A stretch of 64,000 nt of DNA. Origin: Burkholderiales bacterium 39-55-53 (GTDB lineage Bacteria > Pseudomonadota > Gammaproteobacteria > Burkholderiales > Burkholderiaceae_C). Positions 1-64,000 of this stretch are shown here, in pieces (within the stretch, counting starts at the first letter, position 1; each line of letters opens with the position of its first letter). A program made the position numbers and the translations under genes. The notes under the pieces are model-generated. The model was not told where the DNA came from. It did no database searches and saw nothing but the letters and a program-made list of their open reading frames with translations. The DNA is taken from assembly GCA_002282445.1 (NCBI GenBank), contig NCJK01000001.1:558001-622000 (forward strand), given 5' to 3'.

Positions 1-757
1 GGTCGCCACGGCACACGGGGTACCACGAGTGTGCGCCACTCGCCCCCACTTGCGCCAAGGCTTGGGGCACGGGCAGCTTGGCATCGAGCCACTCGATATC
101 AGAGCGGTGCACCATGATGGAGGTGAGCGGACGCTCGTCGAGGTTGAACACGTTTTGCACCATTTGGTGTTCGTGCTGTTCAATCAAACCCGCATCCACA
201 CCTTCGACCAAGCTGGCTGAAATTTCTTCTTCCGTCACCGTGCGTGCGCCGCGCACATCCACACGCAGCAGCTTCAAGATGGCGCTGGTGCTGGCGGACA
301 ACAAATGCACAAAAGGCTTGGCCAAGGTGGCCAAGGCCAACATCATGGGTGCGGCCACACGCGCCACGGATTCTGGAAACAACTGGCCAATGCGCTTGGG
401 CACCAGTTCGCCAAACAAGATGGTGCTGAAAGTAATGATGGTCACCACAAACGCAGTGGCCAAACCAGCAGCCCAGTTCTCGGGCACGCCTTGGGCTAAC
501 AACCAATACGAAAAGTCGTCACTGAACGCCGCCTCACCCACGATGCCGTTGAGCACGCCGATGGACGTGATGCCAATTTGCACGGTGGACAAAAACTGTG
601 TGGGCTGCTCCATCAGGCGCAACGCGGCGTGCGCACCGGTATCGCCCGTTTCGGCCAAAGCTGCCAAACGCGCTTTGCGGCTGGACGACAGCGCCATTTC
701 GGACATGGCAAACACGCCGTTGAGCAGCGTGAGAAAAACGATCAGCAGAACATCCAT
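1..757 (-). CDS. CorC/HlyC-type (CNNM, DUF21-CBS) membrane protein, 3' end outside window
   Basis: The reading frame starts at ATG 757 and runs off the window edge, giving 252 codons. The N-terminus begins MDVLLIVFLTLLNGVFAMSE, the first helix of a DUF21 domain, followed by further hydrophobic helices and the conserved region with ELVPKRIG. After about residue 170 the protein turns soluble, with an EEEI/EHEHQMVQNVFNLDER stretch typical of the linker into the CBS pair. Members of this family are linked to magnesium or cobalt efflux and ion homeostasis; the old name hemolysin is misleading. The start lies 28 bases from the divergent apaH start, so the two genes share a promoter region. The C-terminal CorC_HlyC domain cannot be seen. 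Confidence 0.85.
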   Translation of the reverse strand, partial: MDVLLIVFLTLLNGVFAMSEMALSSSRKARLAALAETGDTGAHAALRLMEQPTQFLSTVQIGITSIGVLNGIVGEAAFSDDFSYWLLAQGVPENWAAGLATAFVVTIITFSTILFGELVPKRIGQLFPESVARVAAPMMLALATLAKPFVHLLSASTSAILKLLRVDVRGARTVTEEEISASLVEGVDAGLIEQHEHQMVQNVFNLDERPLTSIMVHRSDIEWLDAKLPVPQALAQVGASGAHSWYPVCRGD

Positions 758-785
758 TGAGAATTTAATTAGTGACAATCAACAC

Positions 786-1643
786 ATGGCACTTTACTTG
801 ATTGGCGACGTGCAAGGCTGCGACGAAGCCTTGGAACGTTTGTTAACGCACATCGCGTTCTCCCCCAGCCGTGACACGCTGTATTTGTTGGGCGACTTGG
901 TCAACCGTGGCCCCAACAACGCAGGCGTGCTGCGCCTCTTGATGGCCCTCGGGGCAAGTGCGCAATGCCTGCTGGGCAACCACGATTTGCATTTGCTGGC
1001 CGTGTCGCAAGGCGTGCGCCAACCCAACAAGCAAGACACCACCCAAGACATCTTGACCGCCCCCGACAGCGCCGAGCTGCTGCACTGGCTGCGCCACCAA
1101 CACATGGCTTTGCAAGTGGGCCAAGTGCTGATGGTGCACGCGGGCGTGCTGCCGCAATGGACCGCACAGCAAACCCTAGCGCTGGCTGGCGAAGTAGAAG
1201 CCGTGCTGCGCAGCGACGACTGGGTGCACTTCATGCCTCAGATGTATGGCGGCATGCCCAATGTGTGGCGTGATGACCTAGAGGGCGCAGACCGCTTGCG
1301 CGTGATCGTCAACGCCCTCACCCGCTTGCGCTTTTGCGATGCACAGGGCGCGATGGATTTCAGCGTGAAAGAAAGCGCAGACAAAGCCCCCGCCCACTTG
1401 ATGCCGTGGTTTGATGTGCCGGGCCGACTGACGGCCGATGTGCGCATGGCCTTTGGCCATTGGTCTACCGTGCAGATTGCAGACCGCCCTGATGTGGTGT
1501 GCCTAGACGATGGGTGTGTGTGGGGTGGGTGCTTGAGTGCGGCGAAGCTAACAACCAAAGACACGCGGTTGACCGTGAACGAGGCGCCTGTGTGGGAGCG
1601 GGTCAGCGTGAAGTGCCCGCAGACATTGGACCCGTTAGCCTAG
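786..1643 (+). CDS. apaH: Symmetrical bis(5'-nucleosyl)-tetraphosphatase ApaH
   Basis: This cytosolic metallophosphatase hydrolyses Ap4A to two ADP. The 285-residue length is normal for the family. The calcineurin-type metal motifs are all present near the N-terminus: GDVQGC (residues 7-12), GDLVNRGP (36-43) and GNHD (64-67). The start at 786 was chosen because MALYLIGDVQGC is the usual beginning; the open frame extends far upstream only because it lies antisense to the preceding gene. It is divergent from the CorC-like gene and converges on the toxin-antitoxin pair. Confidence 0.95.
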   Translation: MALYLIGDVQGCDEALERLLTHIAFSPSRDTLYLLGDLVNRGPNNAGVLRLLMALGASAQCLLGNHDLHLLAVSQGVRQPNKQDTTQDILTAPDSAELLHWLRHQHMALQVGQVLMVHAGVLPQWTAQQTLALAGEVEAVLRSDDWVHFMPQMYGGMPNVWRDDLEGADRLRVIVNALTRLRFCDAQGAMDFSVKESADKAPAHLMPWFDVPGRLTADVRMAFGHWSTVQIADRPDVVCLDDGCVWGGCLSAAKLTTKDTRLTVNEAPVWERVSVKCPQTLDPLA

Positions 1644-1677
1644 CCAAGCGTGGAAGAGTCGCCAGCGGGCGACAACT

Positions 1678-1965
1678 TTATGCGGTCGTCAATGGCTCCA
1701 TACGCACCACGGCACGCGCTCCCACAGCACTGGCAAAACGTTGGACTGTTCGCATAGATGGCGTGCCCCTGCCGCTTTCGATGCGTGCCACCACGCTTTG
1801 GGTTGTGCCCATGAGTGCGGCCACATCGCCTTGCGTCAGGCCCGCTTGCGTGCGTGCTGCAATCAGTTCACGGGCCAGCTCAAACTCGGGCGTTTGTGCG
1901 TCATAGGCTTGGCGAACGGCAGGGTTGGCCAGCAGTTCGGCTTTCACGTCTTTCAGGCTTTTCAT
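1678..1965 (-). CDS. HigA-type antitoxin, XRE helix-turn-helix
   Basis: A 95-residue protein with an XRE-type helix-turn-helix from about residue 42 to the end (QAGLTQGDVAALMGTTQSVV, then an IESGRGTPS helix). It starts within the last codons of the upstream gene (4-base overlap), which is the usual coupling for a toxin-first module. It is expected to bind the partner toxin and repress the shared promoter. The family is clear; the symbol higA is not given because the pair could equally be called by other RelE/HigB names. Confidence 0.85.
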   Translation of the reverse strand: MKSLKDVKAELLANPAVRQAYDAQTPEFELARELIAARTQAGLTQGDVAALMGTTQSVVARIESGRGTPSMRTVQRFASAVGARAVVRMEPLTTA

Positions 1966-2321
1966 GTCGATTCCTCCAAGCGTTTCAAAGCGGTTTTAAT
2001 GGCCCTTCGTGGTGTGGTCTGCGTCTTTTTTATAAACACATGCAACACCAGCAAAGTGCGCCCCTGCACGGCGGCGTAAACGGCACGGGCAATACCATCA
2101 CGGCCCGTCATGCGCATCTCCCACAGCTTGCTTTCTAGTGGCCGAATGTGCGGCAAGCCCACACGATGCGGCCCCAAATCCACCAGCATTTCACCGATGT
2201 GCAAAAACCGAGCTTGCATATCAGCGGGGATGGTCTGTAATTCATGCGCCGCCAGTGGATGCAGGGCGACAGTCCACTGAGTTTCAAGTATAGCCTTTTT
2301 GCTATGTTTTGGGTTTTTCAT
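1962..2321 (-). CDS. RelE/HigB-superfamily toxin (phage Gp49-like)
   Basis: A 119-residue basic protein. The central KLWEMRMTGRDGIARAVYAA segment and the following VLHVFIKKTQTTPRRAI are the hallmark of the Gp49-like (DUF891) branch of RelE/ParE toxins, presumed ribosome-dependent mRNA endonucleases. The gene precedes and overlaps its XRE antitoxin by 4 bases. The length is near the upper end for the family, and the first about 15 lysine-rich residues may be an over-long start. Activity is inferred from the family only. Confidence 0.85.
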   Translation of the reverse strand: MKNPKHSKKAILETQWTVALHPLAAHELQTIPADMQARFLHIGEMLVDLGPHRVGLPHIRPLESKLWEMRMTGRDGIARAVYAAVQGRTLLVLHVFIKKTQTTPRRAIKTALKRLEEST

Positions 2322-2442
2322 GCAGCTCCCCTAGGTCCCGTTTAGTCCCTCTGGCAGCTTAAGGCGCTCACTTTTCAGCGAGGGCTATCACCAATTCAAA
2401 TCTGTTTGCCCATCTCATGCGCTTTGCTGTAGCCCCTTCGCA

Positions 2443-2473
2443 CCAAAAAAAACGCGCCATTTTTTGGCGCGTT
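2443..2473 (-). terminator. Rho-independent terminator of the rhlE-type helicase gene
   Basis: A 9-bp stem, AACGCGCCA (2451-2459) with TGGCGCGTT (2465-2473), has a 5-base loop. On the minus strand it lies a few bases after the helicase stop codon and is followed by a run of eight T (complement of 2443-2450). The other strand also has a T-rich tail, so it may act in both directions. Confidence 0.85.
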
Positions 2474-2478
2474 TTCTT

Positions 2479-3942
2479 TTAAGTGGTCGACTTGAACAAA
2501 GCCGCCATCACCCGCTTGGGCTTGATGTTGGCCGACTTGCGCAGTGGGTCGGGTGCGGCAGGTGCTGCGGCCTCTGCGCTGCGCACTGGCGCTTCGTAGG
2601 GTTTGTCAAAGAACGGGTCGTTCTTGATGCGCGGTGCGGGCACGTAGCCCACTTCGCGGCTGCGGCGGCTGTCTTGTTCGCGTGGGCGCGAGTCGCGTGA
2701 CAAGGCGCTGTCGCGTGGACGGCTGGAAGACTCTGAACGATCACCACCGCGAGATTCGCGTGAATCATTGCGGGGCTCACGACGCTCACGCGAACGGTCT
2801 TGCTCCACGCTCACGGTTTCCAAGTTGATCTTGGTCTTGAGCAATTTCTCAATGTCGCCCACCAAGCGTTGGTCGCTGCCCGACACAAAGCTGATGGCGT
2901 GGCCCAAAGCACCGGCGCGGCCTGTGCGGCCAATGCGGTGCACATAGTCTTCGGCGTTGAAGGGAATGTCAAAGTTGAACACCGCTGGCACGTCTTTGAT
3001 GTCCAAGCCGCGAGCGGCCACATCGGTACACACCAACAAGTCCACCTCGCCTTGCTTGAAGCCTTCGAGGGCTTTCAGGCGTTCGTCTTGGCTCTTGTCG
3101 CCGTGCAGGGCGCTGGTGCGAAAACCGTCGCGCTCTAGCGAGCGGGCCAAACGGGCGCAGCCGAGTTTGCTGTTGCAAAACACAAAGGCTTGCTTCATGC
3201 CGTTGGCTTTGATGAGGTGGCGCAAGGCGTTGTACTTGTCGTCCACGCTCACGCTGTAAAACTGCTGCGTGATGGTGGCGGCTGTCTCATTAGGGCGCGC
3301 CACTTCGATGGTGACGGGGTTTTGCAAATAGCTGCCAGCCAAGCGTTTGATTTCGGTGGAGAACGTGGCCGAGAACAACAGCGTGGTGCGCTGTTTGGGC
3401 AAGTGGCTCAAGATGCGTTGCAAGTCTGGCAAGAAGCCGATGTCCAACATGCGATCGGCTTCGTCGAGCACCACATATTCCACTTGGTTGAGCACCACGT
3501 TCTTGGCTTCGATGTGGTCTAGCAAACGGCCGGGCGTGGCCACCAAAACTTCGACGCCTTTTTTCAGCTCGATGGTTTGGGGCTTCATGTCCATGCCGCC
3601 AAACACCACGGCGCTGCGCAGGTTGGTGTGCACGGCGTATTGTTTGATTTGCTGGGCCACTTGGTCGGCCAGCTCGCGGGTGGGCAACAGCACCAGTGCG
3701 CGCACGGGGTGGCGTGCGGGCGAGGTAGAGCTGTTTTCGTGTTTGAGCAAACGTTGCAGCAGTGGCAGCGAGAACGCTGCTGTTTTGCCGGTGCCGGTTT
3801 GCGCGGCGCCCATCACGTCTTGGCCGGTCAGAACCACGGGAATGGCCTGGGCTTGGATGGGGGTCATGGATTCGTAGCCCATTTCGGCTACGGCACGTGC
3901 CAGCGCGGGGGCCAGCTGCAAATTGGAAAAAGAGGTCGTCAT
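2479..3942 (-). CDS. rhlE: DEAD-box ATP-dependent RNA helicase, RhlE type
   Basis: A 487-residue helicase that unwinds RNA duplexes with ATP, acting in RNA turnover or ribosome assembly. A Q motif lies at MTPIQAQAIP (about 26-35), Walker A AQTGTGKT at 47-54, then PTRELA, DEAD, SAT and the C-terminal HRIGRTGRAG. Beyond about residue 370 the tail is low-complexity, rich in Arg, Ser and Asp, as in RhlE proteins. I chose MTTSFSNLQLAP as the start; an in-frame ATG seven codons upstream exists but adds atypical residues. A terminator follows directly. Confidence 0.92.
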   Translation of the reverse strand: MTTSFSNLQLAPALARAVAEMGYESMTPIQAQAIPVVLTGQDVMGAAQTGTGKTAAFSLPLLQRLLKHENSSTSPARHPVRALVLLPTRELADQVAQQIKQYAVHTNLRSAVVFGGMDMKPQTIELKKGVEVLVATPGRLLDHIEAKNVVLNQVEYVVLDEADRMLDIGFLPDLQRILSHLPKQRTTLLFSATFSTEIKRLAGSYLQNPVTIEVARPNETAATITQQFYSVSVDDKYNALRHLIKANGMKQAFVFCNSKLGCARLARSLERDGFRTSALHGDKSQDERLKALEGFKQGEVDLLVCTDVAARGLDIKDVPAVFNFDIPFNAEDYVHRIGRTGRAGALGHAISFVSGSDQRLVGDIEKLLKTKINLETVSVEQDRSRERREPRNDSRESRGGDRSESSSRPRDSALSRDSRPREQDSRRSREVGYVPAPRIKNDPFFDKPYEAPVRSAEAAAPAAPDPLRKSANIKPKRVMAALFKSTT

Positions 3943-3979
3943 GTCTGGGGCATATTGTCGCATTGTGGGCGGGTGCGCC

Positions 3980-4813
3980 TTAAATGCGGGTTTTGCCGTG
4001 TTTTTTGAGCTGGGCTGCCAGCTCGCTGAGGGTTTTGTATAACTCGCCTGCCGGTGCGTTCCATTGCTTCACCACCTCACCCTGCGCCTGCACCACCGCC
4101 GTGTCGCCACGGGCGGCTGGGCCGGTCAAGGACTGTGCTGGGCCCATGGCCAGCACGTTGTCTACCGTGCTTTTGAGTAGCGCCTCGGTCAGCGGGCGCA
4201 TCAGCTCGGGCGGCACGCCTGCGCTGTGCCACGCGTCTTGGGCAACGCCTTGCAACACCACGGTGAAGTTGCTGCTGAACACCGCGGCTGCGTGATACAG
4301 CGGTTTGTCTGCACTGGCAATCTCAAAGCAACGACCGCCAATGGCGCTGAGCGCGCTGTGCAGCCAAGCCAGCGCGGGGGCATCGCCCTCTAGCCCGCAG
4401 GGCGTGCCTGCAAACTGGCGCACGCCGGTGTCAGGAGAAGCAAAGTTGAGCACCGGATGTGCGCTAGCCACATGGCAGCCCAAGGCTTGCAAGGGCTGCA
4501 GCACGGCGGCGCTTAAAAAGCCACTGTTATGAAACACGATAGCGCCAGCCAGCTTGGCCCCCTGCGCGTCGGCCAAGGCCTGCGCGGCTGCGCCCACTTG
4601 GGCATCGGGCACGCTGAGCAGCCACACGTCTGCGTTGCGCATGTGGGCCAGCTCGGCCACAGGCTGGCCTGCGCCCACAAACTTGGCCGCTTGCTCGGCG
4701 CTGCTGAAACTGCGCGAATACAGGTCTTGCACCTGCGCTTGGGCCTGCTGATGTAACAAGGCCGCGAGGGTTTGACCCACGCGGCCGCAACCGATGACGT
4801 TGAATTTGGTCAA
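3980..4813 (-). CDS. Rossmann-fold protein with DUF2520 domain
   Basis: A 277-residue protein. The N-terminus carries a dinucleotide-binding glycine motif, GCGRVGQ at residues 8-14, and the first half reads like an NADP-dependent oxidoreductase of the pyrroline-5-carboxylate reductase/6-phosphogluconate dehydrogenase fold. The second half, with SAHPVLNFASP and a helical HAAAVFSSNF segment, matches DUF2520. Its substrate is unknown. It is encoded immediately after dcd (stop and start abut) and is probably cotranscribed with it and the adenine deaminase gene. Confidence 0.75.
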   Translation of the reverse strand: MTKFNVIGCGRVGQTLAALLHQQAQAQVQDLYSRSFSSAEQAAKFVGAGQPVAELAHMRNADVWLLSVPDAQVGAAAQALADAQGAKLAGAIVFHNSGFLSAAVLQPLQALGCHVASAHPVLNFASPDTGVRQFAGTPCGLEGDAPALAWLHSALSAIGGRCFEIASADKPLYHAAAVFSSNFTVVLQGVAQDAWHSAGVPPELMRPLTEALLKSTVDNVLAMGPAQSLTGPAARGDTAVVQAQGEVVKQWNAPAGELYKTLSELAAQLKKHGKTRI

Positions 4814-5389
4814 TTAGGTCTTGGGCAGTGTGACGCCCACTTGGCCTTGGTACTTACCGCCACGGTCTTTGTAGCTGGTTTCGCACACGTCGTCTTTGTC
4901 GCTCTCGAAGAACAACACTTGGGCACAGCCCTCGCCTGCATAAATCTTGGCGGGCAGTGGCGTGGTGTTGGAGAACTCCAAGGTCACATAGCCTTCCCAC
5001 TCGGGCTCGAACGGGGTGACGTTGACGATGATGCCGCAGCGTGCGTAAGTGCTCTTACCCAAACACACGGTCAGCACGTTGCGCGGAATACGGAAGTACT
5101 CCATGGTGCGGGCCAGCGCAAAGCTGTTGGGCGGGATGATGCAGACGTCAGACTCGATGTCCACAAAGCTTTTGGGATCAAAGTTTTTGGGGTCCACCAC
5201 CGTGCTGTAGATGTTGGTGAACACCTTGAACTCGGGCGCGCAACGGATGTCATAGCCGTAGCTGCTGGTGCCGTAGCTGACGATTTTTTCGCCTGCTGCG
5301 TTTTGGCGGATTTGGCCTGGCTCGAAGGGTTCGATCATGCCGTGCTCTTCGGCCATGCGGCGGATCCATTTGTCTGATTTGATACTCAT
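4814..5389 (-). CDS. dcd: dCTP deaminase
   Basis: A 191-residue enzyme that deaminates dCTP to dUTP in pyrimidine deoxynucleotide synthesis. SSYGYDIR near residue 42, the substrate-loop motif [10 protein letters not shown] and the [18 protein letters not shown] region with the catalytic glutamate are all present. [12 protein letters not shown] was chosen as the start because this is the conserved N-terminus; the six codons upstream overlap the end of the preceding gene. It lies 15 bases after the adenine deaminase stop codon in the same direction. Confidence 0.95.
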
Positions 5390-5403
5390 GGCGTTATTTT
5401 GCC

Positions 5404-6474
<1,071 letters not shown>

Positions 6475-6485
6475 TCATGCTAACC

Positions 6486-6516
6486 AAAAAAAAGACCACC
6501 CTCGGGTGGTCTTTTG
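6486..6516 (-). terminator. Rho-independent terminator after the tsx-like gene
   Basis: An 11-bp stem AAAGACCACCC / GGGTGGTCTTT with a two-base apex, followed on the minus strand by a run of T. It lies between the end of the Tsx-like gene and the adenine deaminase start, so it separates these transcripts. Confidence 0.88.
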
Positions 6517-6542
6517 AGCTTCGTTCAGAAATGAATTTCTGA

Positions 6543-7403
6543 TTAGAAGTGGTATTCAGCGCGAACCATTGGGGTCTTAGCAAATGCACCTTTACCGGCT
6601 GCACCAGTGTGGTCATTACCAAACTTGTTCTTCCAGTATTGGTATTCAGCACCAACTTTGAATGTTTTTGGCTTGGCACCAATTGCATTGCTGATGTCGT
6701 ACATGACTTGCATGTCAATGTTGGTTTCAGCAGCAGTCTTAGCACCTGATTCGTTGATGCCTTTGGCCGTGATGTAGTTGGCATAACCTGCAAACTCCAA
6801 AGGCACAGAACCCACGCTGAATGGAATAGCCCACGCAGCAGTCAACATTGGATGTGGATCGTAGCTGTAACGGGGTTTGCCAGTGTTGGTGAATGTGCTG
6901 TAGGGTGCGTTGCTTTCCCACAATTGCAACAAGCTCACGTTCAAGAAACCAGCTGGAACGTCCAACATGACTGTTGGGCCGAAAACCAGCATCTGTTTCT
7001 TAGAGTTGTAACCAGCGTCAGTTTTGGTGTTGAAGTCAAAACCAGCAGTCACGCCCAAACCACGGACGCCAGTGGTTTTAAAGGATTTGCCAGTGGCTTT
7101 TTGGAGGTCAACCGTGTTGCGGTAAACCACATAAACTTCACGAGCGCCGTTTTGAGAGTTCTTAAATGCTGGATCTTTGCTGTCAGACATCAACAAGTCG
7201 GCATTGAAGAAATTGCTTCCGTACTTGTAACCACTTGCATGATTCAAACCAATGATGTTTTTCGAAATGTCATTGGCGTTGAAAGGCTCAGCATACTTGT
7301 TGCCATGACGATAGTTAATCGATGTGTCGCTCCAATCAGCGGCTTGTGCGCCAGCAGCCATAGCAGCCAGCAAAACGAGGGCAATATTTTTTTTCATTTT
7401 CAA
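6543..7403 (-). CDS. Tsx-like outer-membrane nucleoside channel
   Basis: A 286-residue precursor. The first about 21 residues are a signal peptide ending in AGAQA before ADWSDTSINYRHG. The mature part is rich in alternating aromatic strands and ends in AEYHF, the C-terminal phenylalanine needed for BAM-dependent insertion. The DTSINYRHG start and the overall size match the nucleoside-specific Tsx channel family (PF03502). Its position directly downstream of the nucleoside ABC transporter supports passive nucleoside entry through the outer membrane. The start could be the first or third codon (both Met-Lys). Confidence 0.82.
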   Translation of the reverse strand: MKMKKNIALVLLAAMAAGAQAADWSDTSINYRHGNKYAEPFNANDISKNIIGLNHASGYKYGSNFFNADLLMSDSKDPAFKNSQNGAREVYVVYRNTVDLQKATGKSFKTTGVRGLGVTAGFDFNTKTDAGYNSKKQMLVFGPTVMLDVPAGFLNVSLLQLWESNAPYSTFTNTGKPRYSYDPHPMLTAAWAIPFSVGSVPLEFAGYANYITAKGINESGAKTAAETNIDMQVMYDISNAIGAKPKTFKVGAEYQYWKNKFGNDHTGAAGKGAFAKTPMVRAEYHF

Positions 7404-7434
7404 GTTTCCTTCAAGGTTAAAAAAACAGGGGGGA

Positions 7435-8577
7435 TTACTTAGCGCCTGGCACTTTGCCTTCCACGCCTTTGACGTAGAAGTTAACGCCGCTCAAGAACTT
7501 GTCGTCGGCGACTTCACCGGCCTTCAACACTTCTTTGCCAGCGTTGTCGACGATGGGGCCTTTCCAAATGGCGAAGCTGCCATCGGTCAAACCTTTTTTC
7601 ACGTCAGCCACTTTGGCTTTGGTGTCAGCTGGCACGTCTTCGGCGATGGAGACGATGTCAATCGCGCCGTCTTTCACACCAGACCATGTGTGGCCGCCGC
7701 CTGTCCACTTGCCTTCCAAGGCTTGGCGGGTGGCGTTGATGTAGTAAGGCGTCCAGTTGATCACGGCAGAAGCCAAGTGAGCTTTGGGGCCGTAGGCTGT
7801 CATGTCAGAGTCCCAACCGAAAGCGCGCTTGCCTTTGTCTTGCGCTGTTTTCAACACAGCTGGAGAGTCAGTATTTTGGAACAACACGTCAGCACCGCCG
7901 TTGATGAGCGATGTCGCAGCTTCGGTTTCTTTTGGTGGGTTGAACCACTCGTTGACCCACACCACTTTGGTCTTGATCTTGGGGTTGATGGATTGAGCGC
8001 CCAAGGTGAAGCTGTTGATGTTGCGAATGACTTCAGGAATTGGGATAGAGGCCACAACACCCAAGGTGTTGGTTTGTGTCATCTTGCCTGCAATCACGCC
8101 AGCCATGTATGCGCCTTCGTAGGTGCGGCTGTCGTAGGTGCGCATGTTGGCAGCTTGTTTGTAGCCAGTGGCGTGCTCGAACTTCACATCAGGCGTGTCG
8201 GCGGCCACTTTGAGCATGGGCTCCATGTAGCCGAAGGTGGTGCCAAACACCAGCTTGTTGCCTTGGCCGACCATGTCGCGAATCACGCGCTCTGCGTCAG
8301 CAGACTCGGGCACGTTCTCGACGAACGATGTGGAGATCTTGTCGCCGAATTCTTTTTCGAGGGCTTTGCGTGCGTTGTCGTGTGCAAACGTCCAGCCGCC
8401 GTCGCCCACAGGGCCAACGTAGGCAAATGCAATTTTCAAGGGCTCGGCCTTGGCTGCAGCGGCGGGCGCATCAGCAGGCTTGGCTTCTTCTTTTTTGCCA
8501 CAGCCCACCAACACGGCGGCAGAGACTGCGGTCAAGGCTGCGGCTTGCAACCAGCGACGTTTGAACAGATTAGTCAT
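7435..8577 (-). CDS. BMP-family nucleoside-binding lipoprotein of an ABC transporter
   Basis: A 380-residue lipoprotein. The lipobox LVGC ends at Cys26 and is followed by a KKEEAKPADAP linker. The body carries the BMP/PnrA signatures VGPVGDGGWTFAHD, GTTFGYM and GWDSDM. In characterised systems such proteins bind purine nucleosides. It is first in order before the Tsx gene and follows the two permease genes and the ATPase gene in the same direction, so it completes an ABC importer. A purine or nucleoside substrate is inferred from this family and from the deaminases and xanthine dehydrogenase around it. Confidence 0.9.
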   Translation of the reverse strand: MTNLFKRRWLQAAALTAVSAAVLVGCGKKEEAKPADAPAAAAKAEPLKIAFAYVGPVGDGGWTFAHDNARKALEKEFGDKISTSFVENVPESADAERVIRDMVGQGNKLVFGTTFGYMEPMLKVAADTPDVKFEHATGYKQAANMRTYDSRTYEGAYMAGVIAGKMTQTNTLGVVASIPIPEVIRNINSFTLGAQSINPKIKTKVVWVNEWFNPPKETEAATSLINGGADVLFQNTDSPAVLKTAQDKGKRAFGWDSDMTAYGPKAHLASAVINWTPYYINATRQALEGKWTGGGHTWSGVKDGAIDIVSIAEDVPADTKAKVADVKKGLTDGSFAIWKGPIVDNAGKEVLKAGEVADDKFLSGVNFYVKGVEGKVPGAK

Positions 8578-8619
8578 GAAAAACCCTTCATAAAGAGAAC
8601 TAAAAAACGGAACAAATTA

Positions 8620-9537
8620 TCAACCAGGGAAAAACGGTTTTCCGATCGAAGCGGGCATGTTTACCCTGAGCCAACGCGGATTTTTAGAGATCAGCGCGAG
8701 CACCACGATGGTGGCCACATACGGCAGCATACTCAAGAACTGGCTGGGCACATCCACGCCCGTGGCCTGTAAATGAAACTGCAGCATCGTGACACCGCCA
8801 AACAGATAAGCACCAAGCAATACACGTGCCGGTCGCCATGTGGCGAAGGTGGTGAGGGCCAAAGCAATCCAGCCCTTGCCAGCAATCATGCCTTCAACCC
8901 AAAGCGGCGTGTATACGACCGAGATGTAAGCACCTGCTAAGCCACACAATGCGCCGCCCACGACCACGGCCAGCAAACGGATGCGGCGCACGGGATAGCC
9001 CAAAGCATGGGCGGATTCGGGCGATTCGCCCACGGCACGCAAAACCAAACCCGAACGTGTTCGGTAGAGGAAATAAATCAAACCTAAAGTAAGCGCAATC
9101 GCACCGTACACCAGTGGGTGGTGCTTGAACAAAGCCGAGCCGAACCAAGGAATGTCCGCCAAAAATGGCACTTCGTATTGAATGCGCTCAGGCAGCTTGG
9201 CCTGCACATAGCTGGTGCCCACAAAGGCCGAGAAGCCGCCGCCAAACAGGCTGAGCGCCAAGCCCGTGGCGTATTGGTTGGTGTTCATCCAAATCACCAG
9301 CACGCCAAACAGCGCAGCCATCAAAGCGCCTGCGCCCATGCCGGCCAAAAAGCCCAGCGTGTCGCTGCCCGTGGTGGCCACGGTGGCAAAGCCTGCAATG
9401 GCGGCGCACAGCATCATGCCTTCTGCGCCTAAGTTGACGATGCCTGCTTTTTCATTAATCAAAAGGCCCAGCGACGCCAGCGCCAAAACAGTGCCCGCGT
9501 TCATGGTGGCGGCCCACAACAGTGCGTAAGTCTCCAT
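8620..9537 (-). CDS. Nucleoside ABC transporter permease (second)
   Basis: A 305-residue inner-membrane protein of the BPD_transp_2 type (NupQ/YufQ-like). It begins METYALLWAATMNAGTVLAL and contains the conserved INEKAGIVNLGAEGMMLCAA segment, then GGGFSAFVGTSY and an AVVVGGALCGLAGAY signature. The start ATG at 9537 shares one base with the stop of the upstream permease (TGATG), a coupled arrangement. It should form the translocation pore together with that permease. Confidence 0.9.
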   Translation of the reverse strand: METYALLWAATMNAGTVLALASLGLLINEKAGIVNLGAEGMMLCAAIAGFATVATTGSDTLGFLAGMGAGALMAALFGVLVIWMNTNQYATGLALSLFGGGFSAFVGTSYVQAKLPERIQYEVPFLADIPWFGSALFKHHPLVYGAIALTLGLIYFLYRTRSGLVLRAVGESPESAHALGYPVRRIRLLAVVVGGALCGLAGAYISVVYTPLWVEGMIAGKGWIALALTTFATWRPARVLLGAYLFGGVTMLQFHLQATGVDVPSQFLSMLPYVATIVVLALISKNPRWLRVNMPASIGKPFFPG

Positions 9538-10607
9538 CACAGTGCCTCCGCTTTCGTGACCCAACGCAAGCGGTATTGCATCAAGGTGTCACACGCCAGC
9601 AGCGTGAACAACAGCAAACCTTGAAACACGCCCGTCAGTGAACGGGGCAAGCCAAGGCGCGATTGCGCCAGCTCTCCGCCGATGTAAAACATGCTCATCA
9701 ATATGGCAGACAGCACCATGCCCACGGGGTGCAAGCGCCCCACAAAGGCCACGATGATGGCCGCAAAGCCATAGCCCACCGGCACAAACGGCGTGAGCTG
9801 ACGCAGCGGCCCCGCCACTTCTAAAGCGCCCGCCAAACCAGCGGCTGCACCCGAGGTGAGCAGCGCCAGCCACAAAGCCTTGCGTGACGAGAAGCCTGCA
9901 TAACGCGCTGCATCAGGGGCCAAGCCACCCACTTGCTGGGCAAAGCCTGCGTGCGTGCGAAACAAAAACACCCACAGCGCACCCACGCCCGCCAGCGCCA
10001 GCAGCACGCCAATGTTCACGCGTGTGCCTGTGATGAGCTTGGGGATTTGTGTGATGGCATCAAAGGTTTTGGTTTGCGGGAAGTTGTAGCCCAGTGGGTC
10101 TTTCCATGGGCCATAGACCAAGAAGTTCAGCGTCATGATGGCCACGTACACCAGCATGAGGCTGACCAAAATTTCGCTCGCATGAAAGCGGTCGCGCAAG
10201 AACGCGGTGATGCCCGCCCACACCATGCCGCCCGCAATACCCGCGAGCAAGATGAGCACCCAAAAGCCTGCGCCTGTGTTGGCATCTGCCGCCAGCGCCA
10301 CGCCAGAGGCAAACACCGCGCCCATGACGAACTGGCCTTCAGCGCCAATGTTCCAAACGTTGGAGCGAAAGCACACAGCCAGCCCCAAGGCAATGAGCAG
10401 CAGCGGCGTGGCCTTGACCATCAACTCGGACAAGGCATACACGCTCTTGATGGGTTCCCAAAAAAACACCTGCAAACCGCGCACAGGGTCTTTGCCCAGC
10501 GCGACAAACAAAATCACACCCAACACCACCGTGATGGCCAGCGCCAACAGAGGCGAGGCATAGCGCCACAGCTTGGAGGGCTGGGCACGCGGCTCAAGAC
10601 GCAGCAT
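9537..10607 (-). CDS. Nucleoside ABC transporter permease (first)
   Basis: A 356-residue inner-membrane permease of the YufP/NupB type. It has about eight to ten hydrophobic helices and the family landmark FRSNVWNIGAEGQFVMGAVF, where the NIGAEGQ segment is the counterpart of NLGAEGM in the second permease. Its start overlaps the end of the ATPase gene by 14 bases. The order ATPase, permease, permease, binding protein is as in other BMP-type nucleoside importers. Confidence 0.9.
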   Translation of the reverse strand: MLRLEPRAQPSKLWRYASPLLALAITVVLGVILFVALGKDPVRGLQVFFWEPIKSVYALSELMVKATPLLLIALGLAVCFRSNVWNIGAEGQFVMGAVFASGVALAADANTGAGFWVLILLAGIAGGMVWAGITAFLRDRFHASEILVSLMLVYVAIMTLNFLVYGPWKDPLGYNFPQTKTFDAITQIPKLITGTRVNIGVLLALAGVGALWVFLFRTHAGFAQQVGGLAPDAARYAGFSSRKALWLALLTSGAAAGLAGALEVAGPLRQLTPFVPVGYGFAAIIVAFVGRLHPVGMVLSAILMSMFYIGGELAQSRLGLPRSLTGVFQGLLLFTLLACDTLMQYRLRWVTKAEAL

Positions 10608-12147
10608 GGTTCACCTCCCCAGTTGCAACGGGTGCATCCCACAAGCCACTCATCCACGCACCGATGCGCGACACATTGGCCTCTTCGCGTGTGAGCGCGG
10701 GCGACAAGCGGCCCTCGGCCATCACATGCAAACGGTCTGACAGCTCTAACAATTCGTCCAACTCCTCACTCACCACCAACACTGCGCAGCCTGCATCCCG
10801 CAGGGCCAGCAGTGCGGCGCGTATTTGCGCGGCAGCGCCCACATCCACACCCCATGTGGGCTGCGACACGATGAGCAACTTAGGCGCCGCTTCAATCTCG
10901 CGGCCCACCAAAAACTTTTGCAAGTTGCCACCCGACAGCGAACGCGCCGCTGCATCAGGGCCGCCTGCTTTCACTTGGTATTTGGCAATGATGTTGGCCG
11001 CTTGGGTGTGCAGCGTGTTCAAGTTGAGCCACCCCAAAGCACCGGCTGCACCGCTAGACGCCACCGCGTCATGGCGGGTGAGCAACAGGTTTTGCGCAAG
11101 GCTCAGGCTAGGCACTGCGCCACGGCCTAGGCGCTCTTCCGGCACAAAGTGAAGACCGAGGTTGCGGCGCTGGTCTGGGTTGAGTTGGCCCATGGCTTGG
11201 CCGCTCAGCTGAATGCTGTCAGCCGCTGCCCGCATGTCTTCGCCCGACAAAGCAAACAGCAGCTCTCGCTGGCCGTTGCCCGACACACCAGCAATACCCA
11301 CCACCTCGCCTGCGCGCACTTGCAGGTTCACGCCATTCAGGTCCACGCCAAACGGGTCGTCGGCTTTTAGCGCCAAGTCGTGCACGCTGAGCACAGCAGC
11401 GCCAGGCTTGTGCTCGCGTACATGCAGCTCAGGCGGCAAGCTGCCAATCATGAGCTGGCTCAGCGAGGCATTGGTTTCTTGGCGCGGGTCGCACACGCCC
11501 GTCACACGGCCTGCGCGCATGACGGTGCAAGCGGTGCACAGCGCACGAATTTCGTGCAGCTTGTGGCTGATGTACAAAATGCTGCGGCCTTCAGAGGCAA
11601 GCTGACGCAGCACCACAAAGAGCTTCTCCACCGCTTGCGGTGTGAGCACCGAGGTGGGCTCATCCAAGATGAGCAGCTGCGGATTGGTCAGCAAAGCGCG
11701 GATGATTTCCACGCGCTGCATCTCGCCTACGCCCAGGGTGTGCACGGGACGGGCGGGGTCAATGTCGAGGCCGTATTGCGCGGCGGTGTCAGTGATGCGC
11801 TGCGTCACTTCGGCAAGGGTGAGCGACTTGTCAAGGCCCAGCCACACGTTCTCAGCAACGCTCAGCGTATCGAACAAGCTGAAGTGCTGAAACACCATGC
11901 TGATGCCCAGACGACGCGCCTCTTGCGGGTTGCGGATGTTCACCACCTCGCCGTTGAAACGAATCTCGCCCGCATCGGGCTTGACCGCGCCGTAGATGAT
12001 CTTCATCAGCGTGGATTTGCCCGCGCCGTTCTCACCCAACACGGCGTGAATTTCGCCGGGCTGCACCGTCAGGCTCACGCCATCGTTGGCCACCACAGCG
12101 GGGTAGCGCTTGGTGATGTGGGCAAGTTGCAGGCGGGGTTGGGTCAT
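10594..12147 (-). CDS. Nucleoside ABC transporter ATPase with two nucleotide-binding domains
   Basis: A 517-residue ATPase with two ABC domains in one chain, as in RbsA/YufO proteins. The first has Walker A GENGAGKSTLMK (about 38-49), the signature LGVGEMQRVEI and LILDEPTSVL. The second begins near residue 265, with GVSGNGQRELL in place of a canonical Walker A, LSGGNLQKFLVGREI as signature and a degenerate Walker B. This asymmetry, with one weakened site, is usual for the subfamily. It energises the importer encoded downstream. Confidence 0.92.
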   Translation of the reverse strand: MTQPRLQLAHITKRYPAVVANDGVSLTVQPGEIHAVLGENGAGKSTLMKIIYGAVKPDAGEIRFNGEVVNIRNPQEARRLGISMVFQHFSLFDTLSVAENVWLGLDKSLTLAEVTQRITDTAAQYGLDIDPARPVHTLGVGEMQRVEIIRALLTNPQLLILDEPTSVLTPQAVEKLFVVLRQLASEGRSILYISHKLHEIRALCTACTVMRAGRVTGVCDPRQETNASLSQLMIGSLPPELHVREHKPGAAVLSVHDLALKADDPFGVDLNGVNLQVRAGEVVGIAGVSGNGQRELLFALSGEDMRAAADSIQLSGQAMGQLNPDQRRNLGLHFVPEERLGRGAVPSLSLAQNLLLTRHDAVASSGAAGALGWLNLNTLHTQAANIIAKYQVKAGGPDAAARSLSGGNLQKFLVGREIEAAPKLLIVSQPTWGVDVGAAAQIRAALLALRDAGCAVLVVSEELDELLELSDRLHVMAEGRLSPALTREEANVSRIGAWMSGLWDAPVATGEVNHAAS

Positions 12148-12158
12148 AAGGCAATAGG

Positions 12159-13562
12159 TTACAACACAAGCATGGCGCGAAAGTCGTTCACATTGGTGTG
12201 CGTGGGGCCAGTCACCACCAAGTCGCCCACAGCCTCAAAGAAACCGTATGCATCGTTGCGGTCAAGGCAGTCGGCGGCTTTGACGCCTGCAGCCTCGGCG
12301 CGGGCCAAGGTGTCGGGCGACACGCATGCGCCTGCGTTGTCTTCGATGCCGTCAATGCCATCAGTGTCGGCAGCGATGGCCCAGACGTTGGGTTGCGATT
12401 GCAAGGCCACGGCTAGGCCTAGGCAGAACTCCCCTGCTCTTCCGCCTCTTCCGGGCCGAACGTGAGGCAGAGCGCTCTGCTCCGTGTCCCCCGCCCGCTG
12501 CGCGGTCTCCTCCTTGACCTGCGCAGAACGCCCTGCCGCACGCTCGGCCTTTCGGATGGTCACAGTGGTTTCGCCGCCACTCAAAATCACACAGGGCTTT
12601 TTGAAAGGACCTTGGCCTTTGGCCGCTGCACGCGCTAACGCGGCGTGCACCTTGCCCACTTCGCGGGACTCGCCCTCTAGCTCGTCGCTCAGCACATAGG
12701 CGTGCAGACCAGCATCGCGAGCCAGCTCGGCGGCGGCGTCTAGCGACTGTTGAGGGGTGGCGATTAGGTGCACGGGCTGCTTGTCCCACGTGGGGCTGGG
12801 CTTGGGTGTTTCTAGTGCGCCAGCTTTCAGCGCGGCTTCGATGGCAGCGGGCACTTCGATGTTGTAGCGTTGCAGGATGGCCCATGCATCGGCGCAGGTC
12901 GTCACATCGGGCACGGTGGGGCCGCTGGCGATGACGGATGGGTCGTCGCCCGGCACGTCGCTGATGGTCAGCGTCACCACTTGGGCGGGTGCACACGCGG
13001 CGGCCAAGCGGCCACCTTTGATGCGCGAGAGGTGTTTGCGCACGCAGTTCATTTCACCAATGCCTGCGCCGCTGTTGAGCAAATCTTTGTTGATGCGCTG
13101 CTTGTCTTCCAACGTCAGGCCGTCAGCTGGCAACGTCAGCAAAGCAGAGCCGCCGCCAGAAATCAGGCACAGCACCAAGTCGTCAGCAGTCAATCCTTGG
13201 GTCAACGCCAAGATGCGCTCGGCAGCCGCTAAACCCGCAGCATCGGGCACAGGGTGCGAAGCCTCGACCACCTCAATTCGCTCGGGCACACCTGCAGGGC
13301 GCGGTGGCGTGTGGCCGTAACGTGTGACGACCAAGCCGGACATTGGTTTGTCAGCAGGCCACAGCGCCTCGACCGCTTGGGCCATCGCGCCACCGGCTTT
13401 GCCTGCGCCCAGTACCACGGTGCGGCCTTTGGGTGGGGTGGGCAAATAGGCGGCGGTGTTGTGCAGGGGCAAGGCGCGTTTGACGGCGGCTTGGAACAAC
13501 GCCGCTAAAAATTCGTTGGGCTGAGTGGCGAAGTTCGGCGTGGTGAAGCTGGCTTGTTGCAT
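12159..13562 (-). CDS. Glycerate 2-kinase of the GckA/MOFRL family with a palindromic in-frame insertion
   Basis: A 467-residue protein that would phosphorylate glycerate to 2-phosphoglycerate. GAGKAGGAMAQAVE near residue 53, LISGGGSALL, SDVPGDDPSVIASGP and the C-terminal NDAYGFFEAVGDLVVTGPT are family motifs; the MOFRL domain forms the last third. Between TVTIRK and GRGGRAGEF there are about 30 residues rich in Ala, Glu and Arg that the family lacks; they are encoded by the palindromic insert at 12455-12548. The start at MQQASFTTP avoids codons upstream that overlap the next promoter. Purine breakdown gives glyoxylate, which can reach glycerate, so a role at the end of that pathway is plausible. 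Confidence 0.85.
   Translation of the reverse strand: MQQASFTTPNFATQPNEFLAALFQAAVKRALPLHNTAAYLPTPPKGRTVVLGAGKAGGAMAQAVEALWPADKPMSGLVVTRYGHTPPRPAGVPERIEVVEASHPVPDAAGLAAAERILALTQGLTADDLVLCLISGGGSALLTLPADGLTLEDKQRINKDLLNSGAGIGEMNCVRKHLSRIKGGRLAAACAPAQVVTLTISDVPGDDPSVIASGPTVPDVTTCADAWAILQRYNIEVPAAIEAALKAGALETPKPSPTWDKQPVHLIATPQQSLDAAAELARDAGLHAYVLSDELEGESREVGKVHAALARAAAKGQGPFKKPCVILSGGETTVTIRKAERAAGRSAQVKEETAQRAGDTEQSALPHVRPGRGGRAGEFCLGLAVALQSQPNVWAIAADTDGIDGIEDNAGACVSPDTLARAEAAGVKAADCLDRNDAYGFFEAVGDLVVTGPTHTNVNDFRAMLVL
12455..12548. repeat. Imperfect palindromic insert within the glycerate kinase gene
   Basis: The 28-base ends 12455-12482 and 12521-12548 are inverted copies that agree at 23 of 28 positions. 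The left arm also contains the perfect palindrome GCAGAGCGCTCTGC (12467-12480). The segment is translated in frame as an Ala/Glu/Arg-rich stretch between two conserved family motifs. This resembles the way small palindromic elements such as those of Rickettsia insert into coding genes. Origin and mobility are inference. Confidence 0.65.
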
Positions 13563-13660
13563 CAGCAAATTGTGCCGTGCCCAGTGCGGCCCACCCCCTG
13601 TGGAAACCACTTGGGTGACACACGCAAAAATGCATCGTTACAAAGGTTAAAGTTTGTGCC

Positions 13661-15073
13661 ATGACTACCCTGCTCATCCACCGCGCCCGCTGCATCGCCA
13701 CGCAAGACGATGCGAACACCGAACTGAATGACGCATCGCTGCTGCTGCGCGATGGCCGCATTGAACGCATCATTCCTGCCGACGAGAACATCGACGAGTT
13801 GCTGAAGCAAGTGGATGAGGTGATTGACGCCCGCCGCCATGTGGTGGTGCCTGGCCTGATCAACACCCACCACCACATGGTGCAAAGCCTCACGCGTGCT
13901 GTGCCGCAGGTGCAAAACGCAGAGCTGTTCAGCTGGCTCAAAGGGCTGTACCCCATTTGGGCAGGCCTCACGCCCGAGATGGTGCTGGTGTCTAACCAAG
14001 TGGCCATGGCCGAGCTGCTGCTGAGCGGCTGCACCACCAGCAGCGACCACCTGTACATCTACCCCAACGGCGTACGACTGGACGACAGCATTGAAGCTGC
14101 GCACACCATTGGCATGCGCTTTACGGCCACGCGCGGCAGCATGAGCGTGGGCGAAAGCCAAGGCGGCCTGCCGCCCGACCGCGTGGTGGAAAAAGAAGCC
14201 TTCATCCTCAAAGAAACTCAACGCCTGATTGAGACCTATCACGACGCCAGCTATGGCGCGATGACGCATGTGGCCGTGGCCCCCTGTTCACCCTTTAGCG
14301 TGAGCCAAGACCTCATGCGCGAAGCCGCCAAACTGGCCCGTGCACACAAGGTGCGCCTGCACACGCATTTGGCCGAGAACGACCACGACATTGCGTACAC
14401 CAAAGAGAAATTCAACTGCACGCCCGCGCAATACGCCGAAGACTTAGGCTGGGTGGGCCACGACGTGTGGCACGCCCACTGCGTGAAGCTAGACGACGAA
14501 GGCACGTATTTGTTTGCACGCACGCGCACCGGCATTGCCCACTGCCCGTGCAGCAATATGCGATTGGCCAGCGGCATCCTGCCCCTGCGCAAAATGCTAG
14601 ACGCTGGTGTGCCCATTGGTTTGGGCGTAGACGGCAGCGCCAGCAACGACGCCGCCCACCTGCTGAACGAAGCACGCCAAGCCATGCTGCTGGCACGCGT
14701 GGGCCGAGCGCTAGACAACTTCGGTTGCGACCACGGCCCTGCCGAGATGACACCCCGCGACGCCCTGCGCCTAGCCACACGCGGCGGCGCAGAAGTGCTG
14801 GGCCGCGCCCACGAACTGGGGCAAATCAAAGAGGGTTATTGCGCCGACATCGCCATGTTCCGCACCGACACACTCAGCATGGCCGGCGGCGCAGTGCACG
14901 ACCCCGTGGGTGCGCTGCTGCTGTGCGCCAGCGACAACGCGGACTACACCATCGTGAATGGCCGTGTAGTGGTGCGCAAAGGTGAGATTGCCACGGTGGA
15001 CATGGGGCCGTTGATTGAGCGGCATAACCAACTGGCGATGCAGTTGGCGTTGGGGGCTAGTTCAGCGGGTTGA
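13661..15073 (+). CDS. 8-Oxoguanine deaminase-type amidohydrolase
   Basis: A 470-residue cytosolic zinc amidohydrolase. Metal ligands are in NTHHHM (HHH 70-72), with HLAENDHD, the HAHCV segment, and GLGVDGSASND. The HLAENDHDIAYTKEKF segment fits the group of Pseudomonas PA0142, characterised as 8-oxoguanine deaminase giving urate; older annotations call this group hydroxydechloroatrazine ethylaminohydrolase. Guanine or isoguanine are alternative substrates. It is divergent from the glycerate kinase gene and overlaps the next gene tail-to-tail by 17 bases. The genomic link to urate oxidation favours an oxidised purine substrate. Confidence 0.82.
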   Translation: MTTLLIHRARCIATQDDANTELNDASLLLRDGRIERIIPADENIDELLKQVDEVIDARRHVVVPGLINTHHHMVQSLTRAVPQVQNAELFSWLKGLYPIWAGLTPEMVLVSNQVAMAELLLSGCTTSSDHLYIYPNGVRLDDSIEAAHTIGMRFTATRGSMSVGESQGGLPPDRVVEKEAFILKETQRLIETYHDASYGAMTHVAVAPCSPFSVSQDLMREAAKLARAHKVRLHTHLAENDHDIAYTKEKFNCTPAQYAEDLGWVGHDVWHAHCVKLDDEGTYLFARTRTGIAHCPCSNMRLASGILPLRKMLDAGVPIGLGVDGSASNDAAHLLNEARQAMLLARVGRALDNFGCDHGPAEMTPRDALRLATRGGAEVLGRAHELGQIKEGYCADIAMFRTDTLSMAGGAVHDPVGALLLCASDNADYTIVNGRVVVRKGEIATVDMGPLIERHNQLAMQLALGASSAG

Positions 15074-15551
15074 AGGATCTCAACGCATTCAAATACGCTT
15101 CGCCCCTTGCCTCGGCAAAAAGATCTAGCGCAAGTGTGAATGCAGCTTGCACTAGCAAGCCCAAACCTATACCCACCGCTGCATCCGATTTAGGTAGAAA
15201 AGCAATCAGCGCCAGGGCGAATACAAGCAACACGATCTCAATTGTTTTGTAGATTTTGAAATTCGTCATGACGGTTTGCATTCGGTCAATCTCCTGTACT
15301 TGAAATTGCACGGGTTCATTTTTTTGCAACACGCTCAAGCTCTGCACTTGGGCGTCAGTGCGAGCGTAAATGGTGAATCCCACCACCATTTGCATCAAGG
15401 CCACCACCACAAGCGGCACGGCCATGAGACGAAAGCGATGATCAGTCATCCACAGCCAAACCGCGACGCCAATCGCCAGTAAACCCACGGCCAAAAAAAG
15501 AATGCTTTCTTGTTTCTCACCGGCAAAATAAACCAACAGTTCTTTCGTCAT
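15057..15551 (-). CDS. Small integral membrane protein of unknown function
   Basis: A 164-residue protein with four predicted membrane helices: about 17-35, 42-62, 104-120 and 125-146. A hydrophilic loop of 40 residues, rich in Gln and Val, lies between helices two and three. No domain is recognised. Its 3' end overlaps the convergent deaminase gene. I would not assign a function. Confidence 0.6.
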   Translation of the reverse strand: MTKELLVYFAGEKQESILFLAVGLLAIGVAVWLWMTDHRFRLMAVPLVVVALMQMVVGFTIYARTDAQVQSLSVLQKNEPVQFQVQEIDRMQTVMTNFKIYKTIEIVLLVFALALIAFLPKSDAAVGIGLGLLVQAAFTLALDLFAEARGEAYLNALRSFNPLN

Positions 15552-15584
15552 TTCAATCTCGCCTAGGTTTGTGGATCGGTCTAT

Positions 15585-16598
15585 TCAATGGAGTTGGGTG
15601 TTCACGCAACTTTTTCGGTACGCCGCTGGTGTAACACCAGTCCAACCTCTGAACGCACGGATGAACGAGTTGCTTTCCTGAAAGCCAAGCAGCCACGAAA
15701 TCTCTCCGGCTGAAATGTCGGTACGGCTCAGGTAATGACGCGCCAGTTCATGCCGCACCTCGCTGAGCAACTCTTGATACCCAACCGATTCGTCGGCCAG
15801 TTGCCGCTGCAAAGAACGCTTGCTCACCGCTAAGCGCTGGGCTACAGCCTCGATGCTGCTGATGCCAGCGGGCAACGTCTCCAGCAACACCGCCCTGACC
15901 CGCTCGCGCATGCTCGCTTGGGCGTCCAACTCAGAGAGCCGACTGTTGAGGGCGGGTTCAAACGCCGCCCACATGGCCATGTTGTCGGTCAAGAAAGGCC
16001 GACGTCCATCGTGCGCCGAAAACGTCATTTGAATCTGTTCAGAGGCCCTCAAAGCGCAACCCAGATAGGCTTGGTAGGGCGCGAGATTCAAGGGCAAATC
16101 GGGCACCAAGGCCGCTAAGGGTTCTATGCGCGCTCGCGTGCCCAGCCGTGCCAGTTGCGTGAAAAAAACAAGCTCTGACACACCCAAGCTACGAGGAATC
16201 GGCTCGTCGCTACCGTAGCAGCTGAGTGTGATTTGTGTGCAATCCGCGCGGATGTCGACCTGCATATGCAAGGGGCAAATCAGGCGTTTGTAGTGCGCCA
16301 GCCGCTGCAGCGCAGTGTTCAGGTCTGGGCTGCACAGACAGGCGAACATGGCGGGGTCAAAGGCCTCCACCGACATGGCCTGCGCGAGCTTAAGGGCCAG
16401 CTCGTCATTGCCTGAGGCCTGCTCCAGCCCACGCCACAAGTCAAAGTACTGCGCGGGCGATAAGCTCGCACCCCCCGTGCGTGCAAACAGGTCACCCGGC
16501 AGCCGAGCCAGTCTCAGCACATCGTCGGGGGCGTAGCCCATGTCCACGATGAGCAGTTTCCAACTCATCTGCACAGCAAAGCGTGTGGCCTGTTTCAC
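15585..16598 (-). CDS. AraC-family transcriptional regulator (OruR/ArgR-like N-domain)
   Basis: A 337-residue regulator. The first about 210 residues form the Arabinose_bd-type sensor domain (with LARLPGDLF and LSPAQYFDLWRGLE), and the last 100 form the double helix-turn-helix with SLQRQLADESVGYQELL and the conserved SRTDISAGEISWLLGFQESN helix, ending in F-R-WTGVTPAAYRK. It lies just after the SDR gene in the same direction and probably controls it. The ligand is unknown. Confidence 0.9.
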   Translation of the reverse strand: MKQATRFAVQMSWKLLIVDMGYAPDDVLRLARLPGDLFARTGGASLSPAQYFDLWRGLEQASGNDELALKLAQAMSVEAFDPAMFACLCSPDLNTALQRLAHYKRLICPLHMQVDIRADCTQITLSCYGSDEPIPRSLGVSELVFFTQLARLGTRARIEPLAALVPDLPLNLAPYQAYLGCALRASEQIQMTFSAHDGRRPFLTDNMAMWAAFEPALNSRLSELDAQASMRERVRAVLLETLPAGISSIEAVAQRLAVSKRSLQRQLADESVGYQELLSEVRHELARHYLSRTDISAGEISWLLGFQESNSFIRAFRGWTGVTPAAYRKSCVNTQLH

Positions 16599-16642
16599 GG
16601 TGTGGTGCTTTCTGGAATGTCGGGAAGTTTCGGAGGGGCGAA

Positions 16643-17482
16643 CTACTTGGCTTGGCTCATGATGGCCATGTCAAAGATGCGGTCCCCGAAATACTTGCGA
16701 ATGAACATCAAAGGCTTGGCCATTTTGCCGATGACATAACGGGTTTTGGGTCGGCGCGAACGCACAGCCTGCAGTATGGCATCGGCCACCACCGAAGGCG
16801 GCGAGGCAGCGCCCTCTTTGGCATAGGTACTGCGCATGGCCTTGGCCATGCCCTGCGCCATGACGTGGTAAGGGCCATGGCCCGAACGCGCCAACATGGG
16901 TTCGAGCATCACGCCCCCCCATTCGGTGGCAATGACACCGGGCTCGATGATCACCACCTGAATGCCAAAGGGCGCTAATTCAAGGCGCAAGCAATCGCTC
17001 CAGCCTTCCACCGCATGCTTGGTGGCGTGGTACCACGAGCCCAGCGGGGTGTACATCTTGCCGCCCATGGACGAGATGTTGATGACCTTGCCCGCCCCTT
17101 GGCGGCGCATGTGCGGCAGCGCCAATTGCGTGAGCCGCGCCATGCCAAACAGGTTGACTTCAAACTGGTAGCGAGCATCGGCCAGGGTCGAATCTTCCAT
17201 CGCGCCGTACATGCCAAAGCCCGCGTTGTTCACCAACACGTCGATGCCGCCATGGCCTTCGGTGATGGTGTTCACCGCCGCCACGATGTCGGCGTCCACC
17301 GAAATGTCCATCTGCAGCGGTATCGCGCCCAAGGCCCGCAGGTCTTCCATTTGCGCCAAGCGACGGGCCGCGACGTAAACCACCAGCCCCTCTTGCAGCA
17401 GCCGCTTGGCCGTTTCTTTGCCCATGCCGGACGATGCGCCGGTGACGAGGGCAACCTTTGGTTTGGGGAATGTGGATGCCAT
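16643..17482 (-). CDS. Short-chain dehydrogenase/reductase
   Basis: A 279-residue oxidoreductase. The cofactor motif TGASSGMG is at 14-21, NNAG appears near residue 90, and the catalytic triad is present as Ser (in NISSMGG), Tyr and Lys (in SWYHATK). The start MASTFPKPK is chosen because the upstream extension in frame is out of keeping with the family. Substrate is unknown; members of this subgroup are often annotated oxidoreductases acting on hydrophobic alcohols. The neighbouring AraC gene downstream may be its regulator. Confidence 0.88.
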   Translation of the reverse strand: MASTFPKPKVALVTGASSGMGKETAKRLLQEGLVVYVAARRLAQMEDLRALGAIPLQMDISVDADIVAAVNTITEGHGGIDVLVNNAGFGMYGAMEDSTLADARYQFEVNLFGMARLTQLALPHMRRQGAGKVINISSMGGKMYTPLGSWYHATKHAVEGWSDCLRLELAPFGIQVVIIEPGVIATEWGGVMLEPMLARSGHGPYHVMAQGMAKAMRSTYAKEGAASPPSVVADAILQAVRSRRPKTRYVIGKMAKPLMFIRKYFGDRIFDMAIMSQAK

Positions 17483-17540
17483 GAAAAACTCCGTTCGTGA
17501 ATTTGCTGCGAATGGAGTTATGGTCGCGCAGGGCGTGACG

Positions 17541-17585
17541 CCTGTCGCCATCGGATCGTGCCAACGTCAATGCGAAAGGCGACAG
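17541..17585. promoter_or_regulatory. Inverted-repeat region upstream of the SDR gene
   Basis: CTGTCGCC (17542-17549) is mirrored by GGCGACAG (17578-17585), and the short palindrome GGCGTGACGCC overlaps its left side (17532-17542). The site lies between the SDR start and the end of the antitoxin gene, where a promoter or operator is expected. No matching factor can be named. Confidence 0.3.
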
Positions 17586-17592
17586 CTAAAAA

Positions 17593-17880
17593 TCAAAGAC
17601 CGCGCGGGTCAGCTCGCATCTGGATTCCCAGCGCTGTTAGCACCTTCAAGACTGTCTCAAATCGCGGCTTAGCGCCTGTTGCAAAAACTTTGTACAGGCT
17701 TTCACGCCCCAAGCCCGTATCACGCGCGATCTGCGCCATGCCTCTAGCCTTGGCCACATCACCAATGGCTGAGAGCAATAAGTCGGTGTCACCACTTGCC
17801 AAGGCTTGATTCAAATACTCCGCGATCATTTGCTCGCTGTCGAGGTAGCTGGCTGCGTCAAATTCTGTTGTCTTACCCAT
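17593..17880 (-). CDS. Antitoxin of a HigB/HigA-like module (addiction module antidote)
   Basis: A 95-residue protein with a C-terminal helix-turn-helix (MAQIARDTGLGRESLYKVF). This is the pattern of the antidote that accompanies small Gp49/ParE-type toxins: it binds DNA and the toxin. The start lies inside the toxin gene (8-base overlap), so translation is coupled. The N-terminal SYLDSEQMIAEYL segment is also typical of the family. Confidence 0.85.
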   Translation of the reverse strand: MGKTTEFDAASYLDSEQMIAEYLNQALASGDTDLLLSAIGDVAKARGMAQIARDTGLGRESLYKVFATGAKPRFETVLKVLTALGIQMRADPRGL

Positions 17881-18187
17881 GCGTTTGCTCCTTGGCCAAT
17901 TGTTGAGCGCGAGCGATGTCTCGCTGCTGTGTTGACTTGTCGCCGCCTGCGAGCAACAAAATAATCTGATCCCCGCGCTTACAAAAATACACGCGGTAGC
18001 CAGGCCCCAAGTGCCAGCGCAGTTCTGACACGCCTCCGCCCACAGACTTCACATCACCCAAATGACCCGCTTGCACTTGCTTTAGCCGCAACACAATGGC
18101 GGCTTTGGCTTGCAAGTCCTTTAGGCTTTTGAGCCATCTGCTGAACGCGGATGTTTGCTCTAGGTGGTAGCGCTTTATTGTATCCAT
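17873..18187 (-). CDS. RelE/ParE-superfamily toxin of a toxin-first module
   Basis: A 104-residue basic protein. The segment SELRWHLGPGYRVYF followed by QIILLLAGGDKSTQQRDI is the core of the Gp49/HigB-like killer proteins. It is unlike the toxin at 1962-2321, so these are separate modules. An mRNA-cleaving activity is presumed from the superfamily. The divergent CidA-type gene starts 137 bases away. Confidence 0.85.
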   Translation of the reverse strand: MDTIKRYHLEQTSAFSRWLKSLKDLQAKAAIVLRLKQVQAGHLGDVKSVGGGVSELRWHLGPGYRVYFCKRGDQIILLLAGGDKSTQQRDIARAQQLAKEQTHG

Positions 18188-18323
18188 TTAGATACTCTCA
18201 TACTTGACTGTGAAAAGCTTTGCAACGCACTTCATTTTTGTGAGCATGGTCAATAGAGAGTGAAACGAAAAGTCAAAACTGTTTGCACTCGCCACCACAC
18301 GCGCACACCCCTACACTGGCCCC

Positions 18324-18674
18324 ATGATTCAAGGTCTCGTCCAACTATTCATCTTCCAAGCCCTCGGCGAACTCGTGTCTAAGTTCGCCCTGCCCTTCAT
18401 CCCCGGTCCTGTGTTGGGCTTGGTGTTGTTGCTGGCGTATCTGAGCGTGCGCGGCCACGTGCCTGCGGCGATTGATTTGGTGGGCGGCAGCGTTCTGCAG
18501 CACTTGGGGTTGTTGTTCATCCCAGCGTCGGTGGGCGTGGTGTTGTACTTGCCAGTGTTGCAGGCCAACGCGTGGGCCCTCAGCGCGGCGCTGGTGGTGA
18601 GCGTGGTGGCCACGGTGGCGGTGACAGCGGGCTTGCTCAAGGTGTTGGCCAAGAAGGAGCCGACCGATGAGTAA
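18324..18674 (+). CDS. CidA/LrgA-family holin-like membrane protein
   Basis: A 116-residue protein with four predicted helices. GELVSKFALPFIPGPVLG fits the conserved first half of the LrgA family. It is first of a two-gene operon: its last codons overlap the start of the LrgB-type gene by 8 bases. In other bacteria such pairs affect cell lysis or transport of pyruvate and glycolate-like acids; the role here is unknown. Confidence 0.85.
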   Translation: MIQGLVQLFIFQALGELVSKFALPFIPGPVLGLVLLLAYLSVRGHVPAAIDLVGGSVLQHLGLLFIPASVGVVLYLPVLQANAWALSAALVVSVVATVAVTAGLLKVLAKKEPTDE

Positions 18675-19407
18675 CGAGTTCCAAACACAGTTGCCACCCA
18701 TCTCTGACATTTGGGTGTACCTCTCGGGCAGCCCACTGCTGGCTTTGGTGCTAACGCTGAGCGCATATTTGCTGGGCCTCACGCTGTACGAGCGCAGCCA
18801 GCGCAACCCGCTGGCCAACCCTGTTCTGATTGCGGTGGTGGTGGTCACGCTCAGCATCAGCGTGCTCGACATGCCGTATGCCAAGTATTTCGAAGGCGCG
18901 CAGTTTGTGCACTTCTTGCTGGGCACGGCCACGGTGTCGCTGGCCATTCCGATCTACAAAGGTTTTGCATCGCTCAAGGGCCGCATGAGCGTGTTGCTGC
19001 TGTCACTGGTGGCGGGCGGCATCACATCAGTGTTTACCGCCGTGGGCATGGCGCGTTGGTTGGGTGTGGACGAATCCTTGGTGCGCGGCTTGGTGGCCAA
19101 GTCGGTCACCGCGCCGATTGCGATGGGCATTGCCGAACGCGTGCAAGCCTCGCCCACGTTGACCGCCATTTTTGCGGTGAGCACCGGCATCTTGGGCGCA
19201 ATCCTAGGCCGCTACGTGCTGGATGCCCTGCGCGTCACACCATGGTGGCAACGCGGCTTTGCCCTAGGCGTGGCCGCACACGGCATAGGCACTTCACGCG
19301 CCTTCAGCGTGCACCCCGAAGCCGGGGCCTACGCCAGCTTAGGAATGGGCCTGCACGGCATTGTGGGTGCGGTGGTGATTCCTTATGCGGTGGCTTGGTG
19401 GTTTTAA
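18667..19407 (+). CDS. LrgB-family membrane protein
   Basis: A 246-residue protein with about six or more helices. The KSVTAPIAMGIAE segment and the AHGIGTSRAF motif are the conserved LrgB core. It forms a translationally coupled pair with the CidA/LrgA protein. A plastidial relative transports glycolate and glycerate, which would suit a pathway that ends in glyoxylate and glycerate; this is speculation from family knowledge. Confidence 0.88.
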   Translation: MSNEFQTQLPPISDIWVYLSGSPLLALVLTLSAYLLGLTLYERSQRNPLANPVLIAVVVVTLSISVLDMPYAKYFEGAQFVHFLLGTATVSLAIPIYKGFASLKGRMSVLLLSLVAGGITSVFTAVGMARWLGVDESLVRGLVAKSVTAPIAMGIAERVQASPTLTAIFAVSTGILGAILGRYVLDALRVTPWWQRGFALGVAAHGIGTSRAFSVHPEAGAYASLGMGLHGIVGAVVIPYAVAWWF

Positions 19408-19411
19408 CGCT

Positions 19412-20512
19412 TCACTTAACTAATGCCACCGACTTCACCTGCGCCCACGCAGGCATGCCCACCTGAAGCCCCAGCTCATGAACACCACGCGCTGTGATGC
19501 GAGCCAGCAGCACGGTGTCACCACAACGCAATCGCAGCAGGCTTTGTGATGGGTGCGCGTCAGGCGTGATGGCGTCCACCACGCAGGGCACGTGGTTTTG
19601 AATGCTGGTGTGTGTGGCTTCGTGCAGGGTCACGCTCACATCGCGGGCCAGCACGCGCAGGCGCACGGTTTGGCCAAGCTCTAAGCCACTGTCGCGCACC
19701 CACAGCGCACCACCGGCAAAGCCGACTTGAGCCAAATGCCATTGGGTGTCGATGGCCAGCACGATGCCCGTGAGCAACGCGCCCGCATCCTCGCCCACCA
19801 CCACCGGTAGCTTGGCTTGGGTCAGCACTTCGGCCACGGGGCCGTTGGCTTGCACGCGGCCTTCGTTCATCACCACCAGCGTGTCGGCCAAGCGGGCCAC
19901 TTCGTCAACCGCGTGGGTGACGTACAGCATGGGGATGTTCAAGTCATCGCGCAGCTTTTCTAGCCACGGCAGAACTTCTTGTCGGCGTGTGTGGTCGAGT
20001 GCGGCCAAGGGTTCGTCTAGCAACAGCAAACGTGGCTGCGTGACCAAGGCGCGGGCAATGGCCACGCGTTGACGTTCGCCCCCCGACAGCTCGTGGCTGC
20101 GGCGTTTGAGCAAGTGGCCAATGCCCAGCAGCTCAATGGTTTGTTGCACCACGACTTGGCTCATCGCGTTGCGGCTCTGTTTTTCAGCGCGCTGGTGGCC
20201 ATAGGCCAAGTTGCCCGCCACATCCAAGTGGTCAAACAACGACGCTTCTTGAAACACATAGCCCAAGGCACGTTGGTGGGTGGGCAGGCGCACGCCTTTT
20301 CCGCCATGAAGACCGTCGTCTTGCCAAACTTCGTGGCCCATTTGCACCACGCCACGCGCCAAGGGTTCTAGCCCAGCGACGCAACGCAGCAACGTGGTTT
20401 TGCCACAGCCCGATGGGCCAAAGATAACGGTGATGCCGTGCGCAGGCAGCTGCACATCGACCGACACATCAAAGTCGGCACGCGCAATGTCTATCTTTAA
20501 GTGGATGTTCAT
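19412..20512 (-). CDS. modC: Molybdate ABC transporter ATPase ModC
   Basis: A 366-residue ATPase. Walker A is [11 protein letters not shown] (about 33-43), the signature is [15 protein letters not shown], Walker B is [11 protein letters not shown], and the last about 70 residues form a TOBE (molybdate-binding) domain. It is last of a three-gene modABC operon and overlaps modB by 4 bases. It supplies energy for molybdate uptake, needed for the molybdenum cofactor of the xanthine dehydrogenase encoded 5 kb away. Confidence 0.93.
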
Positions 20513-21207
20513 GCGCCCACCTTTTTGCGTTGATCAGCGCGGCGGTTAAACCACGACAGCCCCAACAACACCACAAACGAAAACACCAACATCACACCGG
20601 CCAAACCATGCGCCTGTGAATATTCCATCGCTTCCACGTGGCCATAAATTTGGGTGGACACCACGCGCGTTTTGTCGGGGATGTTGCCGCCAATCATCAG
20701 CACCACACCAAACTCGCCCACGGTGTGCGCAAAGCTCAGCATGGCGGCCATCACAAAACCGGGCTTGGCCAAAGGCACGGCCACGGTGAAAAACGCATCC
20801 CACTTGCTAGCTCGCAAAGTGGCGGCCACTTCCATGGGGCGCGAGCCCATGGCCTCAAACGCGTTGACCAGCGGCTGCACGGCAAACGGCAACGAATACA
20901 CGATCGATCCCAACACCAAGCCCCAAAAGCTAAAGGCCAACGTGCCCCAGCCCGCCCATTGCGTGAACTGGCCGATCGGGCCATTGGGGCCAAGCGCCAC
21001 CAACAAATAAAAACCCAATACCGTGGGCGGCAACACCAAAGGCAGCGCGACAAGCGAGGCCACCGGCGCACGCCAAGCCGACCGCGTGTGCGCTAGCCAC
21101 CACGCCACTGGCGTGGCCAGCAACAGCAGCAACACCGTGGTGACGCTGGCGAGTTGCAGCGTCAACGCAATGGCTTGGAAATCTTCGGCGCTTAAATTCA
21201 TGCCCAC
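20509..21207 (-). CDS. modB: Molybdate ABC transporter permease ModB
   Basis: A 232-residue inner-membrane permease with five to six helices. The EAA loop reads [20 protein letters not shown], and the substrate-family features ([14 protein letters not shown]) match ModB. The third codon is also ATG, so the true start may be two codons later. It lies 3 bases after the modA stop and overlaps modC by 4 bases. Confidence 0.92.
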
Positions 21208-21210
21208 ACT

Positions 21211-22789
<1,579 letters not shown>

Positions 22790-22799
22790 TAAGCCTGCG

Positions 22800-24011
22800 T
22801 TAGTTCAGCGCAGCGCCCCCTTCGTACCAACGCTTGATGACCAAACGCTCAGCCTCGGTGATGCCGGTGGAGTTGTTCATCGGCATTTGGCGTGTGACCA
22901 CCGCTTGTTGGTAGATGCCCAAGGCGTGTTGCTTGACGCCCTCGGCCGTGTCAAAGCGCACGTTCTTCATTTGCACTTGCTCGCCGTGACAGGCATGGCA
23001 GCGCTGCGCAAACACGGCGTTGACTTCGGCAAAGCTCACGGGCGCGGTGCTGACTTGGGTAGCTGCTGTAGGCGCAGGACGCATCCACACAATGACGCTC
23101 AGCAACAGCACCACGCCAGCAATGGCAAACGGCAGTGGGTTTTTGGCGCGGCCCAAGTGGTAGCCGTGGCGTTGCACAAAGAACTGGCGAATCAAAGCAC
23201 CCACCAACATCATCATCACCAAGATGACCCAGTTGTTTTCATAGGTGTAGAGGAAACTGTAGTGGTTACTCAGCATCGCAAAGATGACGGGCAGCGTGAA
23301 GTAGGTGTTATGCACGCTGCGCTGCTTGCCGCGCTTGCCGTGCGTGGCCAACTCTTTGGGGTCCATCGCCACGCCAGATGTCATGGCAGCCACCACTTTG
23401 CGTTGGCCTGGGATGATCCAGAAGAACACGTTGGCGCTCATGGCGGTGGCAATCATCGCGCCCACCAACAAGAAGGCTGCGCGGCCTGCAAACAACTGGC
23501 AAGACAACCAAGACGCAAACGCCACCACCACAATCATGGTGAGGGCCACAATGCGCTCGCCGTTTTCACGGAAGCCAAACACGCGGCACACCGCGTCGTA
23601 GATGAACCAAAACGCAACCAAGAAGCTCAGCGCCGCCGTGATGGCCGCCGCAGGTGACCAGTCCATGAGCGACTTGTCAATCAAGAACGTGCCCGCGTTC
23701 CACAGGTACAGCACGGTGAACAAGCCAAAGCCTGTGAGCCATGTGGAGTAGCTTTCCCAATAGAACCAGTGCAGCTTGGTGTGAATCTTCTTCGGGGCCA
23801 CCATGTACTTTTGCGGGTTGTAAAAACCGCCACCGTGGACAGCCCACATCGCACCGTCCACACCTTTTTCTAACAGGTCGGGTGAGTTGGGTTTGATGAG
23901 GTTGTTGTCTAAGAAGACAAAGTAAAACGAGGAGCCAATCCAAGCGATGGCGGTGATGACGTGCACCCAACGCAACAGCAGGTTGGCCCAGTCTAAGAAA
24001 TATGCGTCCAT
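22800..24011 (-). CDS. puuD: Urate hydroxylase PuuD (membrane, with cytochrome c domain)
   Basis: A 403-residue inner-membrane protein that oxidises urate to 5-hydroxyisourate. The first about 310 residues carry eight or so helices of the DUF989 urate oxidase N-domain (RWVHVITAIAWIGSSFYF). The C-terminal part is a cytochrome c domain with the haem-binding motif CHACH at 338-342 and a possible Met axial ligand near 378. Electrons therefore pass to the respiratory chain, without hydrogen peroxide. It is divergent from the ppk2 gene; a TGTATACA operator candidate lies between them. Confidence 0.95.
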   Translation of the reverse strand: MDAYFLDWANLLLRWVHVITAIAWIGSSFYFVFLDNNLIKPNSPDLLEKGVDGAMWAVHGGGFYNPQKYMVAPKKIHTKLHWFYWESYSTWLTGFGLFTVLYLWNAGTFLIDKSLMDWSPAAAITAALSFLVAFWFIYDAVCRVFGFRENGERIVALTMIVVVAFASWLSCQLFAGRAAFLLVGAMIATAMSANVFFWIIPGQRKVVAAMTSGVAMDPKELATHGKRGKQRSVHNTYFTLPVIFAMLSNHYSFLYTYENNWVILVMMMLVGALIRQFFVQRHGYHLGRAKNPLPFAIAGVVLLLSVIVWMRPAPTAATQVSTAPVSFAEVNAVFAQRCHACHGEQVQMKNVRFDTAEGVKQHALGIYQQAVVTRQMPMNNSTGITEAERLVIKRWYEGGAALN

Positions 24012-24132
24012 GTCGAGACCTCAGTCACTTGATACAAAGTTGCCATTCACCACTGCGGGCGCTGTGAAAGGCATGAGGGTCGCGAACAAGGGCTGATGAC
24101 TGCCCTGCTCCGCTGCGACAGGTGATGCAAAG

Positions 24133-24140
24133 TGTATACA
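24133..24140. promoter_or_regulatory. TGTATACA operator candidate, puuD/ppk2 intergenic region
   Basis: The palindrome TGTATACA lies 121 bases upstream of puuD and 34 bases before the ppk2 start. It matches the motif seen before hiuH/gntR, the NCS2 permease, the NMT1-type ABC genes and xdhA (as GGTATACA). FadR-subfamily GntR proteins are known to use GTA/TAC-core palindromes. Confidence 0.6.
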
Positions 24141-24174
24141 AGATTTGTCGCTAAAGCTAGCCTAGTGTCACAGG

Positions 24175-25044
24175 ATGAACCTTAGCCTAAGCGATCCACA
24201 AAAGCAAAGTGCATACACTCAACTGATGGAACACAAAGACTTCTCCCCCTGGCGTGTCAAACCCAACGGCAAGCTCAAACTGCACGACATTGACACCACA
24301 CCTAAGTCCAAAGACTTGCCATCTGACGAGGCGTGGCAAGCCGATTTGACAAAACTCGGTGAGAAGCTCAACAAGCTGCAAAGCACGCTGCACGCAGGCA
24401 AAAGCAAAGGCCTGCTGGTGGTTTTTCAAGGCATGGACACCGCTGGCAAAGACGGTGTGATTCGCAGCGTGTTCGGCCACATCAGCCCATTGGGCGTGCG
24501 TGCAGAAGCATTTGGCGCACCCACCGAATTAGAAAAAAGCCATGACTTTTTGTGGCGCATCCACCAAAAAACACCCGCACTGGGCGAGATGGTCATCTTC
24601 AACCGCAGCCATTACGAGGATGTGCTGGTGACCCGCGTGCGTGGCTGGGTCAACAAATCCACCTGTGAGAAACGCTTTGAGGACATTCAACACTTCGAGT
24701 CCGTGTTGCACGATGCAGGCATCACTGTGCTCAAGTGCTATTTGCACATCTCAAAGGCTGAACAAAAGAAACGCTTGCAAGCGCGATTGGATAACCCCCT
24801 CAAACACTGGAAACTTCAACCCTCAGATTTCGAAGACCGCCAACTGTGGCCCAAGTTTGCCGAGGCGTATGAAGATGCGCTGTCAGCCACCAGCACAGCA
24901 GAAGCGCCTTGGTATGTGGTGCCTGCCGACTCCAAGCCTTATCGCGATTTGTTTGTGGCTGGGTTGCTGGTGCAAACCTTAGAAAACATGAAGCTGGAAA
25001 TGCCCAAGCCGAAGTTTGATCTCTCGCAAGTCAGCTTGGACTGA
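24175..25044 (+). CDS. Polyphosphate kinase 2 family protein
   Basis: A 289-residue cytosolic kinase transferring phosphate between polyphosphate and nucleotides. Walker A GMDTAGKDG is at 86-94, the lid segment follows FGHISPLGVRAEAFGAP, and Walker B lies in EMVIFNRSHYEDVL. The single-domain size suits the class I/III enzymes acting on ADP or AMP; the class cannot be told with certainty. It is divergent from puuD. Confidence 0.9.
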   Translation: MNLSLSDPQKQSAYTQLMEHKDFSPWRVKPNGKLKLHDIDTTPKSKDLPSDEAWQADLTKLGEKLNKLQSTLHAGKSKGLLVVFQGMDTAGKDGVIRSVFGHISPLGVRAEAFGAPTELEKSHDFLWRIHQKTPALGEMVIFNRSHYEDVLVTRVRGWVNKSTCEKRFEDIQHFESVLHDAGITVLKCYLHISKAEQKKRLQARLDNPLKHWKLQPSDFEDRQLWPKFAEAYEDALSATSTAEAPWYVVPADSKPYRDLFVAGLLVQTLENMKLEMPKPKFDLSQVSLD

Positions 25045-25070
25045 GCCTGCAACACCGAAGGGCAGGCTTT
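25044..25070. terminator. Weak hairpin between ppk2 and xdhC
   Basis: AGCCTGC (25044-25050) pairs with GCAGGCT (25062-25068) between the convergent ends of ppk2 and xdhC; only a short T-run follows. It may terminate the ppk2 transcript, but the poly-T is poor. Confidence 0.4.
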
Positions 25071-25077
25071 GTGGGGC

Positions 25078-25917
25078 TTAAGCCTCAAGTTGCAACAACT
25101 GCGCTGCCACCGACACCGCAATCACTTCGGGCTCTTTGCCTGTGATGCCGCTCACACCAATCGGGCAAGTGATGAACGCCAATTCTTCGGCTGTAAAGCC
25201 TTTGGCTTCGAGGCGGTGCTGAAACGTGGCCCATTTGGTGTTGCTGCCAATGAGGCCGACAAATTTCAAATCGCCGTGCAAGCGTTGGCGCTTTAAGCAA
25301 GCGGCCACCACATCCAAATCTTCCGCATGACTAAAGCTCATGACCAACACGCTTGCGCCGCTGGGCAAATCAGCCACGGCGGCATGCACGGGGTCGGAGT
25401 GTTCGCACACCACGTTGGGCGGTAGGTGTGCGGGGAAGATTTCGTCGCGGCTGTCAATCCACTGCACGTTGTAGGGCAAGGTGCTGAGCACATTCACCAA
25501 AGCACGGCCCACATGGCCACCGCCAAAGAGTGCGAGGGGCTGGCCGTTGGCCAAGAGTCGTTGTTTGAGTGCGGGTGCGTCAGCGGCACTGATGCGCTCG
25601 AACTTCAAATGCACCACGCCGCCGCAGCATTGGCCCAAGGCGGGGCCTAGGGCGTAGCGCGTGGTGAGCGCGTTGTCTTCATGGGTCGCAGTGCTTGCGG
25701 CGTTTTCGGAAACGGGACGTGCCATCAAAGCACGGGCTTCTGTGATCGCCTGAAACTCCAAGTGCCCGCCACCGATGGTGTTGACCAAGGTCTGCGGGAA
25801 CACCGCCATCCAAGCGCCCACTTCGCGTGGACCCGAGCCCTGCACGCTGTCGACCGACACCAACACGCCGTCGGCATGTTGGAGTTGGTTCAAAAGCTCA
25901 GCGGTGTGGCGTGGCAC
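25078..25917 (-). CDS. xdhC: Xanthine dehydrogenase accessory protein XdhC
   Basis: A 279-residue protein. It inserts sulphurated molybdenum cofactor into XdhB. The XdhC_CoxI N-domain with GSGPREVGAWMAV (about 26-38) is followed by a Rossmann-type C-domain containing LFGGGHVGRALVNVL and HAEDLDVV. It is last in the xdhABC operon, seven bases after the xdhB stop. Confidence 0.93.
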   Translation of the reverse strand: MPRHTAELLNQLQHADGVLVSVDSVQGSGPREVGAWMAVFPQTLVNTIGGGHLEFQAITEARALMARPVSENAASTATHEDNALTTRYALGPALGQCCGGVVHLKFERISAADAPALKQRLLANGQPLALFGGGHVGRALVNVLSTLPYNVQWIDSRDEIFPAHLPPNVVCEHSDPVHAAVADLPSGASVLVMSFSHAEDLDVVAACLKRQRLHGDLKFVGLIGSNTKWATFQHRLEAKGFTAEELAFITCPIGVSGITGKEPEVIAVSVAAQLLQLEA

Positions 25918-25924
25918 GAAAGGT

Positions 25925-28285
25925 TTAAGCCGCGGCCTTGGCCTTGACGGCTTCGCACGCCATCAAGATGCGCTCAGGCGTGGCGGGTGCGTCCATGTGC
26001 ACCACGGCTTTGTGGTCGGCGCTGGCGGCCACCGCATCGCGCAAGGCGAAGAAGGCAGACAGGCCCAACATCAAAGGTGGTTCGCCCGTGGCCTTGCTAT
26101 TGAAAGGCGTAGGCTTCAAGTTGGCATTGTCAAACAAGGACACCTTGAAGTGTTCAGGGATGTCGCCCGCCACTGGGATTTTGTAGGTGCTTGGGCCGTG
26201 TGTGAGCAGCTTGCCCTTCTTGTCCCAAATGCACTCTTCCATGGTGAGCCAACCCATGCCTTGCACATAAGCGCCTTCGATCTGGCCTTTGTCCAATGCG
26301 GGGTTGATGCTGCGGCCCACGTCGTGCACGATGTCCACAGCCTTGAGCCACCACTCGCCGGTGCGGGTGTCGATTTCCACTTCGCTCACGGCAGCGCCGT
26401 AGCAGTAGTAATAGAAGGCGCGGCCGTTCAGGGTGGTGAAGTCGTATTTGATTTCGGGCGTCATGTAGAAGCCAGTGACGCTCAAGCCCACGCGATCGAG
26501 CCACGCTTGCTTGGTCACGTCAGCCCACTTCACAGCCTTGCCGCCGCCGTGGACTTCGTTGTTGGCAAAGGTCACATCACCTTCAGCACAGCCCAACATG
26601 CGGGCCGCCACTGGCTTCAAGCGCTCACGCATTTGCATGGTCGCGTTCATGATGGCTGCGCCGTTGATGTCTGCACCGCTTGAAGCGGAAGTGGCAGAGG
26701 CGTTCGGCACTTTTTGTGAGTCGGTGGCGGTGATGCGCACATGGTCCACGCTGATGCCCAAACCATCGGCACACACCTGTGCCATCTTGGTGTTCAGGCC
26801 CTGGCCCATTTCTGTGCCGCCGTGGTTACAGCTCACCGAGCCGTCCATGTAAACCACCAGCAGCGCGCCACCTTGGTTGAGGTGAGTAGCGGTAAAGCTG
26901 ATGCCGAACTTCAAAGGCACAAGCGCCAAACCACGCTTGCGTGTTTTGCTCTTGGCGTTAAAGGCTTGCACCGCAGCGCGACGCTCGGCGTATTTGGATT
27001 CGTCTTCGACCTGCGCGATCACCTTGTCACCCACCCAGTCTTCGATGAGCTGGTTGTATTGGGTGGTCATGGTGTCGGGCGTGCCGCTGATGGCGGGGTC
27101 TTTGTAGAGGTTGAGCTTGCGCACTTCCAATGGGTCTTTGCCCAAAGTCATTGCAATCTCGTCCATCACTGTTTCGATACCGAACATGCCTTGTGGGCCG
27201 CCAAAACCACGGAAAGCAGTGGCGCTTTGTGTGTTGGTTTTGCAGCGGTGGCTGACCAGTTTGAGCGCGGGCAGATGGTAGGTGTTGTCGATGTGCAAGC
27301 AAGCGCGGTCGTTCACAGGGCCTGAGTAATCGGTGCTGTAACCGCAGCGAGACATCAGCGTGATGTCAGCGCCCAAGACGCGGCCGTTGTCGTCAAAGCC
27401 CACTTCGTAGTCGATGCGGAAATCGTGACGCTTGCCGGTGATGGTCATGTCGTCGTCGCGGTTGATGCGCAGTTTGACGGGCTTGTTCAGTTTGAACGCG
27501 GCCAAGGCAGCGCTTTGGCTGAAGATGCTGGCATTGCCTTCTTTGCCACCAAAGCCGCCACCCATGCGGCGGCAAATCACTTCGACGTCGTTGGTGTGCA
27601 GGTTCAATGCATGTGCGGCTTCGCGTTGGTTGCCGTCTGGATGTTGGGTCGACACGTACAGCGTGAGCTGGCCGTCTTCCTTAGGCACCGCGTAAGTGAT
27701 TTGGCATTCCAGATAAAACTGTTCTTGCTGGCCAGTGTTGGTGCTGCCTTTGATCTTGTGAGGGGCGCTGGCAATAGCCGCGGCGGCGTCGCCGCGCGTG
27801 ATGCCCTTGGGCGGCATGATGAAGCTGTTAGCTGCCATCGCCTCTTCTACCGTCAAGATGGGCTTGAGTTCTTTGACCAACACCTTGGCTTTTTTAGCGG
27901 CTTCGCGTGCGTAGAGCATGTCGCGCGCCACGACCACGGCCACGGCTTGGCCGACGAACTCGACCTTGCCAGCGGCGAGGAACGGGTCATCGTGCACGAT
28001 AGGGCCGCAGTTGTTTTCGCCCGGAATGTCTTTGGCGGTGTAGACGGCGACGACGCCGTGCTCTTTGAGGATGGCTTCGCGGTCAATGCCGTCGCCAATC
28101 AATTCACCATGCGCCACGGGCGACAAGATGAGCGCGGCGTACAAAGTGCCTGCGTGCTCAGGGATGTCGTCGATGTAAGTGGCAGAGCCGGTCACGTGCA
28201 AGTGGGCAGACTCGTGGACCACGTCTGTGCCTTGCTGAACGCCAGACACAGGCAGCAAGTTTTTGAGTGCGGTAGGAGCGTTCAT
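25925..28285 (-). CDS. xdhB: Xanthine dehydrogenase, molybdopterin-binding subunit XdhB
   Basis: A 786-residue subunit of the cytosolic enzyme that oxidises hypoxanthine to xanthine to urate. The Ald_Xan_dh_C a/b-hammerhead domain covers about 25-135; the molybdopterin domains follow, with RRMGGGFGGKE, TATAFRGFGGPQGMF and the active-site GEPPLML (the conserved glutamate). Length matches the family. It starts one base after the xdhA stop and lies in the middle of xdhABC. Confidence 0.95.
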   Translation of the reverse strand: MNAPTALKNLLPVSGVQQGTDVVHESAHLHVTGSATYIDDIPEHAGTLYAALILSPVAHGELIGDGIDREAILKEHGVVAVYTAKDIPGENNCGPIVHDDPFLAAGKVEFVGQAVAVVVARDMLYAREAAKKAKVLVKELKPILTVEEAMAANSFIMPPKGITRGDAAAAIASAPHKIKGSTNTGQQEQFYLECQITYAVPKEDGQLTLYVSTQHPDGNQREAAHALNLHTNDVEVICRRMGGGFGGKEGNASIFSQSAALAAFKLNKPVKLRINRDDDMTITGKRHDFRIDYEVGFDDNGRVLGADITLMSRCGYSTDYSGPVNDRACLHIDNTYHLPALKLVSHRCKTNTQSATAFRGFGGPQGMFGIETVMDEIAMTLGKDPLEVRKLNLYKDPAISGTPDTMTTQYNQLIEDWVGDKVIAQVEDESKYAERRAAVQAFNAKSKTRKRGLALVPLKFGISFTATHLNQGGALLVVYMDGSVSCNHGGTEMGQGLNTKMAQVCADGLGISVDHVRITATDSQKVPNASATSASSGADINGAAIMNATMQMRERLKPVAARMLGCAEGDVTFANNEVHGGGKAVKWADVTKQAWLDRVGLSVTGFYMTPEIKYDFTTLNGRAFYYYCYGAAVSEVEIDTRTGEWWLKAVDIVHDVGRSINPALDKGQIEGAYVQGMGWLTMEECIWDKKGKLLTHGPSTYKIPVAGDIPEHFKVSLFDNANLKPTPFNSKATGEPPLMLGLSAFFALRDAVAASADHKAVVHMDAPATPERILMACEAVKAKAAA

Positions 28286-29758
28286 TCAAGCCACCTCTTT
28301 CTGTTCTTCTATGAATTCCAAGGCCAAGTTGCGAGCCACCAATGCGCGGTACGCCCATGTGGCACGCAAGCCGTCGCGCGCGGTGAAGCTAGAGGCAATC
28401 ACTGCATCCAAATCAGCGGCTGTCACGTCGGCTGGCGATTTGCCTTCAAGCACAGCTTCAAGTTTTGGCGCACGTGCTGGGAATGGGCTCAGGCCGTTGT
28501 AGGCCAGTTTGACGCCAAATAGCTTGCCGCCTTTGAGCGTGTAGCTGATGGCCGCGCAAGTGGCAGAAATGTCTTGCTCAAAACGTTTGCTCACCTTGTG
28601 GGCGCGGAACACTTGGCCCGCCACTGGCTTGGGCAGCTCGACCGCTTCGATGAACTCACCGGCTTCGAGCACGCTCTTCTTCATGCCGGTGTAGAAGTTT
28701 TCCAGCAGTACGTTGCGCGTCTTCTCGCCACGGCGCAACACCAAGTTAGCACCCAGCGCCAGCAAGCAAGGCATGGAGTCACCGATGGGTGAACCGTTGG
28801 CAATGTTGCCTGCCAAGGTGGCAGTAGAACGGATGGGGGGCGAACCAAAGCGGCGCAGCACTTCGGCAAAGTCGGGGTAAGCCTTGGCGACCAGCTCTTC
28901 CACTTTGGTCAGCGACACCGCTGCACCAATGCGCCAAACCTTGTCGGTCTCGGCCACTTGTCGCAGCTCTTTGACGTTGCCCAAGTACATGATGTGGTCG
29001 GGGCGCGCGAACTGCTTGTTCACTTGCAAACCGATTTCGGTGCTTCCTGCCAGCAAGGTGGTGGTGGGGTGCTTGACCAAATAGTCAGCCACTTCCGCCA
29101 AGGTGGCGGGTGACACAAACTCGTTGCCCTTGCGGGTGCGCACCACAGGCTGCACGATGATTTCGCCGTCGAGGCTCATGGTCGGTGTGCTGGCACGCTT
29201 GATTTCTTTGAGCAGTGGCAAGTCAGCGCTGTCGTCGACTTTCAAAGCCGATTTCTTCTCGCAGGCCTTGGCGGTCGCGTCGATGATGGGCGCGTAGCCT
29301 GTGCAACGGCACAAGTTGCCGCTCAGGGCGTCGGTGATTTCTTGGCGAACGGGCGAGGTGTTGGTTTGCACCAAGTTGACCAAGCTCATCACGATGCCGG
29401 GTGTGCAAAAGCCGCACTGCGAGCCGTGGCACTTGACCATTTCGTCTTGCACGGGGTGCAACGTGCCATCGGCCTTCTTCAAGCTCTCCACCGTCTTGAT
29501 GGATTTGCCATCGAGCGAGGGCAGCAACTGGATACACGCGTTGGTGGCCACATAGTCCACGCCTGTGCCAGCGGCATTGAGTTCACCCACCATCACCACG
29601 CAAGCACCACAGTCGCCCTCGGCGCAACCTTCTTTGGTGCCGGTGCGGTGGAGATGCTCACGCAGGTAATCGAGAACGGTGGTGGTGCGACGGGCACCTT
29701 GGGCTTCGACAATTCGGCCGTCGAGCACAAAACGCACGGTGTTGGTGACTTGGGTCAT
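28286..29758 (-). CDS. xdhA: Xanthine dehydrogenase, iron-sulphur/FAD subunit XdhA
   Basis: A 490-residue subunit. Two [2Fe-2S] clusters are bound by CAEGDCGAC (about 47-55) with a fourth cysteine after it, and by CGFC plus CRCTGY. From about residue 190 to 360 the FAD-binding domain has LLAGSTEIGLQVNK and IANGSPIGDSMP, and the CO_deh_flav_C domain ends the chain. The start MTQVTNTVRF is used; an upstream in-frame Met would put the start inside the promoter. The first gene of xdhABC; a palindromic site lies about 80 bases upstream. Confidence 0.95.
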   Translation of the reverse strand: MTQVTNTVRFVLDGRIVEAQGARRTTTVLDYLREHLHRTGTKEGCAEGDCGACVVMVGELNAAGTGVDYVATNACIQLLPSLDGKSIKTVESLKKADGTLHPVQDEMVKCHGSQCGFCTPGIVMSLVNLVQTNTSPVRQEITDALSGNLCRCTGYAPIIDATAKACEKKSALKVDDSADLPLLKEIKRASTPTMSLDGEIIVQPVVRTRKGNEFVSPATLAEVADYLVKHPTTTLLAGSTEIGLQVNKQFARPDHIMYLGNVKELRQVAETDKVWRIGAAVSLTKVEELVAKAYPDFAEVLRRFGSPPIRSTATLAGNIANGSPIGDSMPCLLALGANLVLRRGEKTRNVLLENFYTGMKKSVLEAGEFIEAVELPKPVAGQVFRAHKVSKRFEQDISATCAAISYTLKGGKLFGVKLAYNGLSPFPARAPKLEAVLEGKSPADVTAADLDAVIASSFTARDGLRATWAYRALVARNLALEFIEEQKEVA

Positions 29759-29822
29759 GGTGTGGGGTGTGGAAATCTGGAGGAAGAACCCAGATTTTAG
29801 TGACAAGCACCCCAAATCCATA

Positions 29823-29846
29823 GCGGATATACCGCTTGGTATACAA
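29823..29846. promoter_or_regulatory. Regulatory palindromes upstream of xdhA
   Basis: Two adjacent sites: GCGGATATACCGC (29823-29835), and TTGGTATACAA (29836-29846) which carries the GTATAC core found upstream of other purine genes. They sit 65-90 bases from the xdhA start and just after the end of the preceding disulfide-oxidoreductase-like gene. Confidence 0.55.
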
Positions 29847-29850
29847 ATAT

Positions 29851-31326
29851 TTAAAGGTCTTCGACCCGACCTTCAGCATCCACGCGGTAGCAGCGCACAT
29901 CCAAATTGAATACCTCTGGTTTCACAATGGACGTCCCCATCAGCATGCGGGCGCATTCTTGGATGCCTTCTGGAATCGAGGGGTGCGGGAAGATCAGCTC
30001 GGCCAAATGCTCGATGCCAATGTCCATCGAGATCATCAGCGCCACCGCCATGATGGTGCTTGACGCATGTGGCCCCATCACGCGCATGCCCAAAATCTTC
30101 ATGTCGTCGTCGTCCGACACCAAGATTTTGAAGAAGCCGTCGAGCTTGTGCATGGCCAAAGCACGGTTGACGTAGCGGTAATGCATGATGGCAATGCGAT
30201 ACGGAATCTTCTTCTTGCGGGCTTGCGTCTCATTCAAACCGACCGACGCCACCTCGGGGTTCAAGAACATGATGGTGGAAATGTTTTCGTACACCAGCTC
30301 GCGTTTGGGGCTGCCAAACATGCGCTCCACAGCATGGCGGCCTTCGAGCTCGCCCACGTTCACCAATGAAATGTCTGCCGTGAAATCACCCACCGCGTAA
30401 ATATTGGGCACATTCGAGCGGGTGTGCTCGTCGTCAATACAGCCACGTTCGTTCAGCGCCACACCAGCGGCTTCGAGGCCCAGGTTCTCGCAATTGGAGA
30501 CTCGGCCCACAGAAATCAAAGCTTTCTCGACGGTGTGGGTTTCTTTGCGGCCATCTTTGAAACTGAGCACGTACTCGACCTTGCCGTCGACGATGCTCAT
30601 TTTTTCTAAAGATGCGCCATGGTGAATGACCGCCCCGTTGTCTTCCAAGTTGGCCGCCACTGCATGTGAAATGTCTTCGTCTTCGAAGGGCAAGATGCGT
30701 TCTTCTTTGTCAATCAAGAACACCTTGGTTTTGCCAAAGTTCGAAAAGATGGTGGCAAATTCACAACCAATCACACCCGCACCCAAGATCACGATGCTCT
30801 TAGGGAAGTCAGGTAAAGAAGACACGCCATCGCTGGTGAGGATGATCTTTTCGTCGATCGGGATGTGGGGTAAATAACGTGGGCGGCTACCCACCGCCAT
30901 CACGGTGTTGTCAGCCCAAATGGTTTGACTTTGGCCTTCGCTATCAGTGATACCAATTTCGTTTTTGGAGGCAAATTTGGCGTGCCCTTTGAAGAACGTC
31001 AGCCGCCCCGTTTTTTCAAAATAGGAGATTTGCTTTTTGAGCTGCACATGCTTCTCAGCCACGGCGCGATGCGCTTGGTGCATGACGCTGGAGAAATGCA
31101 CTTCCGAGTCATAGACGGTGTAACCCAAGTTGGTATTGCGCGTGAGTTGGTAACTCTCCGACAGCTCCCAAAGGGTTTTGGATGACAGCGCGCCATCAAA
31201 AATGCCTGCGCCGCCCACCTTGTTGCGCTCGACCAGCGCCACACGTTTGCCAAAGTCGAGGGCACGCATGGCTGCCGCAAAACCGGACGGACCGGCACCA
31301 ATCACGCAGAGGTCAAACTTTTCCAA
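29851..31326 (-). CDS. Lipoamide-dehydrogenase-like flavoprotein lacking the redox-active disulfide
   Basis: A 491-residue pyridine nucleotide-disulfide oxidoreductase fold protein. The FAD motif GAGPSG (10-15), the NAD motif GAGVIGCEFATIFSNFG and the second FAD motif NIYAVGDF are intact, and the C-terminal dimerisation domain keeps FPHPSIPE (the His-Glu pair). But the usual C-x4-C active site is replaced: the expected cysteines are Gly41 and Ala46 in VGGAGIFDGALSSKT. It should bind FAD and NAD(P) but cannot cycle a dithiol there; it may act as a transhydrogenase-like or novel reductase. It sits between hiuH and xdhA in the purine cluster, with AT-richer sequence. Confidence 0.8.
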   Translation of the reverse strand: MEKFDLCVIGAGPSGFAAAMRALDFGKRVALVERNKVGGAGIFDGALSSKTLWELSESYQLTRNTNLGYTVYDSEVHFSSVMHQAHRAVAEKHVQLKKQISYFEKTGRLTFFKGHAKFASKNEIGITDSEGQSQTIWADNTVMAVGSRPRYLPHIPIDEKIILTSDGVSSLPDFPKSIVILGAGVIGCEFATIFSNFGKTKVFLIDKEERILPFEDEDISHAVAANLEDNGAVIHHGASLEKMSIVDGKVEYVLSFKDGRKETHTVEKALISVGRVSNCENLGLEAAGVALNERGCIDDEHTRSNVPNIYAVGDFTADISLVNVGELEGRHAVERMFGSPKRELVYENISTIMFLNPEVASVGLNETQARKKKIPYRIAIMHYRYVNRALAMHKLDGFFKILVSDDDDMKILGMRVMGPHASSTIMAVALMISMDIGIEHLAELIFPHPSIPEGIQECARMLMGTSIVKPEVFNLDVRCYRVDAEGRVEDL

Positions 31327-31336
31327 GGCGAATCTC

Positions 31337-31371
31337 CAATAACGGCTAAATTGATTTATTTGCCATTATTG
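31337..31371. repeat. Inverted repeat upstream of the disulfide-less oxidoreductase gene
   Basis: CAATAACGGC and GCCATTATTG pair at 9 of 10 positions around a 15-base AT-rich spacer. It lies 10-45 bases before the start codon, so it could be an operator or a leader hairpin. No known factor is recognised. Confidence 0.4.
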
Positions 31372-31425
31372 GTGATGTTGATGCATTTAAAGGAAAGTTT
31401 GACGGGGGTTACCCGTAAACGCAGC

Positions 31426-31782
31426 TTATGACCCGCGGTAAGTCGAGTAGCTCCAAGGGCTGACCAACAAAGGCACGTGGTAGTGCTGGTCGGTGTGGGC
31501 CACGCCAAAGTCAAGGCTGACGTGATTCAAGAAATTGGGCTCAGGCAATTCAACGTGCTTGGAGGCAAAGTAGCCCTTCACATCAAACACCAAGCGGTAA
31601 GTGCCTTTTTTCAAGCTGTCGTTGTCATACAGTGGGCCGTCGGGGTTGCGGCCATCGTGGTTCAGCGTGAACGACTTGACCAAGGTGGCGTGGCCATCCT
31701 CGGTGGTGGTGAACAACGACACTTTCATGCCAGCTGCTGGGCCACCGTGCATGGTGTCTAAAACGTGTGTGCTCAATCCCAT
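31426..31782 (-). CDS. hiuH: 5-Hydroxyisourate hydrolase
   Basis: A 118-residue transthyretin-like hydrolase that opens 5-hydroxyisourate, the product of PuuD, to OHCU. It starts MGLSTHVLDTMHG and ends in the C-terminal YRGS that marks HIU hydrolases as opposed to transthyretin; HVPLLVSPW is also present. The start at 31782 fits the family; a longer frame continues upstream but lies antisense to the GntR gene. It is divergent from gntR with a TGTATACA site between. Confidence 0.95.
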   Translation of the reverse strand: MGLSTHVLDTMHGGPAAGMKVSLFTTTEDGHATLVKSFTLNHDGRNPDGPLYDNDSLKKGTYRLVFDVKGYFASKHVELPEPNFLNHVSLDFGVAHTDQHYHVPLLVSPWSYSTYRGS

Positions 31783-31826
31783 GAAATGCTCCGAAAATAT
31801 TGGCGACCGACTTGGTCGACTGAAAG

Positions 31827-31834
31827 TGTATACA
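31827..31834. promoter_or_regulatory. TGTATACA operator candidate, hiuH/gntR intergenic region
   Basis: TGTATACA, extended by AGTGTATACAATT, sits 44 bases before hiuH and 54 bases before the GntR gene. This location next to a FadR-type GntR gene suggests autoregulation and makes that protein the first choice as the binder of all the sites. Confidence 0.65.
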
Positions 31835-31888
31835 ATTTTTTCATTTGGGTCTATCATCAGACTCAAGTGAATTTGCCGGAGACCCGAA

Positions 31889-32557
31889 ATGGACAGCTCA
31901 ACCGCCACCCGCAGCATTGTGGACGCCCTCACCAAAGCCATTGTGGAGCACCGCCTGCACCCCGGCACCAAATTGGCCGAGCAAAAATTGGCCGACCACT
32001 TTGGCGTGTCGCGCACCCTCATTCGCCAAGCGCTGTTCCAGCTGGTGCAAAAGCGCCTCATCCGCATGGAGCCCGCACGCGGTGCGTTTGTGGCCACGCC
32101 CTCCTCCGACGAAGCCCGCCAAGTGTTTGCCGTGCGCCGAATGATTGAGGTCGAGATGACGCGCAATTTTGTACGCAACGTCACCCCCGCACAAATCAAA
32201 GCCCTCAAAGAACACGTGGCCGAAGAGAAAGCCGCCGTCTTGCGCGGCGATGTAGCAGGCCGCACCGACTTGCTGGGCGACTTCCATGTGCGCATGGCCG
32301 AGCTGATGGGCAACGATGTGCTTGCGCAAATTTTGGGCGAGCTCATTTCACGCTGCGCCCTCATCACCCTGATGTACCAAAGCAGCAACGCCGCCGAACA
32401 CTCGGCCGAAGAACACGCCGAAATCTTGAAAGCCATCGCCGACAAAGACGAAGACTTGGCCGTCAAGCTGATGGACCAACACTTGCGCAACGTGGAAGAA
32501 GGCTTGGCCCTCGACCGCAAAGTGCCCAGCAACGACATCGCGATGGCGTTGGCCTAA
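31889..32557 (+). CDS. GntR-family (FCD) regulator, probable purine-catabolism regulator
   Basis: A 222-residue regulator. The N-terminal winged helix (RSIVDALTKAIVEHRLHPGT, KLADHFGVSRTLIRQALFQL) is followed by an all-helical FCD ligand-binding domain from about residue 75 (ARQVFAVRRMIEVEM; FHVRMAELMGN, SAEEHAEIL) that in this subfamily binds a metal and small organic acids. It is first in a plus-strand run with puuE, the fusion enzyme and the M20 hydrolase. The recurring TGTATACA motif suits its subfamily. Ligand unknown; allantoin-type intermediates or urate are plausible. Confidence 0.9.
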   Translation: MDSSTATRSIVDALTKAIVEHRLHPGTKLAEQKLADHFGVSRTLIRQALFQLVQKRLIRMEPARGAFVATPSSDEARQVFAVRRMIEVEMTRNFVRNVTPAQIKALKEHVAEEKAAVLRGDVAGRTDLLGDFHVRMAELMGNDVLAQILGELISRCALITLMYQSSNAAEHSAEEHAEILKAIADKDEDLAVKLMDQHLRNVEEGLALDRKVPSNDIAMALA

Positions 32558-32590
32558 GCGCTTGCGCTTATTCAAATACGGAGATATTGC

Positions 32591-33562
32591 ATGTCAAACC
32601 CCAACGCCACTTACGACAGCACCGCCGCTTACCCACGTGACCTCGTGGGCTACGGCCGCCAAGTGCCCCACGCGCAATGGCCCAACCAAGCCCGCATTGC
32701 GGTGCAGTTTGTACTGAACTACGAAGAAGGCGGCGAAAACGCCACCGTGCACGGCGACGCCGGCAGCGAGATGTTTTTGAGCGAAATGTTCAACCCGCCC
32801 AGCTTTCCTGACCGCCACCTGAGCATGGAAGGCATTTACGAATACGGTTCACGCGTGGGCGTGTGGCGCATCTTGCGCGAGTTTGAAAAACGCGGCTTGC
32901 CACTCACCGTGTTTGGCGTGAGCATGGCGCTCGAACGTCACCCCGAACTCACCGCTGCGTTTGTAGAACTGGGCCACGAAATTGCCTGCCACGGCTACCG
33001 CTGGATCAACTACCAAACCACCGACGAAGCCACAGAGCGTGCGCACATGAACAAAGGCATCGAGATCATCGAACGCCTCACCCACACCACGCATGGCAAC
33101 AGCATCCATGGCGCAGGCTGGTACACCGGCCGCGACAGCCCCAACACCCGCCGCCTTGTGGCCGACCACGGTGGCTTTGAATACGACAGCGACTACTACG
33201 GCGAAGACCTGCCCTTTTGGATGAAGGTCAAAAAAACCAATGGCGACGTCGTGCCCCAGCTCGTCGTGCCCTACACCCTCGACTGCAACGACATGCGCTT
33301 TGCCCTGCCCCAAGGCTTTAGCCAAGCGGAAGACTTCTTTGTCTATTTACGCGACAGCTTTGATGCGCTGTATGCCGAGGGTGACGAAGCACCCAAGATG
33401 ATGAGCATCGGCATGCACTGCCGTTTGCTGGGCAAGCCCGGCCGCATCGTGGCATTGCAAAAATTCTTAGACCACATCGCCAAACACGACCGTGTGTGGG
33501 TGGCCCGCCGCATCGACATCGCGCGCCATTGGAAACAAGTACATCCGTACAGCGGCAACTAA
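32591..33562 (+). CDS. puuE: Allantoinase PuuE (polysaccharide-deacetylase fold)
   Basis: A 323-residue enzyme hydrolysing allantoin to allantoate without the classical amidohydrolase fold. It starts with YPRDLVGYGRQVPHAQWPNQ and shows the family features FVLNYEEGGENATVHGD, EIACHGYRWINY and HGNSIHGAGWYTGR. It lies 33 bases after the GntR gene and 15 bases before the fusion gene in one operon. Confidence 0.95.
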   Translation: MSNPNATYDSTAAYPRDLVGYGRQVPHAQWPNQARIAVQFVLNYEEGGENATVHGDAGSEMFLSEMFNPPSFPDRHLSMEGIYEYGSRVGVWRILREFEKRGLPLTVFGVSMALERHPELTAAFVELGHEIACHGYRWINYQTTDEATERAHMNKGIEIIERLTHTTHGNSIHGAGWYTGRDSPNTRRLVADHGGFEYDSDYYGEDLPFWMKVKKTNGDVVPQLVVPYTLDCNDMRFALPQGFSQAEDFFVYLRDSFDALYAEGDEAPKMMSIGMHCRLLGKPGRIVALQKFLDHIAKHDRVWVARRIDIARHWKQVHPYSGN

Positions 33563-33577
33563 ACGCAGGACATCCCC

Positions 33578-35362
33578 ATGAGCACCATCACGCTGAACCA
33601 AATCAACACCCTGCCCCGCGCTGAGGCTGCGGCCTTGCTGAGCGGTTTGTACGAACACTCCGATTGGATTGCCGAGCAAGCCTTAGACGCACGCCCTTTT
33701 GCATCCGCCGCCGCGCTTAAACACGCCATGGTGAAGGTGCTGGAAAAAGCAGGCCGTGCACCCCAGCTCGCCTTGGTGCGGGCCCACCCTGAGTTGGCAG
33801 GCAAAGCGATGGTGAGCAAAAGCCTCACCGCTGAATCGACCAACGAACAAACCAAAGCGGGCCTGACCAACTGCACACCCGAAGAGTTTGCACACATCCA
33901 GCAGCTCAACGCCAGCTACAACGCCAAGTTTGGTTTCCCGTTCATCTTGGCCGTGCGCGGCCCGCGTGGTTCTGGCCTGAACAAGCAGCAGATCATCAGC
34001 ACCTTTGAGCGCCGCCTGCACAACCACCCCGACTACGAACTGGCTGAGTGTTTGCGCAATATCCACCGCATCGTAGAGATTCGCCTCAACGACAAGCTGG
34101 GCTACGAACCCGCGCTGGGCCACGAGGTGTGGGACTGGCACGAATGGCTGGCCCAATTCAGCGATGTGGGTGCGATGAACAAACACGCACCGCACACAGC
34201 ACGCGAAGAGCTCACCGTCACCTACCTGACCGACGCACACCTGAAATGCGCCCGCACGATTGAACTGGGCATGAAAGCCTGCGGCTTTGATGAGGTGCAC
34301 ATCGACGCCGTGGGCAACGTGGTGGGTGTTTACAAAGCTTCATCTGCTCACGCTAAAACTTTGATGACCGGTTCGCACTACGACACCGTGCGCAACGGCG
34401 GCAAATACGACGGGCGCTTGGGCATCTTTGTGCCCATGGCCTGCGTGCGCGAGCTGGCCCGTGCGGGCAAGCGTTTGCCCTTCAACCTCGAAGTGGTGGC
34501 CTTTGCCGAAGAAGAAGGCCAACGCTACAAAGCCACCTTCCTCGGCTCTGGCGCTTTGGTGGGCGACTTTAAACACGAGTGGCTGGACCAAAAAGATGCA
34601 GACGGCATCACGATGCGCCAAGCCATGAAGCACGCAGGTTTGAACATCAACGACATTCCTAAACTCACACGCAACGCGGCCGAGTATTTGGGCTTTGTGG
34701 AAGTGCACATCGAACAAGGCCCTGTGCTGAACGAGCTCGACATTCCACTGGGCGTGGTCACCTCCATCAACGGCAGCGTGCGTTTTGTGGGCGAAGTGGT
34801 GGGCATGGCTAGCCATGCAGGCACGACGCCGATGGATCGCCGCCGCGACGCTGCTACTTCTGTATCCGAGCTTGCGTTGTACGTTGAAAAGCGCGCTGCC
34901 CAACAACCTAACTTGGTGGGCACCATCGGCATGCTCACTGTGCCCAATGGCTCCATCAACGTAGTGCCCGGCCGCTGCCAATTCAGCCTTGACCTACGAG
35001 CCACTACCAATGAATTGCGCGACAGCCTGATGCACGATGTGCTGGCAGAACTCAAAGCCATTTGCGAGCGCCGTGGCCTGCACTACACCCTCGAAGAAAC
35101 CATGCGCGCCAGCGCCGCACCGAGCGACACCAAGCTGCAAGCCGCTTGGGAAAACGCCGTGCAAAGCTTGGGCGTGCCTGTGTTCCACCTGCCCAGCGGC
35201 GCAGGCCACGACGCGATGAAACTGCACGAAGTCATGCCCCAAGCCATGTTGTTTGTGCGCGGCCAAAACGCCGGCATCAGCCACAACCCGCTTGAATCGA
35301 CAACGAGCGACGACATGCAACTGTGCGTCGACGCCTTCATGCACTTACTGCACAACTTATAA
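33578..35362 (+). CDS. OHCU decarboxylase-allantoate amidohydrolase fusion
   Basis: A 594-residue fusion. Residues about 1-165 form the UraD domain (AHPELAGKA, the FGFPFILAVRG segment and the helix with RLHNHPDYEL) that decarboxylates OHCU to S-allantoin. Residues about 180-594 form the AllC/M20-family amidohydrolase with GSHYDTVRNGGKYDG (first metal ligands), EEEGQRY and a C-terminal GAGHDAM. The same fusion is known from other proteobacteria. It would supply the step before PuuE and the step after it. Confidence 0.93.
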   Translation: MSTITLNQINTLPRAEAAALLSGLYEHSDWIAEQALDARPFASAAALKHAMVKVLEKAGRAPQLALVRAHPELAGKAMVSKSLTAESTNEQTKAGLTNCTPEEFAHIQQLNASYNAKFGFPFILAVRGPRGSGLNKQQIISTFERRLHNHPDYELAECLRNIHRIVEIRLNDKLGYEPALGHEVWDWHEWLAQFSDVGAMNKHAPHTAREELTVTYLTDAHLKCARTIELGMKACGFDEVHIDAVGNVVGVYKASSAHAKTLMTGSHYDTVRNGGKYDGRLGIFVPMACVRELARAGKRLPFNLEVVAFAEEEGQRYKATFLGSGALVGDFKHEWLDQKDADGITMRQAMKHAGLNINDIPKLTRNAAEYLGFVEVHIEQGPVLNELDIPLGVVTSINGSVRFVGEVVGMASHAGTTPMDRRRDAATSVSELALYVEKRAAQQPNLVGTIGMLTVPNGSINVVPGRCQFSLDLRATTNELRDSLMHDVLAELKAICERRGLHYTLEETMRASAAPSDTKLQAAWENAVQSLGVPVFHLPSGAGHDAMKLHEVMPQAMLFVRGQNAGISHNPLESTTSDDMQLCVDAFMHLLHNL

Positions 35363-35372
35363 GAGACACACC

Positions 35373-36623
35373 ATGAGCCAAACCCAATACGCCCAACTCG
35401 ACGCTTGGATCGACGCGCACTTTGACGAGCAAGTGAAGTTCTTGCAAGCCTTGGTGCAAGTCCCCACAGACACCCCGCCCGGCAACAACGCCCCCCACGC
35501 CGAGCGCACCGCCGAGTTGCTGCACAGCTTTGGCTACGAGGCCGAAAAACACGCCGTGCCTGCTGACGAGATGAAAGCCTATGGTTTGGAAAGCATCACC
35601 AACCTCATCGTGCGCCGCAAGTTTGCCGATGGCGGCAAGACCATTGCCCTCAACGCACACGGCGATGTGGTCCCTCCAGGCGAAGGCTGGACACACAAGC
35701 CCTACGGCGCTGAGATTGAAAACGGTGCGATGTACGGCCGCGCCACGGCTGTCAGCAAGAGCGACTTCTCCACCTTCACCTTTGCCACACGCGCACTCGA
35801 ATCACTCGGCCTTCCATTAAAAGGCGGCGTTGAACTTCACTTCACTTACGACGAAGAATTTGGCGGCGAAAAAGGCCCAGGCTGGTTGCTGGCTCACGGT
35901 CTGACCAAACCCGATTTGATGATTGCCGCGGGCTTTAGCTACCAAGTGGTCACCGCGCACAACGGCTGCTTGCAAATGGAAGTCACCGTGCAAGGCGAAA
36001 TGGCCCACGCCGCCATTCCCGACAGCGGCACTGATGCCCTGCAAGGCGCGGTGCACATCCTGAACGCCCTGCACTCGCTCAATGAGGGATACAAACAAAC
36101 CACCTCGAAGATCGAAGGCATCACCCACCCGTACCTCAACGTGGGCCAAATCACAGGCGGGACCAACACCAACGTCGTGCCCGGCAAAGTCGTGTTTAAA
36201 CTCGACCGCCGCATGATTCCCGAAGAGAACCCCGTTGAAGTGGAAGCGTCCATTCGCAAAACCATCGAAGACGCAGCCGCTTCATTCAACCCACCACGTG
36301 GTGGCAAGCAACTCAAGGTCGACATCAAACGCCTCTTGCTGGCCAAGGCCATGGTTCCGCTGGCTGGCAACAAGCCTTTGGTCGACGCCATCCAAAAACA
36401 CGGCGAGCACATGTTTGGCGAACCCATCCCCGCTGTGGGCACGCCGCTTTACACCGATGTGCGTTTGTATGTGGCACAGGGCATTCCGGGCGTCATCTAC
36501 GGCGCAGGACCTCGCACGGTGCTAGAGAGCCACGCCAAGCGCAACGATGAGCGTGTGATGCTGGAGGATGTGCGTCGGGCGACCAAAGTGGTGGCACGCA
36601 CTCTCTTGGATTTGTTGAGCTAA
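35373..36623 (+). CDS. M20-family peptidase/amidohydrolase, possible late step of purine degradation
   Basis: A 416-residue zinc hydrolase of the ArgE/DapE/ACY1 type. Metal ligands occur in LNAHGDVV (about 92) and YDEEFGGEKG; the dimerisation domain with MAHAAIPDSGTDAL lies in the middle. The start at 35373 is 10 bases after the fusion gene stop. It belongs to the operon, and the S-ureidoglycine/ureidoglycolate-hydrolysing function is otherwise not seen in the window, so it is a candidate. It is more similar in motifs to peptidases than to plant ureidoglycolate hydrolases, so another dipeptide-like substrate is possible. Confidence 0.8.
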   Translation: MSQTQYAQLDAWIDAHFDEQVKFLQALVQVPTDTPPGNNAPHAERTAELLHSFGYEAEKHAVPADEMKAYGLESITNLIVRRKFADGGKTIALNAHGDVVPPGEGWTHKPYGAEIENGAMYGRATAVSKSDFSTFTFATRALESLGLPLKGGVELHFTYDEEFGGEKGPGWLLAHGLTKPDLMIAAGFSYQVVTAHNGCLQMEVTVQGEMAHAAIPDSGTDALQGAVHILNALHSLNEGYKQTTSKIEGITHPYLNVGQITGGTNTNVVPGKVVFKLDRRMIPEENPVEVEASIRKTIEDAAASFNPPRGGKQLKVDIKRLLLAKAMVPLAGNKPLVDAIQKHGEHMFGEPIPAVGTPLYTDVRLYVAQGIPGVIYGAGPRTVLESHAKRNDERVMLEDVRRATKVVARTLLDLLS

Positions 36624-36660
36624 CGTTTTTTGCGCTTGTAAGGGACTCACTCCGGAAAGG

Positions 36661-36851
36661 GTGAGAGACATAGAAGCGACGGCTTCCTCATGCTGGAGTA
36701 CCAGAAATCGTCAGCCGCCACTCCTATGTCTCTCACTGTCTGGGTTTGAAATATTGCTCGCCGCAGTCTGTAGGCGGAGGCAGTGGGCAGGTGACGATTT
36801 CTGGTACTCCAGCATGAGGAACCTGCCCACTGCCTTCGCCTGCAGCGAGCC
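36661..36851. repeat. Two facing hairpins with a shared 30-base inverted repeat
   Basis: Between the M20 gene and the permease gene lie two stem-loops. The first has a perfect 13-bp stem (36661-36673 with 36724-36736). The second has a 15-bp perfect stem (36778-36792 with 36821-36835), extended by mismatched arms to 36757 and 36851. The apical portions are perfect reverse complements over 30 bases (36684-36713 and 36792-36821). The stems differ while the loops are the same in opposite orientation, so this looks like two inverted copies of a small element, or a large folded leader. This accounts for most of the 325-base gap between genes. Confidence 0.7.
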
Positions 36852-36907
36852 CAGCAAAAACTAACTCAAAAAATAGGGTTTTTCCGTAAAACACTGCCCA
36901 CAAATTT

Positions 36908-36915
36908 TGTATACA
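36908..36915. promoter_or_regulatory. TGTATACA operator candidate upstream of the NCS2 permease
   Basis: TTTTGTATACAG lies 33 bases before the permease start and is followed at once by TTTTGTATGC, a half-similar second copy. This is in the position of a repressor site overlapping a promoter. Confidence 0.6.
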
Positions 36916-36948
36916 GTTTTGTATGCGAAAAATCCAACAGGAGAAATG

Positions 36949-38436
36949 ATGACTCAATCCACCCATCCCGTCGACGAACGCTTGCCCAATGGCAAGCTCG
37001 CCGCTCTCGGCTTGCAACACGTGCTCGTCATGTATGCAGGTGCTGTTGCAGTGCCACTCATCGTGGGCCGCGCTTTGAAGCTCAGCCCAGAACAAGTGGC
37101 GATGCTCATCTCTGCTGACTTGTTTGTGTGTGGCTTGGTCACGCTCATCCAGTCTTGGGGCGCTACCCAATGGTTTGGCATTCGCTTGCCCGTCATGATG
37201 GGTGTCACTTTTGCTGCCGTCGCCCCCATGGTGGCCATGGCCGGCTCTAACCCTGGCGATGCTGGGGCTCAACTCATCTTTGGCTCCATCATTGGCGCAG
37301 GTGCTATCTCTATCGTCATTGCACCGATGGTCAGCCGCATGCTGCGGTTTTTCCCGCCCGTCGTGACAGGCACCATCATCACCGTCATCGGTATCAGCTT
37401 GATGCGCATTGGCATCAACTGGATCTTTGGTAACCCCTTCGGTCCCACAGCCCCATCCATCGTCAACCCAGAGCACGCCAAGTGGCTGGCTGACGCTGCG
37501 GCGGCTGCTTCTGCCCCCGGCTCTACGCTGGCTGCTGTGCCTAAAGATTTGGCCTTGGTCGCCAAAATACCGAACCCCAAATACGCCGACCTCACAGGCG
37601 TGGGCATTGCCGCTTTGGTACTGGTCTCTATCTTGATGATCTCTAAGTTCGCCAAAGGCTTCATCGCCAACATCTCGGTGCTCTTGGGCATCGTCATCGG
37701 TGGCATCGTGGCCACCAGCTTCGGGCTGATGAACTTTGACAAAGTGGGCAAAGCCGATTGGTTTGGCTTCGTCACACCCTTCCAGTTTGGTATGCCTGTG
37801 TTTGACCCCGTGCTCATCCTCACCATGACCTTGGTCATGATCGTGGTCATGATCGAATCCACCGGCATGTTCTTGGCCTTGGGCGAGATGACCGACCGCC
37901 ATGTGGACCGCGCCGCACTCACCCGTGGTTTGCGCACCGATGGTTTGGGCACGCTGATTGGCGGCATCTTCAACACCTTCCCCTACACCAGCTTCTCGCA
38001 AAACGTGGGTCTCGTGGCCGTCACTGGCGTCAAGAGCCGCTTTGTGTGCGTGGCCGGCGGCATCATCTTGATCGTCTTGGGTGTGATTCCTAAGATGGCT
38101 GCTTTGGTTGAGTCCTTGCCCACCGTCGTCTTAGGTGGCGCTGGCTTGGTGATGTTTGGCATGGTGGCAGCCACCGGCATTCGCATCTTGGGCAGCGTGG
38201 ACTTCAAGAACAACCGCTTCAACAGTTTGGTGGTGGCCATCTCCATCGGTATCGGCATGATTCCGCTGATCGCCCCTAACTTCAAGCAATGGATGCCACA
38301 CGGTTTGCACCCACTGATTGAGTCCGGCATCTTGTTGGCTTCTATCTCTGCTGTGTTGTTGAACCTGTTCTTCAACGGTGCATCAGCCGACGACTCGGCC
38401 GCTGTGCAAGCTGCCAAACAAGCAGACGCCCACTAA
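36949..38436 (+). CDS. NCS2-family purine (xanthine/urate) permease
   Basis: A 495-residue inner-membrane symporter with about 14 helices of the UraA/XanP family. The family motif VIESTGMFLALGEMTDR (helix 10) and the following NTFPYTSFSQNVGL are complete. Such residues are typical of xanthine/urate members rather than uracil ones, and the location in the purine regulon supports this. RBS AGGAG precedes; the ATG at 36946 is an alternative start. A terminator follows at 38460. Confidence 0.9.
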   Translation: MTQSTHPVDERLPNGKLAALGLQHVLVMYAGAVAVPLIVGRALKLSPEQVAMLISADLFVCGLVTLIQSWGATQWFGIRLPVMMGVTFAAVAPMVAMAGSNPGDAGAQLIFGSIIGAGAISIVIAPMVSRMLRFFPPVVTGTIITVIGISLMRIGINWIFGNPFGPTAPSIVNPEHAKWLADAAAAASAPGSTLAAVPKDLALVAKIPNPKYADLTGVGIAALVLVSILMISKFAKGFIANISVLLGIVIGGIVATSFGLMNFDKVGKADWFGFVTPFQFGMPVFDPVLILTMTLVMIVVMIESTGMFLALGEMTDRHVDRAALTRGLRTDGLGTLIGGIFNTFPYTSFSQNVGLVAVTGVKSRFVCVAGGIILIVLGVIPKMAALVESLPTVVLGGAGLVMFGMVAATGIRILGSVDFKNNRFNSLVVAISIGIGMIPLIAPNFKQWMPHGLHPLIESGILLASISAVLLNLFFNGASADDSAAVQAAKQADAH

Positions 38437-38459
38437 GCCTTAGACACCTTGGTGACTTC

Positions 38460-38485
38460 AAAGGCCCGCTTTGGCGGGCCTTTTT
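38460..38485 (+). terminator. Rho-independent terminator after the NCS2 permease
   Basis: AAAGGCCCGC and GCGGGCCTTT form a 10-bp stem around a short TTTG loop, with five T at the 3' end. Confidence 0.9.
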
Positions 38486-38586
38486 CATGGCAACACCAGT
38501 TTCAAGCCCACACATAAGCAGTTTTACCAACAAGCCTGCGGTTAGCGGCCATTACACTTGCGGCACTCAAAAAGGCGACAAAAAAC

Positions 38587-39282
38587 ATGGAATTCGCAAA
38601 CACACCTGATTTCTGGCTTGGCTTGTTGATGATCATCTGGATTGACATCATCCTCTCGGGCGACAACGCCGTGGTGATCGCTCTGGCCACCCGTAACCTC
38701 CCAGCACACCAACAAAAGAAAGCCATTATTTTTGGCGCAGGTGCAGCCGTTGGCTTGCGTGTGGCCTTGGCCGTGGTGGCATCTATGCTGATGGATTTGC
38801 AGTTCATCCAAATCGTGGGCGGCTTGATGCTGCTTTGGATTGGTACTCAACTGCTGGAAGGTGAAGACGACGAAGCCGATATCAAAAGCGAACACGGCAA
38901 CCTCTTTTCAGCCATTCGAACCATCTTGATTGCCGACTTTGTGATGAGCTTGGACAACGTCATTGCCGTAGCTGCTGCAGCCAAAGGCGACGAGTTGTTG
39001 CTGGTCATCGGCTTGGCCATCAGCATTCCATTGGTGGTGTTTGGCAGTACGTTGATGATCAAACTCATGGAACGCTTCCCCATCATCATCACCTTGGGCG
39101 CTTTGCTCATTGGCTGGATTGGTGGCGGCACTATCTCTAACGATGTGTTCTTGCGTGAGTTCAGCAACGAGAACTCTTGGTTCCACTACACCGCCTCGGT
39201 GGCAGGCGCCTTGTTTGTGTTGGCTTGGGATCGATTCTCCAAGTCACGACAAGCCAAAGAGAAAGAAGTGGCGGCTGAATAA
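38587..39282 (+). CDS. TerC-family integral membrane protein
   Basis: A 231-residue protein with seven or so helices. The metal-binding residues typical of TerC/YjbE are seen in IDIILSGDNAVVIALA and VMSLDNVIAVAAA. Relatives export manganese or cope with metal stress. It is followed by a terminator and flanked by purine-transport genes; no functional link with purines is evident. No Mn riboswitch pattern was recognised upstream. Confidence 0.85.
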   Translation: MEFANTPDFWLGLLMIIWIDIILSGDNAVVIALATRNLPAHQQKKAIIFGAGAAVGLRVALAVVASMLMDLQFIQIVGGLMLLWIGTQLLEGEDDEADIKSEHGNLFSAIRTILIADFVMSLDNVIAVAAAAKGDELLLVIGLAISIPLVVFGSTLMIKLMERFPIIITLGALLIGWIGGGTISNDVFLREFSNENSWFHYTASVAGALFVLAWDRFSKSRQAKEKEVAAE

Positions 39283-39294
39283 AGCCCTCCAACT

Positions 39295-39321
39295 AAGCCA
39301 GCCCAAGTGCTGGCTTTTTTT
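39295..39321 (+). terminator. Rho-independent terminator after the TerC-family gene
   Basis: An 8-bp stem AAGCCAGC/GCTGGCTT with a six-base loop is followed by seven T. Confidence 0.9.
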
Positions 39322-39385
39322 GAGCCCAAGAGCTAGCACCGCATGCACCCAAATAGTGCGCGACACCAAACTAGTGCAAACCCTT

Positions 39386-39397
39386 TTTGTATACAAA
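39386..39397. promoter_or_regulatory. TTTGTATACAAA palindrome, distal site upstream of the NMT1-type ABC genes
   Basis: A perfect 12-base palindrome with the GTATAC core, about 118 bases before the binding-protein start; a second copy follows 74 bases on (39471-39478). Longest match to the motif in the window. Confidence 0.7.
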
Positions 39398-39470
39398 CCA
39401 AATTCGCGCACAATTTACCTTAGAAAGCTCGCAAAGAGGTCGCTACAAGCTGGCACCCATATTGCAAGCT

Positions 39471-39478
39471 TGTATACA
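39471..39478. promoter_or_regulatory. TGTATACA operator candidate, proximal site upstream of the NMT1-type ABC genes
   Basis: Second copy of the palindrome in this leader, 36 bases before the start of the binding-protein gene. With the site at 39386-39397 it could support cooperative binding or looping. Confidence 0.65.
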
Positions 39479-39514
39479 TCTTTTACTCGTTCACTTTTTA
39501 ATTTTGAGGTCCAC

Positions 39515-40549
39515 ATGATCAAACGCACTTTCATCAAAACCACCCTCGGCTTGGCACTGGCAGCGAGCTTTTCCGCAGCTTCTGCTCAAACTACACCTGT
39601 GAAGTTCCAACTCGACTGGCGCTTTGAAGGACCCTCAGCCCTCTTCTTGGTTCCAGCTGCCAAGGGCTATTTCAAAGATGCCAAGCTCGACGTGACCGTC
39701 GATGCTGGCAACGGTTCTGGTGGCGCGGTCAACCGAGTGGCTTCTGGCGCTTATGACTTAGGCTTTGCCGACTTGGCCGCTTTGATGGAATTCCACGCCA
39801 ACAACCCTGACGCACCCAACAAGCCTGTGGCTGTGATGATGGTTTACAACAACACGCCTGCTTCCGTGATGGCCCTGAAGAAGTCTGGCATCAAAACCCC
39901 AGCAGACTTGAGCGGCAAAAAGCTCGGCGCGCCTGTGTTTGACGCAGGCCGCAAAGCTTTCCCCGTGTTTGAAAAAGCCAACAACGTGTCTAACGTGCAG
40001 TGGGTTTCTATGGACCCACCCTTGCGCGAAACCATGTTGGTCCGTGGCGATGTGGACGCCATCACAGGCTTCACCTTCACTTCCTTGCTCAACATCGAAG
40101 CTCGCGGCGTCAAAGCGGATGATGTGGTCGTGATGCAATACCCTGACTACGGCGTGAAGCTGTATGGCAACGCCATCATTGCCAGCCCCAAGATGATCAA
40201 AGAAAACCCAGAAGCGATCAAAGCCTTTTTGGTTGCCTTCACCAAGGGCGCTAAAGATGTGATCGCCGATCCAGCCAAAGCGATTGACTCGGTCAAAGCG
40301 CGCGACGGCATCATCAACACCCAACTCGAAACACGTCGCTTGCAACTGGCCATCGACACCGTCATCAACAGCGCTGATGCACGTGCAGAAGGTTTTGGCC
40401 AAGTCAAAGCACCACGTTTGTCTTTGATGGCATCTCAAGTCTCTGACGCTTACAAAACCAAATCACGCGTGGATGCCAATGCGGTTTGGAACGGCTCTTT
40501 CTTGCCCACAGCCAAAGAACTCGACATCTTGCCCAAAGCAAAGAAGTAA
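39515..40549 (+). CDS. NMT1/SsuA-type ABC transporter substrate-binding protein
   Basis: A 344-residue periplasmic protein. The signal peptide ends at ASA-Q (24/25). The following FQLDWRFEGPSALFLVPAAKGYF and the GFADLAALMEFHANN segment are typical of the NMT1/THI5-like group that binds pyrimidine-, sulfonate- or purine-like ligands. It is first of an importer operon with an ATPase and a permease, behind two TGTATACA sites. Uptake of a purine derivative such as urate or allantoin is inferred from context only. Confidence 0.88.
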   Translation: MIKRTFIKTTLGLALAASFSAASAQTTPVKFQLDWRFEGPSALFLVPAAKGYFKDAKLDVTVDAGNGSGGAVNRVASGAYDLGFADLAALMEFHANNPDAPNKPVAVMMVYNNTPASVMALKKSGIKTPADLSGKKLGAPVFDAGRKAFPVFEKANNVSNVQWVSMDPPLRETMLVRGDVDAITGFTFTSLLNIEARGVKADDVVVMQYPDYGVKLYGNAIIASPKMIKENPEAIKAFLVAFTKGAKDVIADPAKAIDSVKARDGIINTQLETRRLQLAIDTVINSADARAEGFGQVKAPRLSLMASQVSDAYKTKSRVDANAVWNGSFLPTAKELDILPKAKK

Positions 40550-40564
40550 TCTAGGCACTGCTGC

Positions 40565-41389
40565 ATGACTGCTTCTCCCGAACACTTCGTCGACTTTCAA
40601 AACGTCTGGCTCGCCTACAACGATGAGTTGCTGGCACAAAACCACTTTGCGGTGGAAGACATCAACCTGCAGGTCAAACAAGGCGAGTTCATCGCCATTG
40701 TTGGCCCTTCGGGTTGCGGTAAATCCACCTTCATGAAACTCACCACGGGTTTGAAAAAACCCAGCCGTGGTGAGATTTATGTCGATGGTCAGCCTGTCAA
40801 CGGCCCACTCAAAATCAGTGGCATGGCGTTTCAGTCACCTTCGCTCTTGCCTTGGCGCACCACGCTCGACAACGTGTTGCTGCCCTTGGAAATCGTGGAG
40901 CCCTACCGCTCCAACTTCAAAGAGAAAAAGGCCGAATACGAAGCCCGCGCCATTGACCTGCTCAAGACCGTCGGTCTGGGCGGCTACGAGCGCAAGTTCC
41001 CGTGGGAGCTGTCAGGCGGCATGCAACAACGCGCCAGCATTTGCCGCGCGTTGATTCATGAACCCAAGATGCTGTTGCTCGACGAACCGTTTGGTGCGCT
41101 CGACGCCTTCACCCGCGAAGAGCTGTGGTGCACGCTGCGCGACTTGCACGCCATGCAAAAGTTCAACGTCATCTTGGTCACCCACGATTTGCGCGAGTCC
41201 GTCTTTTTGGCCGACACCGTGTACGTCATGAGCAAGAGCCCAGGCCGCTTTGTGGTCAAACGCGACATCGATTTACCTCGCCCCCGCGACTTGGAGGTGA
41301 CCTACACCCCCGAGTTCACCAACATCGTCCACGAGCTGCGCGGCCACATTGGTGCGATGCGTAAAGACGGCACTAACCTCGGGCAGTGA
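40565..41389 (+). CDS. NMT1-type ABC transporter ATPase
   Basis: A 274-residue cytosolic ATPase of the SsuB/TauB type: Walker A GPSGCGKST (about 47-55), signature LSGGMQQRASICRAL, Walker B LLLDEPFGALD, followed by the H-loop THDLRESVFLAD. It follows the binding-protein gene by 15 bases and its stop overlaps the permease start region. Confidence 0.93.
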   Translation: MTASPEHFVDFQNVWLAYNDELLAQNHFAVEDINLQVKQGEFIAIVGPSGCGKSTFMKLTTGLKKPSRGEIYVDGQPVNGPLKISGMAFQSPSLLPWRTTLDNVLLPLEIVEPYRSNFKEKKAEYEARAIDLLKTVGLGGYERKFPWELSGGMQQRASICRALIHEPKMLLLDEPFGALDAFTREELWCTLRDLHAMQKFNVILVTHDLRESVFLADTVYVMSKSPGRFVVKRDIDLPRPRDLEVTYTPEFTNIVHELRGHIGAMRKDGTNLGQ

Positions 41390-41394
41390 ACACC

Positions 41395-42162
41395 ATGAAT
41401 CAAAAACAACTCGAAACTTGGGCCCCATGGGGTTTGCTCGTCGCCACCTTGGTGATTTGGCAAGCCGCTTGCTCGCTCTTTAACGTGTCCGAATTTGTGT
41501 TCCCCTCGCCTTTGCGCATTTGGGAACAAATGGTCGAATTCCGCGACGTCATTGCTGGCCACGCATGGCGCACCTTCTGGGTGACCATGGTCGGCTTTGG
41601 CATTGCCATCGTGGTGGGTGTGTTGCTGGGCTTTGTCATCGGCAGCTCACGCTTGGCTTATGCAGCCGTGTACCCGCTCATGACCGGCTTCAATGCTTTG
41701 CCCAAAGCCGCCTTTGTTCCAATCTTGGTGGTGTGGTTTGGTATTGGCGTGGGCCCGGCCATCTTGACTGCCTTCCTCATCAGCTTCTTCCCCATCATGG
41801 TGAACATCGCCACGGGCTTGGCGACCTTAGAGCCTGAGCTTGAAGACGTGCTGCGCGTCTTGGGCGCAAAGCGCTGGGACGTGTTGATCAAAGTGGGTCT
41901 GCCCCGCTCCATGCCTTACTTCTACGGCTCGCTCAAAGTCGCCATCACCTTGGCATTTGTGGGCACAACGGTGTCAGAGATGACCGCCGCCAACGAAGGC
42001 ATTGGCTACTTGCTGATCTCTGCTGGCTCGGCCATGCAAATGGGCTTGGCCTTTGCAGGTTTGGTGGTCGTGGGCGCAATGGCCATGATCATGTATGAGC
42101 TGTTCAGCATGATCGAAAAGCACACCACCGGCTGGGCGCACCGCGGCTCACAAAACCACTGA
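41395..42162 (+). CDS. NMT1-type ABC transporter permease
   Basis: A 255-residue permease of the BPD_transp_1 fold with six helices. The EAA loop is LEPELEDVLRVLGAKRWDVL. ATG 41395 was chosen; a GTG at 41386 overlapping the ATPase stop is a possible alternative. Together with the upstream genes it completes the importer. Confidence 0.9.
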   Translation: MNQKQLETWAPWGLLVATLVIWQAACSLFNVSEFVFPSPLRIWEQMVEFRDVIAGHAWRTFWVTMVGFGIAIVVGVLLGFVIGSSRLAYAAVYPLMTGFNALPKAAFVPILVVWFGIGVGPAILTAFLISFFPIMVNIATGLATLEPELEDVLRVLGAKRWDVLIKVGLPRSMPYFYGSLKVAITLAFVGTTVSEMTAANEGIGYLLISAGSAMQMGLAFAGLVVVGAMAMIMYELFSMIEKHTTGWAHRGSQNH

Positions 42163-42172
42163 TCGCACACAC

Positions 42173-42376
42173 ATGAACGCACAACAGCAAAAAGAGTTTC
42201 TTGAAGCCACCGCTTGGCTTCGCCCCCTGACCCGCTGGGCGGCTGCGTTCTCTTTCAGTGCATCTGGTGTTTTGCCAGCGTGGCTGAGAAATCTGCCGCT
42301 CAAACTGGTCAAGCGCATTCTGGCGGGCTATCAAAAGAAGATGGCCACCAGCTCCGGCTGCGGCACCTGCGGTTAA
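42173..42376 (+). CDS. Small protein with a Cys-containing C-terminus
   Basis: A 67-residue open frame beginning 10 bases after the permease stop in the same direction. It is basic, with one amphipathic or membrane-like central segment, and ends in SSGCGTCG. The close spacing and good frame suggest a real gene of the operon, but no family is recognised. The CxxC end could bind metal or a cluster. Confidence 0.5.
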   Translation: MNAQQQKEFLEATAWLRPLTRWAAAFSFSASGVLPAWLRNLPLKLVKRILAGYQKKMATSSGCGTCG

Positions 42377-42386
42377 GAGCAGCTGT

Positions 42387-44135
42387 TTATTCACCAAACT
42401 GCAAAGCGGCCAAACTGGCATACAGGCCCGCACGCGCCATCAACTCGGCGTGTGTGCCCTGCTCCACCAAGCGGCCATGCTCTAGCACCCAAATACAATC
42501 GGCACGCTGCACCGTGGCCAAGCGGTGTGCAATCACTAGGGTCGTGCGGCCTTGCATGGCTTTCTCTAAAGCGGCTTGCACCATGCGCTCGCTGTTGGCG
42601 TCCAAAGCGCTGGTAGCTTCGTCTAGCAGCAGCATGGGTGGATTCTTCAAAATAGCCCGCGCTATCGCAATGCGCTGACGCTGCCCGCCCGACAAGCGCA
42701 CGCCTCGGTCACCCAAATACGTGTCAAAGCCTTCGGGCAGTTCGTTGATAAATTCCGTGGCAAACGCCGCCTCTGCCGCAGCGTGCACGGCTTGGTCGGT
42801 GGCATCGGGTTGGCCGTAGCGGATGTTCTCCATCACCGTGCCCGAAAACACCACCGGCTCTTGCGGCACAACGCCAATGCGCTGACGCAAGTCGTGCAAA
42901 TCCATTTGCTCAATCGCCACACCGTCTAGCAGTACTGCGCCTTGCTGGGGCGCATAAAAACGCATCAACAAAGAAAACAGCGTGGTCTTGCCCGCACCAC
43001 TGGGGCCAACAATGGCCACGGTTTGCCCTGCTTGCACCTCACCCGTCAAGCCATTGAGGGCGCGCTGCGCGGGCCGTGACGGGTAATTGAAACTCACCTC
43101 ACGCAGCACCAAGCTCGAACCGTGTGTGGGCCAAGGCGCACGCTGTGGCTGCTCGGGCGAACGCACATCCGATTGGGTGTGCAGCAGTTCCATCAGCCGC
43201 TCGGTCGCGCCTGCGGCACGCAGCACATCGCCATACACCTCGCCCAGCACGGCAAACGCACTGGCCAGCAACACAACATACACCACGGTTTGGCCCAGCT
43301 CACCTGCGGTGGTCGTGCCCGCACGCACCGACAGTGCGCCCATGTACAAGCCCCACAACAAGGCCGCACTCGACGCCATGATGATGAAGCCCACCAAAGC
43401 CGAACGCGCCCGCACGCGGCGTAGCGACGTGACCAAGGCTTGCGCGGTCGAGCCGCTAAATCGCAAAGCCTCGCGCCGCTCGGCCGTGTAACTTTGCACC
43501 ACCGAAATGGCATTCAGCACCTCAGATGCCATGGCGCTCGAATCGGCCACACGGTCTTGGCTGGCCCGCGACAGGCGGCGCACACGACGGCCCAAATACA
43601 CACTCGGAAACACCACCAGCGCCAGCACCCCAATCACCTGCAACATCAGCCAAGGGTTGGTCCAAATCAGCATGGCCATTGCGCCCACACCCATCACCGC
43701 ATTGCGCAGCCCCATCGACAACGACGAGCCCACCACGGTTTGAATCAGGGTGGCGTCACTCGTCAAACGCGACAGCACCTCACCCGACTGCGTGGTTTCA
43801 AAAAACGTGGGGCTTTGCTGCAGCACATGGGCGTAGACCTTGTTTTTCAAGTCCACCGTGATCTTCTCGCCCAGCCAGCTCACCATGTAAAAACGTGCCG
43901 ACGAAAACACTGCCAAAGCCGCAGCCACCATGAACAGCTCAACAAACTGAGTGGCCAACACCTCGGGCGTGGCCTGCTCGGCCAAGCCTTGGTCAATCAG
44001 CGTGCGCAGCGCCCACGGAAAGGCCAAGGTCGTGCCCGCCGCCAGCAACAAAAACACACCCGCCAAAGCCACCTGAACACGGTAAGGGCGAATGAATGGA
44101 ATCAGTCCCGACAGCGATTGGGGTGTGGGCTTCAT
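42387..44135 (-). CDS. MsbA/LmrA-like ABC exporter
   Basis: A 582-residue half-transporter. Six transmembrane helices precede an ABC domain with Walker A GPSGAGKTTLF (about 375), signature LSGGQRQRIAIARAI and LLLDEATSALD. The N-terminal half matches ABC_membrane. Typical substrates are lipid A, lipids or peptides; which one applies is not clear. It is convergent with the small ORF upstream; the SulP gene precedes it on the same strand with one base between them. Confidence 0.88.
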   Translation of the reverse strand: MKPTPQSLSGLIPFIRPYRVQVALAGVFLLLAAGTTLAFPWALRTLIDQGLAEQATPEVLATQFVELFMVAAALAVFSSARFYMVSWLGEKITVDLKNKVYAHVLQQSPTFFETTQSGEVLSRLTSDATLIQTVVGSSLSMGLRNAVMGVGAMAMLIWTNPWLMLQVIGVLALVVFPSVYLGRRVRRLSRASQDRVADSSAMASEVLNAISVVQSYTAERREALRFSGSTAQALVTSLRRVRARSALVGFIIMASSAALLWGLYMGALSVRAGTTTAGELGQTVVYVVLLASAFAVLGEVYGDVLRAAGATERLMELLHTQSDVRSPEQPQRAPWPTHGSSLVLREVSFNYPSRPAQRALNGLTGEVQAGQTVAIVGPSGAGKTTLFSLLMRFYAPQQGAVLLDGVAIEQMDLHDLRQRIGVVPQEPVVFSGTVMENIRYGQPDATDQAVHAAAEAAFATEFINELPEGFDTYLGDRGVRLSGGQRQRIAIARAILKNPPMLLLDEATSALDANSERMVQAALEKAMQGRTTLVIAHRLATVQRADCIWVLEHGRLVEQGTHAELMARAGLYASLAALQFGE

Positions 44136-44136
44136 G

Positions 44137-45615
44137 TCAGTGACCCAAGATCAGGTCATGCCCATCTTTGTCATGCACGGCAAACTTATCCACCAAGGTG
44201 GCGCTGGCCAAATTGAGGCCGCGCACCTCCACGTCAAAGCCATTGCGGCGCAACTTGAACACCACTTTATCGAGGGCGCTGACCGCTGTGATGTCCCATA
44301 AATGTGCGCGTGACACATCCACCACCACCTTGTGCACCGGCTCTTCAAAATCAAACGCATCCACAAAGCGCTCAGCGCTGGCAAAAAACACTTGGCCAAT
44401 CACGCGGTATACATGGGTTTGGCCATTGTCTTCTTGCTCGGACTGCACCAGCAAAATTTGGCCAATCTTGTGCGCAAAGAAAAACCCCGACAGCAACACA
44501 CCCACCAACACGCCACGCGCCAAGTCGTGGGTGTACACCGTCACCAGCACGGTGGCCAGCATCACCACGCTAGAGCTTTTGGGGTGCTCACGCAGGTTGC
44601 GAAACGAGCCCCAGTTGAACGTGCCAATCGACACCATGATCATCACCGCCACCAGCGCAGCCATCGGTATCTGGCGCACCCAGTCGCCCAAAAACACCAC
44701 CAAAATCAGCAGCATCACACCCGCCACCAAGGTGGACAAACGCCCGCGTCCACCCGATTTGACGTTGATTACCGACTGGCCAATCATGGCGCAACCCGCC
44801 ATGCCACCAATGAAACCTGTGGCAATGTTGGCCACGCCTTGGCCCACGCACTCGCGGCTCTTGTCACTTTTGGTATCGGTCATCTCGTCCACGATGGTGG
44901 CTGTCATGAGCGACTCCAATAAACCCACCACCATCAAGGTGGCCGAGTACGGCAAGATGATCAACAAAGTGTCCAAGTTCAGCGGCACATCCGGCAGCAA
45001 AAACACGGGCAAGCTGCTGGGCAACTCGCCCATGTCACCCACTGTGCGAATGTCTAGCCCTAAATAAATAGACACACCGGTCAACACCACAATCGTCACC
45101 AGCGGCGAAGGCACAACCTTGGTGATGTAGGGGAAGCCATAAATGATCACCAAGCCCGCCGCCGTCATGGCATAGACATGCCATGTGACATTGATCAGCT
45201 CTGGCAACTGGGCCATGAAAATCAAAATCGCCAGCGCGTTGACAAAGCCCGTCACCACCGAGCGCGACACAAACTGCATCATGCGGCCCAAGTGCAGCCA
45301 GCCCGCCACCACTTGCAGCACACCGGTCAACACCGTGGCGGCTAGCAAATACTGCAGGCCGTGGTCTTTGACCAAACTGGCAATCACCAGCGCCATAGCG
45401 CCCGTGGCCGCCGAAATCATGCCGGGGCGACCGCCCGCAAACGCCAAGATGGTGGCAATCGAGAACGAGGCATACAAGCCCACTTTGGGGTCCACCCCCG
45501 CGATGATGGAAAACGCAATAGCCTCAGGAATCAAGGCCAGTGCCACCACCAAACCCGCCAGTACATCGGCGCGAACATTAAAAAACCAAGTTTGTTTGAG
45601 TGATTGAAAAGTCAT
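44137..45615 (-). CDS. SulP-family anion transporter with STAS domain
   Basis: A 492-residue membrane protein. It has the SulP helices ([40 protein letters not shown]) in the first about 370 residues and a C-terminal STAS domain, with a [19 protein letters not shown] segment. SulP members move sulphate, bicarbonate or other anions; the substrate is not clear. It is followed by the ABC exporter gene on the same strand. Confidence 0.9.
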
Positions 45616-45676
45616 GCCCTAGTTTAGTTGGCCCAGCCGCAAACCTAGACAGGCAAGGCTCATGGCGTGCAGCGCA

Positions 45677-46720
45677 TTAACTGGCTTCTCTGACCAATCG
45701 AAAACCCAATGTCGGATGCCGACCTGAGGGCGCAGCATGACTTCGAGAAGCACACCTGGCATCTAAAGATGAAGTATTCCAAGCACCGCCGCGATGAACC
45801 TTATCGCCACTCACCTCAGGGCCTTGAGGATCGGTCAAAAGTGAATGGTAGTAATAGTGCGGGTCATAGCCGTCTGCCACCCATTCCGACACATTACCCA
45901 ACATATCCTTCACACCAAAAGCGTTGGCGGAATAGCTACCTGTAGGGGCCGTAAATACGAAACCATCACTCCCATCTGATGCCAGCTCGTCTGCGGGGCT
46001 CCAAGTCGATGCGGCCTCCTGATCAAAGGTATTTCCAATGCCTGACAAATCATCCGGGTGATTTGATTGAGAGTACCGCTTTTGCTGGTTCGCCAAACAC
46101 GCATACTCCCATTCCGCCTCGGTCGGCAAGCGGTATCGCACACCTTCTTTTTCAGTCAACCAAGCGGCCATAGCGATCGCATCGTTCCAACTCACATTCA
46201 CCACGGGGTGTTCCTGCGATTGATCAAATCCGGTATTCATAAGACTGAATTCAGCCGCAGGTCCAACAAAAATAGACACGTCCGCTGACTGCGGTTGATC
46301 ATCAGGCTTGGCATATCCGTAGGCGCCTTTGCCGTCCTTCATAGACTCTGGCAAATAATTCGTCTCCGAGAGAAATCTCGAAAACTGCCCTAACGTCACT
46401 TCATTCACGCCAAGGTAAAAATCTTTCGATATCTTCACTTGGCGCAAGGGTCGTTCGTCATCTAGCTGAACGATTTGACTGACTTCATACTTCGGAAAAT
46501 CTTTGATCAATTCCAAAGCCGTATCTTTATTTCCCATCAAAAATTCACCACTTGGAATCAAGACAAACTTCATCCCGACAGAGTCAACCAATTTTGCAGA
46601 GGAAGACATGAAATAAGTTGGCCAAAGAGGCCCTAGGCACGCTAACGCAAAAAATGCCGCCATCAATCGACTGGTGAATGAATGATCTTTCAGGCGTAGC
46701 TTATTTATAAATTCAAACAT
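45677..46720 (-). CDS. SUMF1/FGE-domain protein without the FGE cysteines
   Basis: A 347-residue protein with an N-terminal hydrophobic segment (about 15-40), probably a signal anchor, then a sulfatase-modifying-factor (C-type-lectin-like) fold from residue 45: GEFLMGNKD, VNVSWNDAIAMAAWLTE, RLPTEAEWEYAC, GVKDMLGNVSEWVAD, RGGAWNT. True formylglycine-generating enzymes carry two active-site cysteines in the C-terminal region; here the equivalent part reads RGGAWNTSSLDARCASR with a single cysteine. So it is likely a non-FGE member, for example a surface-associated or regulator-like protein. It follows TolB by 17 bases on the same strand. Confidence 0.8.
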   Translation of the reverse strand: MFEFINKLRLKDHSFTSRLMAAFFALACLGPLWPTYFMSSSAKLVDSVGMKFVLIPSGEFLMGNKDTALELIKDFPKYEVSQIVQLDDERPLRQVKISKDFYLGVNEVTLGQFSRFLSETNYLPESMKDGKGAYGYAKPDDQPQSADVSIFVGPAAEFSLMNTGFDQSQEHPVVNVSWNDAIAMAAWLTEKEGVRYRLPTEAEWEYACLANQQKRYSQSNHPDDLSGIGNTFDQEAASTWSPADELASDGSDGFVFTAPTGSYSANAFGVKDMLGNVSEWVADGYDPHYYYHSLLTDPQGPEVSGDKVHRGGAWNTSSLDARCASRSHAAPSGRHPTLGFRLVREAS

Positions 46721-46737
46721 TTCTCAATTTCAATTTT

Positions 46738-48039
46738 TCACTGGGGCTCGACATAGGGCCCCCAATGGGGCTCTCGCATGTCGCCTGTTTGGGTGGCCAA
46801 CTTTGATTTAACACGTCCATCGATGGTGGTCATCATCAAATTCTTGCGCCCACCATCTGTTGTGGCGTAAACAATCAAACGTCCATTCGGAGAGAAGCTG
46901 GGGCGCTCATCTGCCATCGTGTCTGTGAGCGGCGTCACTACCCGAGACGCAATTTCTAATAAATTCAACTTGTGTGAACTATCTGCCTTACTGATGAAGG
47001 CCAAATACTTGCCATCTGGGCTGATTGCCGGCGACATGCTTTGTGCGCCTGTAAATGTGATCCGCTCTGGCTCGCCGTTGGGCAATGTGACCCTATAAAT
47101 TTGTGGGCCACCACTGCGATCACTCACAAAAAACAAGGTGTCCCCATCAGCAGAAAAAACGGGTTCGGTGTCGACCCCAAGTGAACTGAATAACTTTTTC
47201 TTGGAACCATTCTCTAAATTGATCGCGTAAAGCTGCTGAAAACCGTTTTGCGACAACGCCACCACCAAAGACTGCCCATTGGGCTCCCATGCGGGCGCGC
47301 TGTTAGAACCCTTGAAATTCGCCACAATTTTTCTCGTGCCATCAGCAATTTTGTGAACATACACCACTGGTTTTCTCTGCTCAAACGAGACATAAGCCAC
47401 ACTTTTACCGTCCGGTGACCAAGTGGGCGAAATAATGGGTTCTGGCGAATTCAAAGCTGACTGCGCGTTTTCACCATCCACATCAGAAATCCAAAGACTG
47501 TAGGCAGTCTCGGATTTGGTCACATATGCAACTCGCGTCGAAAAGACGCCTTTTTCTGCGATGAGATTTTCATAAACGAAATCCGAAATTCGATGCGCTG
47601 CCAGTCTTAAGTCAGTGGCTGTCACCACAAAACTTTCCGCACCTAGATCTTCACTTTTAACGACATCCCACAGCCTGAAACGCACTTCAAACTGTCCATT
47701 CGCCAACTTAGCAACACTGCCTGCCACAAACGCATCTGCCCCAGACTGGCGCAACATAGCTAGGTCTGGGATTTGAGTCTCATCGACAAGCTCATGCGTT
47801 CCAATTGCCCTGAATTGACCACTTCTCTCTAAATCGCTGCCAACAATCTTCGAAATTGGTTGGGGTGACAAGCCCTCATCGCGAAATTGCGCAAATACAA
47901 TTGGGATTCTTGTCAATCCAACACCACTCACTTCCACACGGAATTGAGCGAATGCGGCTTGCTGAGCCAACGCAGAAATTAACAAAATACCAAGCGCAGT
48001 TTTAACAAGCGTGTGCCATGAGTTTTTAAACAAATTCAT
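46738..48039 (-). CDS. tolB: TolB-type beta-propeller protein
   Basis: A 433-residue precursor with a signal peptide to about residue 31, an N-terminal TolB domain and a C-terminal six-bladed WD40-like propeller (repeats such as ISPTWSPDGKSVAYVS and MSPAISPDGKYLAFIS). TolB normally belongs to the tol-pal operon; here tolQRA and pal are not adjacent, so this may be a second copy or a dislocated gene. The gene lies upstream of the SUMF1-domain gene. Confidence 0.85.
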   Translation of the reverse strand: MNLFKNSWHTLVKTALGILLISALAQQAAFAQFRVEVSGVGLTRIPIVFAQFRDEGLSPQPISKIVGSDLERSGQFRAIGTHELVDETQIPDLAMLRQSGADAFVAGSVAKLANGQFEVRFRLWDVVKSEDLGAESFVVTATDLRLAAHRISDFVYENLIAEKGVFSTRVAYVTKSETAYSLWISDVDGENAQSALNSPEPIISPTWSPDGKSVAYVSFEQRKPVVYVHKIADGTRKIVANFKGSNSAPAWEPNGQSLVVALSQNGFQQLYAINLENGSKKKLFSSLGVDTEPVFSADGDTLFFVSDRSGGPQIYRVTLPNGEPERITFTGAQSMSPAISPDGKYLAFISKADSSHKLNLLEIASRVVTPLTDTMADERPSFSPNGRLIVYATTDGGRKNLMMTTIDGRVKSKLATQTGDMREPHWGPYVEPQ

Positions 48040-48089
48040 CCTTCGAGTTTGAAGCCACTGATGAAGCGCATTGATTAACGGTGAAAACG

Positions 48090-48911
48090 TTAAATCAGCT
48101 TATCCAACCAAAAACGCCACCATGGCTTCTTACCTTGTTGCGTTGAGTCTTCGTCATCATCTTTCAGACGGAAATAAGGCAACAGCAAATCTTCCATCGA
48201 ATAAAAGCCTTTGCTTTTGCCTTGCAGCTGCTCGACCGCAAACACAATGCCGTTACCAAATGCTTCGCGTGAAATCGACTCATGCTTTAAACGCACGGTT
48301 TGGTATGGGAAACCAAACAAAATTTCATGCGTGCCAATGATGCCGCCCGCACGAATGGTTTTGATTTGGCTCTCGTCCAGGTCTAGCTGCTTGGCAATGA
48401 CCTTGGCCGTGCCCGACACCTCAGGCTTGAGTTTGAAATGCTCTTCAATGATTTCAATGTCGGTGTACGGCGCGATGTTCTTCAAAATCTTGGCCGAAAT
48501 CATCAAAAAGTTAATGCCCAGCGTGATGTTGGGCGAGTGCATGACCACTGTCTGCGAAGCCAGTGCCTTGAGGCGCTCCATCGTTGCTGGCTCGTACTGC
48601 GACACCGCGCTGATGATGGTGATGCCGCGCTTGGCCGCCGCTTCGCCGTAATAGCTCAAACCCGAATCGCCCGAAAAGTCGATGATCACATCCACCGGCT
48701 TTTGGTCCAGCAAATTGGCCGCTGTGAATTCAGCCTTCGACAAAATCAATCCAGGCTGATCAGATTTGATGCCCAAAAACTCAGGTACCGATCGGTGCTC
48801 CAGCACGTGCGACTGACGCACCACCCACTGCAGTTGAGTGACCTCTGAATCCAACAACACTGACGCAACAGCCCTGCCCGTTTTTCCAAAACCAATTAAT
48901 CCAACGCGCAT
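48090..48911 (-). CDS. DapB-like dihydrodipicolinate reductase fold protein
   Basis: A 273-residue protein with the Rossmann motif GLIGFGKTGRAV (about 4-15) and the DapB segments VDVIIDFS, SAVSQYEP-like SGTTG replacement, HSPNITLGINFLM and the EIIEEHFKLKPEVSGTAK loop. The order matches dihydrodipicolinate reductase, but the usual G-T-T-G and SANMSLG signatures are altered, and a basic, aromatic C-terminal tail (KKPWWRFW) follows. It may be a paralogue rather than the lysine-pathway enzyme. Confidence 0.7.
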   Translation of the reverse strand: MRVGLIGFGKTGRAVASVLLDSEVTQLQWVVRQSHVLEHRSVPEFLGIKSDQPGLILSKAEFTAANLLDQKPVDVIIDFSGDSGLSYYGEAAAKRGITIISAVSQYEPATMERLKALASQTVVMHSPNITLGINFLMISAKILKNIAPYTDIEIIEEHFKLKPEVSGTAKVIAKQLDLDESQIKTIRAGGIIGTHEILFGFPYQTVRLKHESISREAFGNGIVFAVEQLQGKSKGFYSMEDLLLPYFRLKDDDEDSTQQGKKPWWRFWLDKLI

Positions 48912-48936
48912 GCTGCACCTCCGTCAAGTAAAAAAA

Positions 48937-50196
48937 TCACAACCAAAGCAAGGCCGCCATGGCGACCAGCGTAGGGATCAATGCGCCAAACAACAAACCG
49001 CCTGCGCCTATTGAGGCATCGGCAAAGCCCGCCCGTAATAGCGCCACGCCCGCAGGGTTGGGCGCATTGGCAATCACGGTCAAGCCGCCGCCTGCCACAG
49101 CGCCCGCCACCAAGCTGTACTTGGCTTCGTCAGAAATATCCAAAATCAGCGAGCCCAAATACGTCAGAGCGGCGTTGTCAGTGAATGCCGTCAGCACCGT
49201 GGTTCCGTAGAACAACATCTGCGGGTCCATGGTCGACACAATGGGTTGCAGCCACCACTGCTGCATGCCGCCCAACACCACCAAGCCCGCCAAGAAAAAG
49301 CCGACCAGCAAGGCTTCTTTGAGAATCAGCGGGTTTTGGTAGCGCTCATAGGCTTGTGCAAAGCCCATGAACATCACAAACAACCCAATGAATGCCACGG
49401 GGTAATGCGCCAAAGCCACCACCGCCGCCAAAAAGCCCAAATGCACCAGCACGATGGACTTGGGGATGGGCTCAGACACCGCTGCCTCGTCTGCTGCGGT
49501 GTTCACGCCCAAGTGGTGGCGCAAAAAGTACACCGCCACAGTGGCGTTCACCAGCACCGCCAAGGCCGACTTCCAGCCAAACTGGGTAAACATAAAGGCG
49601 CTGTCCCAGTTCCACACATTAGCCACCATCAACACGGGCGGTGCGGCATACGAGGTGAGCGTGCCACCAATCGAAATGTTCACAAACAACACGCCCAAGG
49701 CCAAATACTTCACCCGCTCTGGCACTTCGGGTCGAAACACTTGGGGGGCCAACATCAGCGCGGCAACGGTCATGGCTGCGGGTTCAGTGATGGCCGAGCC
49801 CAACAAGGGAACCACACTCAAACACAGCCAAGCCTTGGCCAACGAAGCCCGCATGGGCATGAGGCGCGACAAGGCATCCACGGCAGAAATGACAAAGGTC
49901 AAGATGGGCTTGGACGCCGCCACCACCATCACCACAAACACAAACAGGGGCTCGGTGTATTGGCGCGACTCAGCATAGGCCAGCGCTTGCGTGCCGTCTT
50001 GCAGCCACGCCATGCACACGATCAGGACGATGGCCCAAAAGCCAAACACCACCTCGACTTCACCCAAGAGGTGAAACAAGCCAGCATGCTCAGGGTAACG
50101 ATGGGACAGCCGTTCAAAGAACTTGGCGGCAAAAGTATGAATCAGGGCAACTGCAAAAAGAAAGGCAGCCACCCACTCAATCGAAAAGGAGGTCAT
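48937..50196 (-). CDS. Putative Na+/H+ antiporter (Na_H_antiport_3 type)
   Basis: A 419-residue membrane protein with about 10-12 helices. The two half-motifs GSAITEPAAMTVAALM and TAFTDNAALTYLGSLI recall the ion-binding regions of NhaD/ArsB-type antiporters, and the whole sequence fits the putative antiporter family PF07399. Three codons were dropped from the longest frame to start at MTSFSIEW. It precedes the ion-channel island. Confidence 0.78.
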   Translation of the reverse strand: MTSFSIEWVAAFLFAVALIHTFAAKFFERLSHRYPEHAGLFHLLGEVEVVFGFWAIVLIVCMAWLQDGTQALAYAESRQYTEPLFVFVVMVVAASKPILTFVISAVDALSRLMPMRASLAKAWLCLSVVPLLGSAITEPAAMTVAALMLAPQVFRPEVPERVKYLALGVLFVNISIGGTLTSYAAPPVLMVANVWNWDSAFMFTQFGWKSALAVLVNATVAVYFLRHHLGVNTAADEAAVSEPIPKSIVLVHLGFLAAVVALAHYPVAFIGLFVMFMGFAQAYERYQNPLILKEALLVGFFLAGLVVLGGMQQWWLQPIVSTMDPQMLFYGTTVLTAFTDNAALTYLGSLILDISDEAKYSLVAGAVAGGGLTVIANAPNPAGVALLRAGFADASIGAGGLLFGALIPTLVAMAALLWL

Positions 50197-50205
50197 GGTC
50201 AACAC

Positions 50206-50494
50206 ACAGATTTTTCCGCGTGGCGGCCCGACCGACGCTAAACCTGTTGCAACACCTTTGAGACAACACCCGCGTCAAATTTTAGACGCTTTTAACCTTA
50301 GCGAACAAAAGCCTATTCTCGGTACGTTTTTTGAGCTCTTTTTCATGAATTTTCGACATCTACTCTAAAAACGCCCGAAAAAGCTATTGATTTTGTTGAT
50401 TTTCTGTTAATTTTATTTTTTCTGACACTGTATTGATTTTTGACAAATTGTCATATCATGCCCGCTGATTTTCATTTCAAAGAGGACTAAGCCC
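50206..50494. promoter_or_regulatory. AT-rich leader of the DUF1538 operon with a palindrome
   Basis: The 289-base gap before the DUF1538 gene is much richer in A and T than its neighbours. It contains the perfect palindrome TGACAA-A-TTGTCA at 50441-50453, overlapping a TTGACA-like element (50440-50445), and many T-tracts. A strong promoter with an operator is likely. RBS AGAGGA lies 12-17 bases before the start codon at 50495. Confidence 0.5.
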
Positions 50495-52240
50495 ATGGCG
50501 AAGAACATCCGATTTGGGGAGTACGTACAGGCCGTCACTGTCGACTCAAACACCATCAGCTACGACAAGCTGATGCCAAAACCCAAGCTAGACAAAAACG
50601 GCAAAGAGATCACCAGCAAGCCCGAAAAGCTTAAGTTAGCGGGTGCTGACATCGCAAACCTGTTGAAGCCCTACTTCAACACGCGTTTCATGGAGCAAGC
50701 CCGTGCTGTGGTGCCCTTGGCACTGTTTTTGGCGCTGTTCCAGTACATCGTGCTGCAACGCTCGGTGGCTGATGCCACATTGATCGGCGGCGGTTTGATC
50801 GCTGTGATGATCGGCTTGATGATCTTCATGGAAGGCCTCAAGCTCGGTTTGATGCCTTTCGGCGACATCATCGGTAGCAGCTTGCCCAAAAAGCTGCCTC
50901 TGCCAGGCGTGTTGACCATTGCCTTCTTGTTGGGCATTGGCTGTACCTACGCTGAACCCGCGATTGGTACTTTGCAGGTGGCTGGTCAAATTGTTGACCC
51001 ACAAAAAGCCCCTTACCTCTACACCATGCTGAACGCACATGCACCGATCACGGTGATGTTGGTTGGCTTGGGCGTGGGCGTGGCTGCGGTGCTCGGTACC
51101 GTGCGCTTCTTGTACGACTGGTCTTTGAAGCCTTTGATCTTCATTGCCTTGACACCTGGCGTTTTGCTGACCGCTTATTGCGCGTTGGACCCCGAACTGG
51201 CCACCATCGTGGGCTTGGCTTGGGACTGCGGCGCTGTGACCACCGGTCCAGTGACTGTGCCATTGGTCTTGGCCTTGGGTATTGGCGTGGCCAACTCAGG
51301 CGGTAAAGGTAGCGGCCAGTTGTCTGGTTTCGGTATCGTGACTTTGGCTTCCATCTTCCCAATCGTGGCGGTGTTGAGCTTGGGCATTTACCTGAAGTTC
51401 ACTGTGCCTGTGGCTGACATCTTGGCTGCTGCTGAAGCTTCTAAAGCTGCCGCTGCTGCTGTGACAAGCCCAGCTTGGACTGACGTGTCCCCTGGTTTGG
51501 ACATCATGATGGGCGTGCAAGCCATCGTGCCATTGGTCTTGTTCTTGTTGGTGGTGTTGTTTGCTGTGTTGCGCGAGAAATTGCCTAACGCCTTCATCAT
51601 CACTGCTGGTTTGTTCATGTGCGTCATCGGTATGTGTACCTTCAACGTGGGCTTGACCTACGGTTTGGCTGCCTTGGGCGCACAAACAGGTTCACTCATC
51701 CCAATCGCTTTCATTAGCTTGGATGGCTCACCAGCCTTGTACCCAGCTGCTGTGGGCATGTTCATCGCTGCTGCTTTTGCATGGTTGCTCGGTTACGCCG
51801 CCACCATGGCTGAGCCAGCATTGAACGCCTTGGGCGTGACTGTGCAAAACCTGACCAACGGTTCTTTCAAGAAATCCATGTTGATGTACGCCGTCGCCTT
51901 GGGCGTGGCCACCGGCATCATGTTGGGTGTGTTGAAACTGATCTTTGATTTCAACTTGTTGTACATCTTGGTCCCTGGCTATGCCATCGCTTTGGTGTTG
52001 ACCCTGTTGTCTTCTGAAGCGTTCGTGAACGTGGGCTGGGACAGCGCGGGTGTGACCACCGGTCCTGTGACCGTGCCTTTGGTCTTGGCCATGGGCCTGG
52101 GCTTCGGTAAGGCTGTGGGCGCATTGGAAGGCTTCGGCATCTTGGCCGCAGCGTCTATCGCACCAATTTGCTCAGTGCTCGCCTTGGGCGTGTACGTGGA
52201 ATGGAAAACCAAGCGCGAACTGAAAAACGCCGCTGCTTAA
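50495..52240 (+). CDS. DUF1538 integral membrane protein (duplicated domain), probable transporter
   Basis: A 581-residue protein. After a hydrophilic N-terminus (about 1-60) it has many helices in two homologous halves; each contains a GWDSAGVTTGPVTVPLVLA-type motif (first half AWDCGAVTTGPVTVPLVLA at about 244-262, second near residue 513) followed by a GFGI segment. The two-fold repeat with conserved Gly/Pro/Thr is typical of secondary transporters. Two PII-like genes follow at once. The substrate is unknown; the link with PII-like proteins recalls SbtA/SbtB-type pairs in which the PII-like protein gates transport. Confidence 0.82.
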   Translation: MAKNIRFGEYVQAVTVDSNTISYDKLMPKPKLDKNGKEITSKPEKLKLAGADIANLLKPYFNTRFMEQARAVVPLALFLALFQYIVLQRSVADATLIGGGLIAVMIGLMIFMEGLKLGLMPFGDIIGSSLPKKLPLPGVLTIAFLLGIGCTYAEPAIGTLQVAGQIVDPQKAPYLYTMLNAHAPITVMLVGLGVGVAAVLGTVRFLYDWSLKPLIFIALTPGVLLTAYCALDPELATIVGLAWDCGAVTTGPVTVPLVLALGIGVANSGGKGSGQLSGFGIVTLASIFPIVAVLSLGIYLKFTVPVADILAAAEASKAAAAAVTSPAWTDVSPGLDIMMGVQAIVPLVLFLLVVLFAVLREKLPNAFIITAGLFMCVIGMCTFNVGLTYGLAALGAQTGSLIPIAFISLDGSPALYPAAVGMFIAAAFAWLLGYAATMAEPALNALGVTVQNLTNGSFKKSMLMYAVALGVATGIMLGVLKLIFDFNLLYILVPGYAIALVLTLLSSEAFVNVGWDSAGVTTGPVTVPLVLAMGLGFGKAVGALEGFGILAAASIAPICSVLALGVYVEWKTKRELKNAAA

Positions 52241-52294
52241 ATCCAACCAAACATCGAACTGAACATTCATTTAAAGAATTCAAAGGGAAATCAA

Positions 52295-52648
52295 ATGGCT
52301 ACCAAACGTAAAGTAACCAACCTGACCGAAGTCGCAAACATCACATGTGTGGTGCAAAAAGGCTTGGCAGACACCATCAACCAATCATTGCTGGACATCG
52401 GCGTCCAAGGCACAACCGTGCATTACGGTGTGGGCACTGGCGTGCGTGAACGCATGGGCATCTTGGGTATTGCAGTGGACGTGGAACGCGAAATCTTGAG
52501 CGTGCTCGTTCCTTCAGACCAAGTCGATCGCATTTTCGAACGCATGTACTTGGCTGGCCGCTTGGACACACCAGGCATGGGCTACATCTATGTCACCCCA
52601 TTGCTTCAAGCTGCGACCTACATCCCTCCGCATTTGATTGATGCTTGA
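52295..52648 (+). CDS. PII-like signalling protein (first of two)
   Basis: A 117-residue protein with the ferredoxin-like PII fold: the segment NITCVVQKGLADTINQSLLD starts the domain, TTVHYGVGTGVRERMGILG is at the T-loop position, and PSDQVDRIFERMYLAGRLDT precedes a C-terminal strand. It is not GlnB/GlnK by its motifs (no uridylylation Tyr recognisable). Such proteins usually bind adenine nucleotides and control an adjacent membrane protein. Confidence 0.78.
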   Translation: MATKRKVTNLTEVANITCVVQKGLADTINQSLLDIGVQGTTVHYGVGTGVRERMGILGIAVDVEREILSVLVPSDQVDRIFERMYLAGRLDTPGMGYIYVTPLLQAATYIPPHLIDA

Positions 52649-52673
52649 GTGACCAACCGATAAGGTGATACAC

Positions 52674-53054
52674 ATGAGCAACGAACACATTGATCAACAA
52701 CCAGCTGTTCCACACATCAACTACACACGCTTGATCACTTGCGTGCTGTACGAAGGTGGCGCTGAGAAGCTGCTTGAAACACTGCACCACAAAGGTGTGA
52801 ACGAGGCTTTCTATTACGGCGTGCGTGGTAACCCCATCGGCCGTGCCTCAGAAGCATCTAGCCTGCCCGAGATCTCTAAAACAGAAATCGTGCAAGCTGT
52901 GGTCGCTGCTGACCAAGCGGACTACATCTACAACACGATCTACCACGACTTCCGCTTGGACATGCCAGGCGTCGGCACGATCACCGTCAACCGTCTGACT
53001 CGCTCGTCGCAGAACGTTCTGCCCGAGGGCATCGCGCACGAAGCTGCGCACTAA
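52674..53054 (+). CDS. PII-like signalling protein (second)
   Basis: A 126-residue protein, weakly similar to the first. After a flexible N-terminus, the domain starts TRLITCVLYEGGAEKLLETL, has FYYGVRGNPIGRASE in the T-loop region and VVAADQADYIYNTIYHDFRL, GVGTITVNRL later. The start at 52674 (MSNEHIDQ) is favoured over an in-frame Met three codons upstream. Two different PII-like proteins suggest a heteromeric regulator or two inputs. Confidence 0.75.
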   Translation: MSNEHIDQQPAVPHINYTRLITCVLYEGGAEKLLETLHHKGVNEAFYYGVRGNPIGRASEASSLPEISKTEIVQAVVAADQADYIYNTIYHDFRLDMPGVGTITVNRLTRSSQNVLPEGIAHEAAH

Positions 53055-53098
53055 GCCCATTCAGCAAATAAACAATTGAAAGATTTAAGGAGTTAATC

Positions 53099-53830
53099 AT
53101 GAGTGATGAAGCAAAAAATCGCGTCCAACGCAACAAGCGCCTGATTTTTGATGCCGAGGCCTATGTCCAATTCAACACAGCCCAAGTGCAAGCCACTCGC
53201 AGCCGTGTGGAAGAAAACATCACTGACGTGATGCAGGCTTACACGATTGCTGCCTCTGGCAACCGTGAACTCATCATGCGCGCGACCGAAGACGTGTACC
53301 GCAACCGCATCTTCATGTTGGAAAACCTGAAGACCACTTCTGAAGCTGAAGAAATTTTCCAACGCTCCATGATCAACCGCGCACGCATCGAAATGCTGGA
53401 CAACCGCAGCAAGATGAACCGCGAATTGCTCAAAGCGTCTGAAAACATGCTCGAAGCCATCAAGAACGTCAAAGCTGTCGCCAAGAACTTCTTGGACGTC
53501 TGCGAAAAAATGACGGACCATGTGGATGACGTGGCTGACGAAAACGCGCAACTGTTTGACGGCGAATTGCTGGCCAAGATGCACGCTGCTAGCCCCATCA
53601 GCAACGAGTCTCGCGTTTTGGAAAACTACGACATGGTTAATCTGATCCGTGACAACGCATTGGGCAACCGCAAAGTCATTCAAGCTTTGACCGACGCCAG
53701 CTTGGCTTTGGCTGAAGAATTGAGCGAGTTGCAAGACGAAGCCAACAGCCAACGCGACACCATCGTGTCCTTGCGCGAGAAGGTTGACGCCAACCAACAC
53801 CGTGTAGCTGACGACATCTTCAAACTCTAA
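53099..53830 (+). CDS. Coiled-coil protein of unknown function
   Basis: A 243-residue protein, nearly all helical with heptad-like repeats over about residues 15-240 and no signal peptide or membrane helix. It is rich in Glu, Asn and Arg. No domain is recognised. It is the last gene before a hairpin terminator and belongs to the operon with the PII-like proteins, so it could be a scaffold or an effector. Confidence 0.75.
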   Translation: MSDEAKNRVQRNKRLIFDAEAYVQFNTAQVQATRSRVEENITDVMQAYTIAASGNRELIMRATEDVYRNRIFMLENLKTTSEAEEIFQRSMINRARIEMLDNRSKMNRELLKASENMLEAIKNVKAVAKNFLDVCEKMTDHVDDVADENAQLFDGELLAKMHAASPISNESRVLENYDMVNLIRDNALGNRKVIQALTDASLALAEELSELQDEANSQRDTIVSLREKVDANQHRVADDIFKL

Positions 53831-53852
53831 GCCCTCACCGGCCTAGTCCCTA

Positions 53853-53886
53853 AAGAAGCAATCACATGTGATTGCTTCTTTTTTTC
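53853..53886 (+). terminator. Rho-independent terminator after the coiled-coil gene
   Basis: The palindrome AGAAGCAATCACATGTGATTGCTTCT (53854-53879) is followed by a T-run. It splits the DUF1538/PII set from the channel genes, which begin 32 bases later. Confidence 0.85.
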
Positions 53887-53910
53887 CCCAACCCCTTTCT
53901 TTGCCGCCCC

Positions 53911-54816
53911 ATGCGCCCCCCTTTACGACAAGTCGTGATGGACGTCCTTGATGGATCGCCCAACTACAAAGCTAGCCGATACGTAGAGTGGCTCATCACC
54001 ATCGTGGTGTTGACCAACTGCTCCGCTGTGATTTTGGACTCAGTGCCCGAAATACATGCCGAGTACAAAGATTTTTTCCATGAATTTGAGTTTTGGAGTG
54101 TGATGTTTTTCACACTCGAATACGTTTTGCGCGTGTGGTCGCTAGGCGCCAAGTTTGCCGACAGCGAATGGCGTGGACGCCGCCAGTACATCTTCAGCCC
54201 GTTTGGCCTGATTGATTTCTTTGCCACCATGCCGCATTACTTGCACATCTTCTTCCCGACGCTCGACTTGCGCATCTTGCGCGTGTTGCGACTGCTGCGG
54301 GTGCTCAAGCTGTCCAAGTACAACACAGCCCTGCAAGACCTTTTCCATGCGGTGTACTCTGAGCGCAAAGCCTTTGGCTCTGCCGCGTTCTTGCTGACCA
54401 TTGCCACAGTCGTGTCTGCGTCACTCATGCATTTTGCTGAAGGCCACCATCAGCCCGAGTTCTTTGGCACGATTCCGCATTCCATTTACTGGGCCATCGT
54501 CACCATCACCTCAGGCTACGGCAACGTCGACCCGATGACCAAAGCAGGCGAAGCCATTGCGCTGATCACCGGCTTCTTGGGCGTGTGTATGGCGGCCATC
54601 ATGACCGGTATCGTGGCCTCGGCCTTCTCGAACCAAGTGGCACGTAAGAAAGCGGCTTTTGAGGCCCAACTGCGTGAAATCTTCAAAGACGGCAATATGT
54701 CTGAAGAAGAGGAAGCCTCTCTCAAACGCCTGCAAGCACACTACCGCCTCACCGATGAGCAAGTTCAAGCGATGCTGCAACGTGCACAGAGCAAAACAGC
54801 GGGAGTACGTTCATGA
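53911..54816 (+). CDS. Voltage-gated ion channel with SGYGN filter (first of an overlapping pair)
   Basis: A 301-residue six-helix channel. S4 has Arg at every third position (DLRILRVLRLLRVLKLSK, about 119-136). The pore loop reads TITSGYGNVDP at 198-208, where potassium channels have TVGYGD: the second position is Ser and the last Asp is Asn. After S6, a cytosolic tail (about 250-295) reads LREIFKDGNMSEEEEASL and resembles the helical TerB-like or EF-hand-like pattern. ATG 53911 was taken as start since the longer frame would overlap the terminator. Ion selectivity is not evident. It overlaps the next gene by 4 bases. Confidence 0.8.
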   Translation: MRPPLRQVVMDVLDGSPNYKASRYVEWLITIVVLTNCSAVILDSVPEIHAEYKDFFHEFEFWSVMFFTLEYVLRVWSLGAKFADSEWRGRRQYIFSPFGLIDFFATMPHYLHIFFPTLDLRILRVLRLLRVLKLSKYNTALQDLFHAVYSERKAFGSAAFLLTIATVVSASLMHFAEGHHQPEFFGTIPHSIYWAIVTITSGYGNVDPMTKAGEAIALITGFLGVCMAAIMTGIVASAFSNQVARKKAAFEAQLREIFKDGNMSEEEEASLKRLQAHYRLTDEQVQAMLQRAQSKTAGVRS

Positions 54817-55787
54817 CCGAAACGAACGCAACTCGCACTCCTACGATGTTTCAACGGATTCAACGCCGTACCTACGAAATCGTCGATGGCGAAGTGCCAG
54901 ATAAATACAGCCAAGCTCTAGAGGTGTTCATTGCCTTGCTTGTGATTGCCAACGTGATTGGCATCATCTTGGAGTCTGTGCCCGAAATTCACGACCAATA
55001 TGCGTCTCAGTTCCATTACTTTGACATGTTCAGCGTGATCGTGTTCTCAATCGAGTACTTGGTCCGTGTGTGGTCCTACGGCGCTAAATATTGCGAGAAC
55101 GGCGCACCCATGACTTTCGAGAAGTCATGCAGTGGCCGCAAAGCCTACATCTTTAGCTTCTACGGCATCATCGACTTCTTGAGCACGGTTCCGTTCTACC
55201 TGCAGCTGCTGTTCCCAGGCGCTGACTTGCGCGTACTGCGCATGTTCCGCTTGCTGCGTATTTTCAAACTCTCACGCTACAACAGCGCGTTTGATGACAT
55301 GGTGGCAGCCGTCAAAGCCGAACGTGACTCTTTCTCGTCGGCTGTGTTCTTGATGTTCATTGCTTGCTTGTTGTTCTCCTCGCTGATTTACATCATCGAA
55401 GGCACAGACCAGCCTGAGGTGTTCCCATCCATCCCTGCAGCGATGCATTGGTTCATGATCACCATCATTTCTGGCTGGGGTAACGTGGACCCCGTCACCT
55501 TTGTGGGCTCGATCTTGGTGATCTGCACGCAAATCCTGTCGATCGCGCTGGCCGCCATTTTGACGGGTGTGGTGGCAACTGCCTACACCGCGCAAGTCGA
55601 ACGCCGCGAAGCCCTGTATGAAATGGAGCTACGTGAGATTTTGGCTGACGGTATAGTGACCCCTGAAGAGCAGAAGAAACTCAAACTCATGCAAGCCAAA
55701 TTTGGCATGTCGGACGATCAAGTGGAATCCTTGATCGTTCAAATGGAAGAGGAAAAACGGCTCTCTGGCAATCACCAAAACTCCTAG
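54813..55787 (+). CDS. Voltage-gated ion channel with SGWGN filter (second of the pair)
   Basis: A 324-residue paralogue of the upstream channel. S4 is ADLRVLRMFRLLRIFKLSRYN (138-157 region), and the pore is TIISGWGNVDP at 217-227, with Trp in place of the filter Tyr. The tail (LREILADGIVTPEEQKKLKL and later GMSDDQVESL) is similar to that of the first channel. Translation is coupled to the first by an ATGA overlap, so equal production and heteromeric assembly are plausible. Confidence 0.82.
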   Translation: MTETNATRTPTMFQRIQRRTYEIVDGEVPDKYSQALEVFIALLVIANVIGIILESVPEIHDQYASQFHYFDMFSVIVFSIEYLVRVWSYGAKYCENGAPMTFEKSCSGRKAYIFSFYGIIDFLSTVPFYLQLLFPGADLRVLRMFRLLRIFKLSRYNSAFDDMVAAVKAERDSFSSAVFLMFIACLLFSSLIYIIEGTDQPEVFPSIPAAMHWFMITIISGWGNVDPVTFVGSILVICTQILSIALAAILTGVVATAYTAQVERREALYEMELREILADGIVTPEEQKKLKLMQAKFGMSDDQVESLIVQMEEEKRLSGNHQNS

Positions 55788-55792
55788 AACAC

Positions 55793-57076
55793 ATGAACAA
55801 ACTCCTGCGCCGCACTTTTGACTACTTCTTAATTGCGCTAGGCCCCATTTGGGTCGCCTTGGCCATGTATGTGTTAGCCAAAGGCGAGGCATGGGCGTTG
55901 GGTTGGAACCGTGTGCTGTTTGACAGCAACCCGTATTGGATGTTGGTGGTCATGCCTTTGGGCTTTGCCCTAATTCGCTACAGCACCATGAAGCTGGCCC
56001 CACAGGCGGCAGGCAGCGGTATTCCGCAAGTCATGGCCGTGATTCAAATGGGCCGTGTGCGCACCTATTTGAATACGCTGATTTCGCCAATTCAGGCGGT
56101 GTTCAAAACCATTTTTGTCATCATTGGCATGCTGTGCGGCGCATCGATCGGTCGTGAAGGCCCTGCCGTGCAAATTGGTGCGGCCATCATGGCCAACTGG
56201 AGCATGAATGCGGTGCGCCGTATTCGCGTGGATGCACGCACCTTGGTCATCATTGGTGGAGCGGCTGGTTTGGCCTCTGCGTTCACCACACCGTTGGCTG
56301 GTGCGATGTATGCCTTTGAAGAGCTGGGCTCTCGCCGCCACTTCCGCTCACGCGCGTTTGCGGTGTTGTGCATTGTGTTGTCGGCTTGGGCTAGCTACCG
56401 CTTGTTTGACGGCTACTCGCCGCTCGCCTTGAACGTGCCTGTGCCTGCACTACCCACCGTGGGCGTGCTGGTTGTCCTGTGTGTTTTGTGTGGCCTGCTG
56501 GCCGGAGCCATGACATGGATCATGGGCTTTGGTTTGCCACGCTTCATGCCCAAGACCAACACGCCTTTGCAAGCGGCTGGTTTGGCTGCTGCTGTGGGTT
56601 TGCTGCTGGCGATCTTGGCCATCGTGACCCAAGGCCTGACCCTAGGCAGCGGCAACGGCGTGGCTTACCAAATGCTCAACCTTGACCCCGCGCAAGACCA
56701 AACCACAGGCTTTGGTTTGTTGAAATGGTTGTCCACCACGCTGAGCTTTGCCACGGGCATTCCAGGCGGCATCTTGGCCCCATCACTGTCGATTGGTGCG
56801 GGTGTGGGCCAAGACTTCTCGCTCTACTTTGTGGATGGCCAAGACCGCGTGTTTTTGATCGCGGCAGGCATGGCTGCATTTTTAGCCGGCGTGATTCAAG
56901 CCCCACTCACTGCCACCTTGGTGGTGGTTGAAATGACCGGCATGTACGACCACATCTTGGCCATGCTGATCATGAGCTTTTTGGCCAGCTGGTCTGCTCA
57001 TTTGCTGTGCCGCACCAGTTTGTATCAGGTGTTGATGATGCGACTCATCCCCACCCCGCCCCCTGCTAAACCCTGA
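55793..57076 (+). CDS. ClC-family chloride channel/antiporter
   Basis: A 427-residue membrane protein. The anion-pathway motifs GSGIPQ (about 73), GREGPAVQIGA (with the gating Glu) and GIPGGILAPSLSIGAG are all present. Whether it is a channel or an H+-coupled exchanger cannot be told; the internal proton-glutamate position would decide. It starts five bases after the SGWGN channel gene and is likely in the same transcript. Confidence 0.92.
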   Translation: MNKLLRRTFDYFLIALGPIWVALAMYVLAKGEAWALGWNRVLFDSNPYWMLVVMPLGFALIRYSTMKLAPQAAGSGIPQVMAVIQMGRVRTYLNTLISPIQAVFKTIFVIIGMLCGASIGREGPAVQIGAAIMANWSMNAVRRIRVDARTLVIIGGAAGLASAFTTPLAGAMYAFEELGSRRHFRSRAFAVLCIVLSAWASYRLFDGYSPLALNVPVPALPTVGVLVVLCVLCGLLAGAMTWIMGFGLPRFMPKTNTPLQAAGLAAAVGLLLAILAIVTQGLTLGSGNGVAYQMLNLDPAQDQTTGFGLLKWLSTTLSFATGIPGGILAPSLSIGAGVGQDFSLYFVDGQDRVFLIAAGMAAFLAGVIQAPLTATLVVVEMTGMYDHILAMLIMSFLASWSAHLLCRTSLYQVLMMRLIPTPPPAKP

Positions 57077-57096
57077 CATTTTTAAGAGGACAACAA

Positions 57097-58221
57097 ATGT
57101 CATTTAACCTTCGCCAAGAACTGCAAGCACCCACCACCGTGCTAGGCAAGCGCTACATGCTGCTGTTGCTATGCACCATCGTGGCATCGGTGTTCTTCTT
57201 GTTTTTCAGCCTAGAGCTGCCCCAAGCTTTTCACCACAGCCAAACGTGGGTGATGTGGTTTGAGTTGTTTTTCTTGGTGGTGTTTTCTGTCGACTTGGTG
57301 CTCCGCTTAGCGACACATCCGTTCACAGACCTCAAAGGCTTTTTACTACTGGCCCTAGACTTTTTGGCCATTGTTCCATCCGCCTTGGTTGTGTTGACCT
57401 ACTGGAACCTGATGCCTGAGCAGCACTTAGACATCTTGGGCCTGTTGCGCCTGTTCCGACTGCTGCGTGTCATGCAACTGCTGCGCATGAGCCACTTGCT
57501 CACCGACATTTTGGGCGTTTCGGTGTTCAGCTTGGTGTTTGCCAACATGGCGACACACTTGGGATTGCGCGTGTTTGTCAGCGCCACCGACAAAACCATG
57601 AACCTCAATTTGGCGCAATACATTGAGCGTCCTGTATTGCTGCTGGCGGTCACGGCCGTGGGCTCTGTCATGGGCATTGCCTTGGCGATCACGTTTGGTG
57701 TGGTCAACCGCAAACGCGATGACGTGACAGAAATGCACCGCACCACCATGGATGCCGTGGACACGTTTGAACGCGACTTCCGCGATGTGTTTGAAAACGT
57801 CAGCCCCGAGCAACGGGAAACCATTTTTGGCACATTCCGCAAAGAGATGGCTTTGTTCTTAAAGAGCGCCATCAGCTACCCGCACTTCAAACAATCGGCA
57901 TTGACCTTCTTGGATCAAGTGCGCGCTGTGGTCAAAGCACGACCCAGTATGGATGTGCCCTTCCATGCAGTGCTGGTGCAGCGTATCTCGGGCTTCTTAA
58001 CCAAAACGCAAATCGCATTTCCAGCCGCGTTTTATGGCTGGTTGAGCCTCTTGGCCAACTTGTACTTTGTGCTGGTCATGATGGCTACGCCAGGCATCAC
58101 TGGCATGTTTGTCCAACTGCTGGTGATTTTTGTGTTCCAAGGTCTGTTGGTCATCATCCAAGACATGGACTACCCATTGGATGCAGATGCCACCATCTTC
58201 AATGCCAAGATTCTGGATTGA
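57097..58221 (+). CDS. Voltage-sensor-like membrane protein without a recognised pore, with DUF4239-like C-terminus
   Basis: A 374-residue protein. Helices at about 20-38, 55-72 and 81-101 precede an S4-like LLRLFRLLRVMQLLRMSHLL (116-135). No K+ or Na+ filter motif follows. There is a further helix at about 180-202, a soluble helical segment of about 100 residues, and two final helices (308-330, 335-354) ending in a conserved-looking DMDYPLDAD motif, which is reminiscent of the DUF4239 family. I infer a voltage-sensing protein with a non-channel effector, or a pore of another kind. Confidence 0.7.
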   Translation: MSFNLRQELQAPTTVLGKRYMLLLLCTIVASVFFLFFSLELPQAFHHSQTWVMWFELFFLVVFSVDLVLRLATHPFTDLKGFLLLALDFLAIVPSALVVLTYWNLMPEQHLDILGLLRLFRLLRVMQLLRMSHLLTDILGVSVFSLVFANMATHLGLRVFVSATDKTMNLNLAQYIERPVLLLAVTAVGSVMGIALAITFGVVNRKRDDVTEMHRTTMDAVDTFERDFRDVFENVSPEQRETIFGTFRKEMALFLKSAISYPHFKQSALTFLDQVRAVVKARPSMDVPFHAVLVQRISGFLTKTQIAFPAAFYGWLSLLANLYFVLVMMATPGITGMFVQLLVIFVFQGLLVIIQDMDYPLDADATIFNAKILD

Positions 58222-58239
58222 TGTTTGGATAGACCAAAC

Positions 58240-58270
58240 AAAAAAGCCCCGCCTACACAGCGGGGCTTTT
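58240..58270. terminator. Bidirectional Rho-independent terminator between channel operon and nhaD
   Basis: AAAAGCCCCGC and GCGGGGCTTTT pair around a seven-base loop, with A and T runs on both sides, between convergent genes. Confidence 0.9.
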
Positions 58271-58286
58271 TTTATGAATTGGCCGC

Positions 58287-59573
58287 TCAATGCATCCAGT
58301 TGTATTGCAATATGTAAACCGCAGCGCCAGCCAAGTAGCCCACCACGGCCAAGCCGCTGATCTTTTTGAAGTACCAAACAAAGTCGATTTTCTCAATACC
58401 CATTGCGGCCACACCTGCAGCTGAACCGATGATCAAGATCGAGCCCCCTGTTCCCGCGCAGTAAGCCAAGAAGGTCCACAAAAAGCTGTCCGTGGCGTGC
58501 ACATCCAAGCTGTACATGCCCATAGACGCAGCCACCAAAGGCACGTTGTCGACGATGGCACTGAACACCCCAATCAACATCACGATGACATCCTGCCGCC
58601 CGACGGTTTGGTCTAGCCATTGCGCCAGACCCGTCAAGATGTGGGTGTGCTCGAGCGTGGCCACAGCCAGCAAGATACCGATGAAGAAAACAATAGACGA
58701 CATATCAATGCGCGACAACGCGTGCGACAGTTCTAGCTGACTGCGCTCTTCGGCGGATTTGCCTTTGTGCAAGATGTCCCCCACCAACCACAGCAAACCC
58801 AAGCCCAACAAGACCCCCATGAACGGCGGCAAATGCGTGATGGTTTTGAATGCAGGCACAGCCACCAACACACCCAGCCCCAAGAAAAACATGATGTTGC
58901 GCTCAAAAACCGATGTGTGCGTGCCGTGATGCTCTCCTTCGGCATGATGCGGTGGCTCGACCAATTGCCCGCGCAGCATCCAAGCGCAAATGACCAAAGG
59001 CACGAGCAAGTTCACGATAGACGGCAAGATCAAGGATTGAATGATCGACATGGCGGTGATTTGCCCACCAATCCACAGCATGGTGGTGGTGACATCCCCG
59101 ATCGGCGACCAAGCCCCGCCGGCATTGGCCGCAATGACGATAAGGCCCGCAAACAACAAGCGGTCCTCACGCTTGTGAAGCAGCTTTTTCATCAACGACA
59201 CCATCACAATGGTGGTGGTGAGGTTGTCCAAAATAGCACTCAAGAAAAAGGTCACACATCCAACTACCCACAGCAAGGTGGCGAGCTGGGTAGTCTTGAT
59301 GCGAGAGGTGACCACATCAAACCCTTTGTGGGCATCGACCACTTCCACAATGGTCATGGCCCCCATCAAAAAGAAGACAATTTGCGCAGTGCTGATCAGT
59401 GTTTCTGATAATTCATGGTTAATCGCATGGCTGTCGTTTGACATCACCGCATAAACCGCCCACATCAAGCCCGCGCCTAACAAGGCGGATGCTGATTTGT
59501 TGATTTTGATGGGATGCTCAAATGCGATGGCGGCATATGTCACTACGAACAGAAGAATGAGTAAAGTATTCAT
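58287..59573 (-). CDS. nhaD: NhaD-type Na+/H+ antiporter
   Basis: A 428-residue inner-membrane protein with about 12 helices of the ArsB/NhaD superfamily. The ALLGAGLMWAVYAV segment near the N-terminus, FLSAILDNLTTTIVMVSLM and GAWSPIGDVTTTMLW, and VGRQDVIVMLIGVFSAIVDNVPLVAAS are typical. Start MNTLLILLF was chosen, six codons below the longest frame. It is divergent from the Kv-type channel gene. Confidence 0.9.
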   Translation of the reverse strand: MNTLLILLFVVTYAAIAFEHPIKINKSASALLGAGLMWAVYAVMSNDSHAINHELSETLISTAQIVFFLMGAMTIVEVVDAHKGFDVVTSRIKTTQLATLLWVVGCVTFFLSAILDNLTTTIVMVSLMKKLLHKREDRLLFAGLIVIAANAGGAWSPIGDVTTTMLWIGGQITAMSIIQSLILPSIVNLLVPLVICAWMLRGQLVEPPHHAEGEHHGTHTSVFERNIMFFLGLGVLVAVPAFKTITHLPPFMGVLLGLGLLWLVGDILHKGKSAEERSQLELSHALSRIDMSSIVFFIGILLAVATLEHTHILTGLAQWLDQTVGRQDVIVMLIGVFSAIVDNVPLVAASMGMYSLDVHATDSFLWTFLAYCAGTGGSILIIGSAAGVAAMGIEKIDFVWYFKKISGLAVVGYLAGAAVYILQYNWMH

Positions 59574-59636
59574 AAAATGACTGTAACGCATGATTCAGCA
59601 CCGCACTCTTTTGGAATTGAACTCGCATAGAGCACT

Positions 59637-60545
59637 ATGAAACACAAAATCAATAACAAACGCATTCAGGCATTCAACGCTAAGCTTCATGAAAACGTCG
59701 AACGCCCGTTAGATGGTTGGCGGTTAAAGGTCTACACCATCATCTTTGAAGCAGACACTGCGGCAGGCCGCCGCTTTGACATTGCCTTGATTTGGGCGAT
59801 TGTGTTGAGCGTGTTGGTGGTCATGGCTGACAGCGTGCAGTCGCTGCACAATAGCTTTGGCACTCCGTTCTTGGTTGCTGAATGGTTTTTCACGCTGGTG
59901 TTCACCGCTGAATACATTGCCCGTTTGGTGAGCTGCCCCAAGCCCTTGCGCTATGCCACCAGCTTTTTTGGTGTGATCGATTTGTTGTCGCTACTACCTA
60001 CATACTTGGCGCTGCTTTTCCCCGAGCTGTATGCATTGCTGGATGTGCGTGTCATGCGTTTGTTGCGCATCTTCCGTGTGCTCAAGCTGCCAGCTTATGT
60101 GGCCGAGTACCAGTGGTTGCTGCTGGCTTTGAGTGACAGTCGCCGCAAGATCATGGTGTTTTTGTCGTTCGTGCTGTTTTTGGTCATCGTGCTGGGCAGT
60201 TTGATGTATGTGGTGGAAGGCCCTGAGAACGGCTTCACCAGCATTCCAATCTCTATCTACTGGGCCATCACCACCCTCACCACCGTGGGCTTTGGTGACA
60301 TCACCGCCAAGACGGCACTGGGGCAGTTCATTGCGTCGTGCATGATGCTGATTGGCTGGGGAACACTGGCTGTGCCCACGGGCATTGTGACGGCCGAGAT
60401 GGCCGCACACCGTGGTGGCATGCACGAAGAGTCGTATGACGCCACCACCCGCACATGCCACGAGTGCTTGACCGAAGGCCACTTACCCGAAGCGATTTAC
60501 TGCCTCAATTGCGGGGCCAAGCTGCCCAACTACTTACACGACTGA
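59637..60545 (+). CDS. Kv-type potassium channel with C-terminal zinc ribbon
   Basis: A 302-residue six-helix channel. The S4-like segment LDVRVMRLLRIFRVLKLP (135-152) and the filter TTVGFGD at 215-221 mark a potassium channel. The last about 30 residues contain CHEC (274-277) and CLNC (289-292), the spacing of a small zinc ribbon. It is transcribed alone on the plus strand between two minus-strand units. Confidence 0.88.
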   Translation: MKHKINNKRIQAFNAKLHENVERPLDGWRLKVYTIIFEADTAAGRRFDIALIWAIVLSVLVVMADSVQSLHNSFGTPFLVAEWFFTLVFTAEYIARLVSCPKPLRYATSFFGVIDLLSLLPTYLALLFPELYALLDVRVMRLLRIFRVLKLPAYVAEYQWLLLALSDSRRKIMVFLSFVLFLVIVLGSLMYVVEGPENGFTSIPISIYWAITTLTTVGFGDITAKTALGQFIASCMMLIGWGTLAVPTGIVTAEMAAHRGGMHEESYDATTRTCHECLTEGHLPEAIYCLNCGAKLPNYLHD

Positions 60546-60547
60546 AT

Positions 60548-61345
60548 TTAGTCTTTCAGTCGCTGTTTGATCTCGCGCACTTCAATCAACACTTGATCTA
60601 AACGCTCGCGCAAGGCATCGCGCTCTGCGCGGGCTTTGCCTTCTTCTTCGTCATTGCTGGCATCCACGATGACGGCAATGAAGAGGTTCAAGATCACGAA
60701 GGTCGAAATCAGAATAAAGATGACGAAGAAGATCCACGCGTAGGGGAACACTTCCATGATGGGGCGCGCCACACTGTCCGACCAGCCATCACCCGTCATC
60801 ACTTGGAACAAGGTATAGAGGCTCAGACCCAAAGTACCAAATGTCTCTGGGAAATCTTTGGCAAACAAATTGGTGGCCAACACGCCCGACACATAAAAGA
60901 TCAAGCCCATCACCGCGCCCACCGAACCAAGACCAGGAATTGCGGCCAACAGGCCCGCAATCACTTTGTGCAAACTCGGAACCTTGGTAGCCAAGCGCAG
61001 CACCCGCAAAACGCGCAGGGCTCGCAACACAGCAAATGAACCAGAGGCAGGCACCAAAGCAATACCAATGACGATGAAGTCAAATACCGCCCAGCCGTCT
61101 TTGAAAAAGCCAAAACCGCGGGCCAATAACAAGGCCACGATTTCCAATACAAAAATCGACAAGATGATGTCGTCTGCTGCCTCCATCGCTGCGCCAAAGT
61201 GTTCTTGCATGTACACACTGGTGTCTAGCCCCATCAATACAGCATTCACAATGATCAGCACAATCAAAAACGATTGCACTTTGCGGTGCATGACTGCGGC
61301 TTCAATTTTTTGACGCCATGACAGCGGCTTAGGTTCGATATTCAT
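60548..61345 (-). CDS. Bacterial voltage-gated Na+/Ca2+-type channel (BacNav/Cav family), copy 1
   Basis: A 265-residue six-helix channel. S4 is VLRALRVLRVLRLATK (106-121), and the S6 region is VFPYAWIFFVIFILISTFVILNLFIAVIVDAS-like with conserved INLF-type features (not quoted whole). The filter is TGDGWSD at 184-190, where NaChBac has TLESWSM; acidic residues at positions 3 and 7 of the filter recall the engineered calcium-selective CavAb filter TLDDWSD. A coiled-coil C-terminus (about 231-265) suits tetramers. It is the last gene of the minus-strand set. Confidence 0.9.
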   Translation of the reverse strand: MNIEPKPLSWRQKIEAAVMHRKVQSFLIVLIIVNAVLMGLDTSVYMQEHFGAAMEAADDIILSIFVLEIVALLLARGFGFFKDGWAVFDFIVIGIALVPASGSFAVLRALRVLRVLRLATKVPSLHKVIAGLLAAIPGLGSVGAVMGLIFYVSGVLATNLFAKDFPETFGTLGLSLYTLFQVMTGDGWSDSVARPIMEVFPYAWIFFVIFILISTFVILNLFIAVIVDASNDEEEGKARAERDALRERLDQVLIEVREIKQRLKD

Positions 61346-61365
61346 AAAGTTTCGTCTTTGAAGGG

Positions 61366-62805
61366 TCAGTCGTGTTTAAGGCTTTGCCACACCGTGTGCT
61401 CGGTGGTTTGGCCTGCATCGGCCAAGCGCTGGCTGATGTGGGCATGGTCGCTTAGAGCGGCCACTTCGCGCATTTGGTTGAGTAAGGTGCGATAACGCGC
61501 CAAGGCGTAGTCTGGGTTGGTGTGCAGCAAGGTGGGGTTGTGCTCATTGCCATCGATATGTGGCTCTTGCTTCAAGGCTTCTTCACGCTCCACACGCAAC
61601 TGATCGGTGAAAGCCGACGACATGATGGCTGCTGGAATCGCAAACACACCAATACCCAACAAAGCCAATGTAACGGTCAAAAACCGCCCTGCAGGTGTGA
61701 TGGGCGTGATGTCACCATAGCCCACGCTAGCCAGCGTCACCACAGCCCAATACATGGCCGTGGGGATGTATTCAAACTTATCGGGCTGTGCGCCACGCTC
61801 AAGCAAATAGCCCATGGCAGCGGTGATAAACACCAACATCATCATGACGAACGAGGAGGCAGCCAACACAGACAGCTCACGGCGAATCACCATGAACATG
61901 GTGGAGGTCGACTTGTTGTAACGGCCCAGCTTGAGCAAGCGCACCAAGCGCACGATACGCAAGAAACGCAAATCAATGAAACTCGACAGCAAAGCCTCTA
62001 GTAAAAACGGCAGGATAGACGCCAAGTCAATCAGGCCGCTGAAAGAAGTACCAAACTTCCATCGCGCACGCATAGGATGCGCCACATTGTGTTCAGCGGA
62101 CGAATACATGCGTAAGGCGTATTCAATGCTGAACAAGGTGAAAGCAATGGCATCCAAAATGAAAAAATGAGTTTCAAAATCAGCTCGGATGCTATCGACC
62201 GACTCAAACACAATCGACAGGGTAGACAACGCGATCCAGAAGATCAAAAACAGATCCACCATCAAAGGCAGGCCATCGCGCTTGTCGTCTGAAGGGAACA
62301 TCAGGGCATGCACTTTTTGGCGACGCGTCATGCCAGCAGTCTCGCGCCTGAAGTTTTCAAAGGCAGGCAGCAATGTAGAAGTGACTTTGAACACCCTCAA
62401 CAAACGCAAGGCTCTGAGCAAACGCAAATCAAGGCTGACAAAGCTGGCCAAGTAAAACGGCAAGATAGCCAACAAGTCGATGATGGCGTAGCGGCTACTC
62501 ACATAACTGAGGCGCGCAAAGCGCGACTTAGCAAACTCGGGGTCGGAAGGTGCAGTAAACCAGCGCAGCAAGTATTCGATGGTGAACACAATGACCGACA
62601 AGGTTTCAAACGCATTAAGTTGCGTGGCATAGGCCAACTCAAACGCATCAGCGGTTTCCAACACCATGGCGACCATATTGAGCAAGATCAACGAGGTAGA
62701 CCAACGACTCACGGTGGCGTGCAAACCATCGGGGTTATGTTCGTTGAACAGCAGATCAAAGACGCGCTGTCGCCACAGTTTTTTGCTCGGTTCAAGTGTT
62801 TGCAT
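61366..62805 (-). CDS. Channel with two tandem voltage sensors and one potassium pore
   Basis: A 479-residue protein. A first S1-S4 module (about 33-142) has the S4 LDLRLLRALRLLRVFK, but it is followed by a 40-residue linker, not by a pore. A second S1-S4 module (about 181-295) has S4 IDLRFLRIVRLVRLLKLGR and is followed by S5 (about 308-335), the filter TLASVGYGD (357-365) and S6 (374-402), then a tail of about 75 residues. So there are ten predicted helices, with one pore per chain. Start MQTLEPSKK was chosen. It lies between the two near-duplicate Nav/Cav-type genes. Confidence 0.85.
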   Translation of the reverse strand: MQTLEPSKKLWRQRVFDLLFNEHNPDGLHATVSRWSTSLILLNMVAMVLETADAFELAYATQLNAFETLSVIVFTIEYLLRWFTAPSDPEFAKSRFARLSYVSSRYAIIDLLAILPFYLASFVSLDLRLLRALRLLRVFKVTSTLLPAFENFRRETAGMTRRQKVHALMFPSDDKRDGLPLMVDLFLIFWIALSTLSIVFESVDSIRADFETHFFILDAIAFTLFSIEYALRMYSSAEHNVAHPMRARWKFGTSFSGLIDLASILPFLLEALLSSFIDLRFLRIVRLVRLLKLGRYNKSTSTMFMVIRRELSVLAASSFVMMMLVFITAAMGYLLERGAQPDKFEYIPTAMYWAVVTLASVGYGDITPITPAGRFLTVTLALLGIGVFAIPAAIMSSAFTDQLRVEREEALKQEPHIDGNEHNPTLLHTNPDYALARYRTLLNQMREVAALSDHAHISQRLADAGQTTEHTVWQSLKHD

Positions 62806-62840
62806 TAAAACTTCTCCCAATATTTTTTCGTGTGCTGAGC

Positions 62841-63638
62841 TCAGTCTTTGAGCTGCTGCTTGATGTCTTTGACCTCAATCAACAACCGATCTAATCGCTC
62901 GCGCAAGCCATCGCGCTCTGCGCGTGCAGCGGCTTCGGCTTCATGGTTGCTGGCATCCACGATGACGGCAATGAAGAGGTTCAAGATCACGAAAGTCGAA
63001 ATCAGGATAAAGATGACGAAGAAGATCCACGCGTAGGGAAACACTTCCATGATGGGGCGTGCCACACTGTCGGACCAGCCGTCACCCGTCATCACTTGGA
63101 ACAAGGTGTACAGGCTCAGGCCCAAAGTTCCAAATGTCTCTGGAAAGTCTTGGGCAAACAAGTTGGTGGCCAACACGCCAGACACGTAAAAGATTAAACC
63201 CATCACCATGCCCACCGAGCTCAGGCCGGGAATCGCAGCAAACAAACCTGCAATGACTTTTTGCAAGCTAGGCACTTTGGTGAATAGGCGAAGGACCCGC
63301 AACACGCGCAAAGCACGCATCACGGCAAACGGACCAGATGCTGGAACCAGTGCAATGGCAATGACGATAAAGTCAAACACCGACCACGGGTCTTTGAAAA
63401 AACTCAAGCGTCTGACAAATAGCAAAGCGGCAATCTCGGCAACAAAGATGAACAAAATGATTTCATCTGCCAACGTGAGCCATGTGCCGTACTCAGCCAC
63501 CATGCTGGGGCTGGTTTCCAAGCCCATCAACGCGGCGTTGAGAAGGATTAAGCCAATCAGAAACAGTTGTACTTTTCTGTGCATCACAACGGCTTGAACG
63601 GCTTGACGCCATGGGCTGAGTCCGTGTTTGGAAGTCAT
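62841..63638 (-). CDS. Bacterial voltage-gated Na+/Ca2+-type channel (BacNav/Cav family), copy 2
   Basis: A 265-residue channel, closely similar to copy 1 over the pore and S6, with the same TGDGWSD filter and the same coiled-coil tail. The N-terminal sensor region is more diverged; S4 is VMRALRVLRVLRLFTK. It is the first gene of the minus-strand set of three. The same filter in both copies suggests the same ion preference but perhaps different voltage dependence. Confidence 0.9.
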   Translation of the reverse strand: MTSKHGLSPWRQAVQAVVMHRKVQLFLIGLILLNAALMGLETSPSMVAEYGTWLTLADEIILFIFVAEIAALLFVRRLSFFKDPWSVFDFIVIAIALVPASGPFAVMRALRVLRVLRLFTKVPSLQKVIAGLFAAIPGLSSVGMVMGLIFYVSGVLATNLFAQDFPETFGTLGLSLYTLFQVMTGDGWSDSVARPIMEVFPYAWIFFVIFILISTFVILNLFIAVIVDASNHEAEAAARAERDGLRERLDRLLIEVKDIKQQLKD

Positions 63639-63733
63639 CAGTATTCCTTTGAATTTTTAAGGCATTTTAGAGACCAGTCACCTGAGTGAACCCCCAGCAA
63701 CCTTTGGTTTTCATTTGCGTTTAAGGTAGAGGG

Positions 63734-64000
63734 ATGACACATTTTTACGAACCCAAGAACGGCCACGGCCTACCCCACGACCCCTTCAACGCCATTGTTG
63801 GCCCCCGCCCTATCGGCTGGGTGTCTACGCGAAGCAATGATGGGGTGTTGAACCTTGCGCCCTACAGCTTCTTCACCGCGTTCAACTACATCCCGCCCAT
63901 CATTGGTTTTTCTAGCACGGGCCCCAAAGACTCTTTGCGCAACGTGCAAGAAAACGGCATGTTTGTGTGGAACCTTGTCACGCGCCCTTTGGCCGAAGCC
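63734..64000 (+). CDS. Flavin reductase-like (FMN-binding split barrel) protein, 5' part only
   Basis: The last 267 bases encode 89 codons from an ATG preceded by TAGAGGG. The sequence MTHFYEPKNGHGLPHDPFNA, then GPRPIGWVSTR and NLAPYSFFTAFN, is typical of the flavin reductase-like family, which reduces or binds FMN. The 3' end lies beyond the window. It is divergent from the second BacNav-type gene. Confidence 0.85.
   Translation, partial: MTHFYEPKNGHGLPHDPFNAIVGPRPIGWVSTRSNDGVLNLAPYSFFTAFNYIPPIIGFSSTGPKDSLRNVQENGMFVWNLVTRPLAEA

Follow-up and report, generated by a model that had tools for sequence, protein, structure and literature searches.

Background

Control of a membrane transporter by a PII-type protein is known from the pairs GlnK-AmtB and SbtB-SbtA. 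K+-selective Kv channels carry a filter of the TVGYGD type (more generally TVG[YF]GD), and in ClC proteins a gating glutamate, an inner glutamate and a pore tyrosine have their roles in H+/Cl- exchange; what voltage-gated channels do in bacteria is, to our knowledge, largely open. According to the accessible parts of the two papers, UmpAB of Halomonas zhaodongensis is a DUF1538 Na+(Li+,K+)/H+ antiporter that works as a heterodimer (PMC5484666) and CavMr is a native prokaryotic Cav with the filter TLEGWVD (PMC7041947). The searchable literature yielded no statement that DUF1538 is paired with PII, and its accessible parts held nothing to the point on UmpAB beyond PMC5484666, on PII-like proteins with an antiporter, on PII-NG, on tandem voltage sensors in bacteria, on Limnohabitans with ion or voltage-gated channels, or on freshwater channels.

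Here we analyse an island of 13 genes (50495-63638) within a stretch of 64,000 nucleotides (the window) from a Limnohabitans-like, freshwater-type bacterium. The island encodes a DUF1538 antiporter (UMP), two PII-like proteins, a coiled coil (CC), seven voltage-sensor proteins, a ClC protein and NhaD. The order of its core is kept in distant relatives, which suggests metabolic control of salt and membrane voltage, and most likely the island holds a PII-controlled module whose joint transport of cations, anions and protons would keep ion content and volume in balance in dilute water. It also provides a set of genes on which the role of bacterial voltage-gated channels can be tested.

Results and discussion

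Gene content and layout

The dense ion-transport cluster that a first-pass annotation had described at 50495..63638 stands, every gene that it named being an open reading frame at the place given, with matching domains. Its counts had to be adjusted: there are ten membrane proteins, next to the two PII-like proteins and the coiled coil, instead of at least eleven membrane genes, and the 'five or six' voltage-sensor proteins are seven genes with eight sensors, since 61366-62820 (VV) has two. The domain matches are DUF1538 (two stretches), P-II (PIIa only), Ion_trans (seven genes), Voltage_CLC and CitMHS/NhaD. The features are:

48937..50205, - strand: putative Na+/H+ antiporter, flanking, divergent from UMP (Na_H_antiport_3, 604 bits)
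50495..52240, + strand: UMP, fused UmpA-UmpB-like DUF1538 protein, predicted Na+(Li+,K+)/H+ antiporter (DUF1538, two stretches)
52295..52648, + strand: PIIa, PII-like (Pfam P-II, 30.5 bits, cut-off 25)
52665..53054, + strand: PIIb, second PII-like protein (hhalign to PIIa, probability 95.6, E 1.2e-8)
53099..53830, + strand: CC, helical, of no known family (AlphaFold model)
53911..54816, + strand: SGYGN, voltage-sensor channel, filter T-S-G-Y-G-N (Ion_trans, 103.5 bits; earliest start codon 53872)
54813..55787, + strand: SGWGN, voltage-sensor channel, filter I-S-G-W-G-N (Ion_trans, 95.2 bits)
55793..57076, + strand: ClC, with the glutamates and tyrosine of H+/Cl- exchangers (Voltage_CLC, 236.6 bits)
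57097..58221, + strand: VSD, voltage sensor without recognisable pore (Ion_trans positions 6-144 of 241 only)
58240..58272, no strand: strong bidirectional terminator-like hairpin separating VSD from NhaD (stem of 14 pairs plus A and T tracts)
58287..59591, - strand: NhaD-type Na+/H+ antiporter (NF038006, 165.4 bits, cut-off 80)
59637..60545, + strand: Kv, potassium-type channel, filter TTVGFGD (Ion_trans, 104.2 bits)
60548..61345, - strand: Nav1, NaChBac-type channel, filter TGDGWSD (Ion_trans, 146.9 bits)
61366..62820, - strand: VV, two voltage sensors and one potassium-type pore, SVGYGD (Ion_trans, two stretches)
62841..63638, - strand: Nav2, second TGDGWSD channel (Ion_trans, 143.1 bits)

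The first eight genes (50495-58221) lie on the + strand with intergenic gaps of -4 to 80 bp, the run ends at the hairpin, and they are probably one transcription unit. Against a tidy operon counts the lack of any sigma-70-like site on their strand in a promoter scan of the region, which found a single site, on the opposite strand; shuffled sequences average 9.1.

A UmpAB-like antiporter paired with PII-like proteins

UMP is a single frame of 581 aa that matches DUF1538 with 330 bits (E 5.5e-99). As far as the accessible text of PMC5484666 describes UmpAB of H. zhaodongensis, the likeness lies in two DUF1538 halves that match NCBIfam UmpA (E 3.4e-58) and UmpB (E 4.8e-49), and the difference in that these halves are fused in UMP, not split into two genes, with two PII-like genes, CC and channels downstream. 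Moreover, the scores of 196.8 and 167.1 bits are far under the equivalog cut-offs of 490 and 500 bits, and we therefore call the protein UmpAB-like; cation/proton antiport by UMP is predicted.

That two PII-like proteins are encoded next to it was confirmed. PIIa exceeds the Pfam cut-off and is 78-98% identical to six relatives; for PIIb a Pfam search returned no P-II match, and the protein is recognised by its profile match to PIIa. Among the 30 best-scoring DUF1538 loci from 126 genomes across the phylum, a PII-like gene adjoins on the same strand in all 30 when the profile is extended with hits (E<=1e-5); an earlier count, with a profile from window-type sequences only (E<=1e-3), was 23/30. 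The pairing points to a PII-like regulator for the widespread DUF1538 antiporters. As in GlnK-AmtB and SbtB-SbtA, a PII-type protein is encoded beside a membrane transporter, but here the partner is a predicted cation/proton antiporter, the PII-like genes are two and voltage-gated channels lie further on. With its two channels, whose filters fall outside the standard types, the island represents a new form of PII-linked transport. Gating by the PII-like proteins, as first proposed, would be plausible.

CC has no match over cut-off in Pfam or NCBIfam, and its best sequence match in the PDB is the helical viral Immediate early protein 1 (E 0.0061). The AlphaFold model (pLDDT 83.6, pTM 0.56) consists of three helices of about 75 residues each, and a PDB fold search with it returned none at E<=0.001. 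No sequence or fold match in Pfam, NCBIfam or the PDB was thus good enough to name CC. In a sample of 398 other genomes from the order the protein occurs in five, after UMP-PIIa-PIIb in four of them; the fifth has a partial copy with a stop at the contig end.

Conservation of gene order

Twenty hand-picked loci were compared. UMP-PIIa-PIIb-CC is intact and in the same order in 11 of them, from three lineages, with SGYGN directly after CC in nine of these 11. Six of the remaining nine loci (L023, L093, L094, L095, L100, L108) are cut by contig ends and are consistent as far as readable; L101 begins inside SGYGN, and L155 and L156 are without the core. By tblastn, L099 has CC and L095 has CC as well as the PII genes; in L094 CC lies at the contig edge. 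L151 and L152, which belong to another family, share the full order UMP-PIIa-PIIb-CC-SGYGN-SGWGN-ClC with the window, L039 and L107. L153 and L154 have UMP-PIIa-PIIb-CC without channels. The core order is maintained across families at 36-98% identity. For the core, the genes are not, as the first-pass annotation had given as grounds for refutation, scattered and never linked in relatives.

The single coordinated system that had been proposed is thus kept in part: the core is linked, with SGYGN next, and ClC recurs together with them, but much of the rest is loosely linked, with NhaD, Kv and the tandem-sensor VV recurring near the core of other families at other positions and in other combinations. 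A single system of all 13 genes is ruled out, because beyond the first four to seven genes the order is not kept from family to family. In the best channel trees the window's group is nested, with two label changes when L094 and L101 are set aside and four when both are included. Two independent joinings of SGYGN to UMP-PII-CC were set aside, since an AU test does not reject one clade of core-bearing channels (p-AU 0.294).

Two channels with unusual filters

The SGYGN and SGWGN genes overlap by 4 bp in the window; the former likely starts at 53911, as its alignments with many relatives begin at residue 14 when it is read from 53872. SGYGN has the six-segment voltage-sensor architecture of the Kv channels in the PDB (Kv2, Kv4, Kv7 and others; E 1.1e-19 to Kv2.1), which SGWGN resembles by its Ion_trans match, but neither carries the TVGYGD-type filter of K+-selective channels, having TSGYGN and ISGWGN in its place. 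Both filters are preserved in relatives with small variation and define two channel types of their own. The tail of SGWGN gives sub-threshold matches only (PCI, E 0.00065; TerB, E 0.0026).

Of 77 scorable loci, 69 have the two genes side by side; the Oxalobacteraceae/Polynucleobacter group has SGWGN apart from SGYGN. In most relatives the pair occurs without UMP or PII and behind a tandem-sensor channel, a VV homologue lying directly upstream in 66/75 scorable loci. Together with L153 and L154 this means that both halves can work apart, and it lends some weight to the view that only UmpAB and the PII-like proteins form a functional unit, the channels and ClC being independent neighbours in an ion-gene-rich stretch, as does the fact that the DUF1538-PII pairing is phylum-wide whereas channels stand alongside in few lineages only. 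The recurrence of SGYGN after CC across lineages, and of two distant ClC subfamilies beside the core, argues against this view, which we regard as possible but doubtful.

The second of these points rests on the following. Window ClC, in an alignment with ClcA, retains the gating glutamate (in GREGP), the inner glutamate and the pore tyrosine of the ClcA H+/Cl- exchangers, whereas the ClC in the same slot of L151 and L152 belongs to a distant subfamily, about 27% identical and without the gating glutamate, so that a ClC seems to have been recruited more than once. In L153 and L154 a ClC of that subfamily adjoins UMP divergently.

A proposed ion-balance module

From gene order, co-direction, conservation and filters, all of them observed, we infer a series of functional steps, complex formation, ligand and habitat included. 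UmpAB would swap Na+/K+ for protons, and PIIa and PIIb would set its activity by sensing a small molecule, probably an adenine nucleotide. CC, as a helical partner, may link the PII-like proteins with partners in the membrane. The SGYGN and SGWGN subunits would make up one voltage-gated cation channel, possibly a heterotetramer, and by way of ClC Cl- would accompany the cations. Combined, these activities would give near-electroneutral salt movement and proton balance, tuned to the energy state of a cell in very dilute water. To the proposal as a whole, i.e. the first eight genes as one unit around this ion-balance core with further ion genes (NhaD, Kv, Nav1, VV, Nav2 and VSD) gathered round, we give an even chance. 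A stronger version, in which the two PII-like sensors and CC directly gate a heteromeric SGYGN+SGWGN channel of new selectivity, along with UmpAB and ClC, appears unlikely to us; if true, energy state would set membrane potential via one complex, a bacterial device for metabolic-electrical coupling.

The surrounding ion genes and channel richness of the genus

Outside the window, VSD is found in L039 (of which L105 is a duplicate) and L107 alone, and a sample of 388 other genomes from the order contains no match to it; its structure model (pLDDT 46.3) is too poor for use. NhaD scores 421.7 bits against TIGR00775, under the cut-off of 577.1. Kv (TVGFGD) and VV (SVGYGD) have K+ filters of the TVG[YF]GD type, and the first Ion_trans copy of VV covers profile positions 7-110 only. 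Nav1 has 6keb as its best PDB match (E 7e-68) and is 78% identical to Nav2; compared block by block, the two look like a partly converted duplicate pair. Going by the accessible text of PMC7041947, their filter TGDGWSD is CavMr-like in having glycine at position 4 and an acidic/polar residue at position 7, the same aspartate as in TLEGWVD, but differs at positions 2 and 3, where it has G and D; Ca2+ selectivity is putative.

The first-pass annotation had held so many channels side by side to be rare. Their clustering does exceed chance, with 8 of the 10 Ion_trans matches of the 2.56 Mb genome (7 of 9 genes) within about 9.6 kb. The high channel number as such, however, is a trait of the genus, in which 83 genomes have a median of 6 matches (range 1-13), compared with no more than 3 in the rest of the order as sampled (the 199-genome sample includes the window's own; the rest-of-order recount is 42/79). 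The channel count is therefore less unusual than first claimed, though the window's genome is at the upper end, at least 10 matches being present in 5/83. With one match or more in each of the 83 other members sampled, and a median of 6, the genus would be a natural model.

This richness, up to 13 matches in a genome, and the apparent duplication of Nav1/Nav2 would also fit a neutral hotspot, in which the many voltage-gated channel genes of the genus spread and became clustered by duplication, with no shared function. We think this decidedly unlikely, given that the pores are of several types rather than copies of one channel and that the core order is maintained over families.

Least probable, in our view, is that the channel pair serves nitrogen use, by dealing with ammonium or with the charge load that arises when urea is broken down. 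PII-like proteins are nearby, urease, urea-transport and purine-breakdown genes adjoin the pair in relatives (a member of a urea or purine gene cluster is in the same stretch at 46/80 loci), and channel and UreD are at most 6.5 kb apart in 22 of the 43 genus genomes with both; L039 has UreD directly after Kv. In the other 21, however, they are on different contigs (17) or far apart on one (4), and across the genus the presence of one is not associated with that of the other (43/11/23/7, Fisher p 0.79). The window's genome has its urease on a different contig, and inspection by eye recognised no urea genes in other families' loci. A urea or ammonium function was thus rejected: the positional link is clear, yet it comes without an association in presence and in near relatives only. 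Three genomes without the channel (G005, G034, G083) have a VV-length Ion_trans gene beside UreD, and therefore a position shared by descent explains much of the link.

The putative antiporter at 48937..50205 is regarded here as a neighbour of the island.

Organization of the island in the window

The 13 genes of the island lie within positions 50495-63638 of the window (G000:C1:558001-622000; genome of 2.56 Mb). The first eight encode a fused UmpAB-like DUF1538 protein (UMP, a predicted antiporter), two PII-like proteins (PIIa and PIIb), a helical coiled-coil protein (CC), two voltage-sensor channels named by their filters (SGYGN and SGWGN), a ClC protein and a pore-less voltage sensor (VSD). 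They are co-directional, with successive gaps of 54, 16, 44, 80, -4, 5 and 20 bp, and the run is closed by a strong two-way hairpin at 58240-58272. Because of the shared strand, the short gaps and the terminal hairpin these eight genes look like one transcription unit, despite the fact that a promoter scan of the region found no sigma-70-like promoter on their strand. NhaD is oriented toward the run, Kv stands alone and the tandem-sensor channel VV lies on the opposite strand between two TGDGWSD channels (Nav2-VV-Nav1); a further putative Na+/H+ antiporter is the upstream neighbour of UMP.

The closest SGYGN channels among the matches listed come from Limnohabitans, other Comamonadaceae and Burkholderiales, some under record titles that name lakes or ponds, and the genome is therefore termed Limnohabitans-like. 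A flavin-reductase-like gene (L103:15735-16349; L031:16599-17219; L036:16568-17209) adjoins the Nav-VV-Nav run of the window and comes after Nav1-VV pairs in other Limnohabitans-like genomes, which recurrence marks this edge of the island as positionally conserved.

Conserved context of the SGYGN channel

The best 80 of the 100 loci in the SGYGN channel scan were taken for a comparison of neighbourhoods. SGWGN is found directly 3' of SGYGN in 69 of the 77 scorable loci, and the eight loci in which it is not (L093-L098, L100, L101) fall together within a single deep clade. On the 5' side, a VV homologue directly precedes SGYGN in 66/75 scorable loci and is itself preceded, in 62/75, by a protein of 200 aa that has a single likely membrane anchor and matched no known family. 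We refer to this order as arrangement B, and to the order in which UMP-PIIa-PIIb-CC (the core) takes that place, as in the window, as arrangement A. Of 20 loci hand-picked for comparison, 11 show arrangement A with its UMP-CC stretch whole.

Loci with arrangement A
Same genus: window, L039, L107
Polynucleobacter/Oxalobacteraceae: L096-L099 (UMP of L098 cut at the contig start)
Further family: L151-L154

SGYGN follows immediately after CC in nine of the 11 loci with a complete UMP-CC stretch. Contig ends cut the core in L023, L093, L094, L095, L100 and L108 (L023 and L108 possibly being one genome), and the remaining parts agree with arrangement A. The L023 record is titled Bordetella parapertussis, yet its SGYGN channel groups with that of the window in the tree, and it is probably a mislabelled metagenome bin. 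The Oxalobacteraceae/Polynucleobacter neighbourhoods hold a varying mix of TrkA, TrkH, a CPA-type antiporter, NhaD, Kv, VV, SGWGN and a YjbE-family protein, together with a flavin disulfide-type oxidoreductase that is nearest to lipoamide dehydrogenase, at a score below the cut-off of that model.

Pairing of DUF1538 with PII-like proteins

DUF1538 is present in 126 of 398 genomes sampled across the phylum. In all 30 loci compared (L114-L143; the best-scoring among the 126, one per genome) a PII-like gene lies on the same strand within 1.5 kb, and the UmpAB-PII pairing is thus apparently general. Besides the core loci, one further genome (G133, L109) showed tandem PII-like genes. The terms PII and P-II are absent from the UmpAB paper on Halomonas (PMC5484666), and in the literature searched, which included few subscription papers, the pairing was not found, the sole further co-mention having 'PII' as letters within a sequence motif; on these grounds it seems unreported in that literature.

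A possible function of the core

We think that in the core a cation/proton antiporter is coupled with a cation channel and with a route for chloride, the two PII-like proteins controlling all three, such that a cell in very dilute water could load or release salt at little net charge, while internal pH would be kept and salt movement matched to the energy state of the cell. Gene anatomy and its conservation are what the data show, and the ligand, the mode of gating, the contacts between partners and the ions selected are inferred.

Two different ClC subfamilies recur next to the core, and this is the best sign that chloride movement may be part of its function. In L151 and L152 SGYGN is followed by SGWGN and then ClC, in the same order as in the window, and these ClC proteins share ~27% identity with that of the window and ~50% with that of L154, which is divergently oriented and adjoins UMP. 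The ClC proteins of L151 (11062-12447) and L154 (11619-13010), beside the UMP-PII core, carry GMFGP in place of the window's GREGP, without the gating glutamate.

Distribution and history

Within the order the core is rare. DUF1538 occurs in 6/199 genomes (four of the genus, the window's included, and two of other families), and among 398 other sampled genomes five have CC; four of these copies adjoin UMP-PIIa-PIIb, and the fifth is partial, lies at a contig end and contains a stop. A search of 388 further sampled genomes of the order gave no match to VSD, though two loci of the genus, L039 and L107, carry the gene.

Two SGYGN trees were built, one of 82 rows and one of 33 selected rows with five SGWGN sequences as root. 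In both, the four arrangement-A rows of the window's group nest within the arrangement-B clade; the remaining arrangement-A rows form a separate clade, deeper-branching in the rooted tree. On the simplest reading, arrangement A would be ancestral and replaced by B in Comamonadaceae, the core later having rejoined the channel in the window's group. We hold this loosely, since an AU test did not reject a single arrangement-A clade (p 0.294) and the tree tool flagged long branches meeting in the rooted tree.

The abundance of voltage-gated channels is a trait of the genus, as follows from the distribution of Ion_trans matches (domain matches, so that a two-sensor gene may count twice) over 199 genomes, the window's own among them. 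Eight of the ten matches in that genome lie inside the island, in seven genes. The 83 other genomes of the genus have a median of 6 and a range of 1 to at least 13, the richest genomes being only partly scored, and 5/83 have at least 10; other genera of the family have at most two per genome (any match in 17/36), and the remainder of the order at most three (any match in 42/79). Searches of the literature on Limnohabitans, ion channels and voltage-gated channels returned no statement of this richness. Five genomes of the genus (G012, G019, G027, G051, G076) have 10-13 matches, several of them on one contig, and no SGYGN match at E<=1e-60; these genomes hold other channel clusters.

Urea and purine genes near the channel

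A member of a purine-breakdown or urea gene cluster lies near SGYGN in 46/80 loci. Among cluster members or similar genes the identified families were UreD, UrtE, UrtD, hydroxyisourate hydrolase, xanthine permease and a ureidoimidazoline decarboxylase/allantoate hydrolase fusion; one member, which we take to be PuuD, had no family match in a domain search. In many Limnohabitans-like genomes with arrangement B (L024-L092) the VV-SGYGN-SGWGN run, often preceded by the 200-aa protein, is near genes for purine catabolism and for urease and a urea ABC transporter. Where a genome of the genus has both the channel and UreD, the two are within 6.5 kb in 22 of 43 cases, on different contigs in 17 and far apart on one contig in four. 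Because the presence of the one is not associated with that of the other in the genus (p 0.79), the urease link is treated as an inherited position.

Selectivity filters

The SGYGN-type filter reads TIT[SA]G[YFW]GN in 78/81 rows, the exceptions being SGYGH in L092 and SGSGN in L098 and L099, and the SGWGN type reads TI[IV][SA]GWGN in 70/74; L151 and L152 have STGYGN and VGGWGN. Serine for the usual valine, asparagine for aspartate and tryptophan for tyrosine argue against plain K+ selectivity, although sequence by itself does not reveal what a channel selects.

Among the Nav relatives in the scanned loci the filter is TLESW[AS][DE] (8 rows). In the CavMr paper (PMC7041947) glycine at filter position 4 is named a determinant of Ca2+ selectivity, and this glycine and aspartate 7 are common to CavMr and the window's Nav1 and Nav2. 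The window's genome encodes a third channel of the NaChBac type (L001; G000:C1:731069-731713), whose filter TLEGWSE is close to the TLEGWVD of CavMr. Nav1 (60548-61345) and Nav2 (62841-63638) differ in their first halves and are near-identical in the DNA of the pore region (up to 55/57 bases per block), a pattern as might be left after gene conversion or partial duplication.
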